Assembly: GCF_000278215.1 (NCBI RefSeq)
Contig: NZ_JH725066.1
Coordinates: 62,001 to 126,000 of the forward strand
DNA from: Bartonella rattimassiliensis 15908
GTDB lineage: Bacteria > Pseudomonadota > Alphaproteobacteria > Rhizobiales > Rhizobiaceae
Direction: 5' to 3'
DNA: 64,000 bases
Shown here: positions 1 through 64,000 of the stretch, piece after piece
Layout: the number at the start of each line of letters is the position of its first letter
How positions within the stretch are numbered: position 1 is the first letter of the stretch
The notes under the pieces: generated by a model
Databases searched by the model: none
The model's input: only the letters and a program-made list of their open reading frames with translations
Told to the model about the DNA's origin: nothing
Made by a program: the position numbers and the translations under genes

Positions 1-1
1 A

Positions 2-94
2 TTAATGTTTAAAAATGGACATGTTTCATCGAATATGGTTGGCGCTGTCCCTAAAGGACGTCTTGATGAGTGGATAAAAGATGGGCTTAGTTAA
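2..94 (+). CDS. trxA: thioredoxin, C-terminal end only (cut by window edge)
   Basis: The first 30 codons in frame 2 read as the last strand and helix of a thioredoxin: a Phe-Lys-Asn-Gly turn, then Val-Gly-Ala-Val-Pro-Lys and a Trp-Ile near the stop. The CGPC active site lies outside the window, so the call rests on this tail. Thioredoxin is the cytosolic disulfide reductase. In other Rhizobiales trxA follows addB-addA and converges on folC-accD; here tsaE comes next on the opposite strand. A strong terminator begins 20 bases after the stop. Confidence 0.75.
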
Positions 95-113
95 TTCCAT
101 ACATAGTAACTAT

Positions 114-148
114 AAAGGAGAGAAATTTTATCTCTCCTTTTGATTTTT
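114..148 (+). terminator. rho-independent terminator of trxA
   Basis: A perfect 10-bp stem (AAAGGAGAGA at 114-123 paired with TCTCTCCTTT at 131-140) closes a short AT loop and is followed by a T-rich run. It ends transcription of the operon that enters from the left edge. Confidence 0.85.
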
Positions 149-857
149 TTAAATATTCTTTCCTGCAATATATTTTAATAAAAAAAATGAATAAAATAAA
201 AATGTTAATTGATTTTAAAAATCTACATTTTTATGCATAATTTAATCGAGCAACCTTTATTAAAAAATTTCCATATATGGACAAAACATAAAAAAACGAT
301 AATGCAAATAATGAAATGCAAAAACATTATTATCACCACGGCTCGTAAATTTTGCGCTGTGTTTTTTTATAATGTAGAAAAAAACATTAAAACATCGAAT
401 AATTTGAAGTTTCTGCTAAAATGAGTTGTATGTGTTTAAAGATTACGTTTTGTTTTAATGAGGTGGATCTTATATTAAAAAATAAAATTTACGATTTCTA
501 AAATTAGAAACTGTAAAATATATACCTGTCGTCCCAACAAATAATAAAAATTGTAAAATTATATTTTATGAGATTGAAAATTTTCACTAACATACCAAAT
601 GTGTTTTGAGAATTATAGTTTAAAAATAGTGAAACAAATTTTGGTTAAGAAATGTCAGTTGTATAAAATTTTAGGAGATCTATTCAAGACAAATAGATAA
701 AATTTAAGATTGCTATAGCCTCTTTCAATACAAATATTGGAAAAAGCATTCTCTTCAAAAGATCACTCAAAATTTAGATTAACCTCTTTTAGTAAAATAA
801 AAATCAAAATCGCTCTAAAAATATGCTTCTAAAATTAAAGCATTGAATTTTTTCAAC

Positions 858-1211
858 TTAAATATAAGCTTGTTTCTTGAAAAAGAAATTACGTTTCCTT
901 ATCAACTTTATAAATGGTGTCAAGAGTTTATTATGAAAGATTATGAATAAAATAATCCTATAGATGGAAGATAGATTTAAAATAAAGTGACTTTCCATTA
1001 CGCTGGTGGGGACGTGTAAAAATTCTGAAAGTTTTCTAAATTCATTAGGCGCTTGCAAATGCATCAAGTGTATAGAATTCGCTTCATTGAAAGATGATGG
1101 CGGTTGATGCTGTGCATTGCAATAGGTATCGAGAACTTTTTCTTCAGATGTTGGTGGAATAAACACATAGGAATTTTGTGCTAAAGAAACAAGATCATAG
1201 ATAACTGGGGT
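858..1211 (-). pseudogene. fragment of an unrecognised gene
   Basis: The minus frame is open from 1211 to 858. The part from 1211 to about 985 has normal amino-acid composition, including Tyr-Asp-Leu-Val-Ser-Leu-Ala and Phe-Ile-Pro-Pro-Thr-Ser-Glu-Glu. After that it turns into hydrophobic low-complexity sequence. There is no proper start or ribosome binding site; a GTG at 1166 is possible but unconvincing. Upstream (about 1220-1400) scraps of similar quality occur in other frames. I read it as a decayed gene. I do not recognise the family. Confidence 0.3.
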
Positions 1212-1550
1212 TCTTCAGCCATTTTAAAAGTTAATCAAACCAATGCAAACAATTCCTTACTTTTATGCGCGTCAAGAATATTGGGTGAATGATAATTTCA
1301 CAAAGGTATTTTCTTCTTGGATAAGGCTATCGAGATAGATAGTATTTTCAACACATAAAAAGGCAAATATCAATCTAGCAATAAGGAAATTTTTGTTTGG
1401 TGTGCTTAGCAATTATACAAAGGAGATTTAAAACAAAAATTTTACGAATTACTTTTCTAAAGCTCACAATAAGTAGAAAGAAGCAAACAATTCTCTACAG
1501 GTCATATACTAAAGAGTTACTACTTTAATTTAAAATTTCTTTACACTATT

Positions 1551-1786
1551 CTAAAATCAAAAGACTTTTTTCGAAATCTTTCACAAAAATATGAGGGGTA
1601 AAATCAAAATTGCCGGTATCCAGATTTTCTAAAATAAATTGATTAATTTTTCCAAATTTATTGATGTCCTTTATAAGTTAAGCCATTCTTATATGCTGTT
1701 GTTCTATAAAAACGTTCATGTTTTATTTTCATTGTTGGTGCATCCATAAGGCACTTCTTGATGTTATTTATTATTTCAAATTTCAT
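1551..1786 (-). pseudogene. small frameshifted reading frame, unrecognised
   Basis: On the minus strand an ATG at 1784-1786 opens a frame of about 42 codons that ends in TAA. An overlapping frame continues without interruption to a TAG at 1551-1553 with ordinary protein composition (for example Phe-Asp-Phe-Thr-Pro-His-Ile-Phe). One frameshift would join the two parts into a protein of roughly 77 residues. This could be a broken small gene or chance; the family is not recognised. Confidence 0.25.
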
Positions 1787-1806
1787 AGGTACATACTGAG
1801 ATATCA

Positions 1807-2316
1807 CTAACTAAAATAATTATGTCCATGATTCGCTTTTGTTTTTTTAAATGCGTGAATTGCAAAAGATTGTTGCAAACGTTCAATGGAATGTTGTGCT
1901 GATCTAAGTGTTATGTGACGCCCATGTACCTCATATTTTAAGGTGAGTGCAAAAGTAGCAAGCTCTAAAAAATCAGCGCTTCTTTCTGGCCATTCAACAA
2001 GTAAAATACTTTTCTCTTTTGCTTCATAAAGTCCTAATTCATCAATTTCTTCTGCTATAGAAAGACGATAAAGATCAGCATGAATAATTTCAAACTGTGG
2101 AAGTTGATAGCTTTGTACAAGAGTAAAAGTAGGGCTTGGGACATCTATTGTGTTATCATCAGCAAGTGTTTGGATGATTGTACGTGCAATGGTTGATTTT
2201 CCAGTTCCAAGATCTCCTTGCAGTGTTACAAGATCCCCTGGCTTTAAAGAAAGGGCTAAATTTCGTGCAAAAAGCTTTGTTGCTTCTTCATTTTCAAGAA
2301 AAAAACTAAAATTCAT
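1807..2316 (-). CDS. tsaE: tRNA threonylcarbamoyladenosine synthesis ATPase TsaE
   Basis: TsaE is the small ATPase that drives the TsaB-TsaD complex in making the t6A37 modification of ANN-decoding tRNAs in the cytosol. A P-loop GDLGTGKST sits at residues 34-42, followed by the family's SPTFTLVQ segment and, later, a VEWPER motif. At 169 residues it is slightly longer than many homologues. The start used is the second in-frame ATG (2314-2316), which has a GGA seven bases upstream; an ATG four codons earlier (2328) is the alternative. It lies 51 bases downstream of divL on the same strand, matching the ahcY-divL-tsaE order of other rhizobia. Confidence 0.93.
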   Translation of the reverse strand: MNFSFFLENEEATKLFARNLALSLKPGDLVTLQGDLGTGKSTIARTIIQTLADDNTIDVPSPTFTLVQSYQLPQFEIIHADLYRLSIAEEIDELGLYEAKEKSILLVEWPERSADFLELATFALTLKYEVHGRHITLRSAQHSIERLQQSFAIHAFKKTKANHGHNYFS

Positions 2317-2367
2317 TAAGAGTTCCATGAAATGAATAAAAAATTTTTGTTATAATAGAGGGTATAG

Positions 2368-4833
2368 TTAAAAAATTTTATCTCCTTTGGGGAGTGGAAA
2401 AAAACATTTCACTGTTGTTCCTTTTCCAGAACCGGTAAGAATTTCAACATGTCCACCATGTAGTTCAACGAAACTTTTTACAAGTGAAAGACCAAGCCCC
2501 GCTCCTGCACGTCCACCATGGTGTGAATGGGAAGAAAAGCGTTTAAAAATACGATCAAGGATGTCTTCAGGGATATCAAAACCCTCATTGTGAACGCTAA
2601 AGACAATGTTATCGTCTTGTTCATCGACGCAAAACTCAATAGTACTTGCCTCTGTTGCAAAGTTAATGGCATTGCTCAGGACATTCACAAAAATTTGATG
2701 TAAACGTTTTTCATCAGCAGAAATAGAGCTTAAAGACGGAGAAATTTGTTGTAAAAGCGTAATATGACGTCCATTAAGGCGATCTTCTACACGTGCTACT
2801 GCTTGTATCATCGCATCAGCAATATTAACAGATTTTATGTCCAACTCCATAATGCCTGCATCAAGGGTGGCAAGATCAAGAATATCGTTAACAATATTTA
2901 AAAGAGTTCCTGATTCTGAATGAATATGCTCAAGATATTCTTGTTGACGTTCGTTGATAGAGCCGAAAATTTGATCACGTAAAATATCGGAAAATCCAAT
3001 GATATTAGTGAGAGGTGTACGCAATTCATAGGAAACATGTTGAACAAATTCATTACGTAAACGATCAGCACTTTCTAATGCTTCATTTCTTTCTTGAAGA
3101 GCACGTGCAACATGGACAGTATCGGTAACATTCACAAAAGTAAGCATCGTTTGTCCATCAGGAAGAGGAACCAGAGTGTAGTCAATAATCATATCATTTT
3201 TAAGATCTATACGACCCGAAAATGTTTCGCGTTTTTCAGCAAAACCGGTAATAAATTTGGTGAATTTATTCCATTCTTGTCCCAAGGTTAAGGCGGAACA
3301 ATGGTTTTGTAATTGTGTAATATGGGTTCCTTCTACCAGTAAATTATAAGGAAGCGACCACAGTTTCGACAAGGCAGGATTCGATAAACGAAGGCGTCCA
3401 TCAGTGCCAAAAACAACCACGCCTTCAGAAAGTTTATCAAGTGTTTCACCTTGTATTTTAATCAGTGTATTATAACGGCGCTCAAGATCAATTTTTTCTG
3501 TAAGGTTTTCATAAAGCCACGTGACCCCTCCTTGTGGATGAGGGTTCGATACAACACGCACCGTACGCCCATCTGGAAGATTCCAAATTTGTTGGTTCGA
3601 TTCTGTTTGCCGATAGGCTTTAAAAAGTTCTTCTTTCCAAGCACGCCAATCAGGGTGTTCAGCAATGAGCCCTTTTTCACGTAAACGTTCAAGAAACAAT
3701 GTATGGCTTGGTTCACTTTCTAAAAAGGAACTCTCCAAGGGCCATAAAATTTTAAAAGCATGATTGCAAAATTTTAATTTTTGATTTTTATCAAAGATGG
3801 CTACAGCTGTTGAAATTTGATCAAGTGTTTCACAATGACTTTGAAGAACATATCTTAATTCATGAGCAAGATTTTCATATGCGCTATCATCACGTGCAAA
3901 GGCTGCCATCCCTTCGGTTGTTGTAATACGTGTGAGGTAAAAACGGTGTCGTTCTCCATCAATAACTGTGTGAACATGTTCTTGAAAAACTGTTTCTATT
4001 TCATCTGTTTTGCGTTGTGTGTTTTCATTGAAAAGATCTTCCACTTCCTCATTGCCTTCACGAAAGTTTGTCATCTCTCTAAAAGCACGATTGACAAAAC
4101 AAATTTTTCCTTCACAATCTTTTATCCATACGGGTTCTGGAATAAGATCAAGAAGATTGCGCTGCATTCTGAGTTCAGTAATAAGGTGGGTGATATCTTT
4201 CTGTAAGCGAGCATTTTCACTTTGTTGTTTGGAGATATCCTGAAACCGAGCAATGGCGACTGTTCCAACAATAACCCCCGTCACTTGTAGCAACACGTTA
4301 TTTATAGTGGTGATAAAAAATTCGAAAGGGTGACACTTACAACGTAGTTGAGCCAATGCATAATCAAGTTCTCGTAGAGAATTTTCTTCAACCCAGAGCT
4401 CAAAGCGCTGAAAATCTTTCTGATCAATACCTATTTTTTGCAATGCGGAAAGGGCACCAACGACATGGGGTAAAGTTGTTGGATTTTCCCAAATAAGAAG
4501 CAACTGCTCGGTTTCTTTAAAAATCCATTCATAATATTTTAATTTTTCAGAAAAATTTGCTTGAATTACCTTCAAAGATTTCTGTGCAGTTTTTTTTGCG
4601 TGCATGATAACAATCATACACGTAAGAAGTGAAGCGCAAGAAATTCCTCCACACAGTGCTAAAAGTAGCCATGGACCATTTAGCAAGGTGAAAGAGAATG
4701 GTAAATAACTTTCCAATGACTGAGCAACAGTACATGTCGGAGAAAAAAAGAAAAAAAGGCAAAATACAGATGTATAGATTCGAATCATTTTTTGAGCTTT
4801 TTCTTTGGGGGTATGGTCACCAAAGCTGAGCAC
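2368..4833 (-). CDS. divL: DivL-type PAS sensor kinase with Tyr at the phospho-acceptor position
   Basis: The 821-residue protein has an N-terminal hydrophobic region (signal-like segment near 20-38, membrane segment about 53-78), PAS-like regions around 225-300, 335-440 and 460-575, a dimerisation domain near 590-660 and an HATPase domain near 700-815. In the H-box the usual Ser-His-Glu-Leu-Arg-Thr-Pro is Ser-Tyr-Glu-Leu-Arg-Thr-Pro, with Tyr602 encoded by TAT (plus-strand 3028-3030). That substitution marks DivL, the CckA regulator of alphaproteobacterial cell cycle control. The G1 box is also degenerate (VHNEGFDIP near 747-755), while the glycine-rich G2 box is intact. The start is a GTG with GGGA upstream; an ATG at codon 16 is the alternative. 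ahcY lies just upstream. The DivL role is inferred from the tyrosine and the gene context. Confidence 0.85.
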   Translation of the reverse strand: MLSFGDHTPKEKAQKMIRIYTSVFCLFFFFSPTCTVAQSLESYLPFSFTLLNGPWLLLALCGGISCASLLTCMIVIMHAKKTAQKSLKVIQANFSEKLKYYEWIFKETEQLLLIWENPTTLPHVVGALSALQKIGIDQKDFQRFELWVEENSLRELDYALAQLRCKCHPFEFFITTINNVLLQVTGVIVGTVAIARFQDISKQQSENARLQKDITHLITELRMQRNLLDLIPEPVWIKDCEGKICFVNRAFREMTNFREGNEEVEDLFNENTQRKTDEIETVFQEHVHTVIDGERHRFYLTRITTTEGMAAFARDDSAYENLAHELRYVLQSHCETLDQISTAVAIFDKNQKLKFCNHAFKILWPLESSFLESEPSHTLFLERLREKGLIAEHPDWRAWKEELFKAYRQTESNQQIWNLPDGRTVRVVSNPHPQGGVTWLYENLTEKIDLERRYNTLIKIQGETLDKLSEGVVVFGTDGRLRLSNPALSKLWSLPYNLLVEGTHITQLQNHCSALTLGQEWNKFTKFITGFAEKRETFSGRIDLKNDMIIDYTLVPLPDGQTMLTFVNVTDTVHVARALQERNEALESADRLRNEFVQHVSYELRTPLTNIIGFSDILRDQIFGSINERQQEYLEHIHSESGTLLNIVNDILDLATLDAGIMELDIKSVNIADAMIQAVARVEDRLNGRHITLLQQISPSLSSISADEKRLHQIFVNVLSNAINFATEASTIEFCVDEQDDNIVFSVHNEGFDIPEDILDRIFKRFSSHSHHGGRAGAGLGLSLVKSFVELHGGHVEILTGSGKGTTVKCFFPLPKGDKIF

Positions 4834-4867
4834 GAAATTTTTCCCTTTTTAAAATCCAAGGAAACAT

Positions 4868-6265
4868 TTAGTAACGGTAATGGCTTGGTTTATAAGGTCC
4901 TTGTGGTGTAACTCCAATATAAGCGGCTTGTTCTTCTGATAAAACAGTTAATTTTATTCCTAACCGATCAAGATGGAGACGTGCAACTTTTTCATCAAGA
5001 TATTTAGGCAAAGTAGTAACTTTATTTGTATAGTGTTCTGCACGGGTAAAGAGTTCAATTTGCGCTAAAACTTGATTGGTAAACGAGGCTGACATGACAA
5101 AAGAAGGATGCCCCGTTGCATTACCGAGGTTTAATAAACGGCCTTCAGAGAGCAAAATGATGCGTTTTCCATCAGGAAAGGTGATCATATCAACTTGTGG
5201 CTTAATATTTGTCCACGGCAAATTTCTAAGAGCTGCAACTTGGATTTCGTTATCAAAATGACCAATATTTCCAAGAATACACATATCCTTTACTTGTCGC
5301 ATATGGTCTAAACGGACAACATCTTTATTGCCTGTTGTTGTGATAATAATATCAGCACTGGAGGCAGCATCATCCAAATTAACAACTTCATAGCCATCCA
5401 TAGCCGCTTGAAGAGCGCAAATAGGGTCGATTTCTGTTATTTTAACACGAGCTCCAGCACCTGAAAGAGATGCGGCTGAGCCTTTTCCTACATCACCATA
5501 ACCACAGACAATGGCTGTTTTACCAGCAATCATTACATCTGTTGCACGTCGAATTCCGTCGATCAATGATTCTTTACATCCGTATTTATTATCAAACTTT
5601 GATTTAGTAACGCTATCATTGACATTAATAGCAGGAAAAGACAAAAGCCCTTCTTTTTGTAATTGATAAAGACGGTTTACACCTGTTGTGGTTTCTTCGC
5701 TTACACCTTTGATGGCTGCGCGCTGTCGTGTAAAAAAACCTGGCGCTGCATCCATACGCTTTTGGATTTGTTTGAAAAAACATTCTTCTTCTTCTGTTTT
5801 GGGATACGAGAGGATATTTTTATTTTGTTCTGCACGACTTCCCATCAAAATATAGTTTGTGGCATCAGCACCATCATCTAGGATCATATTGGAAGGATTA
5901 CCATCAGGCCATTGAAAAATTGCATCTATATAAGTCCAATATTCTTCCAATGTTTCACCCTTAACAGCGAATATAGGAATACCAGTTGCGGCAATAGCTG
6001 CTGCTGCATGATCTTGCGTAGAAAAAATATTACTAGAGCTCCATCGTATATCTGCGCCAATTTCTTTTAATGTTTCAATTAAAACGGCTGTTTGAATTGT
6101 CATGTGCAATGAGCCTGAAATACGCGCCCCGCGTAAAGGTTGACTGGAGGAAAACTCTTTGCGACAAGCCATCAAACCAGGCATTTCAGTTTCAGCAATT
6201 TCAAGCTCTTTACGACCATAAGAGGCAAGTGCAATATCTTTGACAACAAAATCTTGAGCTGTCAT
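4868..6265 (-). CDS. ahcY: adenosylhomocysteinase
   Basis: AhcY hydrolyses S-adenosylhomocysteine to homocysteine and adenosine, which clears the product of methyltransferases. The 465 residues include the NAD-binding loop GYGDVGKG at about 255-262, the upstream substrate-side segment [10 protein letters not shown] and a C-terminal Tyr-Arg-Tyr ending typical of the long bacterial form. The start ATG has AAAGGA upstream. It is the first gene of a minus-strand run with divL and tsaE. In other rhizobia ptsH precedes ahcY; here ptsH is about 41 kb away. I saw no SAH riboswitch upstream. Confidence 0.97.
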
Positions 6266-6589
6266 TTTTTATTCCTTTAAAATCAATTTTTCCAAGACGG
6301 TAGGAGAAATTTAAAAAAAATGCAAGACAAGAAGCAGGACTTCTTTATGTGAAAAAGTCTTTTTAAAATCTCCATAAATTTGTGCAAAAAATATACATTT
6401 ATGGACTTGAGTAATGATGATACCGACAGGGTAAAAAAAACTTCATGATAAGTGTGGTTATATAAACAAAACATATCAAAAAATTTTCAGTTTTCAAAAT
6501 GTATGAAATGCTAATCAATAGCGACAATAAGAGCAAAATTTATAAAAATATACTTCAAGTTGAATTTTTTCATATAAACATTTATGAAT

Positions 6590-7790
6590 TTTCCTTTAAA
6601 GGGCCTCATAATTGGCGAGAAAAAAATAATTACTTTGTAAGGATATAATGGAGTTTTTTAATAACTTGTGTTTTTTTGATAATAAAGGTACGTCAAAATC
6701 TATAATGTTATCATGTGACCGCTTCTTCATGAACTTTCCAGTTTTAATATTCTCTAGCCAAGAAATGTTTATATATTACCCTTAATGTGATCTTTATGAA
6801 TATGACGCAAAAAATATATAGTCCTCTGTAAAGATAAGTAAATGCAAAGCCAGATGTTTTATAGTTATCATTTTATTCAGTGGCTGATAAAAGTTCAATA
6901 TATCTTTCCAATCCATTGCCGGTATGTTTTATATTTTATGACGTTGATTTCCTAAGAAAACGCATACTTTTTTGTTACTTACTAACCAATATCTAATTCC
7001 AAGGCAGCTATATGTTTGAAACAAAGATTGAGATGGTTTAGTGCTTTACGGGCTGTATCAGTTTTTATATGCCAAATAGAAACAAGAGTATTGCATATCT
7101 TTGTTTGCGTAATCTCTGAAACAAGAATGCAGCTTAATTTAGGGGAAATATAAAAATGCAAAGGTTAAAGCTAGTTTTCATTTTTACCATCCTTCTTTAA
7201 TTTGGTTTTACGATTTTCAAAAGTTTCTAGAGTAAAGTCTTTTAAATAATGAAGATTGATGCACTGCTTTACGCTTTTGTTTCTTGCGTTCTTTTATGGG
7301 ATCCATGTCTCTTATGCAGAACAAAACGCCATAAACAAAATATATTTGTGCTACACATTCGTGTACTTTTTTTAAGAGACCTTTCAAGCTTATTTCGTAA
7401 CGCTTCTCATGATTAACGGTAATCGTAACGCAATGGCTACCATGAAAGGTGTACGATAAAGCCCCCATGAATAAGATAAAACTTCATAAATAATATAAAA
7501 TCTATAAAGCATCGCCATCTTTACGCTTAATATAAAGAGCAAGCTGATCCCATCACACAATTTTTCAGCTCTTAGATGTTACAACAATTTTGGAGGGGGG
7601 GAGACAGCCTTTGGCTCTTGAGATGATTCATTAGAAGCATTTTTACACTTTTTTATCATATTTTCACCTATATGAGTCTCCCACTTAATGATATGCAAGA
7701 AAGTAATTTTAATTGATTCAACGTAAAAGAAGTTTGGAATAAGAAAAACTAATGATATTTGGGAGAAATTCAACATGAAAAATGATAAAT
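6590..7790 (-). pseudogene. decayed tyrosine integrase (copy A, nearly full length)
   Basis: On the minus strand the pieces of a P4-type integrase follow each other in the right order but in shifting frames. There is an N-terminal Asn-His/Arg-Leu start region near 7650; DPIKERKKQKR at 7281-7306; then SEITQTKICNTL near 7080-7115; ARKALNHLNLCFKH near 7010-7045; MDWKDILNFYQ near 6890-6920; and a tail resembling the family's DFxVPL segment near 6690. Many frameshifts and stops make it dead. A 19-bp unit is duplicated at 7466-7503. Two short open frames within it (7217-7468, 7579-7776) are pieces of this remnant and not genes. It fills most of the 2.2-kb spacer between ahcY and the NDUFA9-like gene. 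Confidence 0.75.
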
Positions 7791-8464
7791 TATATTTAAA
7801 ATCAATTTGTTGCTTATAAATAACTCCAACTTTTTATATGTCAGAGTAGGGCAGATAAATATCACTTATATCTTTTAAGTAATTTTTGAAGTTAAACACA
7901 AGCTAAGTTAAAAAATATGCAGGCATAAAGGTAAAAACAAAAATCTATCTTTTTCATCGATCTTTACAATTTTTAAAAATCTCTCAAGAAATACCTTTTA
8001 AATAATAAAAATTATGCATTACGTCACAGTTTTTATATCGATTTTTTAATGAGATAATATCAAGAATAGTATCTTTTATTCTACTCATTCATGCGATTAT
8101 TGAAAAAGACATTGTTACTTTTCTCGAATATCATTATTAAGCTTTTTAACAAAATAATATAATGCAGAATCATAGATGATCATTTTTAGATTTATGAAAG
8201 GCAATCCAGGACTGGTTCTTTTTGATTTCAATGTTGCATCTGCTTTTATATAAAAACAGTTTATAATAAACGCTTTTTTCCTGTTTTTAATGGTTTTGTC
8301 AAAACACTATAAATGTACGAGAGAGCATTTTTTGTGGTACTGAATAGAGCATTTAAAAAGCAAAAACATCACTCTATTTAAATTTAACACTTTAATTTAA
8401 AGCAGCTAACAACAAGCTATTAATCACCAAGCAAATAATTAACTAAGTTCTAAAGGCATTTGTT
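7791..8464. other. gene-free spacer
   Basis: This AT-rich stretch lies between integrase remnant A and the end of the NDUFA9-like gene. No open frame with coding character, RNA gene or convincing hairpin was seen. Confidence 0.5.
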
Positions 8465-9463
8465 TTAGACAAGTAAGTTTTGCGAAAATTGACCATGTGG
8501 ACGAAATCTCCAGAGATAACTTGGCAAGAAAGCAGCCATTGCTCTAGGAGTAATACCCACCCCTTCTAAAGTATATCCATTTTCTATAGCTTCTTGAGAA
8601 ACAATATTATCCACTTGTAAGAAACGTATCTGATTAGTTGTCACGAGTGTTGGTATAAAAGGCAATTTACCAATCGTTTCAAAAATCCCTCCAATCAATA
8701 GACCGACAGAAAGAGGTATGGATAGAATTGTTTTTTTACGATGAATGATTTTTAGTATATTTTCAAGAGCATTTTGGAAGGTGATAATCTGGGGTCCTCC
8801 AAGATCATAATTTTTCCCCCAAGCAATCTGCCCATCTAAAGCACGCGTGATAAATTCGGCAACGTCACCAACATACACGGGTTGTAATCTACTTTTTCCA
8901 CTTCCAAAAAGAGGCATAATTGGTAAAAAGCGTGACAAATCTGCTAAGGTGTTAAAGAAACAATCCTCTGGTCCAAAGATAACGGATGGACGTATAATAA
9001 GTGCTTGAGGATGCTTGTTATGAATAATTTGTTCACCCATAAACTTAACACGTGCATAAAGACATGAAGCATTCTCATTAGCCACAAGAGTTGACATATA
9101 AATGAGTGGCAGACCAGCTTCTGCTGTTAATTCAGCAACATTGTAAGCACCATCAATTTGTGTATTTTTAAAATTCGATTGATTTGCTTGTTTTAAACTA
9201 CCCGGTAAAAACACTGCAGCATCAGCTCCAAGCAATGCGCGTGCAACAGATGCACGATGCTTGATATCCGTTTTAAGCATTTGGGTTTGTCCTACATCTC
9301 CTATTTGGAGCATGTAATAAGCTTTTTGTGGACAACGAACAGCGACGCGAACGCGATACCCCCGCTTAGTTAAAGTTTCAACGACATATCGTCCTACAAA
9401 ACCAGTGCCGCCAAAAACAGTAATGAGTTTAGGATGTTGATAAAGTGTATAATCAAGTTGCAT
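8465..9463 (-). CDS. NAD(P)-binding protein of the complex I NDUFA9 family
   Basis: This 332-residue Rossmann protein belongs to the atypical short-chain dehydrogenase group that includes the complex I accessory subunit NDUFA9. The dinucleotide-binding motif GGTGFVG is at residues 18-24. The central segment has an Ala-Arg-Val-Lys-Phe-Met-Gly in place of the classic Tyr-x3-Lys, as in this family. Rhizobial genomes annotate such proteins as NDUFA9-like, and a link to NADH dehydrogenase or quinone biology is inferred. No strong ribosome binding site is visible. It lies 43 bases after folC on the same strand and may be the last gene of an accD-folC operon. Confidence 0.85.
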   Translation of the reverse strand: MQLDYTLYQHPKLITVFGGTGFVGRYVVETLTKRGYRVRVAVRCPQKAYYMLQIGDVGQTQMLKTDIKHRASVARALLGADAAVFLPGSLKQANQSNFKNTQIDGAYNVAELTAEAGLPLIYMSTLVANENASCLYARVKFMGEQIIHNKHPQALIIRPSVIFGPEDCFFNTLADLSRFLPIMPLFGSGKSRLQPVYVGDVAEFITRALDGQIAWGKNYDLGGPQIITFQNALENILKIIHRKKTILSIPLSVGLLIGGIFETIGKLPFIPTLVTTNQIRFLQVDNIVSQEAIENGYTLEGVGITPRAMAAFLPSYLWRFRPHGQFSQNLLV

Positions 9464-9506
9464 GATTAAAAAGTTTATTTTTAAAAGATTTAAAAATAAC
9501 TAATTT

Positions 9507-10826
9507 CTAGCACGGTGGTGTTTTATTGTCACGCAAAATATCACCCGCCAGATAAAGAGAGCCACCAATAAGGACAATAGCCTTTTTATATTCCGCTTTA
9601 ATCTTATGCAAGGCATCTTGTAGGTGAGCTTGCGGGGTCGCAACGATTCCTGCTTTTTGAGCCGATTCAGCTAAATCTATTGGAGAGATACTGGCATTAT
9701 TGTCAATCAGCGGTATCGTATATATTTTATCGATAAGGTTAGCTAAAGGACGAAAATAACCGACAGCATCTTTTGTATTGAGCATGCCAGCAATCATAAT
9801 AATGGGACGATCTGTTTTTTTTCTCCATTGTGTAAGTTCTGCCGCAATAACTTTTCCAGCAGCAGGATTGTGACCACCATCGAGCCATAAATCAATATTG
9901 GGAGACAGTTGATCAACTAAATACCCTTGCGTAAGATGTTGCATTCGTGCGGGCCAATAAATATTTTTCAAAGCGTCATTTATTGTTTGTTCTGAAAGTT
10001 TAAATCCCGCTTGATAAACTGCTTCAAGAGATGCACCAGCATTGGCAATTTGGTGATCTCCGGTAAGATTAGGAAGTGAAAGATCCATGAGACCTTGATT
10101 GTTTTGAAAAACCATACGTCCATGTTCTTTATAGCTTTGATAATCTTGATCAAATAGAGAGTAAGATGCTTTATTTTTATCGGCAAGGGGTATTAAAGTA
10201 GCAAGAGTTTCTTGGTAATTTTGCTTTCCGATGACCACTGGAACGTTTGATTTGATAATCCCCCCTTTTTCAAAAGCGATTTGGGCAATTGTGCTTCCAA
10301 GAAAGAGTTCATGATCATAATCAATGGGCATAATAAGTGATACAGCTGGTTTTTTAATTACATTGGTGGCATCAAGACGTCCTCCCAATCCAACTTCTAA
10401 AATGATAACATCAGCTGGATATATATTAAACAGCATAAAAGCAGCAGCTGTAAAAATTTCAAAAATAGTAATTGGCTCTTGACGGTTTACTTTTATAATT
10501 TCACAGATTGTTTCTGCCAATTGGCTTTCTGTGACAAGTTTACCACTTCCTTTTTGACCTAACCGACAGCGTTCATTCCAGTTTACGAGATGAGGTGAGC
10601 TATAGACATGAACGCGATAGCCTGCACTTTCCAAAAGAGCACGGCAAATTGCTGAGGCAGATCCTTTTCCATTTGTTCCAGCGATGTGAATAACAGGTGC
10701 AAGTTTTAAATGTGGATTCCCAAGACGTTTTAGAAGGTGAACGATACGCTTTAAAGAAAGATCAAATTTTTTCGGATAGTTTTTCAGTAAACCATCTACT
10801 GCCTTTTGTACCTGGCTTTGTTGCAT
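9507..10826 (-). CDS. folC: bifunctional dihydrofolate synthase / folylpolyglutamate synthase
   Basis: FolC adds glutamate to dihydropteroate and to folates in the cytosol. The P-loop GTNGKGSAS is near residue 49, followed by the downstream Mur-ligase-like SSPHLVNWNER and a C-terminal glutamate-ligase domain with DGGHNPAA. The start used is the ATG at 10824-10826, four bases after the accD stop, which suggests translational coupling. A longer frame back to 10898 would overlap accD by 68 bases and does not match the family. The 439 residues are normal length. The accD-folC pair is conserved in rhizobia. Confidence 0.95.
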   Translation of the reverse strand: MQQSQVQKAVDGLLKNYPKKFDLSLKRIVHLLKRLGNPHLKLAPVIHIAGTNGKGSASAICRALLESAGYRVHVYSSPHLVNWNERCRLGQKGSGKLVTESQLAETICEIIKVNRQEPITIFEIFTAAAFMLFNIYPADVIILEVGLGGRLDATNVIKKPAVSLIMPIDYDHELFLGSTIAQIAFEKGGIIKSNVPVVIGKQNYQETLATLIPLADKNKASYSLFDQDYQSYKEHGRMVFQNNQGLMDLSLPNLTGDHQIANAGASLEAVYQAGFKLSEQTINDALKNIYWPARMQHLTQGYLVDQLSPNIDLWLDGGHNPAAGKVIAAELTQWRKKTDRPIIMIAGMLNTKDAVGYFRPLANLIDKIYTIPLIDNNASISPIDLAESAQKAGIVATPQAHLQDALHKIKAEYKKAIVLIGGSLYLAGDILRDNKTPPC

Positions 10827-10830
10827 GAAT

Positions 10831-11751
10831 TTAAGCTGCTTTTGTTGTAGAAAGCGATTTTTGAGAATCTGTAGGGGATGGATCGGAAGGATTAACAACA
10901 GCAGGGCGTTTCATCATTAAGCGTAAAAGACGTGCAACAGTTGTTTTCATTTCTAAACGTGATACAACCATATCAATCATACCATGTTCAAGAAGGTATT
11001 CACTACTTTGAAAACCTTCGGGTAAAGTTTCGCGTATCGTTTGTTGAATCACACGTGGACCAGCAAAACCAATCATAGCGCCAGGTTCAGCAATGTGAAT
11101 ATCGCCAAGCATAGCGTAAGAAGCAGTAACACCACCAGTGGTCGGATTCGTCAGCACAACAATATAGGGAAGTTTTGCTTCTTTCAACATTTCAATTGCT
11201 ACTGTTGTACGGGGCATTTGCATTAATGAGAGCGTTCCTTCCTGCATGCGTGCACCACCAGAAGCTGTAAAAAGAACCAAAGGGCATCTTTCGGCAATAG
11301 CAGTATCAAAAGCTTTGATAATAGCTTCTCCTGAGGCCATACCGAGTGATCCTCCCATAAAGGCGAAATCTTGAACGGTTGCAATAATTGGTAATCCCTC
11401 AATCGTGCCGCGTGCACTTAAAATATTATCTTCAACACCGAGCTTAGAACGGTATTCTTTTAATCGGTCAATGTAACGTTTTTCATCGCGAAATCTTAAA
11501 GGATCTGTTACAACTTTTGGATTTTCAAGAGGAGTATAAAGGCCATCATCAAAAAAATGCATGAGACGATTTTTAGCACTGATACGCATATGATAACCAG
11601 AATTGGGAGCAACAAATTGATTAGCTTCCAGATCTTTATGGAAGACCATTTCACCACTTGTAGGGTCTTTAATCCACAGATTTTCTGGAATTTCACGACG
11701 TCCCAATATAGAATTAATTTTAGGACGGACATAATTTGTAATCCAGTTCAT
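10831..11751 (-). CDS. accD: acetyl-CoA carboxylase carboxyltransferase subunit beta
   Basis: AccD pairs with AccA to transfer carboxyl groups from biotin to acetyl-CoA, the first step of fatty acid synthesis. The 306 residues carry the crotonase-like core with [12 protein letters not shown] and the downstream [14 protein letters not shown]. The N-terminal region that holds a four-cysteine zinc ribbon in E. coli has no cysteine here (residues 24-50). Alphaproteobacterial AccD usually keeps only one of them, at the position that is Asp in the segment IKDPTSGEM. The start ATG has AAGGAAGG eight bases upstream. folC follows after four bases. Confidence 0.96.
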
Positions 11752-12475
11752 CTTTATAGCCTTCCTTTAAGAATATTACACATTTCTTGCATAATTTGCA
11801 AAGAGTATAGAACTTAAGCGGTTACATTTGTTTTGCTGGCTAAACAAACAAGTCTATTTAATACTTTTATTAGTATACGTACAACTGTAACTCTATTGTT
11901 TTTTAATGTTTCTAATGTCTAACAATCATATATATAAATAGTATTCTCCATAACAAGTTTCTTAGCAGTTTTAGGAATTTAACTGTTTTTATTCTTTGGC
12001 TTTGGTGTTAAAATTCACTCCTTGCACCCATTAACAAATGTCTTATTTTCTTTTAATGAAAATGAACATTCAATTAATCACTAATATCAACAATTTTTAA
12101 ACAAATAAACCTTGTAATATAAAATTTTAAAAAGACTACCCCCATCCATTAAAGATAATGGATATGATAATGTTATGTTATTGAAACACCAATACCAGAA
12201 CAATATTTTTTTAAGCGCGGGCTTTTCACATAAAATAAAATGTCTAAAATAAAATATTATTTTTATTGCGTATTCACACGTTATTAGATTTAATAGTCTC
12301 AATATTTCCAACGTTGTCTTAATAACTGTGCTTATGAAACGTATAAATCCATTTTCCATGAATGGTATAAAATCCTTTATGCTTTCTATTTTTACTGAAA
12401 TAGAAGGTATAAACCAATCCCATTATGCTTTCTTTGACCGGCGGGTTTTGTTAGGTTTAAAATTAAGGAGCATTA
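11752..12475. other. spacer with a short integrase remnant (copy J)
   Basis: This AT-rich spacer lies between accD and the EI24-like gene. On the minus strand, about 12300-12440, a short stretch resembles the part of the dead integrase copies that encodes the Tyr-Thr-Ile-His-Gly region, including a GAATGGTATAAAATC unit shared with other copies. A 90-codon frame at 12087-12359 overlaps this remnant and lacks coding character. The rest holds nothing recognisable. Confidence 0.45.
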
Positions 12476-13192
12476 TTATTGTGTGATGCGTGCTATAGTT
12501 TTTGAGGAAAGCATTTTGTGTAAATGTGTCATAAAGGCGGCTGCAAAAAGTGGTGTGGTTAAATTAAGGATAGGAATCGAAACAAAAACCGCGATCAATA
12601 ACCCTGCGCCAAAAACTGTTGTGTAATGCTTACGTAAAAAAGCACGTGCATCTTGCTCTGTTCGAAAACGGTAAGCAGCAAATAAGAAATATTCATGGCC
12701 AAGCAAATAGCCATTAATAATATAAAAAGCAATCAAATTGATACCTGGTATAAAGAATAAAATAAAAGCAATTCCATTACCAAGAAGACTTAACATAACA
12801 AATTTAAAGGAAATAATAAGAGAACGCCCAAATGGTATAGCTTGTCCAATAGGTTTATTTGGATAATCCTCTTTTTCAATGATTTCAGCGGCAGAGTCAA
12901 TGAAAAAACCACCAATCATGGCTGTGATTGGTGCAATAAAAAAAGCCAACAAAAGAGCCAAACCAAGATTAAAGATGATAAGCATGCTAAATCCCAACCA
13001 GCCTGTCCAACTAGGGAGTCCAGGAAAAAACTGAGCAATCCAGGGCCAAAAGTAAGACACAAAAAGTTGGTGCACACATAACCATAAAATGGCGAGCACG
13101 AAAAAAGTAACTCCCAATACTTTTAGGATCATCATTCTGTATTGCGCAGTTAGAAGACGTTGTAAAGCACGATAGGCAGCAGTAAAAATCAT
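12476..13192 (-). CDS. EI24 / CysZ-like inner-membrane protein
   Basis: The 238-residue protein has long hydrophobic helices near residues 22-45, 62-95, 130-160 and 190-222, with the EI24 family's Gly-Tyr-x-Leu-Gly-x-Glu-Tyr motif (GYLLGHEYF) near 161-169. This family includes the CysZ sulfate permease, so a small-solute transport role in the inner membrane is possible but not shown. No strong ribosome binding site precedes the ATG. It stands alone between two long spacers. Confidence 0.8.
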   Translation of the reverse strand: MIFTAAYRALQRLLTAQYRMMILKVLGVTFFVLAILWLCVHQLFVSYFWPWIAQFFPGLPSWTGWLGFSMLIIFNLGLALLLAFFIAPITAMIGGFFIDSAAEIIEKEDYPNKPIGQAIPFGRSLIISFKFVMLSLLGNGIAFILFFIPGINLIAFYIINGYLLGHEYFLFAAYRFRTEQDARAFLRKHYTTVFGAGLLIAVFVSIPILNLTTPLFAAAFMTHLHKMLSSKTIARITQ

Positions 13193-13990
13193 AGCTTAAT
13201 AAATTAAGGAAAGAAGTAAAAAAAACAAGAAATATATTTAAAGAATGGATTATATGATTTTTTCTTTATTGAAGTATAAGATCTATTTTCAATAACATTA
13301 TAAAAAAACGACTAAAACTTCTTCATTTAAAATAAGGTTTGAATAAATAGAAATTTTGAGTTAAAAAAACTAAGAAGACTTTAAAAATCAGTTATTTTAA
13401 ACAAGCTTTTAAATATTTTTGTACACGGTTTAGGGTATTGCGTTTAGTTTATATGATATGTGTGAAAACTTAAGATAACAGAAGCTATCTGGGAGGAAAG
13501 CTTTTCCTCCATTTAGCCATTAGAGCTGACTAATTTCGTTTATCTATTTCCTTACTTATTTTGTACAATCTCTCATGTGCTGTAATTTTTTACCATGTTT
13601 TGGCATGCCTTTGACTCTCACTTCTATGCAAAACAATATTGAGGTTAATGGAATAAGGATAACGTATTAGTTCTGTAGATATTCTTGTTTTAGGCAACAG
13701 GGTTACTCGTATGATATAGCAATAAAGAAAGAAGTTTCAATAATTTACTGTTCATCTTCTATGGGAGAGCAGTTTTTTGAGTAAAAGAAAAGAGAGGGAG
13801 ATATCACTGATAATTAAAAATGATGAGATTTTTAATTTTAAGAAAGTGTAATAATTTTAAAAGTTATAAGTATAATAAAGTAAGCATTTATCGAAGCACT
13901 TTTCATGTCAGTGGTTTTTTCATGCAAATGATGTATTGTATCGAATAATTTTTAGATAATAACACTATTAATTTATGAAGGGAGTTTATC
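13193..13990. other. gene-free spacer
   Basis: About 0.8 kb upstream of the EI24-like gene with no coding-like frame, RNA gene or integrase homology that I could see. Confidence 0.5.
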
Positions 13991-13994
13991 ATTT

Positions 13995-14314
13995 TTAATT
14001 TGAATGAGAATCCCAAATATAGAAATGTTCTCTTAAATCTTTATCTCCAAAATCAAAATAGTTATTTATTTGCATAATATGGGCAGGATCAATGTATGAA
14101 TAAAAACTTTTAATAAAGGGATAAAAACTCTTCAAAAATCGTCGCAGTGTAAGGGCATCATTAATAAAATTCTGGTTTCTGTAGTTTGGATAGGTTGAAG
14201 GGAGGGCACATACATATTTATAATCTTTAATACTTATCACTGAGGAAGAGAATATAAAGTGTGGAGTGCATAAATTTACAGACAGTGGTCCAACGAGTTT
14301 TATTTATACTTTTT
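13995..14314 (-). pseudogene. fragment of an unrecognised protein gene
   Basis: The minus frame is open from about 14314 down to a TAA at 13995 and has normal amino-acid composition over about 105 residues, with segments such as YVCALPSTYPNYRNQ and NYFDFGDKDLREHFYIWD. A GTG at 14240 would give 81 residues, but the coding-like reading continues upstream of it, so this looks like the 3' end of a gene cut off at its 5' side. It abuts the 3' end of integrase remnant B. I do not recognise the family. Confidence 0.35.
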
Positions 14315-14379
14315 ACAAGCATCGTTGTGAGATATGCTTCGATATGGCGTTTAGATATTATAATCATAATATATTATTT

Positions 14380-15850
14380 TCACATAAAGTGAATGAGAGC
14401 ATTTCAATAAATGTTGTCATATTTTCGAGCCAAAGGTGGTCCATATATTCCCATCAATCTAATTTTTATGAATATGACGCAAAGGGTATATGTATTCTCT
14501 CATAAGGATAAGTAAGCGTAAAGCCAGATGTGTTATAGTTATCGTTTTATTCAGTGTTTGATAAAAGTTCAGTATATCTTTCCAATTCATTGCTGGCATA
14601 TTTTATATTCTATGACGTTAATTGCCTAAGAAAGCCTGTGCTTTTTTAATTGTTTCCTATAAAACAATATTCAATCCCAAGGCGGTGGCTACATGTTTGA
14701 AACAAAGATTGAGATGGTTTAGTATTTTATGGGCTGTATCAGTTTTTATATGCCAAATAAGAGCAAGAGTATTGCATATTTCTGTTTGCGTAATCTCTAA
14801 AACGGGGATGCAGACTAATTTAGGCAAAATATTGATTTATATAGATAGTCTAGCGTTGTTCATATTGAATGAGAGTCTCGAATAATGTAAGATTCTCTTA
14901 TTTTAAACCTGCTTACCTTGAATCAATCAAAACTACTCACTTGCACACCACAAGCGGGATGTGTATGTAGATCAAATTTGTATATGAAAGGATTAAAAAT
15001 GGCTCTTATGAACCGTCTTAATGCAAGGAATGTCGGCAGCATTGGGGGATGGCAAATATAATAATTGTGCCAGCTTACTTCTTCACAAATGTAAAGATAG
15101 TAGTGCTCAATGGATTTACTGTTATACCATTCATGGGCGCAGGCGTGAAATGGGCTTGGATGCCTTAGGATGAATTTAAAGATGCAACAGTTAAAATTGT
15201 TTTCTATTTTTATTATCCTCTTTTAATTCGGTTGCATGATTTTCAAAAGTTTCTATAGGAATGTCTTTTCAAGAGTAGAGATGGCGTATATTGCGTCATG
15301 CTTTTATTTCTGACGTTTTTGCATGAGATATATGTCCGTCATGTAAAACAGAACGCCCTAAAGAAAATAGATTCGTGCTGCGCATTCGTGTAATTTTTTA
15401 AAGAGACATGTCTCAACCTTTCCACACCCATTTCACAACAGTGCTCGTGATGCAATGATGTTCGTAACGCAATGGTCCCCGTGATAGGTATACAGTAAAG
15501 CTCTCATGAATAAGGTAATACTTTATAAATAATATAAAATTTATAAAGCACCGCTATCTTTACGCTTAATAAAAAAGCGAGTCTATACCATCACACACTT
15601 TGTTAACTCTTGAGTATTGCAATATCTTTGGGGATTGCGATAGATTTTGGCATTTAAGAGCGTTCATAAGAGGCATTTTTACACTTTTTTGTCGTGTTCT
15701 ACTCTCCACACTATCCCCATTTTGACGTCACAAGAATGTGTTTTAATTGATTCAATATGAGAGGAATTGTAATGGGAAAATCTTATGATATTCGGGTGGG
15801 TCTCTTATTCAACATGTAAAACGATTAATTATCATTATAAATCAATATAT
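14380..15850 (-). pseudogene. decayed tyrosine integrase (copy B), interrupted by an inverted fragment
   Basis: Minus-strand pieces in order: upstream region and N-terminus near 15850-15640; KRKDSGA near 15560-15580; CEMG and LKKLHECAAR near 15380-15440; TFENHATELKED near 15210-15250; then, after an inserted inverted fragment, PVLEITQTEICNTLALIWH near 14740-14815; LNHLNLCFKH near 14690-14720; MNWKDILNFYQ near 14565-14600; HLALRLLIL near 14505-14535; and GNIWTTF near 14430-14450. Multiple frameshifts and stops make it dead. The 19-bp duplication is at 15505-15542. Confidence 0.75.
14850..15175 (+). pseudogene. 5' fragment of a second tyrosine integrase, plus strand, nested in copy B
   Basis: An ATG at 14999 starts MALMNRLNARNVGSIG and runs into a stop. 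After a shift, the frame from 15063 to 15173 reads LLLHKCKDSSAQWIYCYTIH followed by GRRREMGLDALG. This is the arm-binding (DUF4102) domain of P4-type integrases and the clearest integrase sequence in the window. The 140 bases before the ATG match the upstream region of the minus-strand copies. It breaks copy B between the parts near 15200 and 14835. Confidence 0.8.
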
Positions 15851-16168
15851 TTTCCTTGTTATGAAATAATCAAAACCATTTACTTTGCATATCACAAATA
15901 AAACCAATATGGGGATAAAAATAAATTTAAGAAAGAACGTGCTTTTATGACTTTTTCTCCAGTACAAGAGCTTTCGCAAAATTGAAGACTGATAAAGTGA
16001 ATGATGGTGCTGCTCTGCTTTTTTATAAGTTTAAGAGACAATCGTATAATAGATTCTACTCTTTATGAAGCCTACGATGAGATGAGATTTTTAATCTAGT
16101 TGTGATGGATAGACACCTATTGTTAGCCCTACTTTATGAGGTATTTTAATATCAAAGTATTTGAAGAG
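15851..16168. other. gene-free spacer
   Basis: Short AT-rich region between the upstream end of integrase remnant B and the end of coaBC. No feature seen. Confidence 0.5.
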
Positions 16169-17593
16169 TTATTCTTTGAAATGGAGCGTCTTTTTCTTAT
16201 GAGAAGTAGGTGTCTGGGAGATAAAAAATGATACGATCATGTTTGCTAATTTTTGCGCTAAATGTTGTTTACTCATATGTGGCCATTGTTCAACTTTTTC
16301 TCTACTCACGAGATAAATTTGATTTGTATCAGAGCCCATGACACTCGTGCCGTCAGAGTGAAGAGAAATATCATTAGCAAGAATGAAATCAACTCCTTTT
16401 TCGATCAGTTTTTTTTGCGCATTGGCAATAATATCACATGTTTCAGCAGCAAAACCAATGACCAATGAGGGACGGTTTGGAGCATGTCCAATTGTTGCTA
16501 AAATGTCAGGATTTTCAACCATATGAAGGGATGGTGGTGTTTTATGAGTATTTTTTTTAATTTTGTGTAAAGATTGTGTTTGACTGCGCCAGTCACAAAC
16601 AGCGGCAACAAAGATAGCACCATCAGCCGGCAATGCGGTTTGAACGGCTTGTAACATCTGTTGTGCTGTTTCAACATGAATGGTTTTTACTTTTTGTGGG
16701 TCTGCAAGATTAACAGGTCCACAAATAAGTGTTACTTTTGCACCCAAATGCGCAAGAACGGTTGCAATGGCATGACCTTGTTTACCAGAAGATCGATTAG
16801 CAAGATAACGCACTGGATCAATTGGTTCATGGGTAGGGCCAGATGTAACGATGAAATGGCGGCCATAAAGAGGTTTTTCATGGACATTAAAAAGGCTCTC
16901 TATGGCAGCGACAATGGTTAAAGGTTCGCTCATGCGTCCATATCCTGTCTCATCACGTTCAGCCATATTTCCGATTTCTGGTCCGATGATATGAACGCCA
17001 TCTGCGCGCAATTGCGCAACATTACGAATAGTTGCTGGATGCGCCCACATGGCTGGATTCATAGCGGGTGCAATTAAGAGGGGGCAGCGTGCTGCTAAAA
17101 GAACACAATCAGCCAGATCATCCCCTATGCCATTGGCTATTTTTGCAATTCTATTAGCTGTAGCGGGAGCTAAAATGATAAGGTCAGCATTACGTGCCAA
17201 ACGGATATGTCCGATATCATGTTCTTCTTCGCGTGAAAATAAATCAGTATATACGGTACCACCGCTTAAAGCTTCAGCAGCTAAAGTGGTAATAAATTTT
17301 TGTGCTGCTTTTGTCATTATGACTTTTAAGTTTGCTCCACGTTCTTGTAAACGACGAATGAGATCAAGCGCTTTATAAGATGCAATACTTCCACCAATAA
17401 TAAGAAGGAGAGATTTTGATTGCAATGATTGCACTTCAATAGCACTGGCATGAGAGGGTTGTATAGTGAGATTTGTGTGATTATTTAAGAGACGACGGGC
17501 TTCTTCTTCCATAGAAATACCATTTTGCGCGGCACGTATGCGCAAAGATTCTTTGGTCTCAGGAGACAGGTTACGAATAGTAATGCTAGCCAT
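16169..17593 (-). CDS. coaBC: CoaBC with an N-terminal ribbon-helix-helix domain
   Basis: CoaBC joins cysteine to 4'-phosphopantothenate and decarboxylates the product in coenzyme A synthesis. Residues 1-41 are a FitA-like ribbon-helix-helix domain (ASITIRNLSPETKESLRIRA, then MEEEARRLL), followed by a linker of about 18 residues. The CoaC flavoprotein domain spans about 60-230, with active-site His129 and PAMNPAMW at 176-183. The CoaB ligase domain spans about 243-455, with AAVCDWR at 330-336 and KIKK at 344-347. The ATG has GAAGG six bases upstream, and no Met occurs between residues 28 and 93, so the fusion looks genuine. The clamp segment (208-221) lacks the Cys of E. coli Dfp. ubiB lies upstream on the same strand. 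Confidence 0.94.
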   Translation of the reverse strand: MASITIRNLSPETKESLRIRAAQNGISMEEEARRLLNNHTNLTIQPSHASAIEVQSLQSKSLLLIIGGSIASYKALDLIRRLQERGANLKVIMTKAAQKFITTLAAEALSGGTVYTDLFSREEEHDIGHIRLARNADLIILAPATANRIAKIANGIGDDLADCVLLAARCPLLIAPAMNPAMWAHPATIRNVAQLRADGVHIIGPEIGNMAERDETGYGRMSEPLTIVAAIESLFNVHEKPLYGRHFIVTSGPTHEPIDPVRYLANRSSGKQGHAIATVLAHLGAKVTLICGPVNLADPQKVKTIHVETAQQMLQAVQTALPADGAIFVAAVCDWRSQTQSLHKIKKNTHKTPPSLHMVENPDILATIGHAPNRPSLVIGFAAETCDIIANAQKKLIEKGVDFILANDISLHSDGTSVMGSDTNQIYLVSREKVEQWPHMSKQHLAQKLANMIVSFFISQTPTSHKKKTLHFKE

Positions 17594-17661
17594 AAAATAC
17601 CTTCAAGAAATAAAATGATTGCAATGATTTCATTATTGATATTTTTAGCATATTAAGAAGA

Positions 17662-19248
17662 TTAGAAAAGATGAAAAAAGTAAAAAGTAAGACAAATGCA
17701 ACAAAGTGCAATGATGAAGAGGTTATAACGACTATAACGGTTTCTACGACTTTGTTCGATAGCAAGTTGTTTGAGGGTAGCAGGAGAAAGATTAAAACCT
17801 GTTTTTTTCATTTGGTTGAAATTTTCTTCTATATGTTGGAGATTTTGGACAAGTTGTGGTGTTTTGCGTGCCAGCGCAAGGATAGCTTGTGCTCCTTCAC
17901 TAAAGTCTTTTGCAAGGCCTATGGGACCTAAATTTTTATTAATCCATTCTCTGACAATGGGTTCAGAAGCTTTCCACATATTAAAATTGGGATCTAATAT
18001 GCGGGCAACGCCTTCCACGACAACCATAGTTTTTTGTAGCAATAAAAGTTCAGGCCGCGTTTGCATATCAAACAATTCAGTGACTTCAAATAACAATGTG
18101 AGCAACTTAGCCATGGAAATACTTTGTGCTGATTGTCCGTGAATTGGTTCACCAATAGCGCGATTGGCTTGCGCAAAGCTTTCAATATTGTGGTATGGAG
18201 GGACATAGCCTGCTTCAAAATGCGCGCGTGCTACTCTGTGGTAATCCCGGGTAATAAAGCCGTAAAGGATTTCAGCAAGGAAATGCTTTTCTTTTTTTCC
18301 AAGTCGTCCTGTAATGCCTAGATCAACAGCTACAATACATCCTTGTGAGTCTACAAATAAATTACCAGGATGCATATCGGCATGAAAAAAACCATCACGT
18401 AATGTGTGGCGTAGAAAAGATTGAATAAGTGTAATGGCAAGTGCCTGTAAATCAAATCCTGCTTCTTTGAGTTTGGAAACTTCAGATATCCTTATACCAT
18501 CAATCCATTCCATTGTGAGAACATTACGTCCTGTCCGTTCCCAATTAATACTTGGAACCCGAAAGCCTGTATCATGTTGAATATTTTCAGCCATTTCAGA
18601 TATAGCTGCTGCTTCTAAGCGTAAATCCATTTCAAGGCGTGTAGTTTGTGCTAAAGTATCCACTACACGAACAGGACGTAGTCTTCGAGAGGCAGGGATA
18701 TAACGCTCTTGTAAATGAGCAATGAGATAGAATCCTCTAAGATCTTTAGAAAAACGTGCTCTAATATTAGGACGAATGACTTTTACAGCGCATTTTTTCT
18801 TATGACCGGTTTCATTAATATATTCAGCAGGATGAACCTGAGCAATAGAAGCAGCGGCAATGGGGGGATAAAAATTTACGAATAAATCATCAATAGAGCG
18901 ACCAAGAGAACTTTCAATTTGAGCAATAGCAGCGGTACAAGAAAATGTTTGGACATGATCTTGTAGTTGTGACAAGTCATCTGCAACATTACGTCCAACA
19001 ATATCAGGTCTTGTAGCAAGAAATTGACCAAGTTTTATGTAAGAGGGTCCAAGCTTATTGATGGCATACGAAATATTTTCAGATCGCTGTTTCTTTTTCG
19101 TTTTGCGTCGTGCTAATACACGCGCTATACGATGGCACAATGCTGGAAATCCTTGAAGATCATCGTGAGGAAGAGCACTTAAAACACCTTCACGTGTTAA
19201 AATCCACCCGGCCCGCATCAATTGAAAGTAAGGAGAAATTTGCACCAT
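17662..19248 (-). CDS. ubiB: UbiB, ABC1/ADCK-family protein for ubiquinone synthesis
   Basis: UbiB is an atypical kinase-like ATPase needed for ubiquinone synthesis at the inner membrane. It carries the family's KxGQ motif (YIKLGQFLATRPD), an AAASIAQVHPA loop, GFFHADMHPGNLF and VDLGITG, and it ends with a hydrophobic C-terminal segment of about 20 residues that can anchor it in the membrane. The start used is the ATG at 19246-19248, two bases after the ubiE stop. A TTG five codons earlier (19263) would overlap ubiE. The 528 residues are normal length. It forms a run with ubiE and coaBC as in other rhizobia. Confidence 0.94.
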   Translation of the reverse strand: MVQISPYFQLMRAGWILTREGVLSALPHDDLQGFPALCHRIARVLARRKTKKKQRSENISYAINKLGPSYIKLGQFLATRPDIVGRNVADDLSQLQDHVQTFSCTAAIAQIESSLGRSIDDLFVNFYPPIAAASIAQVHPAEYINETGHKKKCAVKVIRPNIRARFSKDLRGFYLIAHLQERYIPASRRLRPVRVVDTLAQTTRLEMDLRLEAAAISEMAENIQHDTGFRVPSINWERTGRNVLTMEWIDGIRISEVSKLKEAGFDLQALAITLIQSFLRHTLRDGFFHADMHPGNLFVDSQGCIVAVDLGITGRLGKKEKHFLAEILYGFITRDYHRVARAHFEAGYVPPYHNIESFAQANRAIGEPIHGQSAQSISMAKLLTLLFEVTELFDMQTRPELLLLQKTMVVVEGVARILDPNFNMWKASEPIVREWINKNLGPIGLAKDFSEGAQAILALARKTPQLVQNLQHIEENFNQMKKTGFNLSPATLKQLAIEQSRRNRYSRYNLFIIALCCICLTFYFFHLF

Positions 19249-19250
19249 TT

Positions 19251-20033
19251 TTAAATTTTCCAACCTGAATGCAGTGTTGCAATCGCGCCGGTGAGATTAC
19301 GGTACGATACGCGCGAAAATCCCGCTTTCTTGATCATATGGGCAAAATCATCTTGTTTAGGAAATTTTCGAATAGATTCAACTAAATAACGATAAGCATC
19401 GCCATCATTTGCAATAAATTGCCCTATCTTAGGGATAGCATGGAAAGACCAAAGATCATAAATTTTATCCAGTAGAGGCATCTCGACATTTGAAAATTCT
19501 AAACATAAGAAACGTCCACCGAGCTTTAAAACACGAAAAGCTTCTTTAAGGGCTTGATCAATATGAGGGACATTACGAATTCCAAAAGCAATCGTGTAAG
19601 CGTCAAAGCTTTGATCTTCAAAGGGGAGGTATTCTGCATTGGCTTCAACAAAATCAATCAAGGAGGCAAGACCATTTTTTTGTGCGCGTTGTTTGCCAAC
19701 GTTGAGCATAGATTCATTGATATCAAGTACTGTAGCATGGGCTTTTTGACGTGAAGCATTAAGGATGCGAAAAGCAATATCACCTGTACCACCAGCGACA
19801 TCAAGAACTTTCCAATGAGAAAATGCCGGTGGAGAAAGCCATGCAACCATAGAATTTTTCCACACACGGTGTATCCCTAAGGATAAAATATCATTCATCT
19901 TGTCATAATTTTCAGCAACAGAATGAAACACACCATTCACCATAGATTGTTTTTGTGTTTCATCAACTTTTGTAAAACCAAAGGAGTGTTCCATACCACC
20001 TTTGGCTCCTACACGTTCTGTTTCAGTTGCCAT
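19251..20033 (-). CDS. ubiE: demethylmenaquinone / ubiquinone methyltransferase
   Basis: UbiE is the SAM-dependent C-methyltransferase of ubiquinone synthesis. The 260 residues contain the SAM-binding motif [16 protein letters not shown], the family segments [17 protein letters not shown] and [13 protein letters not shown], and a Trp-Lys-Ile C-terminal tail. The ATG has AAGGAAGG upstream. It is first of the ubiE-ubiB-coaBC run. Confidence 0.96.
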
Positions 20034-20152
20034 GTATTATGACCTTCCTTATTTTTCTTTTATCGTAAATGAAATAGAGAGGTAATGTTCAAATACGAAA
20101 AAACAACGTCTAAAACTATGACGTTTATACAACCAAAAACAGAAGAGTACCT

Positions 20153-23348
<3,196 letters not shown>

Positions 23349-24263
23349 TTGAAAATAAGAAAACCTATATATGTAAAACATCTTCAATGGCGTTTACAGT
23401 ATTTTTTACTTCATAATCTATACGCTATTTTTATTCGTATTTTATTTGTAGCAGGGGGATTTCTATTTTTCTCTTACGCAAAAGCTGAAATAGCTGAAAG
23501 GTTACCTTTTTTTTTTGGTGCACGTGAACATTTGGTACAACCTGATACCAGGGATATTACTCGTTTGCGTTTTGTGACAACTTTTGATTTTCCTCCTTTT
23601 AATTTTCTTGATCAAACGGGCCGTATTGCAGGTTATAATATCGATTTATTGCGTGCTATTTGCTCAAAATTAAAATTAGAGAAATTTTGTGAAGTAGAAG
23701 TGGTTCCTTGGAAAGAGCTTGTAGAACATGTCAAAAATGGTGGTGCAGAAGTCATTATTGCGGGTTTAAAAGAAACAAGTCAAACCCAGCAAGATCTTGT
23801 TTTTACAAAGCCATATTTGCGCTTTCCTGCGCGATTTGTTGCTTCTCGCAAATTAAATCTCGATGAATCAATAAACGAACAATTGGTCCATTTAACCAGT
23901 GGTGTTTTATCTAAAAGCGTTCACGAAAAGCTCTTTCATTCCTATTTTCCTAAAGCAAAACTGCAAAGATTTAAAGAGAGGGAAGAGCTCTATAAAGCCT
24001 TACAGGAGCATAAAATTGACCTTATTTTTGATGATGGATTTGCTTTATCGTTGTGGTTCAAAAATCAAAAATCTTTTAATTGCTACCATTTTGTTGGGGG
24101 GGCATATATAGCACCACAGTTATTAGGGCAAGGAATGCAGCTTGCTGTTGCAAAAAAGAACGAAAAATTGATTGATATCCTCAATTATGCCCTAAAATCT
24201 TTAGAAGAAGATGGTAAACTTACAGAGCTTTATTTACGTTATTTTCCAATAAGTTTTTACTGA
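23349..24263 (+). CDS. periplasmic substrate-binding protein, amino-acid type (SBP_bac_3)
   Basis: A hydrophobic segment near residues 26-44 acts as a signal peptide or anchor. It is followed by a family-3 solute-binding fold: FDFPPFNFLDQTGRIAGYNI near residue 80, then AEVIIAGLKET and a C-terminal LEEDGKLTELYLRYF. Such proteins feed amino acids or related solutes to ABC permeases, but no permease gene is next to it, so the ligand is unknown. The TTG at 23349 has GGGGAGAG four bases upstream; a TTG at 23328 has none. It converges on comM with an 11-base gap. Confidence 0.85.
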   Translation: MKIRKPIYVKHLQWRLQYFLLHNLYAIFIRILFVAGGFLFFSYAKAEIAERLPFFFGAREHLVQPDTRDITRLRFVTTFDFPPFNFLDQTGRIAGYNIDLLRAICSKLKLEKFCEVEVVPWKELVEHVKNGGAEVIIAGLKETSQTQQDLVFTKPYLRFPARFVASRKLNLDESINEQLVHLTSGVLSKSVHEKLFHSYFPKAKLQRFKEREELYKALQEHKIDLIFDDGFALSLWFKNQKSFNCYHFVGGAYIAPQLLGQGMQLAVAKKNEKLIDILNYALKSLEEDGKLTELYLRYFPISFY

Positions 24264-24274
24264 TGAACAGTTTT

Positions 24275-25807
24275 TTAGTTAAGAGCTGTTAATCTTTCTG
24301 TACCGAGTCGATAGGAGATGGCTTCTGCAAGATGATGGCGTGAAAGTTTATCGGATCCATCAAGATCAGCAATTGTACGTGCAACTTTGAGAATACGATG
24401 ATAAGCACGTGCAGAAAGGTGCATTTTTTCACTCACATTTCGTAAGAGTGTGGCTGCATTTTTATCAGGAATGGCAATTTGTTCTATAATTTTGGCAGGG
24501 CAATCGCCATTGGTTCGGATATGATCCAACCCTAGTGTTGCAAAACGTTTAACTTGAATGGTACGGCACCGTGTGACGCGTTTAGCAACATCACAGCTTT
24601 TTTCTGAATGCTCTGGTTCCATAAGGTCCATAGCTGTCAAAGCAGGAACATCAATCCGTAAATCAATTCGATCGAGAAGCGGACCAGAAATACGGGATTG
24701 ATAATCGATTTGACAGCGTGTTCCTTTAGCACAAACATAGCCTTTTTCTCCTGCCATACCACATCGGCAAGGATTCATTGCGGCAATGAGTTGAAAATGA
24801 GCAGGATAGCTGATACGATGATTAGCCCTAGCGATAACCGCTTCCCCATTTTCTAAAGGTTGACGAAGAGAATCAAGAACTTGCGGAGAAAATTCAGGCA
24901 ATTCATCAAGAAATAACACGCCATTATGGGCAAGTGAAACTTCTCCCGGTCGTCCTTTAAGCCCCCCACCAATCATTGCGGCCATAGAAGCAGAGTGATG
25001 TGGAGAACGAAAGGGGCAATGAAGTGAAATGGTTTTGTGAATTGTTTCTCCTGTAATAGATGCAATCAGACAAACATCTAAAAGCTCGCGACTATCAAGC
25101 GGGGGTAAAATAGAAGGTAAGCGTTGGGCTAACATGGATTTTCCAGCACCAGGAGGACCGACAAACAAAAGGTTATGGCGTCCAGCAGCACAAACTTCTA
25201 AGGCACGTTTGGCTGTTTTTTGTCCTTTGATTTCGCAAAGATCTGGAAGTTCAGTTTCGATAGTATATTGGCGCGGTTGTGGACGCCTTTGAATTTGGGT
25301 TCCTTTAAAGTGATTGACGATAGTGAGAAGAGTTTCAGGGGCAAGAATATTTATTTCTGCATTTACCCATGCAGCTTCAGGTCCACATTGAAAGGGACAA
25401 ATCAGTCCTTTATTAAGTGATACAGCTGTCATGGTCGCTGGTAAAACGCCATTGACAGCGGTCAGTGAACCATCCAATGACAGTTCACCTAAAATGATAT
25501 AGTCTTGGGCTACTTCGGGAGGAAGGATTCCCATAGCAAGCATTAATCCTACGGCAATTGGCAAATCATAATGTGATCCCTCTTTAGGCAAATCAGCTGG
25601 TGCCAGGTTAATTGTAATACGCTTGGTTGGCATAGAAAGTCCACAAGCATGGAGAGCTGCTTGTATGCGTTCACGGCTTTCCGCGACTGCCTTATCGGCT
25701 AATCCCACAATAGCCATTCCTATTTTACCAGATGAAATCATAACCTGTACATCGACAGGGATTGCTTCTAGACCGCGAAAAGCAACAGTTGTAATGCGTG
25801 CGATCAT
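24275..25807 (-). CDS. comM: YifB/ComM-family Mg-chelatase-like AAA+ ATPase
   Basis: The 510 residues have an N-terminal Lon-protease-like fold (about 1-165), the Walker A GPPGAGKS at 217-224, a Walker B LFLDELPEF, a Cys-rich insertion with NPCRCG, and the C-terminal Mg-chelatase helical domain with LSARAYHRILKVARTIADL. ComM is a hexameric helicase that promotes branch migration during natural transformation in other bacteria; whether this organism is transformable is unknown. The ATG has GGGGGAAA upstream. Confidence 0.93.
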   Translation of the reverse strand: MIARITTVAFRGLEAIPVDVQVMISSGKIGMAIVGLADKAVAESRERIQAALHACGLSMPTKRITINLAPADLPKEGSHYDLPIAVGLMLAMGILPPEVAQDYIILGELSLDGSLTAVNGVLPATMTAVSLNKGLICPFQCGPEAAWVNAEINILAPETLLTIVNHFKGTQIQRRPQPRQYTIETELPDLCEIKGQKTAKRALEVCAAGRHNLLFVGPPGAGKSMLAQRLPSILPPLDSRELLDVCLIASITGETIHKTISLHCPFRSPHHSASMAAMIGGGLKGRPGEVSLAHNGVLFLDELPEFSPQVLDSLRQPLENGEAVIARANHRISYPAHFQLIAAMNPCRCGMAGEKGYVCAKGTRCQIDYQSRISGPLLDRIDLRIDVPALTAMDLMEPEHSEKSCDVAKRVTRCRTIQVKRFATLGLDHIRTNGDCPAKIIEQIAIPDKNAATLLRNVSEKMHLSARAYHRILKVARTIADLDGSDKLSRHHLAEAISYRLGTERLTALN

Positions 25808-26214
25808 TTATTTATTTTCCCCCTTAGATTTAACAAAGACAATCATATCTATAGATAAAAATCAAGAAGCATTTCTATGGTTTTTTTAATGGAGAGATTT
25901 ATATACATATAGTAGGTTTTTATAGCGTTTTCATAGTCAAGTTATTTATACAAATTTAACCATGATAATATGTTGCGTAATAATTTATAATAAGCTAAAT
26001 AAATATGTTAAAAAACAAAGAACAAGACTGTTCGTATTACGCAACAGTGCAAGATTTTGTGAAGATATAGGGGACGGGTGACGTTATATATCGCAGAGTG
26101 TTATTTGATGTGATAAAACGTGTAAAATATTCAACGTAGTTATATTTATTGTTCTTATTTTTATATTATTTAAAGCGTAGTAAATGCAAAGTGTATTAGA
26201 AGGTATCTGATTTT
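25808..26214. other. divergent spacer between comM and tamA
   Basis: About 0.4 kb, AT-rich, expected to hold the promoters of comM and tamA-tamB. No repeat or RNA gene seen. Confidence 0.5.
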
Positions 26215-28179
26215 ATGGTATACCAGATAAGAATTTTATTAAAATCAGGAACTATGCGCTGTGTATTTATAGGCTTGAGTTTTGCTTTTGCTTTTCCACA
26301 GCCGCTTGCTGCTTTTGATTTTTTCGGTCTCTCTTTTGGGGGTCAAAAGGAAACAAGTTCTCCTTCACATCCTGTTAAAAGTACAGAGAGATTTTATAAA
26401 GTTGATATTGTTTCCCCGCCAGGGGCACCCTTAGAAGGTATAAAAATAGTTAAATCTGTCTCTTCTCTTGTTGCTGATAAAGAGAAAACATCTGCTAGTT
26501 CTTCCGGTTTATTAGCTAAAGCACGTTCAGATTATCGAGCAATTCTTTCTGCTCTTTATGCTGATGGACGTTACGGTGGTGTTATTAGTATTAAAATTAA
26601 TGGTTTAGAAGTCGCTGATTTAAGTCCGGTCACTCAACTTCCAGCACAATCCAATATCGTTATTACGATTAATGCCGGCCCACAATATGTTTTTAGTTTT
26701 GCGAATATTGATAAAGTTGCTCCGCTTGCAAAACATAAAAAGCATAAAATATCCACAATGGAAGAATTGGGTTATAAAGTTGGAGCGATTGCCAAATCTG
26801 AAACCGTTTTGAAAGCAGAAAAATGGGTGGTAGAAGGGTGGCGTCAACAAGGTTATCCTAAAGCTAAAATTATGAGGAGTGAGGTCGTCGCTGATCATGC
26901 TGCGTTGCATGTTGAAGGACGAATTGTTGTTGATCCTGGACAAAAGGCTTATTATGGTCCTGTAGGTGTTCGTAATATAAGTCAGAAACCGCGTGTAGAT
27001 TCAGCTTATATTGCATGGATGACTGGATTGCAGACAGGTGAGAAATATAATTCCGATGCGCTAGCTAAGGCAAATGAGCGTCTTGCGCGTCTTGGTGTTT
27101 TTCGTGCTATCAATATACGTGAAGCTGATACCATTAATCCAGATGGTCATTTACCAATTACGCTTGTTGTACAAGAACGTAAACCGCGTCGTTTCGGTAT
27201 AGGTGGCAGCTATTCAACATTAGATGGTGCTGGTTTTGAAGCTTATTGGATGCATAACAATCTTTTTGGTCACGCAGAAACCCTTAAACTTGAGACAAGG
27301 ATAAATGGTGTTGGGAGTGATAAAAAGCAATTGTATAATTTTAAAAAATTTGATTATCTTTTCGGTGGTACATTTATAAAGCCTGGTGTATTCACGCCTG
27401 ATACAGACTTCAGGTCAGAATTCAAAATACAACAAGATATTCTAGAAAATTACACGACAAAAGCGATAAAAGGGAAATTAGGTATTACGCATATTTTCAA
27501 TGGTAATTTATCGGGACAAGCTGCTGTAGAAGTCTCGAATAGTTATTCACGTGATATCTATTTGGGGAATCGTAACTTTACAACAATAGGGTTTCCTAGT
27601 GGTTTGATTTACGATAGTCGTAATAATAAGTTTAATGCAACAAAAGGTTTGTATGGTGAAGTTCTAATTGAGCCTTTTTATGAAATGCGTTTTAGCAATT
27701 TTGTAGCAAAAATAACGGCAGAAGGTCGTTCTTATCGAGCGCTAGATGAGGGAAATCGTTTTGTTTTTGCAGTGCGGGCAAAGTTTGGTACAATTCTTGG
27801 GAGTGATACAGCCCAGGTTCCTGCGGATACGCTATTTTTTGCTGGTGGCGGTGGATCTGTTCGTGGTTATGCTTACCGTAATATTGGTGTCAAAACAAAA
27901 AATGATGCTATTGTGGGTGGAAAGGCGCTTGTTGAGGTTTCGACAGAATTACGTGTTTCTCTAAATGATAAAATAGGACTTGTCAGTTTTCTTGATGGAG
28001 GTTTTGTCGGGGAAAAGGCGAATTTTGATTTTTCTCAAAAAATTAAATGGGGAGCCGGTATAGGAGGTCGTTATATGACGGGTCTTGGTCCTTTACGCGT
28101 TGATTTAGCCTTTCCTTTAAAGAGAGAGCAGGGAGATCCTCGCATTGGTTTTTATGTGGGTATAGGACAAGCATTTTAA
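26215..28179 (+). CDS. tamA: TamA, outer-membrane BamA-family assembly protein
   Basis: TamA is the outer-membrane half of the TAM complex, which helps insert outer-membrane proteins. The 654 residues have an N-terminal hydrophobic signal region (about 14-33), POTRA domains in the first half (with a segment near 220-300 ending in RLARLGVFRAI), and a C-terminal 16-strand barrel with the family's GGGGSVRGYAY loop and a terminal aromatic residue. The start ATG has AGAAGG upstream at a longish distance; an ATG 13 codons later is the alternative. Its stop overlaps the tamB start by one base (TAATG), so the two are translationally coupled. Confidence 0.93.
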   Translation: MVYQIRILLKSGTMRCVFIGLSFAFAFPQPLAAFDFFGLSFGGQKETSSPSHPVKSTERFYKVDIVSPPGAPLEGIKIVKSVSSLVADKEKTSASSSGLLAKARSDYRAILSALYADGRYGGVISIKINGLEVADLSPVTQLPAQSNIVITINAGPQYVFSFANIDKVAPLAKHKKHKISTMEELGYKVGAIAKSETVLKAEKWVVEGWRQQGYPKAKIMRSEVVADHAALHVEGRIVVDPGQKAYYGPVGVRNISQKPRVDSAYIAWMTGLQTGEKYNSDALAKANERLARLGVFRAINIREADTINPDGHLPITLVVQERKPRRFGIGGSYSTLDGAGFEAYWMHNNLFGHAETLKLETRINGVGSDKKQLYNFKKFDYLFGGTFIKPGVFTPDTDFRSEFKIQQDILENYTTKAIKGKLGITHIFNGNLSGQAAVEVSNSYSRDIYLGNRNFTTIGFPSGLIYDSRNNKFNATKGLYGEVLIEPFYEMRFSNFVAKITAEGRSYRALDEGNRFVFAVRAKFGTILGSDTAQVPADTLFFAGGGGSVRGYAYRNIGVKTKNDAIVGGKALVEVSTELRVSLNDKIGLVSFLDGGFVGEKANFDFSQKIKWGAGIGGRYMTGLGPLRVDLAFPLKREQGDPRIGFYVGIGQAF

Positions 28180-31100
28180 TGAAAAAAGGTGTACATTTAT
28201 CAGCTTTCTTCTTTGGATTTTTGTTTTTTGGGATAAGCAGTTTTGTTTTTGCTCAAAGAGGAGACAAGCTTTCCTCTAGCGAAATGAAAACAGATGATCG
28301 TTCATGGTTTGTTTCTTTCATTGAACGCAAGCTTTCAGGGCCCAATCGTCAAGTTCATTTACACAATATACAAGGGACATTATCTTCTCAAACATCAATT
28401 GATACTATTACGATCAGTGATAAAAAAGGGGTTTGGCTTAAAATTACCAATGCTAAAATGAATTGGAACCGTCTGGCGTTGCTAAGAGGGCGGCTGGATA
28501 TTAATCAGCTTTCAGCAGAACAGGTTACGTTTTTACGCAAACCGCAAGGGACTTCTTCTCTTGTTTCTTCCTTTAAGACTGGTGAGTTTTCTCTCTCAAA
28601 ATTGCCGTTTGCTCTTTCGATCGATACGCTTACAGCTCAGCATGTGGTGTTTGACCAGAATCTTTTTGGTTTTGCTGCTGATATATCCTTAAAAGGCAAT
28701 TTTACTTTGGCGAGTGGTAATTTTGATGTTGGTATAGCGGCACATCGTTTAGATACACCAGGTTCTTTTTCTATATTTACCAAGATATCTGAGAGTAATC
28801 GTACAGCTCAAATTGATATTTCTGCTAATGAGCCACAAAATGGTATTTTGGCAAACATTTTTAACATTGAAGAACGTCCAGCATTAAATTTTTCTATGAA
28901 AGGTGATGGTACTTTTGATGATTTGGTTATCAAACTTTCTTTAGAAGCCGATCATCACTCTATTTTAGCTGGTAATGTTATTTTTGCAAGTGTTTCAGAA
29001 GGATACAGTTTTTCTACGAAACTAGAGGGTACACTGAGTCCTTTAATGCCTTCTCAATATCGTGAAGTTTTTGAATCTGATGTAACGTTGAAAGCAGCAG
29101 CCAGAAGGACAAAAGAGGGTGTGACACATCTTGATCAAGTAGTTCTTGAGGGCAAAGCAATGAATGTTATAGCTAATGCTGAAATAACAGCCGATGGATT
29201 TTTGCGACGGCTTTTTGTTGATGGCAAAATGGCTCTTGATAATGAAAAGAAGTCTGTTCATTTATCTGTATCAGAAGCGCCAAAATCTGCCAATACTGTT
29301 GCTTTGACCATTGACTATGGTCGCGAAGGGCAACAATCTTGGAATGGGCGATTGGTTGTACATCATTTAAGCAATAAAAATATTTATATTCGTGATGCAG
29401 TTTTTGATATGGGAGGAGTAAGCGAAAATCTTGATAATGCAGCTTCTCGTCATGTTGGTGTTCAAGTTAATGGAACGCTTCAAGGAGTTAAAAAGGTTAA
29501 GGGATCATTAGTCGAAAACTTAAGTCAAGCGGTACATGTGCATCTAGATACTGATATTATTTCTAAAAAACCAGTTTTGATTCATGATTTTAGTGTTACG
29601 GCTCAGGGTTTTTCTTCTTGGTTGAAGGGAACAATGGAGCATTTTGTTTTTAAAGGTGATCTTGGTTTAAAAGCTCAAAGCTTAGCTCTTTTAGAAATAT
29701 TCAGTAAACAATCGCTCTCTGGTAGTGCAGATATTAAAGCCAAGGGAACGATCAGTTTGTTGAGTGGCGTTTTTGATCTCAAATTATCAGGAATGGCTGA
29801 TAATATGAAAATAGGCGTGCAGCCTTTTGATCGTTTATTCAAAGGAAATATCACTCTTTCAGGTGGTGCTGCTCGAAATACGATGGGTGTTATTTTACGT
29901 CATTTAAATTTGAAAAATCAATATGCAAACATAAAGGCTGATGGTTATTTTTCAGATGAAAGCGCTAAAATGGATTTGTCTGCTCAAATATTTGATTTGA
30001 CCCAATTAGATCCGAAGATAAGCGGTACACTTACAATTCAAGGTATGGCGAGAGGACACAATGGTCATATAAAACTCAATACACGTACCCATGTGTCTGA
30101 AGCGCTTGTTTTAGGGAAGACACTTCAAAACACAACGTTTAACATAGAGGCACTTATGGATAATACAACGCCAATTACTTCTTTAAAAGGTGTTGTAAAA
30201 GGTGAAGGAACTTTTGCTAAAAAACCTTTGCATTTATCTGCTTCTTTTCAAAACTCTCAGAAAATGAGAAAACTTGAAGATATCGATATTCGAGGGGGAA
30301 ATGCAAAAATAACGGGATCTCTTTCTCAACAACTTGGAGGTTTTGTGAGAGGAGCGTTGCATATTGATGCCGATGATATTTCAGTGCTTTCAGCATTATT
30401 TTTGCAGGATGGTAGTGGAAAAGTAAAAGGAGATTTTATTTTTGATGAACGAAATGGCAGACAAGTAGCCAATATGAAGGCATCTGTTAATCATTTAAGT
30501 TTTGCTAAGAATACAATAAAAAAATTGGCAATAGATGGTGATATATTCGATCCTTTTGGCATGATTCAATTTGAAGGAGTTATTAATGCAGAACATATTC
30601 AAACACCATTGATGATCGTTAATCGTTTAAATGCTCAGGCTAATAGAAGTAATGGACAAACGGTTTTTACTGTTCAAGCGATGTTACCTGATACTCTCAA
30701 TGCTCATTTTTCTGGTCGTGTAATGGTTATGGAACTTCCAGAAGGCATAAAAAAAGAAGTGCAGATTGAAACTATAAATTTAAATCAACACAGTCTTCAT
30801 GCAACATTGCCGAAACCATCGATAATTGTTTTTGATAAAGATGGGGTGACAATTAATGAATTAGAAATTGCAATAAATGGAGGCAACATCGTTCTTGCAG
30901 GGAATATTCAAGATACCCTGAATTTGCAACTTACGATGAATTCTCTTCCTGTTACTTTAGCCAATTTGTGGAAACCCGATCTTGGAGCATCAGGGAGTGT
31001 AACAGGGCAGGTTATGATTCATGGTTATTTAAAAAAACCAAATATAACCTATGACATAAAAGGTGAGGGACTAACAACAGTTGCTCTTCAAGATAAAAAA

Positions 31101-32831
31101 ATTATGCCTTTTTCGCTTTCTGCTGCGGGGAAAACCTTAGATCAGAATCTTACTTTGGATGCAAATTTGACAGGAGAAGGAGTACAAGCTCAAGCTCAGG
31201 GGCGTGTGTCTTTAGAAAAAGACAAGCTTGATCTCCATATTAATTTGCAAAATTTATCTGCACGTTTAGCGAATAGTTTTATTGCAGGACAAGCGCTTGA
31301 TGGAACGGTAATAGGTAAAATTGATATTGGAGGAACAATAAAAGATCCATTTGCCCATTTTGAGTTTTCTAGTCAAAGTTTAACCGCTATGACGCCTAAA
31401 GGGCCGATGTCAGTCAATATAAATGCTCTTGGTTCTTATAAAAAATCGACATTGCATATTGAAAATATGATAGCGACCGGAGATAAAGGATTAGATCTTT
31501 CCATCCATGGGCCTGTTTCTCTTAATGGTTCAGAAGCGAAATTAAACGCTAAAGGTATCATGCCTCTTGATTTTTTTAATCTCTTATTAGCTAAGCGTGG
31601 TGCACATATAACGGGTATAGCAAGAATTGATACAGCTATTAATGGTGCGTTATCAAAGCCACAATTGATAGGAAATATTTCGATAGGCGACGGTAGTTTT
31701 TTTGATTCACAAACAAATATAGGATTGAATAATATAACGCTTGAAGGCAAATTAAGTGGAGATCATATTCTTATAGAGAAAGCTTCAGCTTCTTCATTTG
31801 AGGAGGGAGGAATTTCTGCTTCAGGTCGTATCTCTAATGATCTAGAGACAGATTTAGTATTTTATCTTGATAATGTTAATTATAATGATGGTTCTATGGT
31901 TCTTGCAACATTGTCAGGTAAAATGACAATGATGGGACATTTTTTGAGTAATCTTGCTATTGGTGGTGATATCATTGTTGAAAAAGCTGAAATTTTTGTT
32001 CCTGATCATTTTCAAAATGCCAAGTTTCTTGATGTAAGAAATAAGAATTTAACCAAACCGATTCAAACAACACTTGAGCGTGCTGATGTTAAGAATACGA
32101 ACAAAAGCCGTATTGTCACACAAGAATCTTCATCTGTTGTGTTCTCAAATATGCGTATTACAGCACGTAATCAATTTTTTGTACGTGGAAGAGGGTTAGA
32201 TGCTGAATTGGGAGGACGCATTAATCTAGCGGGTTCATTGAATGATGTGCATCCAGTTGGTGAATTTAAAATGATTCGTGGACGTTTTGATATTCTTTCG
32301 CAACATCTTAATTTTGACCAAGGCCAAGCAAGTTTTAGCGGTAATCTTAATCCTACAGTTTATTTTTTAACCAACAATAACAGTGGTGATATTCGCGTCA
32401 CTGTAACTGTAAGTGGGACGATTGATAATCTTGATATTAATTTTTCTTCACAACCGAATTTGCCTCAAGATGAAATTTTGGCACGTTTGATTTTTAATCG
32501 CTCTCTTAATGAACTATCACCATTTCAGATCGCTCAACTTGCGGCAGCAGCAGCTAATCTTGCGGGGTCTTCTAATACATCTTTGTTGAATACTTTACGA
32601 ACTAAAATTGGGCTTGATGATCTTGATGTTATCGTTAATGAAAAGGGTAATACAGGTTTACGTATTGGACGCTACATACACAATAATATTTACTTAGGCT
32701 TCGAAGCAGGATCTGATGGAATGACGAAAGGTACGATTAATTTAGATATTTCACGTCATTTCAAAGCTAAAGGTGCTATAAGCAATGAACAAAATTCTAG
32801 TATTGGTCTCTTTTATGAAAGAGATTATTAA
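28179..32831 (+). CDS. tamB: TamB, translocation and assembly module inner-membrane protein
   Basis: TamB spans the periplasm as a long beta-taco with an N-terminal inner-membrane anchor and is the partner of TamA. The 1550 residues begin with a hydrophobic segment (about 7-25), continue with repetitive beta-strand sequence, and end in the conserved TamB (DUF490) C-terminal domain, recognised by FVRGRGLDAELGG, GEFKMIRGRFDIL and the closing NISRHF-like strands. Related AsmA-like proteins also move phospholipids to the outer membrane. The ATG overlaps the tamA stop. Confidence 0.93.
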   Translation: MKKGVHLSAFFFGFLFFGISSFVFAQRGDKLSSSEMKTDDRSWFVSFIERKLSGPNRQVHLHNIQGTLSSQTSIDTITISDKKGVWLKITNAKMNWNRLALLRGRLDINQLSAEQVTFLRKPQGTSSLVSSFKTGEFSLSKLPFALSIDTLTAQHVVFDQNLFGFAADISLKGNFTLASGNFDVGIAAHRLDTPGSFSIFTKISESNRTAQIDISANEPQNGILANIFNIEERPALNFSMKGDGTFDDLVIKLSLEADHHSILAGNVIFASVSEGYSFSTKLEGTLSPLMPSQYREVFESDVTLKAAARRTKEGVTHLDQVVLEGKAMNVIANAEITADGFLRRLFVDGKMALDNEKKSVHLSVSEAPKSANTVALTIDYGREGQQSWNGRLVVHHLSNKNIYIRDAVFDMGGVSENLDNAASRHVGVQVNGTLQGVKKVKGSLVENLSQAVHVHLDTDIISKKPVLIHDFSVTAQGFSSWLKGTMEHFVFKGDLGLKAQSLALLEIFSKQSLSGSADIKAKGTISLLSGVFDLKLSGMADNMKIGVQPFDRLFKGNITLSGGAARNTMGVILRHLNLKNQYANIKADGYFSDESAKMDLSAQIFDLTQLDPKISGTLTIQGMARGHNGHIKLNTRTHVSEALVLGKTLQNTTFNIEALMDNTTPITSLKGVVKGEGTFAKKPLHLSASFQNSQKMRKLEDIDIRGGNAKITGSLSQQLGGFVRGALHIDADDISVLSALFLQDGSGKVKGDFIFDERNGRQVANMKASVNHLSFAKNTIKKLAIDGDIFDPFGMIQFEGVINAEHIQTPLMIVNRLNAQANRSNGQTVFTVQAMLPDTLNAHFSGRVMVMELPEGIKKEVQIETINLNQHSLHATLPKPSIIVFDKDGVTINELEIAINGGNIVLAGNIQDTLNLQLTMNSLPVTLANLWKPDLGASGSVTGQVMIHGYLKKPNITYDIKGEGLTTVALQDKKIMPFSLSAAGKTLDQNLTLDANLTGEGVQAQAQGRVSLEKDKLDLHINLQNLSARLANSFIAGQALDGTVIGKIDIGGTIKDPFAHFEFSSQSLTAMTPKGPMSVNINALGSYKKSTLHIENMIATGDKGLDLSIHGPVSLNGSEAKLNAKGIMPLDFFNLLLAKRGAHITGIARIDTAINGALSKPQLIGNISIGDGSFFDSQTNIGLNNITLEGKLSGDHILIEKASASSFEEGGISASGRISNDLETDLVFYLDNVNYNDGSMVLATLSGKMTMMGHFLSNLAIGGDIIVEKAEIFVPDHFQNAKFLDVRNKNLTKPIQTTLERADVKNTNKSRIVTQESSSVVFSNMRITARNQFFVRGRGLDAELGGRINLAGSLNDVHPVGEFKMIRGRFDILSQHLNFDQGQASFSGNLNPTVYFLTNNNSGDIRVTVTVSGTIDNLDINFSSQPNLPQDEILARLIFNRSLNELSPFQIAQLAAAAANLAGSSNTSLLNTLRTKIGLDDLDVIVNEKGNTGLRIGRYIHNNIYLGFEAGSDGMTKGTINLDISRHFKAKGAISNEQNSSIGLFYERDY

Positions 32832-33089
32832 AGATTGAATTTTTAAAAAGGCAATTTTTTGTTTCTCATTTCTAAGCTTGATGAAAGAATCCTAGACTAG
32901 GAATACACTCAAAGGAGAAGTGTTTTATTGCGGTGTGAAGAGAATGTCTAAAATATTTGATTTTTTCTTTATGACATACTCTAAAAAGACAAAATCTACA
33001 CGAAAGAGAGTATATTATTTTTTTTATTGTATATTTATTTTAGAGAAATATCCTACATTAATAATATATTGATTTATATATATAAATCA
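32832..33089. other. spacer after tamB
   Basis: AT-rich sequence with no clear terminator; nothing coding-like seen before the integrase remnants begin. Confidence 0.4.
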
Positions 33090-33300
33090 TTTTTACTCGT
33101 TGAATGAGAACTACGAATATCATAAAATTCTCTCATTTCAAATCTGTGTATGCTGAAGCAATAAAAATTACTCACTTGCACGTTATAAGCAGAAGAGGGA
33201 CGACCGCATGGGTAAAAAAATATGAAAGAAAAGCATAAAAATGCTTTTTATGAATCGTTCTAAGTACCAAGAGTTGTTTGCAACATCGTGTTCAGTCCCA
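33090..33300 (+). pseudogene. 5' fragment of a tyrosine integrase, plus strand (copy C2)
   Basis: The stretch has the same upstream sequence as the fragment at 14850-15175 (a TTGAATGAGA-like run, then a CTCACTTGCAC block) followed by an ATG at 33241 and MLFMNRSK, which matches the MALMNRLN start there. The reading dissolves soon after. A 64-codon frame at 33278-33472 runs across this and the next remnant and is not a gene. Confidence 0.55.
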
Positions 33301-33900
33301 TTTCATACGGCTCTTTGAAGTGTATAATTTAGACTTCATAAGGTACCGATTTTATTTTCAAAAGCATTTGAAGCAATATTTTTTAATAACGAAAATGATC
33401 TATTATTTCACATTTTTATTTATTGTGTTCTTTGATGTGATCACTTTTCTTGTGGAATATCCTCTCTTATAATGAATAGTTTCCCAAAATAAAATGCTAT
33501 TGCGTTGTAAATTCATATGCACACTCTAATGAGATATGTCTTAAATCTCCAAAGCCTATTTTGTGCTGGTAATCCGTGAATGGTATAAAAAGCTATTGAG
33601 TACCCCCATCTTTACGTTGGTGAAGGAGTGAGTCGGTGATCATCTTATTATTTTTGTTATCACCCAATGTAACTCCATCTCTTGGCATTTGAGGCGATAC
33701 ATGAGAGGCATGTTTACACTTTTCTTATACGGTTTTATCCATTAGGCTGATTCTTCGTGTTATGTGCCAGGATATAATTTTTATTGCTTCAGTACACACA
33801 GCTTTGAAGTGAGAGAATTTTGCAATATCCAGATTTTTTTTCAACATGGTAAAAAGTGAATTATTTTTATAAATAAATATATTGTCATTTTTAAATTAAT
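33300..33900 (-). pseudogene. decayed tyrosine integrase (copy C)
   Basis: On the minus strand the pieces run KDGGTQ near 33590-33610, IGFGDLRHISLECA near 33520-33560, and KNIASNAFEN near 33360-33390, with frame changes and stops. The spacing of the Tyr-Thr-Ile-His-Gly region is close to an intact integrase and lacks the 19-bp duplication of copies A, B, E and H. It lies upstream-to-upstream with the ABC exporter's 3' end. Confidence 0.65.
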
Positions 33901-34074
33901 TGAATTCGCTAAAATAGTGAGTAAAGTTTTCATCTAAATCCAAGAAATTTATTCTTAATAAATTGTAAATTATTTACCAATTCTTGATTGAAGTAATACT
34001 TTTCCTTGGTAATATTTTTGTTCTATAAATAGAGTATTACTTTCTATTAAATTTTAAAATATTATTTAAAATCA

Positions 34075-35841
34075 TTAAGATGTATGTTTTTTGAACTGAA
34101 TATTATGCAGTTTTTTATAAAAGCTATGTTCTTTTGCGAGCAATTCTTTCTGAGTACCTTGTTCAATCAGTTGTCCATTCTGGATGACAACAATTTTGTG
34201 AGCACGAGCAATCGTTGAAAGGCGATGAGCAATGATGATCGTTGTGCGTCCTTTGGTAAGGTGATGAAGTGCTTCATTAATTTGTGCTTCGGTATGTGAA
34301 TCAAGCGCGCTTGTCGCTTCATCAAGAATCAAAATTTCACTATCGTGAATCATTGCTCTAGCGATCGCGAGTCGTTGTTTTTGTCCTCCTGAAAGATTAC
34401 AACCATTATCGCCTATTTGTGTCTCATAACCATTTGGCAAACTCATAATAAAGTCATGAGCATTTGCTGCTTTTGCTGCATTGATAATTTCGTCATCATG
34501 AGCACCTTCTTTTCCCAGCCCGATATTATATTTAATAGTTCCTTGAAAGAGAAAAGTATCTTGGCCTACATAGGCCATCAGATTTCTCAAAGAGCGAAAT
34601 GTCGTATAGCGGATATCTTGATCATTGATCAATATGCGCCCTTCTGAAGGGTCATAGAGACGCATAATAAGGTTAATAAGGGTTGACTTTCCAGAGCCCG
34701 ATGGTCCTACCAATGCTGTTATTTTTCCAGCTTCTATTTCCAGATTAATGTCTTTCAATACCATTTTGTTATCAGTGTATGCAAAAGAAACATGTTCGAA
34801 ATGAATAGCTCCTTGCATTTTATTCAGATCTTTAGCTTCTTTATGTTCTATAACTGTAAGGGGACGATCGAGTATTTCAAACATTGTACGGATATTGACC
34901 AAGCCAGATTCAATTTTGACACGGACATTTGCTAATCTTTTTGCTGGCTCATAAGCTAAAAGTAAAGCAACAATAAAAGACATAAATTCACCTTGAACCC
35001 CTGTGCGTTGGGTTGCCAGGTAACCGGAAAAACAAATAATACCTGCTATTGAGACACCTATGAGTGTTTCCATAATCGGATTTGTCATAGCTTCAAGTGT
35101 TGCAATATTGTTTGTTTGTTTTTCAACATCACAAATAGCTTTGTCCATCCTTTTTTTCATGATTTCTTCTAATGAAAAAGCTTTGATGACTCGAATGCCA
35201 ACAGCTGTTTCCTGTACGATTTTGATAATTTCACCAAGTGAAAGAAGTTCTTTTTCCATAAGGTGGCGAATGCGTTTCAAAGCAATTCGAACCCCTAAAA
35301 AAGCCAGTGGTCCTATGATTAAAGTAATAGCTATTAACACAAAGTTTTGAATGAACATGACAAGCAACAGACCACTAACGGAAAGCAAATCACGTACAAA
35401 AGTTGTTATAATAGTATCAATGATATTACGCACGGCTGTCGCATTATGGGTTACACGAACAAGCAGATCAGATGACGTGTTATTATGATAAAAAGAGACA
35501 CCTTGTTCCATAAGGCGCGCATAAATTTTGCGCTGTTGTTCAGCAATGATACTGTTGCCTGCTTTACTTAAAAAGTAAGTTTGGGAAAAAGTTGCAATCC
35601 CTTTGAGGATAAAGATAAAAGCAACAATGCCAGAAATTAAAGCGATCATAGAAAAATTTTGCGCATCAATAATATTATTAACAACATCACGCATCATCCA
35701 TGCACTCGTTGCAGTTGTGCAAGAAATGATGATCATTGAGAAAATGGCCGCACTGTACCAACACGCATGTTTATGGAAATTTTCTCGTAAAAGACGGATA
35801 ATAAGACGTTTATCAAGAGAGGAAATTTGTTTTTTAGCCAT
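34075..35841 (-). CDS. ABC exporter, fused membrane and ATPase domains (MsbA-like)
   Basis: The 588-residue half-transporter has six membrane helices in about residues 20-310 and an ATPase domain with Walker A GPSGSGKST near 376-384, signature LSGGQKQRLAIARA, Walker B ILILDEATSALD and the H-loop histidine in IIIAHRLSTI. It belongs to the MsbA/lipid and multidrug exporter group and probably works as a homodimer in the inner membrane. The substrate (lipid A, peptide or drug) cannot be told from the sequence. The ATG has a weak GAAG upstream, and it stands alone between spacers. Confidence 0.9.
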   Translation of the reverse strand: MAKKQISSLDKRLIIRLLRENFHKHACWYSAAIFSMIIISCTTATSAWMMRDVVNNIIDAQNFSMIALISGIVAFIFILKGIATFSQTYFLSKAGNSIIAEQQRKIYARLMEQGVSFYHNNTSSDLLVRVTHNATAVRNIIDTIITTFVRDLLSVSGLLLVMFIQNFVLIAITLIIGPLAFLGVRIALKRIRHLMEKELLSLGEIIKIVQETAVGIRVIKAFSLEEIMKKRMDKAICDVEKQTNNIATLEAMTNPIMETLIGVSIAGIICFSGYLATQRTGVQGEFMSFIVALLLAYEPAKRLANVRVKIESGLVNIRTMFEILDRPLTVIEHKEAKDLNKMQGAIHFEHVSFAYTDNKMVLKDINLEIEAGKITALVGPSGSGKSTLINLIMRLYDPSEGRILINDQDIRYTTFRSLRNLMAYVGQDTFLFQGTIKYNIGLGKEGAHDDEIINAAKAANAHDFIMSLPNGYETQIGDNGCNLSGGQKQRLAIARAMIHDSEILILDEATSALDSHTEAQINEALHHLTKGRTTIIIAHRLSTIARAHKIVVIQNGQLIEQGTQKELLAKEHSFYKKLHNIQFKKHTS

Positions 35842-36350
35842 GAAGTGCTTCTATATTTTCTTGTTATTTTATGCAAGATTGAAGCACTCTTAATAAAAAA
35901 AACCTCTTAATTTTTTTACCAAAAGAGTCTTCTCTTTTAAGGTTAATTACATCTATTTCATGCCAGCGAGCATGAAGAATATAGTGCAAAATTTCTGTAC
36001 AAATTCTAATGAAAATTCGTTGTTTGTCCCTATCTTTAGTTCAATAAAAGGTGGAGACGAATCCCATCATTCTATTTTAGAAATCTTATAGTGTAATAGC
36101 TTTTGGTACTTCAAATAGCTTACAAAGGTATTTTTGCTTTTTTAACAGTTTTATGTATTATCCCTTTTGTTACGTACAAGTTATGATGTACAAGAAAATT
36201 ATTTTTCCTAATTTCACTATTAAGAGACCTTAAGATATTTAGGTCCTCTCCTTATGAAAATAACGGATTTTCCTTATAAACTGAAAAAATAGTATTAAAC
36301 TAAAGCAGTATTAAACTCTTATGAGGATTTGGGCACATTTACAAAACTCT
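35842..36350. other. spacer with an integrase remnant (copy I)
   Basis: Minus-strand sequence from about 36180 to 35950 resembles the N-terminal part of the dead integrase copies, including a stretch like FEVPKAI that copy F also has. No open gene. The infC terminator starts at 36351. Confidence 0.45.
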
Positions 36351-36390
36351 AAAAGCACCACAACAAATTTTTTGTAGTGTGGTGCTTCTA
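36351..36390 (-). terminator. rho-independent terminator of infC
   Basis: On the minus strand AGAAGCACCAC pairs with GTGGTGCTTTT around a loop rich in A and T, followed by further T residues. It lies about 58 bases after the infC stop. Confidence 0.7.
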
Positions 36391-36448
36391 AATCATACCC
36401 ATACGTTCATTTTGATGAATTGCACACAGATATTATTCTAATGAAAAA

Positions 36449-36985
36449 CTATTTAGGTGCTATCACCATCATCATTTGCCGCCCTTCAAGTTTTGGCTCC
36501 AACTCGATTTTGGCAATTTCACTTGTATCTTCTTTCACACGCTGAAGAAGTTTTAATCCAAGATCTTGGTGAGCCATCTCACGACCACGAAAACGCAAAG
36601 TAATCTTTACTTTATCACCATGATCAATAAAGCGATGAACGGCCTTGAGTTTGACACCATAATCATGGACATCAACATTTGGGCGCATCTTAATCTCTTT
36701 GATTTCGATAACTTTTTGTTTTTTACGTGTTTCAGAGGCTTTTTTTTGGGTTTGATATTTTAATTTTCCCAAATCGATTATTTTACATACAGGCGGTTCC
36801 GCATTTGGCACAATTTCAACCAAATCAAGCCCTGCATTTGCAGCCATAGCAAGAGCTTCTTGTATCGTAACAACTCCCTGATGTTGTCCTTCATCATTGA
36901 TAAGCTGAACATGAGGTACTCGAATATCCTGATTTGAACGTGGTCCGTCTTTTTGGGTAGATGTCATTTTAAACGGTCTACGAAT
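36449..36985 (-). CDS. infC: translation initiation factor IF-3, ATT start
   Basis: IF-3 binds the 30S subunit, prevents joining of 50S and checks the initiator codon. The reading frame includes [16 protein letters not shown], the linker rich in Lys, and the C-terminal [16 protein letters not shown]. The start used is an ATT at 36983-36985, eight bases after AAGGAG (36995-37000). It adds MRRPFK before the first ATG (36967), giving 178 residues, and this matches the N-terminus known from other rhizobial IF-3 proteins. The ATG has no ribosome binding site of its own. AUU starts are known for infC in E. coli, where IF-3 represses its own translation. rpmI and rplT are not next to it. Confidence 0.93.
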
Positions 36986-37153
36986 GGTTTATGCTCCTTA
37001 AATTTTGATTCAACTACGATTAATTTAATATACAATTATACGCATAAAAACAACTAAAATTCGTGTCTTTATTCATTTTATGATCTTGAGGTTTAGTTTG
37101 GAAAATAAAAATTTTTCTTTTATAATAGGAATGTTTTATAAAGGAAAAATATA

Positions 37154-37972
37154 ATGGATCAAAATGTTTCTCTCCAGTTTTTTTCGTTTGAAGATACTGC
37201 TCTTGCAGTACGTTATCGTAAAGGAAAACGTTTTCCTGGTTTAGTTTGGCTTCCTGGTTATCTATCTGATATGTTAGGAGATAAGGCGGCATTCGTTGAT
37301 AATTTTGCTCAAAAGCATGATTTGTCCTGCTTACGTTTTGATTATTCTGGGAATGGAGAATCAGGAGGTGATTTTTTTCAAGGAACGATTTCACGTTGGG
37401 TTCAGGAAAGTTTAGCGATTTTTGAAGCTTATTGTGTAGGACCACAGATTTTGATTGGTACCTCTATGGGGGGATGGATAGCTTTAAAGCTTGCTAGGTT
37501 GTTAGCGCAGAGAAATGAGAGTCTTGCGGGTATGGTTTTGATTGCCCCTGCTCCTGATTTTACAAAAACATTAATAGAATCAGGAGCAGGTGTGAAGAAG
37601 TGGAAAATTCTAGATGAAACAGAGAATATTGACCGATCTGAAATTAGTTATACAGAGCCAGTTCCTTTTACAAAAATATTTATTGAAGATGGCAGAGACA
37701 ACTGTGTTATGAAGGGATGCATTGATACTGGATGTCCAGTCCATATTTTACAAGGTATGGAAGATGTGGAGATACCCTATCAGCATACATTAACTTTACT
37801 AAATCATTTGCCGTTACATGATGTGACATTGACGCTTGTTCGTGATGCAGACCATCGTTTTTCTCGTCCACAAGATTTAGATTGCCTTGGAACAGTATTG
37901 AGATCTTTTATTAATCAAATTAATGCAAAATCAAGGGGTGCATTTATTGATGATGAAGATAAAGATATATGA
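37154..37972 (+). CDS. alpha/beta hydrolase
   Basis: The 272-residue serine hydrolase has the nucleophile elbow GTSMGG with Ser104, an oxyanion region VWLPGYLSDM near 31-40, a likely acid in QGMEDVEIPY and a likely catalytic His in DADHRFSRPQD near the C-terminus. Its general type resembles ABHD10-like thioesterases/esterases, but the substrate is unknown. It overlaps the next gene by four bases (ATGA), so the two are probably coupled, and it is divergent from infC. Confidence 0.87.
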   Translation: MDQNVSLQFFSFEDTALAVRYRKGKRFPGLVWLPGYLSDMLGDKAAFVDNFAQKHDLSCLRFDYSGNGESGGDFFQGTISRWVQESLAIFEAYCVGPQILIGTSMGGWIALKLARLLAQRNESLAGMVLIAPAPDFTKTLIESGAGVKKWKILDETENIDRSEISYTEPVPFTKIFIEDGRDNCVMKGCIDTGCPVHILQGMEDVEIPYQHTLTLLNHLPLHDVTLTLVRDADHRFSRPQDLDCLGTVLRSFINQINAKSRGAFIDDEDKDI

Positions 37973-38715
37973 GTATTTTTGAACAGCATTTTATTTTTTC
38001 TGATCGCACTGTGCCTTTACGGGTGAGGGAGGATAAGTGTGCGCGCCGTCTTACTTTACGTATAGATTCTAGCAGTCAAGAGATTTGTGTAACGACACCG
38101 CTAGCAATAAGCTTCTGTACGGTTCAAAGTTTTATTGAAAAACATCGGTCCTGGATTGAGGCACGTCTTACTCGTTTGCAAACCTGTCATGGGAATGCTT
38201 ATCTCAAAGAGGGAGCGACGATTCCTTTTTTGGGTATTTCTCATACCATAAAGCATAGAGAAGGCCGTGGGGTAACAGAAATTGTTGCAGCAGATGCGGA
38301 TCAAGGGCCTAAAATTATTGTTTATGGTCAATTAGAATATCTTCCAAGACGTATTGCTGATGTTCTGAAAAAACAAGCAGCCCTTATTATAACACCTTTG
38401 GTGGCATATTATGCCCATAAGGTGGAGCGTAAAGTCAAATCAATTTGCTATAAAGATACGAGAAGTCGTTGGGGGTCTTGTTCAATAGATAAGCGTCTTT
38501 CTTTTTCTTGGCGCCTTGTTATGGCACCAAAAGAAGTTGTTGAATATGTTGTTGCCCATGAGGTTGCTCATCTTGTTGAAATGAATCACGGACCAAGGTT
38601 TTGGGCTCTTTGTGAAGAGCTATATCCTGATAGTAAAACGCATCGTGCTTGGTTGAAGGAAAATGCTCACAGATTGCATTCCATTAATTTTGATTCCTAT
38701 AAATTAGAGGCGTAA
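37969..38715 (+). CDS. YgjP/SprT-like zinc metallopeptidase (DUF45 type)
   Basis: The 248 residues contain the zinc motif HEVAH at 197-201 and a third ligand His207 in the segment MNHGPRFW, preceded by a conserved SRWGSCS. These are the marks of the M48-like YgjP/DUF45 family. The role is not established. Translation is coupled to the hydrolase by an ATGA overlap. Confidence 0.88.
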   Translation: MSIFEQHFIFSDRTVPLRVREDKCARRLTLRIDSSSQEICVTTPLAISFCTVQSFIEKHRSWIEARLTRLQTCHGNAYLKEGATIPFLGISHTIKHREGRGVTEIVAADADQGPKIIVYGQLEYLPRRIADVLKKQAALIITPLVAYYAHKVERKVKSICYKDTRSRWGSCSIDKRLSFSWRLVMAPKEVVEYVVAHEVAHLVEMNHGPRFWALCEELYPDSKTHRAWLKENAHRLHSINFDSYKLEA

Positions 38716-38937
38716 AAAACTTTCAAATAAAAGCAATATTTAACGGAACTTTTTGTTGTGTATTTCATTGTGTGTGTGCTTTGTCATGCATGATGAGGAA
38801 GCCATTGAAGCTCTCAGCACTATTGTTCTCCCCTGCTTGGTTTGCTGAGTGTCTTCAATGTTTTTGCTTTATCTTTTTTGTCATTCAGCGTAATGGCTTT
38901 AAGTTCCGATGACTTATAATAAATGGGGATAGTTCTC

Positions 38938-40110
38938 ATGCTTGTTCTTACAGATCCGCTTCAGCTATTACAGGCACTTATCCGTTGTCCTTCTATTACA
39001 CCTCATGAAGCAGGGGCTTTATCCACTTTGGAACAATTTTTGAAAAAAATGGGATTTCATGTCGAGCGCCCTATTTTTATGGATAAAGATACGGATAAAG
39101 TTGAAAATCTTTATGCAAAAATGGGAAATGAAGGGCCCCATCTTATGTATGCGGGGCATACGGATGTTGTACCGCCAGGTGCACTAGATGAATGGACTTA
39201 TCCGCCTTTTGAAGCTGTTCTCGATCAGGGGAAGTTATATGGGCGGGGTGCTGTTGATATGAAGGGGGGAATCGCTTGTTTTATTGCAGCGTTAGCACGA
39301 GTTTTTGAGAAACAATCCATTAAAGGAACGGTAAGCCTTTTGATTACTGGTGATGAAGAGGGGCCTGCTGTTAATGGTACGGTCAAACTTCTTAAATGGG
39401 CAGAAAAAAAAGGCGAAAAATGGACTGCGGCTCTTGTCGGAGAACCAACAAGTGTAAAAACTGTTGGTGATGTCATTAAAATTGGTCGCCGCGGATCGAT
39501 TTCCGGTATCATTACCGTGAAAGGTCGTCAAGGGCATGTTGCTTTTCCAGAGCGGGCTGCCAATCCTTTGCCTTTGGCAAGTAAGCTTATCCAAGCATTG
39601 ATACAAACTGCTTTAGATAAAGGGACAGAGAATTTTCAACCCAGTAATTTAGAGATAACAACTGTCGATACTGGTAATTTGGCGGTCAATGTTATTCCAG
39701 CGCAGACAACAGTTCGCTTTAATATACGCTACAATGATCTTTGGACAAAAGAAACACTGATGGAGGAAATTGAAAAGCGTCTTGCTTTGGCGCAATTAAA
39801 AAACAATAGTGATCGATATCCTTATTATCAACTTGAATGGATTCCAAGTTTAGGGGATGTTTTTTTGACCAAACATGAGAAACTCATTCAAACTTTATCC
39901 AATGCTATTAAGGCTATAACAGGGAGTATACCAGAATGTTCCACTTCTGGTGGCACTTCAGATGCGCGATTTATTAAGGATTATTGCCCAGTGGTTGAAT
40001 TTGGCTTACCAGGGCAAACGATGCATATGGTAGATGAGTGTGTAGCCCTTGATGCATTGGAAACACTCACTGCTATTTATGAGCGTTTTATTGTTGATTT
40101 TTTTGCATAA
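38938..40110 (+). CDS. dapE: succinyl-diaminopimelate desuccinylase
   Basis: DapE removes succinate from N-succinyl-L,L-diaminopimelate in lysine and peptidoglycan precursor synthesis, as a two-zinc enzyme. The metal-binding motifs are seen as [29 protein letters not shown] and, near the end, [12 protein letters not shown]. The start used is the ATG at 38938 with GGGGA eight bases upstream; an ATG five codons earlier (38923) has none. The 391 residues fit the family. dapD, the preceding pathway enzyme, is at the right edge. Confidence 0.95.
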
Positions 40111-40899
40111 AGAAAAGATTGTTGGTTCAAAAATATCTTTATCTTGTTGTGCCATAAAACATTGTCATTTGAGATGTCATGATATAAGGTACATAAGATC
40201 TTTAATATATTAAGTGGTTTTAAAGTATGTGGTGAGTATTCTTAAGTTGGGTTCTTGCTAGGAAAGTCTTTATTTAAGCAAAAGAGATGAATGGAAAGCC
40301 AAGTTGAATCTACTTAAAAAACAGAACTGTTTACAGATTGATTGGGTTAAGAAGATTTGTCCTTTAAGATGTAGGGCGAAAGTCTATGCGCAATCATACA
40401 TGGAAAACAATACACATTATGTTACAGTTGTGTGATGACAGGGGAGCCATAAAGACACACAAAAACACTCTGCTGTTGTAAAAAGTTTGTATAATATGAA
40501 TGTATTCATTCACACCACATTTCTTAAGGTGGTTTTTGCATACTCATAAAAAGGTCTTCTTCATTTCAATCAGTTTCTCTTAAAGTAAATTCTGTAGAGA
40601 TGTGCTTCAGGTCTACTTTATCTCATATATTTTGCCGTGTTTTTTTCTCTAAAGAACCTCTGTTGCAAAAAAATCATTACGAGATAGAGGGTAAATTTAT
40701 TCAATCAGCTTTAATATTTTTATGATAAAGATACCCTCAAATTTTTCTGTAGCATCATGTTGATCTTTTTAGCTAAGGGGTGTCCTATATTATTCTTATT
40801 TTTTTAATAACTTAGAGGATAGATACCTATAAGACATATATGCATGCAAGTAAGATGATAGATGATTGAATCTATCTCACTCGCTAACAAAGCAATCTT
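40111..40899. other. gene-free spacer after dapE
   Basis: About 0.8 kb with short inverted repeats (for example ACCAC...GTGGT near 40520) but no convincing gene or RNA. Confidence 0.45.
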
Positions 40900-41700
40900 A
40901 GTTCATGGCTGCTATATTTGTGATTTTATGACAATGTTTGCTGAATAAAACTCATAATTTTACTATCATCTATAAATCAATATCAGTTGTACAGCAGCAT
41001 ATCTGAAATAAATATTGATTCAGTATTTTCTTTGCGACAAGAGCTTTTATATGCCAGTATAGGATGAAATATTGTATATATATCTATTTTTTGTAATCTC
41101 TGAAACAGACATACAGCTTCATTGAGGGAAAGGATAAAGACATAAAGGTGAAAATCAGCGTGCCTTTTTATTATCCTTTTTATTTGGCTTTATGGTTTTC
41201 AAAAATATCTAGGATAATATCTTTGAAATAATAGAGATTGATGCATTATTTCATGATTACTTCTCTTGTTCTTTAATTATGCCACCATCTCATAAAGAAT
41301 AATCCATCGTTATGTTATGTATTCACGTGGTTGTTTTAAATAAATACACTCAATTTTTGTCACATTCGTACCACGATGGTGCTTATGAATAGTACAATAT
41401 AAAAATTTTCTGTGAAGTGTATAAAATCTATAGTGCTTCATTGTTTTTACGCGTATGAAAAAGCAAGTTAGATTGCCATATACTTTCTAATTAAAAATTC
41501 AGCTCGAAATATTGCAATAGTTTTTAGCATTTTAGAATGTTCATAAAAGGCATTTTGCCTCTTTTATAGCTTTAATTCACACGCTTCTTTTACTTTTAAG
41601 GGGTAAGCGAGGTTGTAATTAATTTACTATAAATAGTTTTGAAATGAGAGAATCTTACAGTATTTTATTCTCTCTATTTGCTATAAAAGAAGATAATAAT
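40900..41700 (-). pseudogene. decayed tyrosine integrase (copy D)
   Basis: Minus-strand pieces: upstream region near 41640-41690, Lys/Arg-rich arm region near 41440-41470, LDIFENHKAK near 41190-41215, and SVSEITKN near 41090-41110 with the following helix. Frameshifts and stops throughout. It occupies the spacer between dapE and hemW. Confidence 0.6.
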
Positions 41701-41733
41701 AATGATTACAATCAATATGTTACTATAAAAACT

Positions 41734-42933
41734 TTAGTTTGCGAGTTGACTGATGATGTGATCAAGAACAATACGTCCTTTGGTTGTAGCTTTTAAACGT
41801 TGGTTATCCACCATTTCTATCAATTCTTGGTGCTGTAAATCGATCAGTTTTTCCAGTGGAATGCGTTTGGGGCTTAAGGTTTCGTAGCGTATAAGTTCTA
41901 ATCCTTCGCATAGACGTAATCCCATGAGGAGCATTTCATTTGCCTGCTGCTCGATGGTTAAATGTTCTGTTTCAATACAGCCATGTCCTGTTGCTTCTAC
42001 CAAATTAAGCCACTGTTCAGGATGTTTTTCATTTATTGTGACATAGCGTTCACGGTTTTCAAGGTGTGATAACGATGTTTTTGAACAGGTAGAGGAATTA
42101 TTTGGTACGTGCTCAATGAAACGTCCATGCGCTCCTGGACCAAAGCCTGCATATTGATGATAACGCCAATAAAGAAGATTATGTGCTGATTCCGCACCGG
42201 GCATTGCATGGTTTGAGATTTCATAGGCAGGAAGTCCATGTTGTTCCGTTATTTCTTGGGTAAGGTTATACAGATCTGCTGCTAGCTCTGATGGGGGAAG
42301 GATAAGCCTTCCTGCATCATGAAGCCGTTTAAAGGCTGTTCCTTCTTCAATCGTCAATTGATAAAGAGAAAGATGGTCTGCTGCCAAATCAATTGCTTGT
42401 ATGAGTTCAGATTTCCATTCTTCTAGAGTTTGTTTGGGGCGGGCATAAATAAGATCAAAAGATAAACGTGGAAAAATTTGCCGCGCTAAAGCAATGGCAT
42501 AAAGAGCTTGTTCCACGTTATGAAGTCGGCCAAGTTTGCGCAATGCCCTATCATTGAGCGCTTGTATACCTAGAGATAAGCGATTAACACCTGCTGAACG
42601 GTATCCACGAAAACGTTCTGCTTCCACACTGGATGGATTAGCTTCTAATGTGATTTCAACTTTATCATCAACGATCCATTTTTTTGCAAGGGCCTGTAAT
42701 AGGGCATCAACAGTTTGTGGCTCCATAAGCGAGGGAGTTCCTCCCCCGATAAAAATACTTGTAATATGGCGTGGACCTATTTTGTGGTATTGCGTTTCTA
42801 TTTCACGTTCAAAGGCGGTGACAAAACGTGGTTGATCGACACCATGGATGCGAACATGTGAATTAAAATCACAATAGGGACACTTTGCTGCGCAAAAGGG
42901 CCAATGAATGTAAATACCAAAAGGTTCATTCAT
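41734..42933 (-). CDS. hemW: heme chaperone HemW (radical SAM)
   Basis: HemW is a radical SAM protein that inserts heme into respiratory enzymes; it was formerly called an oxygen-independent coproporphyrinogen oxidase. The CxxxCxxC cluster motif is Cys14, Cys18 and Cys21 and lacks the extra Cys of true HemN. The core carries [11 protein letters not shown] and LEANPSS. The 399 residues are normal. It overlaps rdgB by four bases. Confidence 0.94.
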
Positions 42934-43577
42934 GAGAATGCCAAAAGGTTTTCTGCCAAAAGTTTGAAAGCACGTGCACGGTGTGAAAGAGGGAGAATAT
43001 CATTGTTTTTCCAGCCGTGTTTTTGCTCTGTTGACATTTCTCCAAAGGTATTTTCATATCCATCTGGTAAAAAAATAGGGTCAAAGCCAAAACCTTTGTC
43101 TCCCCGTGGGGGCCAAATAACTGTTCCTTCAACGCATCCGCGGAAGTAATCTGCATGCGTATCAGGCCATGCAATGCAAATGATGGATATAAAACGGCAT
43201 TTTCGTTGGTTTTTTTTTCGTGCTCCGACTTTTTGGAGTTCATTTTCTATTTTTTCCATAGCTTTTGGAAAATTACGTGTGCCATCGGCTTGAATCGCCC
43301 AATCAGCGGTATAAACGCCTGGTGCACCATCCAATGCATCCACTTCTAAGCCTGAATCATCAGAAAGAGCAGGAAGTCCTATTTTTTTTGCTGCTGAAAA
43401 AGCTTTGATATAAGCATTTTCTTCAAATGTTGTTCCTGTTTCTTTAGGTTCTGGCAAGCCAAGCTCTTTTGCCGATTGTATTATTAAACCGAAAGGTGCA
43501 ACCAAGGTATTGATTTCATGAAATTTTCCGGTGTTATGTGTAGCAATGACAAGTTTTTTATCTACAATGTTTCTCAT
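42930..43577 (-). CDS. rdgB: non-canonical purine NTP pyrophosphatase (ITPase, XTPase)
   Basis: RdgB hydrolyses dITP, ITP and XTP and keeps them out of nucleic acids. The 215 residues contain the substrate-binding [10 protein letters not shown] near 12-21, [12 protein letters not shown], and [10 protein letters not shown], which mark this family. The start follows a weak ribosome binding site. It overlaps hemW by four bases on the same strand. Confidence 0.94.
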
Positions 43578-43739
43578 CTAGATTTCTCCAAAAATGGAAG
43601 AGGAACTATTTTTATGCTAAAAATCAGCTTAAATGCTTATATGCGCATATTCTGCTTGATTTTGTATGATATAATCTCCTTACATGTTTTATAATATTTT
43701 ATTCAAATAAAATTTTTATATTTTGTTTTGGGAAGATAA

Positions 43740-44190
43740 TGATTGAGAAAATATGAAAGCTAGACTTTTTAAAAGAGACATGCCTTAAAATTCATTACTC
43801 CCATTTCACGACGGAGCTCATGAAAAGAGCAACGAGAAAGCCCCCATAAATAATATAAAACTTCATGAATAAGATAAAATTTTATAGAGTTTCCATCTTT
43901 ACGTTAATATAAAGAGCATGCTGGCATCATCGCACACTTTACCAGATTTTGGATGTTGCGATACTCTTGGGTTATTGCTACTCTTGGCACTTGAAAGCGT
44001 TCGTAAGAGGCATTTTTATGCCTTTCTTGTCATGTTTTTACCCCTATGCCAGTTTCGCTTGTGATGTTACAAGCAAATAATTTAAATTGCTTCAACATGA
44101 AATGGGTTTGCAATAAGAGAATCTTACGATTTTCGGGGGCTTTAATTCAATAGGGAAATGATTAATCATCGTTATAAATCAATGAATTGA
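43740..44190 (-). pseudogene. decayed tyrosine integrase (copy E)
   Basis: Minus-strand N-terminal half: ATG-like region near 44000, KDG region near 43885-43905, the 19-bp duplication at 43845-43882, then a stretch like REMGVMNFKACLF near 43760-43800. Shifted frames and stops. It lies between rdgB and hrcA. Confidence 0.6.
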
Positions 44191-44481
44191 TTTTATCATA
44201 GCATTTTTATGGTAAGTATTCCATTTTCTGCTTTTTCTAAAGGATAAAAATTCTACTCATATCAGTTTATAAATAAACTACCTTTCCTTGCAAGTCCCTA
44301 TCGCAGATTTACTTTACCAACTTCCATTGCATCATTATACGCTTTATATCATCACTCTAAAAGATGGTATTTTACGGCTCAATAGTATAATATATCTTTA
44401 TACTACTTTAATTTATTTGACCAAACTTTGGCAAAACTTATATAAGAGAAGAGTGTTTTTTTTAGTAGTGAAACAATTACA
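44191..44481. other. spacer upstream of hrcA
   Basis: AT-rich, must hold the hrcA promoter. No CIRCE inverted repeat was seen. A 65-codon frame at 44288-44485 overlaps hrcA and has no ribosome binding site. Confidence 0.45.
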
Positions 44482-45552
44482 ATGAAGCACAAGTCTATTG
44501 ATAATGAACTAAAATATCTTGATGAACGTTCGCGTGATATTTTTCGCCATATTGTTGAAGCTTATCTTAATGATGGCGAACCTGTAGGGTCACGCAATCT
44601 TTCGCGACTTTTACGACAGACATTATCACCAGCGACGATTCGCAATGTGATGAGTGACCTTGAACATCTTGGTTTGATTTATGCACCGCATGTCTCTGCA
44701 GGTCGAATGCCGACACAATCAGGTTTACGCTTTTTTGTTGATGTATTTATGGAAGCAGGTGATTTGCCAAACGAAGAGCGAGAAAATATTGAAATGCAAA
44801 TCAAAGAGGCTGGTCATGCGCAATCGGTTGAGCATTTTTTTGTTCAAGCAAGCCGAGTTCTTTCAGATCTTTCACGTGGAGCAGGGCTTGTTCTAGCAAC
44901 GAAACAAGAAGGAACATTGAAACATATTGAGTTTGTGCGCCTTGATAGGGAGTGCGCTCTTGCCGTTTTAGTGACTCAACAAGGTGAAGTTGAAAATCGT
45001 ATTGTTCATTTGCCAGAAGGGGTTACCCATGCACAATTGACGGAAGCAACGAATTTTCTCAATGCCCATATTCAAGGGCGTACATTGAATGAAGCTAAAG
45101 GAGAAATTGCTCGCCTATGCGCAGAAACACGGGCAGCACTTGATGATTTATCGAATCATCTTGTTGAAACAGGATTAGCTCTTTGGGGAGGAGAAGATGC
45201 GGATCATAAAATACACCTCATTGTTCGTGGGCGTAGCAATTTGCTTGAAGATGTGAAAGCGGAAGAGGATTTAGAAAGACTGCGCCATTTGTTTGATGAT
45301 CTTGAAACGCGTGAGAGTATGGCACAGCTTCTTGATTTAACGGATGAAGGTTCGGGGGTTCGAATTTTTATTGGTTCAGAAAATAAGTTATTTTCACTTT
45401 CTGGCTCTTCTTTAGTTGTAGCGCCTTATCGTGATTCACAACAAAGAGTCATTGGTGCTTTAGGGGTTATTGGTCCTACACGGCTTAATTATGCAAGGAT
45501 TGTGCCCATGGTTGATTATACAGCTCAACTTGTATCACAGTTATTGCGTTAA
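44482..45552 (+). CDS. hrcA: heat-inducible transcription repressor HrcA
   Basis: HrcA represses groESL and related heat-shock genes by binding the CIRCE element and is helped by GroEL. The 356 residues begin with a winged-helix domain (RSRDIFRHIVEAYL, then VGSRNLSRLL and SPATIRNVMSDLEHLGLI), followed by a GAF-like core and the dimerisation region. It leads the hrcA-grpE pair common in alphaproteobacteria. No CIRCE motif is visible near it. Confidence 0.95.
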   Translation: MKHKSIDNELKYLDERSRDIFRHIVEAYLNDGEPVGSRNLSRLLRQTLSPATIRNVMSDLEHLGLIYAPHVSAGRMPTQSGLRFFVDVFMEAGDLPNEERENIEMQIKEAGHAQSVEHFFVQASRVLSDLSRGAGLVLATKQEGTLKHIEFVRLDRECALAVLVTQQGEVENRIVHLPEGVTHAQLTEATNFLNAHIQGRTLNEAKGEIARLCAETRAALDDLSNHLVETGLALWGGEDADHKIHLIVRGRSNLLEDVKAEEDLERLRHLFDDLETRESMAQLLDLTDEGSGVRIFIGSENKLFSLSGSSLVVAPYRDSQQRVIGALGVIGPTRLNYARIVPMVDYTAQLVSQLLR

Positions 45553-45677
45553 AACGATGCAGGTAAATATTTGCACTATAAAAGCTCATTGTATTAATAT
45601 ACATCAATACCCCTTGATTTTTGTCTGTAAAATTTCGATATCGATAATAACAAATCTTATGAAGGAATAAAATTTTT

Positions 45678-46349
45678 ATGTCTGATGAAAAAAACAAATT
45701 TACTGACGCTTCATTTGAAAATTGCGATTTAAAAAATCAAGCTGATCGTAATACACTTAAACAAGCGGCCGATGAATTTTTAAAAACACATAAAACAGAA
45801 TCACCCGCAGACGTTGAAGAAGAAGGCAATGAAGTTAGTGATCCTTTAGCATCTTTGCAGGATGAAAATAAAGAACTGAGAGATCAGATTTTACGTCTTG
45901 CTGCAGATATGGAAAATCTTCGACGCCGTACTGCGCGTGATGTGGCGGATGCAAGGGCTTATTCTATTGCTAATTTTGCACGGGATATGTTATCTGTCTC
46001 TGATAATCTTAATCGTGCTTTAGAAGCTATTCCAGAAGGAGCAAGGGAGAGTGATGCTGGTTTGAAATCATTGGCAGAAGGCGTTGAAATGACTGAACGT
46101 GCCATGATGGCAGCATTAGAGCGTCATGGGGTACAGAAAATTCATCCAGAGGGGCAAAAATTTGATCCTCACTTTCATCAAGCGATGTTTGAAGTTTCTA
46201 ACGCTGATGTTCCAGAGAATACTGTTCAACAAGTTGTTCAGGCGGGTTATATTATCGGAGAAAGGGTATTACGTCCAGCTATAGTAGGAGTGGCCAAAGG
46301 AGGCACAAAAGAAGCTTCTGTTGAAACTGATACGGCTTCACATCAATAA
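45678..46349 (+). CDS. grpE: GrpE, nucleotide exchange factor for DnaK
   Basis: GrpE speeds release of ADP from DnaK. The 223 residues have an acidic disordered N-terminus, a long coiled-coil helix ([20 protein letters not shown]) and a C-terminal beta domain with the family's [12 protein letters not shown] and [17 protein letters not shown]. The ATG has AAGGA upstream. It follows hrcA and is ended by a strong terminator. Confidence 0.96.
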
Positions 46350-46417
46350 AAAGCCTCCAATGTAAAATGCAACATTCTCTGTAATTTTGCATGTATGAGA
46401 TCTTTTCTCAAAAAGCT

Positions 46418-46981
46418 TTAAAGGGTGTTTGTAAACACCCTTTTATTTTTGAAGAGTCCAACTTCCTTTTCAATGTATGGGGTATCATTTAAGGGAGATG
46501 GCAATAACAATAAAACAAAATGATTGACCTCAAAAGGAGAGAACAAAAAATTATCTCGAGAAGAGAGATAAGAAGAAAGATCTTTAGGAATAATATCGAC
46601 TATTCGTGCAAGAGTAATATGCGGAGTGAATAGCTTTTCATCAGGCTTTAACTCTAATTTATTTCGGATACATTGCATCTTTTCATGTAAAAGATTAAGA
46701 CCTTTACAAGGTTCAATGTGAACCACAAGAGAATGGGGAATATTTTCTGAATCAAAAACTCAAAAACCCTTTATTTGTAGCGTAAAAGAGGGAGGTTCTA
46801 TCGTATTAAAGGCATGTATAATTTCATTTTCTGTAGTACTTTCAATTTCGCCAAAAAAAGACAAAGTGACGTGAAAATTTTGCGGGTTAATCCACTGCGC
46901 ATTTGGTAAGCCATTTTGCAATGATATAAGGGCTTTTGTTGTTTGTTGAGGAATCTGAAGCGCATTAAATAGACGGTCCAT
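46418..46981 (-). pseudogene. thpR: RNA 2',3'-cyclic phosphodiesterase, broken by one TGA
   Basis: The 2H phosphoesterase ThpR (formerly LigT) is otherwise complete: it starts near an ATG at 46979-46981 and carries both HxT motifs, HVTLSF and HITLAR. A TGA at plus-strand positions 46760-46762 interrupts the frame, which continues unshifted and with good similarity on both sides. A single change from GGA (Gly) would explain it. The gene is probably a recent pseudogene, or the base is a sequencing error. The 3' end overlaps the grpE terminator. Confidence 0.8.
46419..46447 (+). terminator. rho-independent terminator of grpE (may serve both strands)
   Basis: AAAGGGTGTTT (46420-46430) pairs with AAACACCCTTT just after it, with a run of T on the plus strand. 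The hairpin also covers the last codons of the broken thpR gene on the minus strand. Confidence 0.85.
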
Positions 46982-47041
46982 AATATAATAAAAAGATGTC
47001 ATCTCAAGCGCAATAATAGAGAATGATTGTGAGGCGCACAT

Positions 47042-47535
47042 TACAAAAGATAAGGCAATAATATAGAAAAAGAATGCCTAAAAATACCTATCATAATTAT
47101 GAGTGTAACAAAGCTTATTTGTTTGAAAATGATTATAATAACGATAAAAATAAAAACGGTATTTTCATGAGTTGCATTACAATAATGGGCAGTTGTAAAT
47201 TATTTGTGTATTATGAAAGAATACGAAGTTCACAGAAAATAAGGAAAATTGATTGATTTCTGATTTATAAAATTATCTTGATATTTTTCTCTCACTTAAA
47301 AGAGAATACCTTCAGTGCAAGTAAGCATTCTCTTTTCTGTAAAGATGTAAATTATGCGGTTAAGTTGGGGAACAGCCCATAATACGCAACAACTATTTAA
47401 ATTGGCCCAATAATGTTAAGAAAGAAAAAAACTTTGTATAACAAAATTCCGACAAGTATTTGCGTCTATAATGATTCTACCAATCCATAGTGGATATAAA
47501 TATTGCTATGAAAATAGAAAAAGCAATCAGAATTC
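47042..47535. other. spacer between thpR and ptsH
   Basis: AT-rich. A 60-codon plus-strand frame at 47074-47256 shows no coding character. A long hairpin (AAAAGAGAAT near 47297 with ATTCTCTTTT near 47327) has a loop of about 20 bases and unknown role. No integrase remnant was identified here. Confidence 0.4.
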
Positions 47536-47539
47536 ATAA

Positions 47540-47585
47540 AGAGTGATGAGAAATTTCTTATTCTTTAAGAATCATCATTCTTTTT
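47540..47585 (-). terminator. possible terminator of ptsH
   Basis: On the minus strand AGAATGATGA pairs imperfectly with TCATCACTCT, followed by T residues. It lies just after the ptsH stop. The stem has mismatches, so this is a weak call. Confidence 0.35.
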
Positions 47586-47598
47586 ATGGTAAGAAGCA

Positions 47599-47910
47599 CT
47601 AGTTTTCCTCTCCAAAGTTGTTATTGATGAGCTTTTCAAGAGCATTAAGGGCATCCATTGCTTCTGGCCCTGAAACACGAATGGTGAGATTGCAACCGGA
47701 CGAAGCTGCTAACATCATAAGTCCCATAATTGATGATCCACCGACGATTTTTCCATCCTTTTCAACTTCAACAGTAGCATTAAAGTTATCAACAGTTTGC
47801 ACAAATTTTGCAGAAGCACGAGCGTGCAATCCGCGTTTATTACAGATATTGAAATGACGACTTATATATGGGAGGGTATCTTTGGAAAGCATTGTTATTT
47901 TATTATCCAC
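47599..47910 (-). CDS. ptsH: HPr, phosphocarrier of the regulatory PTS
   Basis: HPr carries phosphate on a His from enzyme I and on a Ser from HprK. His29 sits in NKRGLHARASAKF and Ser60 in GGSSIMGLMML; their spacing of 31 residues equals that of His15 and Ser46 in the standard protein. The start used is a GTG that overlaps the manX stop by one base; an ATG six codons later is possible. No sugar permease (EIIBC) is in the window, so the role is regulatory. Confidence 0.93.
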   Translation of the reverse strand: MDNKITMLSKDTLPYISRHFNICNKRGLHARASAKFVQTVDNFNATVEVEKDGKIVGGSSIMGLMMLAASSGCNLTIRVSGPEAMDALNALEKLINNNFGEEN

Positions 47911-48308
47911 TATAAAATCATACTTGGTACATTAATATATTTACGCCCTGCTTCTTGTGCTATTCTTAACGCATCTGCTAATGAAATATCAGGGCATTGG
48001 CGAATAGAAATCAGTTTAATAAGCATGGGCAAATTAACTCCTGCAATCATTTCAACACGTCCTTTTTCAATAGCAGGAATAGCTATATTTGATGGTGTTC
48101 CACCGAACACATCTGTTAGTATGATAACGCCGTGATCTGTATCTGTATCGGTTACTGCGGCTATGATATCACCTCGGCGCTGATCTATATCGTCATCGGG
48201 ATAAACGCACACCGTTGCGAACTTTTCTTGAGTTCCGACAACATGTTCCACAGCATGTAAAAATTCAACAGCTAGCTCACCGTGCGTTACAAGCACGAGT
48301 CCAATCAT
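47910..48308 (-). CDS. manX: PTS EIIA component, mannose family
   Basis: The 132-residue EIIA domain has the phosphorylated His9 in LVTHGELA and the later DVFGGTPSN and GVNLPML segments of the mannose-family fold. Without a partner EIIB or EIIC nearby it is thought to act in regulation with HPr and HprK, as in other rhizobia and Brucella. The ATG has AGGAG upstream, and the stop overlaps ptsH. Confidence 0.92.
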   Translation of the reverse strand: MIGLVLVTHGELAVEFLHAVEHVVGTQEKFATVCVYPDDDIDQRRGDIIAAVTDTDTDHGVIILTDVFGGTPSNIAIPAIEKGRVEMIAGVNLPMLIKLISIRQCPDISLADALRIAQEAGRKYINVPSMIL

Positions 48309-48443
48309 TTACACAAACTCCTGTTAACTAATAAGATCCGACCATATTGGTTGGGAAGGATATTTTACAAGGCTTTATCTTGCTGCCAAGAAAAATTTGC
48401 AAAAAAAAGGCAAAAATTGTGATTTTTTTATTTTTAGAAAAAA

Positions 48444-48908
48444 TTAGACAATTTTATGCCATATTTTTCTAAATAAAAATGCTTCAATAGCTTGACAAAT
48501 AGCTGTACAATCGGTTTCACGAAGAGAGGGGAGCTTTAAAAGAGGAATGTGTAAATCTTCAAATTGAAAAGCTTTATTTGTGGAAAAACGTTCATATTCA
48601 AGACCGAGAAAAATAACGCAATCGATAATTGTATGCTTTTCAAATTCTATCATATAGAGACCAGCACCACGAATCTCTATACCGCCTTCTAAGCTGTCAG
48701 GAGTGTATCCATGAAGTTTTCCATTTTTTGCACGCAGCATTGTATAATCATCACTGATAAGTTTTGCTTTACGTTTTGACCACTCAGCACGGTCAAGCAA
48801 GGAAAGGGTAATGGTTGATTTTCCTGATCCCGATGGCCCCATAATTAACAGGCCTTTTCCACCTATTTGAAGGCAATTTGCGTGGAGTGTTTCACAATTT
48901 GTTTTCAT
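48444..48908 (-). CDS. hprK: HPr kinase/phosphorylase, short alphaproteobacterial form
   Basis: HprK phosphorylates and dephosphorylates the regulatory serine of HPr. This 154-residue form consists only of the catalytic domain, with Walker A GPSGSGKST near 24-32 and a later RGAGLYMIEF motif. Alphaproteobacteria characteristically lack the N-terminal domain. The ATG has AAAGG upstream. It is followed by manX and ptsH and preceded by batS. Confidence 0.92.
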   Translation of the reverse strand: MKTNCETLHANCLQIGGKGLLIMGPSGSGKSTITLSLLDRAEWSKRKAKLISDDYTMLRAKNGKLHGYTPDSLEGGIEIRGAGLYMIEFEKHTIIDCVIFLGLEYERFSTNKAFQFEDLHIPLLKLPSLRETDCTAICQAIEAFLFRKIWHKIV

Positions 48909-48931
48909 GCCTTTTACTTTGACTCAAAGCT

Positions 48932-50731
48932 TTATTTCGCGAGGGGAAGCATAATAATAAAACGTGCACCAGTTTTACATTTTCCAAGTACGGGATCAAT
49001 AATATTTTCAGCTGTTATTGTTCCATTATGGACTTCGATGATTTGTCGACTAATAGAAAGACCAAGTCCAGAGTTTTGTCCAAAAGCATCTTCATTTGGT
49101 CGATCAGTATAAAAACGCTCAAAAATTCGTTCAATATTTTCTGAACGAATACCTGGTCCATTATCTTCAATGGTTAAAATAAGAGTTGAAGCATGACTTT
49201 TCATTGTTATGCAAATTTTTCCACGGTTACGAGGAATAAAGGAACGTGCATTTTCCAGAAGATTTGAAATCACTTGCCCTAACCGGAGTTCATGTCCCAA
49301 CACAAGATAGGCTTTTCCATTAGGACGTGGGATAATATTAAGGCTTACATCAATAGTTTGTGTATTACGGTATACTTCCTTAACAGCATGAACAAGATTT
49401 TCCAAAAGAGGTGTCATATCAACGATTTCTGCGGTTTCCCGTGCAAGCTCTGCATCGAGCCGTGATGCATCAGAAATATCTGTAATCAATCGATCAAGAC
49501 GACGCACATCATGTTGAATAATTTCAAGTAGTTTTTCTTGCGCTTCTTCATTTTTAGCGAGGGGAAGCGTTTCAACAGCACTACGTAGAGAAGTGAGGGG
49601 ATTTTTTAATTCGTGGCTTACATCAGCAGCAAAGCGTTCAATGGCTTCAATACGCATATAAAGGGCATTTGTCATGTCACGAATAGAGGTTGAAAGGTGA
49701 CCAATTTCATCTTCACGCATTGAAAAATCAGGGATTTCTACACGCTGATTATTGCCATTACGCACTCGGTTAGCGGAAGCAGATAATTTGCTTAATGGAT
49801 GGGCAATGGTATGGGCTAAAAAGAGAGAAAGGACCAAAAGCACGCTGCCTACAACGGCAAAAACTTTAAATATAACCAGTCTTTCACCCTTTACAATGTT
49901 ATCAATATCGGAACCAGTGGTTGAAAGAAGGAGAGCGCCAACGACTGCACGATAACGTTGAACAGGAACGGCAACAGAAACAATTAATTGACCTTGTTTG
50001 TTACGTCTTTTGGCGGTAGCAAGAGATCCATTTAATGCTCGATACACTTCTGGATAAGCGATACCACTGGTTTTTATTTGTTCTCTGTCAAGAGCAATAC
50101 CTTTTCCATATAATGCGCTTGAATACCATGAGATGAGGCGATCCCACATATTTTGTTCTGTTTTAAGTGGGGGTAAATCATAGCTAAAAACTTCTCCGCT
50201 AGAGTAAAGAACGCGCGAATCAAGAAGTAAAGTAGCATCGCGATCATAGATACGTGCTCTTGTTGTTTTAGGTGTGATAAGACGTCGCAAAAGAGGGGCA
50301 ACTTGCTCAGGGTTAATGGGGAAATCCCAAGAGTCAGTTGATTGGGGTGCAGGTGTAATGCTTTCTCCAGCCTGTAATTCTAAGAGCTTTTGCGGATCAA
50401 TGAGGATAGAGTTTGTATCTACTGTTGCAGAAGCAGCAATAGCCCCAGCGATAATTTTTCCTTGGGTACATAGACTTTTAATTTTTGCTTCAATTAAACC
50501 GTCGCGAAATTGGTTAAGATATAAAATTCCTGTAACTAGAACAGCAAGGGCAGCAATGTTTAATATAACAATGCGGCGTGTGAGACTGGAAAAAAGCAAT
50601 TGTCTTAAAAGACGTTGTGTTCGAATATGCAAACGAGAAAACATGAGAAATGATGTTGAAGATATATCTTTAGGAGCTGTTTCGTTATGGACTGTTTTCT
50701 GTATAAGTTCCAGTTGAAAATTGTTTGTCAT
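48932..50731 (-). CDS. batS: sensor histidine kinase BatS (ChvG/ExoS/BvrS family)
   Basis: BatS senses host conditions, such as physiological pH, and phosphorylates BatR, which controls the VirB type IV system and other infection genes in Bartonella. The 599 residues have two membrane helices (about 52-73 and 286-307) around a periplasmic domain, a HAMP region (about 308-355), the phospho-acceptor His373 in VSHELKNPL, and an HATPase domain with VISNLLENA, DNGPGI and GLGLSISRQI. It lies just after batR on the same strand. Confidence 0.95.
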   Translation of the reverse strand: MTNNFQLELIQKTVHNETAPKDISSTSFLMFSRLHIRTQRLLRQLLFSSLTRRIVILNIAALAVLVTGILYLNQFRDGLIEAKIKSLCTQGKIIAGAIAASATVDTNSILIDPQKLLELQAGESITPAPQSTDSWDFPINPEQVAPLLRRLITPKTTRARIYDRDATLLLDSRVLYSSGEVFSYDLPPLKTEQNMWDRLISWYSSALYGKGIALDREQIKTSGIAYPEVYRALNGSLATAKRRNKQGQLIVSVAVPVQRYRAVVGALLLSTTGSDIDNIVKGERLVIFKVFAVVGSVLLVLSLFLAHTIAHPLSKLSASANRVRNGNNQRVEIPDFSMREDEIGHLSTSIRDMTNALYMRIEAIERFAADVSHELKNPLTSLRSAVETLPLAKNEEAQEKLLEIIQHDVRRLDRLITDISDASRLDAELARETAEIVDMTPLLENLVHAVKEVYRNTQTIDVSLNIIPRPNGKAYLVLGHELRLGQVISNLLENARSFIPRNRGKICITMKSHASTLILTIEDNGPGIRSENIERIFERFYTDRPNEDAFGQNSGLGLSISRQIIEVHNGTITAENIIDPVLGKCKTGARFIIMLPLAK

Positions 50732-50769
50732 CGATTTGTTTGCTGTTCAAATTTTGCGACAAAGTTATT

Positions 50770-51492
50770 TTATACCTCATGAAAACGATAACCTACACCA
50801 TAAAGTGTTTCAATCATTGCAAAATCATCATCCACTTGTTTAAACTTTTTACGCAGACGTTTAATGTGACTATCAATCGTGCGATCATCTACATAGACTT
50901 GATCACTATAGGCAGCATCCATTAAAGCATCACGACTTTTTACAACTCCTGGTCTTTGTGCTAAGGTTTGCAAAATCAAAAACTCTGTAACAGTTAAAAT
51001 AACAGGTTTATCTTTCCATGTACAGGTGTGCCGTTCTTGATCCATCACAAGATCTCCACGCTTGAGAGAAGAGGTGGAAGAAGTTCCTGTAGAAAGCGGT
51101 TGGTTCCGTGTATTGGAGCGGCGTAAAATAGCTTTTACGCGTTCAATGAGAAGACGTTGAGAGAAAGGTTTAGTAATAAAATCATCAGCACCCATTTTGA
51201 GGCCAAATAATTCATCAATTTCATCATCTTTCGAGGTAAGAAAAATAACTGGTAGATCAGATTTCTGACGCAAACGGCGCAAGAGCTCCATTCCATCCAT
51301 TCGGGGCATTTTAATATCAAAAATAGCTAAGTGTGGGGGGTGAAGTGTGAGACCCTTGAGTGCAGATGCTCCGTCTGTATAACTTTCAACCCGATATCCT
51401 TCTGTCTCAAGCGCAAAAGATAGAGATGTTAAAATATTGCGGTCGTCATCAACAAGTACAATCGTTTGTGTGATTGTTGGTGTATCTTTCAT
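50770..51492 (-). CDS. batR: response regulator BatR (ChvI/BvrR family)
   Basis: BatR is an OmpR-type transcription factor, the partner of BatS. The receiver domain has acidic residues in VLVDDDRN, phospho-acceptor Asp59 in [12 protein letters not shown], and Lys in FLTSKDD. The C-terminal winged helix ends with [17 protein letters not shown] and YGVGYRF. The 240 residues are normal. The BatR/BatS names rest on the rhizobial gene order and on identification of the genus. Confidence 0.95.
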
Positions 51493-51877
51493 GGTTTCTT
51501 AGACCTTTCTATTGCTATGGTAGCAAATTACCCACACTTATTTATATGGGAGTTCACATTTTTTTTGCAAAACAAATATGATACAAATTGTAGCAAAGAA
51601 AAAACTCTTTTGTCATTACTGTAAAATCTTGTTTTGCTTTCATAATTTATAATGTTTTTATGTTTATTAAGATCCTTTCATTTGAAAGAAAATTTGCATA
51701 AAGGCTTTTTTTATCAAAATTTATTACAAAGTTTATTATCGTCGTTGTTTCAAAATTGAACATGTGTCGTTTTGCTTGTTGAAGTTTAGAAAATCCGCTT
51801 ATGTGTTTTAAGAGCAAAGAGAAGAATGTGGCAATATATGCACAAAAATTTGTTTCTGTTATACGGAAGGGATCATA
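51493..51877. other. divergent spacer between batR and the LysM gene
   Basis: 0.39 kb, AT-rich. In many rhizobia pckA stands divergent from chvI here; no trace of it was seen. Promoters for both flanking genes are expected. Confidence 0.45.
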
Positions 51878-52333
51878 ATGGTTTTTTTTAATTTTATTAA
51901 AACTGCAGGCGAAAAATTAGGTCTTGGAGATCATAAACCAAAAGAAAAAGACTTTAAGGCAGCATTTGATCATCTTCGACTTGGCACAGAAAAAGTAAAT
52001 ATTCAAGTTGAAGATGATAAAGCTATTTTAAGCGGTGAGGTTCCAGATAGGGAAACACTTGAAAAAACACTTTTGGTTGTTGGCAATTCCCAAGGTATCT
52101 CTTCTGTAGATATTGACCAATTAAAAGTTACAAGTAATACGCTTGGAAAAACTTCTCGCTTTTATGAGGTTAAATCTGATGATAATCTTTGGAAAATTGC
52201 TGAAGCATTTTATGGAAAAGGACAAGGTGATAAAAATACATTTATTTTTGAAGCGAACAAACCAATGCTGAAATCTCCCGATAAAATTTATCCTGGACAA
52301 ATTTTGCGTATTTCTGAAATTGATCATACTTAA
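51878..52333 (+). CDS. BON and LysM domain protein (YgaU/Kbp-like)
   Basis: The 151 residues have an N-terminal BON domain (about 30-85) and a C-terminal LysM domain (about 97-148, with FYEVKSDDNLWKIA and KIYPGQILRI). E. coli Kbp (YgaU) has the same plan and binds potassium; the role here is inferred. There is no signal peptide, so it is likely cytosolic. The ATG has GGAAGGG upstream. Confidence 0.88.
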   Translation: MVFFNFIKTAGEKLGLGDHKPKEKDFKAAFDHLRLGTEKVNIQVEDDKAILSGEVPDRETLEKTLLVVGNSQGISSVDIDQLKVTSNTLGKTSRFYEVKSDDNLWKIAEAFYGKGQGDKNTFIFEANKPMLKSPDKIYPGQILRISEIDHT

Positions 52334-52383
52334 ATTTATAAAAGGGGATGTTTTTCTTACTGATAGCTTTAAACAAAAAAAAC

Positions 52384-52418
52384 AAGAAGCGTGGAAAAAT
52401 TTCACGCTTCTTCATTTT
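52384..52418. terminator. rho-independent terminator between convergent genes
   Basis: GAAGCGTG at about 52386-52393 pairs with CACGCTTC at about 52403-52410, extended by A-T pairs, and a T run follows on the plus strand. The A run before it can serve the minus-strand copper chaperone gene. Confidence 0.8.
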
Positions 52419-52446
52419 TTTAATATGTGTTTATAATAAAAGGGTT

Positions 52447-53001
52447 TTAATGAGCATGAATGGATTTAGAAGGTGATGTTGCTTTCATAGCGTTTACAGA
52501 GAAATCAACATGAATGGTTCCTGCTTTTTCAAATGTCAATTTTGCACTAATTTTATCACCTAGTTTGAATGGTTTTGAAAGTCCCATAAACATAATATGA
52601 TCACCGCCAGGTTTAAGCGTAATTTCACCATTTCCTGGAATTTCAATGCCATTGTGCATTTTTTCCATTTTCATAATATCATTAACAACAGCCATAGAGT
52701 GGATCTCTGTTGTTTTTACGCCGTTTGTGGAAATAGAAACCAAACGATCTGGAGTATTACTATGATTAATAATGTAAAGATAACCGCTACCAACTCTTAT
52801 ACCTCTAGGTGTTTCACGTGTCCAAGGATTAAGAATTTCTATATCGCCAAGTGTATATTGCTGAGCATCTGCTGGCAGGATCATACCAACAAAGAAAAGA
52901 GCACATACGATATTTGTGACAATCTTTTTGTATGGATCTTGCGCATGTATTGTATTCTTAAAGGCGAGATTGATTATTTTCTTAATAATAGCTGTCAACA
53001 T
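52447..53001 (-). CDS. periplasmic copper chaperone PCu(A)C
   Basis: The 184-residue precursor has a hydrophobic signal segment near 27-46, ending Ala-Asp-Ala-Gln, and the PCu(A)C copper-binding residues His101, Met103, Met112/115, His135 and Met137. These proteins deliver copper to the cytochrome oxidase Cu-A centre in the periplasm. The His-rich tail (IHAH) may also bind metal. The ATG has AAGGAGGG upstream, a strong site that fixes the start. Confidence 0.9.
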   Translation of the reverse strand: MLTAIIKKIINLAFKNTIHAQDPYKKIVTNIVCALFFVGMILPADAQQYTLGDIEILNPWTRETPRGIRVGSGYLYIINHSNTPDRLVSISTNGVKTTEIHSMAVVNDIMKMEKMHNGIEIPGNGEITLKPGGDHIMFMGLSKPFKLGDKISAKLTFEKAGTIHVDFSVNAMKATSPSKSIHAH

Positions 53002-53129
53002 TTATTTACCCTCCTTCATAAGATTCACACTTTGAATATTTTTCTACTTAGCAGAGTTTTTATTTAAAATAAAAGAAAGAATTTCTAAACTGAAATTGAT
53101 TTGAATATGAGAATAGAAATCATAAAGTT

Positions 53130-53400
53130 CTTGGGCTTTTAAACGAAGTCTGTAAAGCTTATAGCGATAAAACATTTCTCAGCGCTTCTGTGTTCATCTC
53201 ATAATAGCATTTGTAAATGATATAAAATCTATAATGAATCACTATGTTTATTTAATAATAAAGGTATAGTGCAGAAAGATCATATCCTTTACAAAATCTT
53301 AATGCTACGATAGCTTTTGGCACTTCAAAGCAATTTATAAAGAGGAATTTTTATATATTTTTCAATTTACGGAACTATTCTTTACAGAATTATACAAGTA
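53130..53400 (-). pseudogene. decayed tyrosine integrase (copy F)
   Basis: Minus-strand N-terminal fragment with PKAIVALRFCKGYDLSALYL and a following GATATAAAATC unit shared with other copies. It lies in the 1-kb spacer between the copper chaperone and dnaK; the rest of that spacer (53401-54019) shows no gene and must hold the dnaK promoter. Confidence 0.5.
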
Positions 53401-54019
53401 AAAAAGCTTTTTAGATGATTTTAAAGCACAACTTTCAAATAGCGGTGAACAATGATTCGGTTGGAAGGGGAGTTTTTGAGAGGAGATCGATAGATAATGC
53501 CTTTATTGATATGAGCATTTAGAAAAGTGGAGTTTAATCCCATGAAGAAATCTCATAAAAATAGTATTATAAGATATGATGGCTATTTTAGTCTAGGGAA
53601 AGTTTTATGATATTTTAAGCGATATTTTTAAAAAGCTTTTATGCGCGTATCTTCATATTAATATGAGAGATTAAGAATGCGTGTGCAATCACTTTTTTAT
53701 ATTTTATAGCCAGATATATTTTTTGAGAATTGCAAGAAAAATATATTATGATCTCAAGTCTTTCATAAATATGGTATTTATGGGTTATTAGAGTGGCTGT
53801 TTTAAAAGAAATTTTTTATTTTAGAGATGTTTCTTTCATTATTCTCTTGTAGCAATAAAATCCTGTTCTTATATACGAGACAGCAAGGCTTGTTGCAACT
53901 TGCAGTTTATTATTATTTTATGTTGCTTAAAGTAGTATAAGGGCTTTAAGTGTGATGAGGAGCTGTCTTAAAAGATGCTTTATGAAGGTTGAGGTAGCTT
54001 GCTGAATGGAGATTATAAT

Positions 54020-55912
54020 ATGGCAAAAGTAATTGGTATTGATTTGGGGACAACGAACTCTTGTGTGGCTGTTATGGATGGCAAAAATGCAAAGGTTATC
54101 GAAAACTCAGAAGGAGCGCGAACAACACCTTCCATCGTTGCTTTTACTGATGGAGGAGAGCGGCTTGTTGGACAGCCTGCTAAACGGCAGGCAGTAACAA
54201 ATCCTGAAGGCACAGTTTTTGCGGTTAAACGTTTGATAGGGCGTCGTTTTGATGATCCTATGGTTGAAAAAGATAAAGCACTTGTGCCTTATAAAATTGT
54301 TAAAGGCGACAATGGTGATGCATGGGTTGAAGAAGCGGGTAAGAAATATTCTCCATCGCAAATTTCAGCTATGATTTTGCAAAAGATGAAGGAAACAGCT
54401 GAATCTTATCTTGGTGAAAAAGTTGAACAGGCGGTTATTACTGTTCCTGCTTATTTTAATGATGCGCAACGTCAAGCAACTAAAGATGCGGGTAAAATTG
54501 CTGGACTTGAAGTTTTACGGATTATTAATGAGCCAACCGCTGCTGCTTTAGCTTATGGTTTGGACAAAAAAGATGGAAAAACCATTGCTGTTTACGACCT
54601 TGGTGGTGGTACATTTGATATTTCAGTACTTGAAATTGGAGATGGCGTCTTTGAAGTTAAATCAACCAATGGAGATACATTTTTAGGTGGTGAAGACTTT
54701 GATATGCGTTTGGTTGGTTATTTTGCAGATGAATTCAAAAAAGACCAAGGAATTGATCTGAAAAATGACAAACTGGCTTTACAGCGCTTAAAAGAGGCAG
54801 CAGAAAAAGCGAAGATTGAGCTTTCTTCTTCACAGCAAACAGAAATCAATTTACCCTTTATTACGGCAGATCAATCCGGTCCAAAGCACTTAACAATGAA
54901 ATTGACTCGGGCAAAATTTGAATCTCTCGTTGATGATTTAGTGCAACGTACCATTGAGCCTTGTAAAGCTGCGTTGAAAGATGCTGGATTAAAGGCTGGT
55001 GAGATTGACGAAGTTGTTTTAGTGGGTGGTATGACACGTATGCCTAAGATTCAGCAAGTTGTGCAAAGCTTTTTTGGCAAGGATCCACACAAAGGCGTTA
55101 ATCCTGATGAAGTGGTTGCAATGGGGGCTGCAATTCAAGGAGGTGTACTGCAAGGCGATGTCAAAGATGTGTTGCTGCTAGATGTAACACCTTTATCGTT
55201 GGGTATTGAAACTTTAGGTGGGGTTTTCACACGCCTTATTGAGCGCAACACCACTATCCCAACGAAAAAATCACAAGTTTTTTCGACAGCTGATGATAAC
55301 CAGAGTGCAGTGACGATTCGCGTTTTCCAAGGTGAACGGGAAATGGCGAGTGATAATAAGTTATTGGCGCAATTTGATCTTGTTGGTATTCCTCCGGCAC
55401 CGCGTGGTATACCTCAAATTGAAGTTACTTTTGATATTGATGCAAATGGTATTGTTAATGTTTCAGCTAAGGATAAGGGAACAGGTAAAGAGCATCAAAT
55501 TCGTATTCAGGCATCAGGTGGTTTAAGTGATGCTGATATTGAAAAAATGGTACAGGATGCAGAAGCGCATGCAGCTGAGGATAAAAAACGCCGTGAAGGT
55601 GTTGAAGTTAGAAATCAAGCTGAAGCTCTTATTCATTCAACTGGAAAGTCGCTCAATGAATATGGTGATAAAGTATCAGCTGAAGAAAAGGGACAGATTG
55701 AGACAGCAATATCTGATTTGAAGTCTGCACTTGAAGGCAGTGATACTGAAGAAATAACAGTAAAAATGCAAAAATTAGCAGAAGTCAGTATGAAGCTTGG
55801 ACAGGCTATGTATGAAGCTTCACAAGCAGCGACTTCTGACACCGAAACAGAGACAAAGAATGATGATGTTGTTGATGCTGATTTTGAAGAAATTCATGAT
55901 AAGAAGAAATAG
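54020..55912 (+). CDS. dnaK: chaperone DnaK (Hsp70)
   Basis: DnaK is the main ATP-driven chaperone in the cytosol, working with DnaJ and GrpE. The ATPase domain has [26 protein letters not shown] and [12 protein letters not shown]; the substrate domain follows the linker [13 protein letters not shown]; the tail is acidic and ends [12 protein letters not shown]. The start used is the ATG at 54020 with GGAG eight bases upstream; the open frame begins earlier at 53999. The 630 residues are normal. Confidence 0.98.
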
Positions 55913-55942
55913 TATCAGCCTATGTGTTGATTAATTTATAAC

Positions 55943-55979
55943 CCCGGCCTTTGAAATATAAGGCTGGGCTTTATTATTT
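55943..55979 (+). terminator. rho-independent terminator after dnaK
   Basis: CCCGGCCTT pairs with AAGGCTGGG (one G-T pair) around an 8-base loop, followed by CTTTATTATTT. It lies about 30 bases after the dnaK stop and may reduce read-through into dnaJ. Confidence 0.6.
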
Positions 55980-56068
55980 GAGTGAGTTGCAACTTTGTTG
56001 CTAAAATATAAATTAAAAGCAATATTATCCATAAAAATGGATGATAGAAAAATTATCAGGAATACATG

Positions 56069-57211
56069 ATGAAGGTTGATTATTATGAAGTTCTTGGCGT
56101 GACTCGTGAATGTGATGATAAAAAGTTGAAATCTGCATTTCGTAAGCTAGCAATGCAGTATCATCCTGATCGCAACGCGGGGAATAAAGAGGCAGAGAGA
56201 AAATTCAAAGAAATTGGCGAAGCCTATGAAGTTCTTAAAGATCCTCAAAAGCGTGCTGCTTATGATCGATTTGGTCATGCGGCCTTTGAAAATAGCGGCA
56301 GTCAAGGGGGAGGAAATCCCTTTGGTGGTTTTTCTGCTAGTGGTGGATTTGCTGATATTTTTGAAGATTTTTTTGGCGAAATTATAGGCGGTGCGCACCG
56401 TAAGCGTGGTGATAGTCGCGAACGTGGAGCTGATTTGAGTTATAATATGGAAGTGACTTTAGAAGAGGCATTTTCAGGAAAAACTGCAGAGATTAATATT
56501 CCCAGTTCTGTCACATGCGATGTTTGTGAAGGATCAGGCGCGAAAAAGGGTTCTAAACCACAAGTTTGTGGGACATGCCATGGATCTGGTCGTGTACGTG
56601 CAGCACAAGGTTTTTTTTCTATTGAGCGAACATGTCCAACATGTCATGGACGTGGTGAAACTATTAAGGATCCATGCTTCAAATGTCAGGGGACGCGACG
56701 CATAGAGAAAAAGCGTTCGTTGAGTGTAAATATTCCAGCTGGTATTGAAGATGGGACGCGTATTCGTCTTTCTGGTGAGGGTGATGCTGGTATGCGTGGT
56801 GGTCCTAATGGAGATCTTTATATTTTCCTTTCCGTTAAGCCGCATGAATTTTTTCAGCGAGAAGGAGCGGATCTTCACTGTCGCGTTCCTATTTCAATGG
56901 TAACAGCTGCTTTAGGGGGGGAGTTTGAAGTTTCCGATCTTGATGGTGTTAAAGCACGTGTTAAGATTCCAGAAGGGACACAAAATGGACGTCAATTTCG
57001 CCTTAAAGGCAAAGGTATGCCCATGTTGCGTCGTCAACAAGCAAGGGGTGACCTTTACATTCATATCACGATTGAAACACCACAGAAGCTAACGCAAGAG
57101 CAACGTGAATTGTTGCAAAAATTTGAAAAGCTCTCAAGCCATGAAAATTCACCGCAGTCACATGGATTTTTTTCACGTATGAAAGAATTTTTTGAAAATA
57201 TTTCTAGTTAA
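56069..57211 (+). CDS. dnaJ: co-chaperone DnaJ (Hsp40)
   Basis: DnaJ delivers clients to DnaK and triggers its ATPase. It has the J domain with the HPD motif (QYHPDRN), a Gly/Phe-rich region, and four zinc-binding repeats: [24 protein letters not shown] and CFKCQGTR. The last repeat ends in Arg instead of Gly. The C-terminal substrate domain follows. The start used is the second of two adjacent ATGs, which has AGGA at better spacing. The 381 residues are normal. Confidence 0.96.
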
Positions 57212-58114
57212 AATATATGAATGTTCTCAAAATAAATTAGAAAGAGCTTTGGGAAGGTCATTTTCATTTTGCTTTCTATTGTCTCATCATATATGAAAAG
57301 CACTCTTTTTTTGAGAAGAAAAAAGAGAGGCGGGCTAGTTTAAGGCAGGCTTCTGCGGCTTGATAGTTTTTTTACATTTCATGAGTTTTATGGATAAGTC
57401 TTATTTTTGAGTGTCTATGATATTTTAAAAAGGGCTTATCCATATGAGAATGCAATTGAGTGACTGATAAGAAATATTTCCAGTTTCGTGGTAATTGCTT
57501 TTATGCGTTTAAAATTTTTTGTACTTATCTTTTTTACTCAAGATTTCTTTTTAAAATCTTTATAATAAAACAGTAAAATAGGCAGCAGTTTACCAAGCAA
57601 GGTTAAATAAGCTGTTAGGAATCCACATTTTTAAAACCAAAATTATAGTTTCCGGATGAACTGCGTTGGAAAATTTCTTTAAAGAAAAATTGAGATAGGC
57701 TATAAAACAGTTGAATGATTTCTTAGCTTGGTGATATGTTAATTTTATTATTGTAAGAAAACTTTGTTTTTATTTTACAAAATCAATGGTTGTCTATATC
57801 CTTATTCATTGTTAAGTATCCATAGGGATAAATTAATGAGTTAAATGTGCGGCGTAGCTTAAAAATTCTGCTTTTCAATTTTGTACATAAGATCATAAAA
57901 TAATGGTGTTTTTTTACGCCTATTTTGTTTAATTTTTTTCTGTCAGTGTTTAAAGGGAAGCTGTTTAGTGTTTCATCTCGTTGTTACTTTTTCATAATTT
58001 AAAGGGAAATTGACGATTTTCAGAGGGATGGGTAGGGTAAAACTTTGTTTTATTGTTTTCACTTTTCCTAAATTTTACTAGGAGATGGTAAAAAGTGATG
58101 AGGAGGCTCTATTA
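57212..58114. other. gene-free spacer between dnaJ and argB
   Basis: About 0.9 kb, AT-rich. A short A/T-rich hairpin (CTCTTTTTT with AAAAAAGAG at 57303-57327) lacks a T tail. No gene, tRNA or integrase remnant seen. Confidence 0.45.
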
Positions 58115-59020
58115 ATGGATGATGCTAAAAACGGTGCTGTAGATGTTTTGGAAACACAAGCAGCATTTTTATCGGCTGCTTTACCCTATATGCAAAAATA
58201 CGAAAATGAAACAGTTGTAGTAAAATATGGCGGTCATGTTATGGGTGATCCTGCCTTGGGGCAAGCGTTTGCGCGTGATATTGCTCTCTTAAAGCAATCG
58301 GGGATTAATCCTGTTGTTGTTCATGGTGGTGGGCCTCAAATTGCTGAAATTTTGATGAAAATGGGTATTGAATCACGATTTGAAAACGGTTTACGGGTAA
58401 CTGATGAGCGGATCGTTGAAGTAGTTGAAATGGTTTTAGCGGGTTCCATAAACAAAGAAATTGTTGCTCTCATCAATGCTGAGGGTGAATGGGCAATAGG
58501 ACTGTGCGGCAAGGACGGCAATATGGTTTTTGCCGAAAAGGCTTATAAAACTGTCATTGATCCTGATTCAAATATTGAACGTGTTTTAGATTTGGGGTTT
58601 GTTGGTGAGCCTATTGAAGTTGATCGCACATTGCTGGATCTTTTAGCATGTTCTGAAATGATACCAGTTCTTGCTCCTGTCGCTCCAGGACGCGATGGTA
58701 AAACTTATAATATTAATGCTGATATTTTTGCTGGAGCGATTGCTGGTGCATTAGAGGCTAAACGCCTTTTATTTCTCACTGATGTTCCTGGTGTTTTGGA
58801 TAAACAGGGTAAACTTTTAAAAAAATTGACAATTTCTGAAGCTGAGAAACTTATCAAAAATGGAACAATTTCAGGAGGCATGATTCCAAAAGTAGAGACT
58901 TGTATGAAAGCTCTTCAAAGTGGGGTAGAAGGTGTTGTCATTTTAAATGGTAAGACCCCTCATTCTGTTTTACTAGAACTGTTCACCGAACAGGGAGTTG
59001 GATCGCTTATCGTTTCGTAA
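58115..59020 (+). CDS. argB: acetylglutamate kinase
   Basis: ArgB phosphorylates N-acetylglutamate in the second step of arginine synthesis. The 301 residues contain [11 protein letters not shown] near 34-44, VVHGGGPQI, and the C-terminal [12 protein letters not shown]. The ATG at 58115 has GAGGAGG eight bases upstream; an ATG ten codons earlier (58085) has its ribosome site touching the start codon. No other arginine gene is in the window, so whether the pathway is complete cannot be told. Confidence 0.94.
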
Positions 59021-59052
59021 ATTGTGCGGGAAATTGGAGGAGAAGGCTTTTC

Positions 59053-59967
59053 ATGACGAATATAAAACAGTTTAAATATCCTTTATTAAGTAAGCCAGAA
59101 TTAGCAATATTTACTGCGACAATATTTTGGGGCATTACATTTTTAGTAATTCACATTGCAGTACGTTATAGTGGTCCTCTATTTTTTGTTGGGTTTCGTT
59201 TTATTGCTGCATCTCTTATATGTGGTACAATTTTTTGGCGCTCTATAAAAGGTATAACTGTTTATGAAGTTTTTGCTGGAATGACGATTGGTTTAACCAT
59301 GTTTTTGGGTTATACTTTTCAGGCAGCTGGACTTCAAACAATTATTAGTAGTCAGTCAGCTTTTATCACAGCGCTTTATGTACCGATGGTTCCAATTTTG
59401 CAATGGATTGTTTTTAAAAAAACTCCTCGTTTAGCTTGTTGGATTGGTATTGTTTTTGCTTTTATTGGGCTCGTACTTGTTTCAGGACAAAAGCCGGGAA
59501 GTTTTGATTTTTCAAAAGGCGAAATTTTGACTTTATTCGGTGCTTTAGCGATAGCTGGAGAAGTCATACTTATCGGAATTTTTGCCAATAAGGTTGATAG
59601 TCGGCGTGTGACCATTATCCAGTTATTTTTTAGTGGTTTTTTTTCATTTGCTTGTATGCCTTTGGTGGATGAAAGCATTCCTGAATTTTCGTGGATATGG
59701 TTTAGCATTGGTATAGGATTGGCATTCATGAGTGCTGTCATTCAATTGGCTATGAATTGGGCACAAAAGTTTATTTCTCCTACGCGTGCAACACTTATTT
59801 ACGCAGGTGAACCGGTATGGGCTGGTATCGTTGGACGTTTGGCTGGAGAGCATTTATCTCCCTTAGCTTTATTAGGTGGTTTGCTTATTCTGATTGGAAT
59901 CATTGTGGCTGAATTACAGCCTTCACAATGGTGTAAAAAAAATAAAGCAATTGAAAAAGTTGTTTAG
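59053..59967 (+). CDS. EamA-family drug/metabolite transporter
   Basis: The 304 residues form about ten membrane helices in two EamA repeats, starting with ELAIFTATIFWGITFLVI and ending with ALLGGLLILIGIIVAEL, plus a basic C-terminus. The family moves small metabolites or drugs across the inner membrane, usually outward; the substrate is unknown. The ATG has GGAGGAG upstream. It follows argB by 32 bases and is probably co-transcribed. Confidence 0.88.
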   Translation: MTNIKQFKYPLLSKPELAIFTATIFWGITFLVIHIAVRYSGPLFFVGFRFIAASLICGTIFWRSIKGITVYEVFAGMTIGLTMFLGYTFQAAGLQTIISSQSAFITALYVPMVPILQWIVFKKTPRLACWIGIVFAFIGLVLVSGQKPGSFDFSKGEILTLFGALAIAGEVILIGIFANKVDSRRVTIIQLFFSGFFSFACMPLVDESIPEFSWIWFSIGIGLAFMSAVIQLAMNWAQKFISPTRATLIYAGEPVWAGIVGRLAGEHLSPLALLGGLLILIGIIVAELQPSQWCKKNKAIEKVV

Positions 59968-61126
59968 TTATGCACTCTTTTTATTGTGATTTTATTACAT
60001 GAGATTTTGGTTTTTAGAGTTTTATTTTTTAAGGATTTTTTTAATCTTAACATGATTAAGAAGGTCTACAAGCTATCCAGCTTTTGGATACCAGATTAGA
60101 GCAAGAGTATGTATCTATTTGTATGCCTAACTTCTGAGAAGGCAAGGCAACCTTTATTGGGCCAAAGAACGAAATGGTACAGATAAAAATAAACGCTATA
60201 ATTTTCAAAACATTCATAGGAATGTTTTTGAATAATGAATTATGCACGTGTCACGCGTTATTCCTTTTGTTCTTGAATCGAGTTATGCTCTTCCTGCAAA
60301 ATAAAATACCCAAAACAGCCTCCATAATGTTATACATTAACGTGCTTTTTAAAAATGCACATTTTCGCAATGTATTTTATACTCATGTTTGCATGATAAT
60401 GTATAAAAACCATAGAACATCAGCATTTTTGTTGAAAATATAAAGATTAAAATTCGTATGATTGTTTTCTTTATCAATTCCTAATATTACGCAGCCTTTG
60501 GTATTTGAAGGAGTGTATAAGAAGCATTCTTATCCATATACTAGCCTTATTTGTCTATCCCTATTTTTAATGTGTAAGGAAAAAATTTGATTGATTCACT
60601 ATGAACAAGTTTAAGCTGAGAAATGCTCGCGATATTCAGGATATTCCTTTAAATTGCAAAGCAATTATTATAAATCAATGTATTATCCAATAAATCGAAG
60701 AGATTTGATGTTTTTTACTTTTAATGGAAGAAGCAAGGAGTTGTATAAAAAGTACATAAAAACTCCACTTAACAGGGCATATTTTTAAAATTTTAAACAT
60801 TAAGAAGAAAATTATCTCTATCGAGATCTATTTTATTTTTATATAAGATTACTAAAAAACCAGATTATTGTGTACAAGTTAAGAAAATATCTCTTGCGAA
60901 CTTTATTGAACATTGAAGTGATGTGGACATTCATCATATTGGATCTGCGTATAAGTCATCAAATAAGATGTGAACAGATTTTTTTAATTTAGCAAACAAA
61001 AGCCTCATTTTTTAGGCTATGAGAAAGTTGTGTTTTGAGGAGTTTTGTTGGTTTATATTCTTTCGAAAGGAGCTGAAGCATAATTGATCTTTGCGTTTTG
61101 TATTATTCTTTGCTAAATCGCCTTAT
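59968..61126. other. spacer before lepA with integrase remnant G
   Basis: About 1.15 kb. The part from 60060 to 60690 holds integrase remnant G (listed separately). The part from 60691 to 61126 shows no gene and should contain the lepA promoter; an AAAGGAG lies at about 61065-61071. Confidence 0.45.
60060..60690 (-). pseudogene. decayed tyrosine integrase (copy G)
   Basis: Minus-strand pieces in order: upstream region near 60570-60690, N-terminal region near 60490-60540, FENYSVYFYLYHFVLWP near 60150-60215, and SEVRHTNRYILLL near 60090-60140. Many stops. The short open frames at 60056-60247 and 60174-60443 are not genes. Confidence 0.5.
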
Positions 61127-62932
61127 ATGACAATAGATCGTAATTATATTCGTAATTTTTCCATCGTGGCACATATTGATCACGGCAAGTCGACTTTAGC
61201 TGATCGTTTAATTCAGATGACAGGGGGACTTGAAACACGTGAGATGAAAGAACAAGTGCTCGATTCCATGGATATTGAGCGTGAACGTGGAATTACTATT
61301 AAAGCACAAACAGTACGTTTGCACTATAAAGCAACAGATGGTGAGACTTATATTTTAAATCTTATGGATACACCTGGCCATGTGGATTTTGCTTATGAGG
61401 TTTCGCGTTCATTGGCAGCTTGTGAAGGTTCTTTGTTGGTGGTGGATGCAAGCCAAGGTGTAGAGGCGCAGACGTTGGCAAATGTTTATCAAGCTATTGA
61501 TAATTCTCATGAGTTAGTTGTTGTGCTTAATAAAGTTGATCTTCCAGCAGCAGAACCTGAGCGTGTTAAAGAACAAATTGAAGATGTGATCGGCATTGAT
61601 ACATCGCAAGCAGTGGAAATATCAGCCAAAACAGGTTTGGGGGTTCCTGATGTTTTGGAGGCAATTGTTACACAATTACCCCCTCCACGCACAGGCGATG
61701 TTGCAAATCCCTTGAAAGCAATGTTGGTTGATAGCTGGTATGATGCATATCTTGGCGTCATTGTTTTGGTACGGGTGATAGATGGTATTTTAAAAAAAGG
61801 CCAAATTATTCGCATGATGGGTACAGGGGCAAAATATCCAGTTGAGCGCGTTGGTGTGTTTACACCTAAAATGGTACAGATAGATGCGTTAGGACCAGGC
61901 GAGATCGGTTTTATCACTGCTTCTATCAAAGAGGTATCAGATACACGGGTTGGAGATACGATTACTGAAGAGCGTCGTCCTTGTGAAAATGCTTTACCTG
62001 GTTTTAAGCCTGCGCAACCAGTTGTCTTTTGTGGACTATTTCCAATTGATGCTGCCGATTTTGATGATTTGCGTGCAGCTATGGGTAAATTACGCTTAAA
62101 TGATGCGAGTTTTTCTTTTGAAATGGAAACATCAGCAGCTTTAGGATTTGGGTTTCGTTGTGGTTTTTTAGGGCTTCTTCATCTTGAAATTATTCAAGAG
62201 CGGTTAGAGCGTGAGTTTAATTTGGATTTAATTGCAACAGCACCTTCGGTTGTTTATCGCATGAATATGAATGATGGTTGTGTTAAAGAATTGCATAATC
62301 CAGCAGATATGCCTGATGTTGTTAAAATTTCCTCCATTGAAGAACCATGGATCCGAGCGACAATCATGACTCCTGATAATTATCTTGGGTCAATTTTAGA
62401 ATTGTGCCAAGAGCGACGGGGGGTACAGGTTAGTTTATCCTATGTTGGAACGCGTGCTATGGTGACGTATGATTTGCCACTCAATGAAGTCGTTTTTGAT
62501 TTTTATGATCGCTTAAAATCGATCTCAAAGGGGTATGCTTCTTTTGATTATCAAATGACGGATTACGCAGAAGGGGATTTAGTTAAAATGTCTATTTTGG
62601 TGAATGGAGAGCCTATTGATGCATTGTCGATGCTTGTGCACCGCACGATTGCGGAAAAGCGTGGGCGTTTAATGTGCGAAAAACTGAAAGATCTTATTCC
62701 CCAGCATATGTTTCAGATTCCAGTTCAAGCTGCTATTGGTGGTAAAGTTATAGCGCGCGAAACAATTCGTGCTTTGCGTAAAGATGTAACAGCCAAATGT
62801 TATGGAGGCGATGTAACACGTAAACGAAAACTTTTGGAAAAGCAAAAAGAAGGTAAAAAACGAATGCGCCAATTTGGAAAGGTAGAAATTCCTCAATCGG
62901 CTTTTATTCAAGCGCTTAAAATGAATAAATAA
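61127..62932 (+). CDS. lepA: elongation factor 4 (LepA), ribosome-associated GTPase
   Basis: LepA is a translational GTPase that acts on the ribosome during initiation and stress. The G domain has [17 protein letters not shown] and [11 protein letters not shown]; later domains follow the EF-G plan, and the C-terminal CTD ends with [18 protein letters not shown]. The start used is the ATG at 61127, giving 601 residues; the frame extends 12 codons upstream to a TTG, but that extension does not match the family. The ribosome binding site is unclear. Confidence 0.95.
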
Positions 62933-62959
62933 TAAAAAAAGGAGTGTTTTTCTCCATTA

Positions 62960-63419
62960 ATTGTGCTTTTATTTCTTATGTCCTTTAATAGGATCCATGT
63001 ATTTCATGCAAAATAGAAAGTCCTAAAAAATAGATTTTGTGTTGCGCATTTGCGTGCTTTTTTAAGAGCTGTGTCTCAAAGCTCGTCACATTCGTTGCAA
63101 GACGGCATCCGTAAAGGGTATAACAATAAAGCTTTCCATAGATAATATAAAAATTCATGAAGAAGATAAAATTTATAGAAACTACTATCTTTATGCTGAA
63201 TAAAAGAGTAAACTAACGCATTATATTTGCTAGCTCTTGGAGATTGCTACCGTCTTTTTATATTTTTCTTGTCGTGTTTCCACCCCTACTTCGTTTATGG
63301 TATATAGGAAAGGATAGTGATTGATTCAATATGAAGGTATATCACATAAGAGAATCTTTTTATTAGAGCGTATTATTTAAGTTAAAGACAAAAATTATCA
63401 TTATAAATTAATATATTAT
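62960..63419 (-). pseudogene. decayed tyrosine integrase (copy H)
   Basis: Minus-strand pieces: upstream region near 63310-63400, the 19-bp duplication at 63137-63174, KKARKCATQ near 63040-63065, and MDPIKGHKK near 62975-63000, in shifting frames. KKARKCATQ and MDPIKGHKK align with the arm/core linker of integrases and with the DPIKERKK of copy A. It separates lepA from dapD. Confidence 0.6.
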
Positions 63420-64000
63420 TTAATCACGTAAAAGGTCATTAATGGATGTTTTCTCTCGTGTTTTTTGATCAACGCGTTTTACTATAACAGCACAATAAAG
63501 GCTTGGACCTACTTTACCATTTGGTAATGGTTTTCCAGGGAAAGAACCTGGCACAACCACTGAATAAGCTGGCACTTCACCGATAAAGATTTCACCTGTT
63601 GTACGATCAATAATTTTTGTAGATTTTCCAATAAAGACTCCCATTCCTAAAACAGCGCCTTCACGAATAATACAGCCTTCAACAATTTCAGAGCGTGCAC
63701 CGATAAAGCAATGATCCTCAATAATTGTTGGATTTGCTTGCAGGGGTTCCAAAACACCTCCAATACCAACTCCCCCAGAAAGATGAACATGTTTACCAAT
63801 TTGTGCACAAGAACCAACGGTGGTCCATGTATCAATCATTGTTCCTTCATCGATAAATGCACCGAGATTTACAAAGGATGGCATCAATACAACATGAGGC
63901 GCAATATAGGCAGAATGGCGCACAATGGCTCCAGGAACCGAACGGAAATTAGCACTTTTAAAATTCGCCTCTTGCCAACCAGAGAATTTTGAAGAAACTT
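63420..64000 (-). CDS. dapD: tetrahydrodipicolinate N-succinyltransferase, 5' end cut by window edge
   Basis: DapD makes N-succinyl-2-amino-6-ketopimelate in lysine synthesis. The frame is open to the window edge at 64000, so the N-terminus is missing. The visible part is the left-handed beta-helix with hexapeptide repeats (such as [20 protein letters not shown] and [11 protein letters not shown]) and the C-terminal [12 protein letters not shown]. DapE, the later pathway enzyme, is about 23 kb to the left. Confidence 0.93.

Follow-up and report, generated by a model that had tools for sequence, protein, structure and literature searches.

The coaBC gene of Bartonella rattimassiliensis 15908 encodes an enzyme that carries a FitA-like ribbon-helix-helix (RHH) domain ahead of its CoaC and CoaB domains. 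Sequence comparison indicates that this domain is probably a captured FitA-type antitoxin whose toxin has been lost, and that RHH-CoaBC probably binds TGATWGCA sites near its own start and represses its own gene. The domain, its spread, its origin and a candidate operator are well supported, and an autoregulatory role is likely. The preliminary description of this DNA had offered DNA binding or self-control by CoaBC and the capture of an old antitoxin as alternatives; our results favour both together, with a half-site at fused genes and a toxin-antitoxin pair upstream of unfused ones. Coordinates below refer to the window, the whole 64,000-nucleotide stretch that was analysed.

16169..17593, minus strand: coaBC, an RHH-CoaC-CoaB fusion of 474 amino acids with an ATG start (ORF, Pfam and TIGR00521)
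17480..17590, minus strand: FitA-like RHH domain, residues 2–38 (PF22513)
17438..17479, minus strand: linker, residues 39–52, variable and probably disordered (pN/pS 0.74; pLDDT <50)
16898..17416, minus strand: CoaC, phosphopantothenoylcysteine decarboxylase domain, residues 60–232 (PF02441 Flavoprotein)
16310..16867, minus strand: CoaB, phosphopantothenate-cysteine ligase domain, residues 243–428 (PF04127 DFP)
17600..17604, minus strand: ribosome binding site GAAGG, 6 bases before the ATG (sequence)
17616..17632, minus strand: upstream operator-like tandem TGAAATCATTGCAATCA, ending 22 bases before the ATG (pattern search; half-site enrichment)
17417..17433, minus strand: intragenic operator-like tandem TGCAATCATTGCAATCA in the linker codons, covering parts of GTG54 and TTG57 (pattern search)
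17647..17652, minus strand: possible −10 hexamer TATGCT, suggested by the 8-mer TATGCTAA in 32/50 upstream regions of the genus
17662..19263, minus strand: UbiB-like ORF directly upstream of coaBC, 68 nt away (ORF list; named by reading its translation)

Pfam places FitA-like_RHH (PF22513) at CoaBC residues 2–38 with an E-value of 4.4e-16 and 59 bits against a curated cut-off of 27, which bears out the FitA/Arc-type fold first proposed for residues 1–41. The domain is in frame with CoaC, as had been stated, and the same open reading frame carries the Flavoprotein and DFP domains; residues 58–453 match TIGR00521 (coaBC_dfp) at 405.5 bits, against an equivalog cut-off of 219.7. The protein is 82% and 84% identical to the CoaBC of two named Bartonella, and no other protein in the genome (2.17 Mb, 12 contigs) exceeds the PF22513 cut-off. 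A profile built from 14 sequences (12 fused, that of the window included, and two free-standing antitoxins) matched Neisseria FitA in a search of the PDB (2h1o and 2bsq; E-values 5e-7 and 1e-6) and aligned the ribbon strand to FitA ASVVIRNL. FitA and the CoaBC N-terminus belong to the same RHH family, with the strand ASxxIRNL common to both. In a single-sequence PDB search with the CoaBC N-terminus, designed proteins obtained better E-values than FitA, and for this reason we rely on the Pfam and profile searches. The AlphaFold2 model, a monomer, predicts helices at residues 11–24 and 28–38 and disorder at residues 39–52 (pLDDT <50), and draws residues 2–7, the expected ribbon strand, as a low-confidence helix (residues 1–10, mean pLDDT 61); its support is therefore limited to the two helices and a loose linker. 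The ORF at 17662..19263 (minus strand) is presumably UbiB, judging from its translation, so no toxin gene adjoins coaBC on the upstream side, and for that side the earlier statement to this effect stands.

Selection on the RHH codons was compared with that on the rest of the gene in 30 genes of the window's genus (L003, L053–L081), representing its closer part. The ratio pN/pS was 0.122 for RHH residues 2–38, 0.119 for CoaC, 0.134 for CoaB and 0.740 for linker residues 39–52. The RHH is held as tightly as the catalytic parts while the adjoining linker is nearly free, which indicates a translated, functional domain and translation from the first ATG. An ATG start is preserved in those fused genus genes that were inspected, and the good ribosome binding site attributed to it was found again as GAAGG at a distance of 6 bases, with GGAGG in its place in several relatives within the genus. 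The preliminary description was also right that there is no methionine between residues 28 and 93, the next after Met28 being Met93. It had pointed to the GTG and TTG codons at residues 54 and 57 as starts that would speak against a fusion; both are present in the window gene, inside a 17-bp DNA element. A start there is disfavoured by the RHH pN/pS of 0.12 and by relatives, in which neither codon is kept as a start codon; codon 54 is also ACG, GCG, GAG, AAA or CAA in them.

The same architecture was sought in other Rhizobiales and found beyond Bartonella, in both family and order. The fusion is real and more extensive than first noted, spreading over the genus, the family, Bradyrhizobium, Rhodopseudomonas and Afipia. 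A coaBC match was present in 70 of 71 genomes of the genus, which we infer to be Bartonella, and 68 of these 70 match from residue 1 (one split and one partial, of 131 residues). The match begins at residue 23 or 25 in L082 and L083, where the RHH frame is broken soon after its start. In L100 (G234) coaBC is split in two overlapping frames, possibly through a sequencing error, possibly by a genuine break. In the family, taken as Rhizobiaceae, a match to the fused profile that begins at its first or second position was found in at least 76 of the 297 genomes searched; one more fusion (G427) was recognised by inspection, and a survey of 199 genomes of the order found the fusion also in five genomes of one large-genome genus. 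The best 80 named loci comprise 47 that are fused (among them Phyllobacterium, Brucella, Zhengella, Nitratireductor, Mesorhizobium, Bartonella, Bradyrhizobium, Rhodopseudomonas and Afipia) and 33 without the RHH, whose matches begin at query residue 37 or beyond (among them Rhizobium, Sinorhizobium, Agrobacterium, Chelativorans, one Mesorhizobium and Rhodobacteraceae). A survey of the class gave a match in 294 of 385 genomes; among the matches listed, none outside the order begins at the RHH.

Other N-terminal extensions on CoaBC were also seen. One genome of 28 in its family (G063; L051/L242) has a Cro/C1-type HTH domain at the same position (HTH_3, 29 bits vs 23), with two perfect palindromes GGATATATCC just before the coaBC start, and is apparently an independent DNA-binding fusion. 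The extensions of L243 (G943) and L244 (G939) are short and mutually similar, share an RFG.EAVGDP motif, gave no Pfam match, and are possibly further DNA-binding domains.

Fused coaBC genes share an upstream word that was first noticed and counted afterwards. At 97 of 115 distinct fused loci (36/50 in the genus and 61/65 elsewhere) it is present, as an exact TGATWGCA or the complement of this word, no more than 120 nt from the RHH start, in contrast to none of 63 unfused loci. When all 8-mers were counted without guidance, TGATTGCA came out on top, at 60/65 fused and 0/63 unfused loci, and among the named loci (n = 80, partly the same species) the half-site is found at 42/47 fused and 0/33 unfused. 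These counts are phylogenetically non-independent, yet a quick tree requires the RHH label to change 20 times, with at least seven of these changes forced. Unfused control windows of 130 nt ended 30 nt before the CoaC motif and were thus placed by motif rather than by start codon. The motif filter placed 187 of 220 loci; seven fused loci that it missed have the half-site in six cases, the exception being L100. Both broken-RHH loci (L082, L083) were left out of the fused and unfused counts alike, and neither genome has a half-site upstream of its RHH remnant, even by a loose definition. Fourteen of the 50 genus loci have no exact upstream half-site, and the one-base variant TGAAATCA is common there (35/50). 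Single half-sites occur at −39 and −38 in L251 and L255, fusions in another family. In the unfused L215 one TGATTGCA lies beyond the control window, 386 nt ahead of the CoaC motif.

Half-site pairs are most often 9 bp apart (41 pairs, followed by a spacing of 23 with 10 pairs), and a loose test for two half-sites at this distance within 200 nt is positive at 87 of 115 fused loci (28 misses) vs 0/63 unfused. The tandem TGMWATCATTGCAATCA, with at most one mismatch, has two matches in the window's genome, both in coaBC (one before the start and one in the linker codons), while its reversed control has none. A close tandem form with up to two mismatches returned the same two sites in the 64-kb window; shuffles gave a mean of 0.18 and reached two in 3 of 100 cases. 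A search for TGATTGCANTGATTGCA in 32 other genomes (29 fused, and three for which fusion is not established) gave one copy in each of 13 and no match of the control. Every copy is no more than 190 bp from the start of coaBC; 11 are upstream and two in the linker, both of the latter in the window's genus. Six free-standing FitA-like antitoxin genes elsewhere have the exact half-site upstream in one case and TGATATCA repeats in three, so that TGATWGCA is not general to the antitoxin family. The operator half-site of FitA itself is reportedly TGCTATCA. A promoter scan gave no clear promoter (three found vs 1.6 expected), and TATGCT was not listed by it. We also observed a 15-codon ORF (MKSLQSFYFLKVFYG; 17586-17633, minus strand) that starts at the upstream operator-like site and runs into the beginning of coaBC in another frame; the KSLQS in it resembles the linker peptide, since the same operator-like sequence underlies both.

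A second candidate site lies inside the coding sequence. The genus linker codons around residues 54–59 contain an exact half-site in 43 of 50 cases, vs a mean of 4.7 and a largest value of 11 under random synonymous codons (500 draws). Synonymous divergence (pS) at codons 53–60 is 0.114, about threefold lower than the 0.36–0.41 found elsewhere. The linker half-site is rare outside the genus (2/65), and the genus rows are related, so that their linker half-sites are not independent events. Both broken-RHH genomes retain a tandem at the linker.

The origin of the fusion may be visible at coaBC genes that lack it. At 14 of 22 unfused family loci inspected, genes for a FitA-like antitoxin and a PIN toxin lie directly upstream of coaBC, in a sample that leans to close relatives of fused genes, so this fraction is not a random-sample rate. 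The 22 loci are L006, L011, L015 and L201–L220 minus L214; twenty had been chosen from rows without a full RHH match, mostly the best-scoring, and L214 proved fused. L210 and L015 were scorable in one of two inspections and L212 in neither. The same pair stands upstream of the unfused coaBC of a named strain, Mesorhizobium sp. J18 (L339), and the remaining scorable unfused loci, including named Rhizobium and Sinorhizobium, have no such pair upstream. Where readable, the PIN toxin stop is 20–53 nt before the CoaC motif. Pfam confirms three antitoxins (60–63 bits) and three PIN toxins (62–71 bits) from pair-bearing loci. Of the 14 loci scored for it (15 less L210), 10 have TGAYWGCA-type sites before the antitoxin gene, in four cases at a 9-bp spacing, a count that has no control set.

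Comparison of fused and free proteins points in the same direction. The fusion L214, in which the antitoxin sequence is preserved in full, aligns with the free L006 antitoxin along its entire length of 84 residues at 45% identity, and the fusion L172, which keeps part of the antitoxin, aligns with that of L217 over 67 columns at 52%. On the tree, a quick and weak reconstruction that leaves 89 of its 208 inner branches open, the unfused, pair-bearing L211 is sister to the fused L124 at 97 and L006 falls among fused Mesorhizobium rows; the fusion may therefore have arisen more than once. One early origin with losses is compatible with this tree, as are several origins. The fusion is best read as an upstream antitoxin that became joined to coaBC, with the toxin lost. 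Two fused loci showed additional upstream features. At L221 (G402) the fused coaBC is preceded by a free-standing FitA-like antitoxin gene whose start lies about 825 bp away; no toxin gene was seen by eye between the two, and the linker of the fusion resembles an antitoxin C-terminus. L178 (G513) has a PIN-like signature, possibly a toxin remnant, upstream of its fused coaBC and 384 nt from the CoaC motif.

We hypothesize that a FitAB/VapBC-type operon lay directly upstream of coaBC, that its PIN toxin gene was lost, and that the antitoxin became joined in frame to CoaC. The N-terminal 38 residues would then be a working FitA-type DNA-binding domain, and RHH dimers on the CoaBC oligomer would bind TGATWGCA half-sites, often two 9 bp apart, near their own start. 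Plentiful CoaBC would lower coaBC transcription, an autorepression as in PutA. In Bartonella the same CoaBC oligomer may also contact the second site, in the linker codons, and CoaBC could stabilise the DNA-bound complex as the toxin does in FitAB. PutA is described as a flavoenzyme whose N-terminal RHH represses its own gene (PMC5293562). RHH-CoaBC is alike in having an N-terminal RHH on a flavoenzyme, with self-repression shown for PutA and predicted for CoaBC; the enzyme and pathway differ, and unlike PutA, RHH-CoaBC in Bartonella has a candidate operator also inside the coding region. The PutA RHH is not known to derive from a toxin-antitoxin operon.

The FitAB system of Neisseria gonorrhoeae offers a second comparison. 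The operator complex comprises four FitA-FitB heterodimers on 36 bp of DNA, and the toxin stabilises it and thereby promotes DNA binding (PMC3920265). There the PIN toxin bridges RHH dimers, whereas in the case of CoaBC the enzyme would do so. For Mycobacterium smegmatis, whose CoaBC shares the CoaC-CoaB core with the fusion, the portion of the study available to us describes a dodecamer with CoaC as the N-terminal domain, describes no DNA-binding domain, and reports that CoaB activity is inhibited by CoA and acyl-CoAs in mycobacteria (PMC7794376). If the fusion keeps this dodecameric form, up to six RHH dimers would be presented. A more speculative extension, which we hold only tentatively, is that a tamed addiction module senses CoA supply. 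CoaBC would replace the toxin in bridging antitoxin dimers, and an oligomer loaded with CoA thioester or substrate might close or open a loop from the promoter operator to the intragenic operator.

The TGATWGCA sites might instead belong to an unrelated transcription factor, with the RHH merely aiding CoaBC oligomerisation. CoaBC is indeed a large oligomer (PMC7794376), RHH domains dimerise, and the low frequency of the exact half-site at free-standing FitA-like antitoxin genes (1/6, with TGATATCA repeats in 3/6) fits such a factor. We nevertheless consider this improbable, as a factor unconnected with the RHH sits poorly with the absence of the site from all 63 and all 33 unfused windows. It also leaves aside the restriction of the tandem to coaBC, at up to one mismatch in the window's genome and as an exact tandem in the 32 others, and the presence of TGAYWGCA before antitoxin genes upstream of unfused coaBC (10/14 scored loci, no control).

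Two further readings concern the RHH itself. It could still act as an antitoxin that neutralises PIN toxins elsewhere in the genome, and some fusions do keep antitoxin C-terminal sequence; the genus linker, however, is short and almost freely evolving (pN/pS 0.74), and the window's genome has no other FitA-type RHH above the cut-off, which makes this very unlikely. We give slightly less credence still to the RHH being a relic, with translation starting further downstream and the upstream frame open by inertia. GTG54 and TTG57 are available in the window gene and two members of the genus get by without an intact RHH frame, but the RHH pN/pS (0.122, 30 genes) equals that of catalytic codons and differs from the adjoining linker, the ATG start is kept in the fused genus genes shown, and codon 54 is no start codon in many relatives. 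Our literature search for CoaBC with ribbon-helix-helix, autoregulation or toxin-antitoxin, or for phosphopantothenoylcysteine decarboxylase with antitoxin, found no report, as judged by title and the start of the abstract, with most subscription papers outside the search.

If this reading is correct, an essential enzyme of CoA synthesis would be autoregulated in Bartonella, Brucella, Mesorhizobium, Phyllobacterium, Bradyrhizobium and their relatives, with a conserved operator lying within coding sequence. It would also make visible how a toxin-antitoxin operon could become a housekeeping regulator, as living genomes represent either state.
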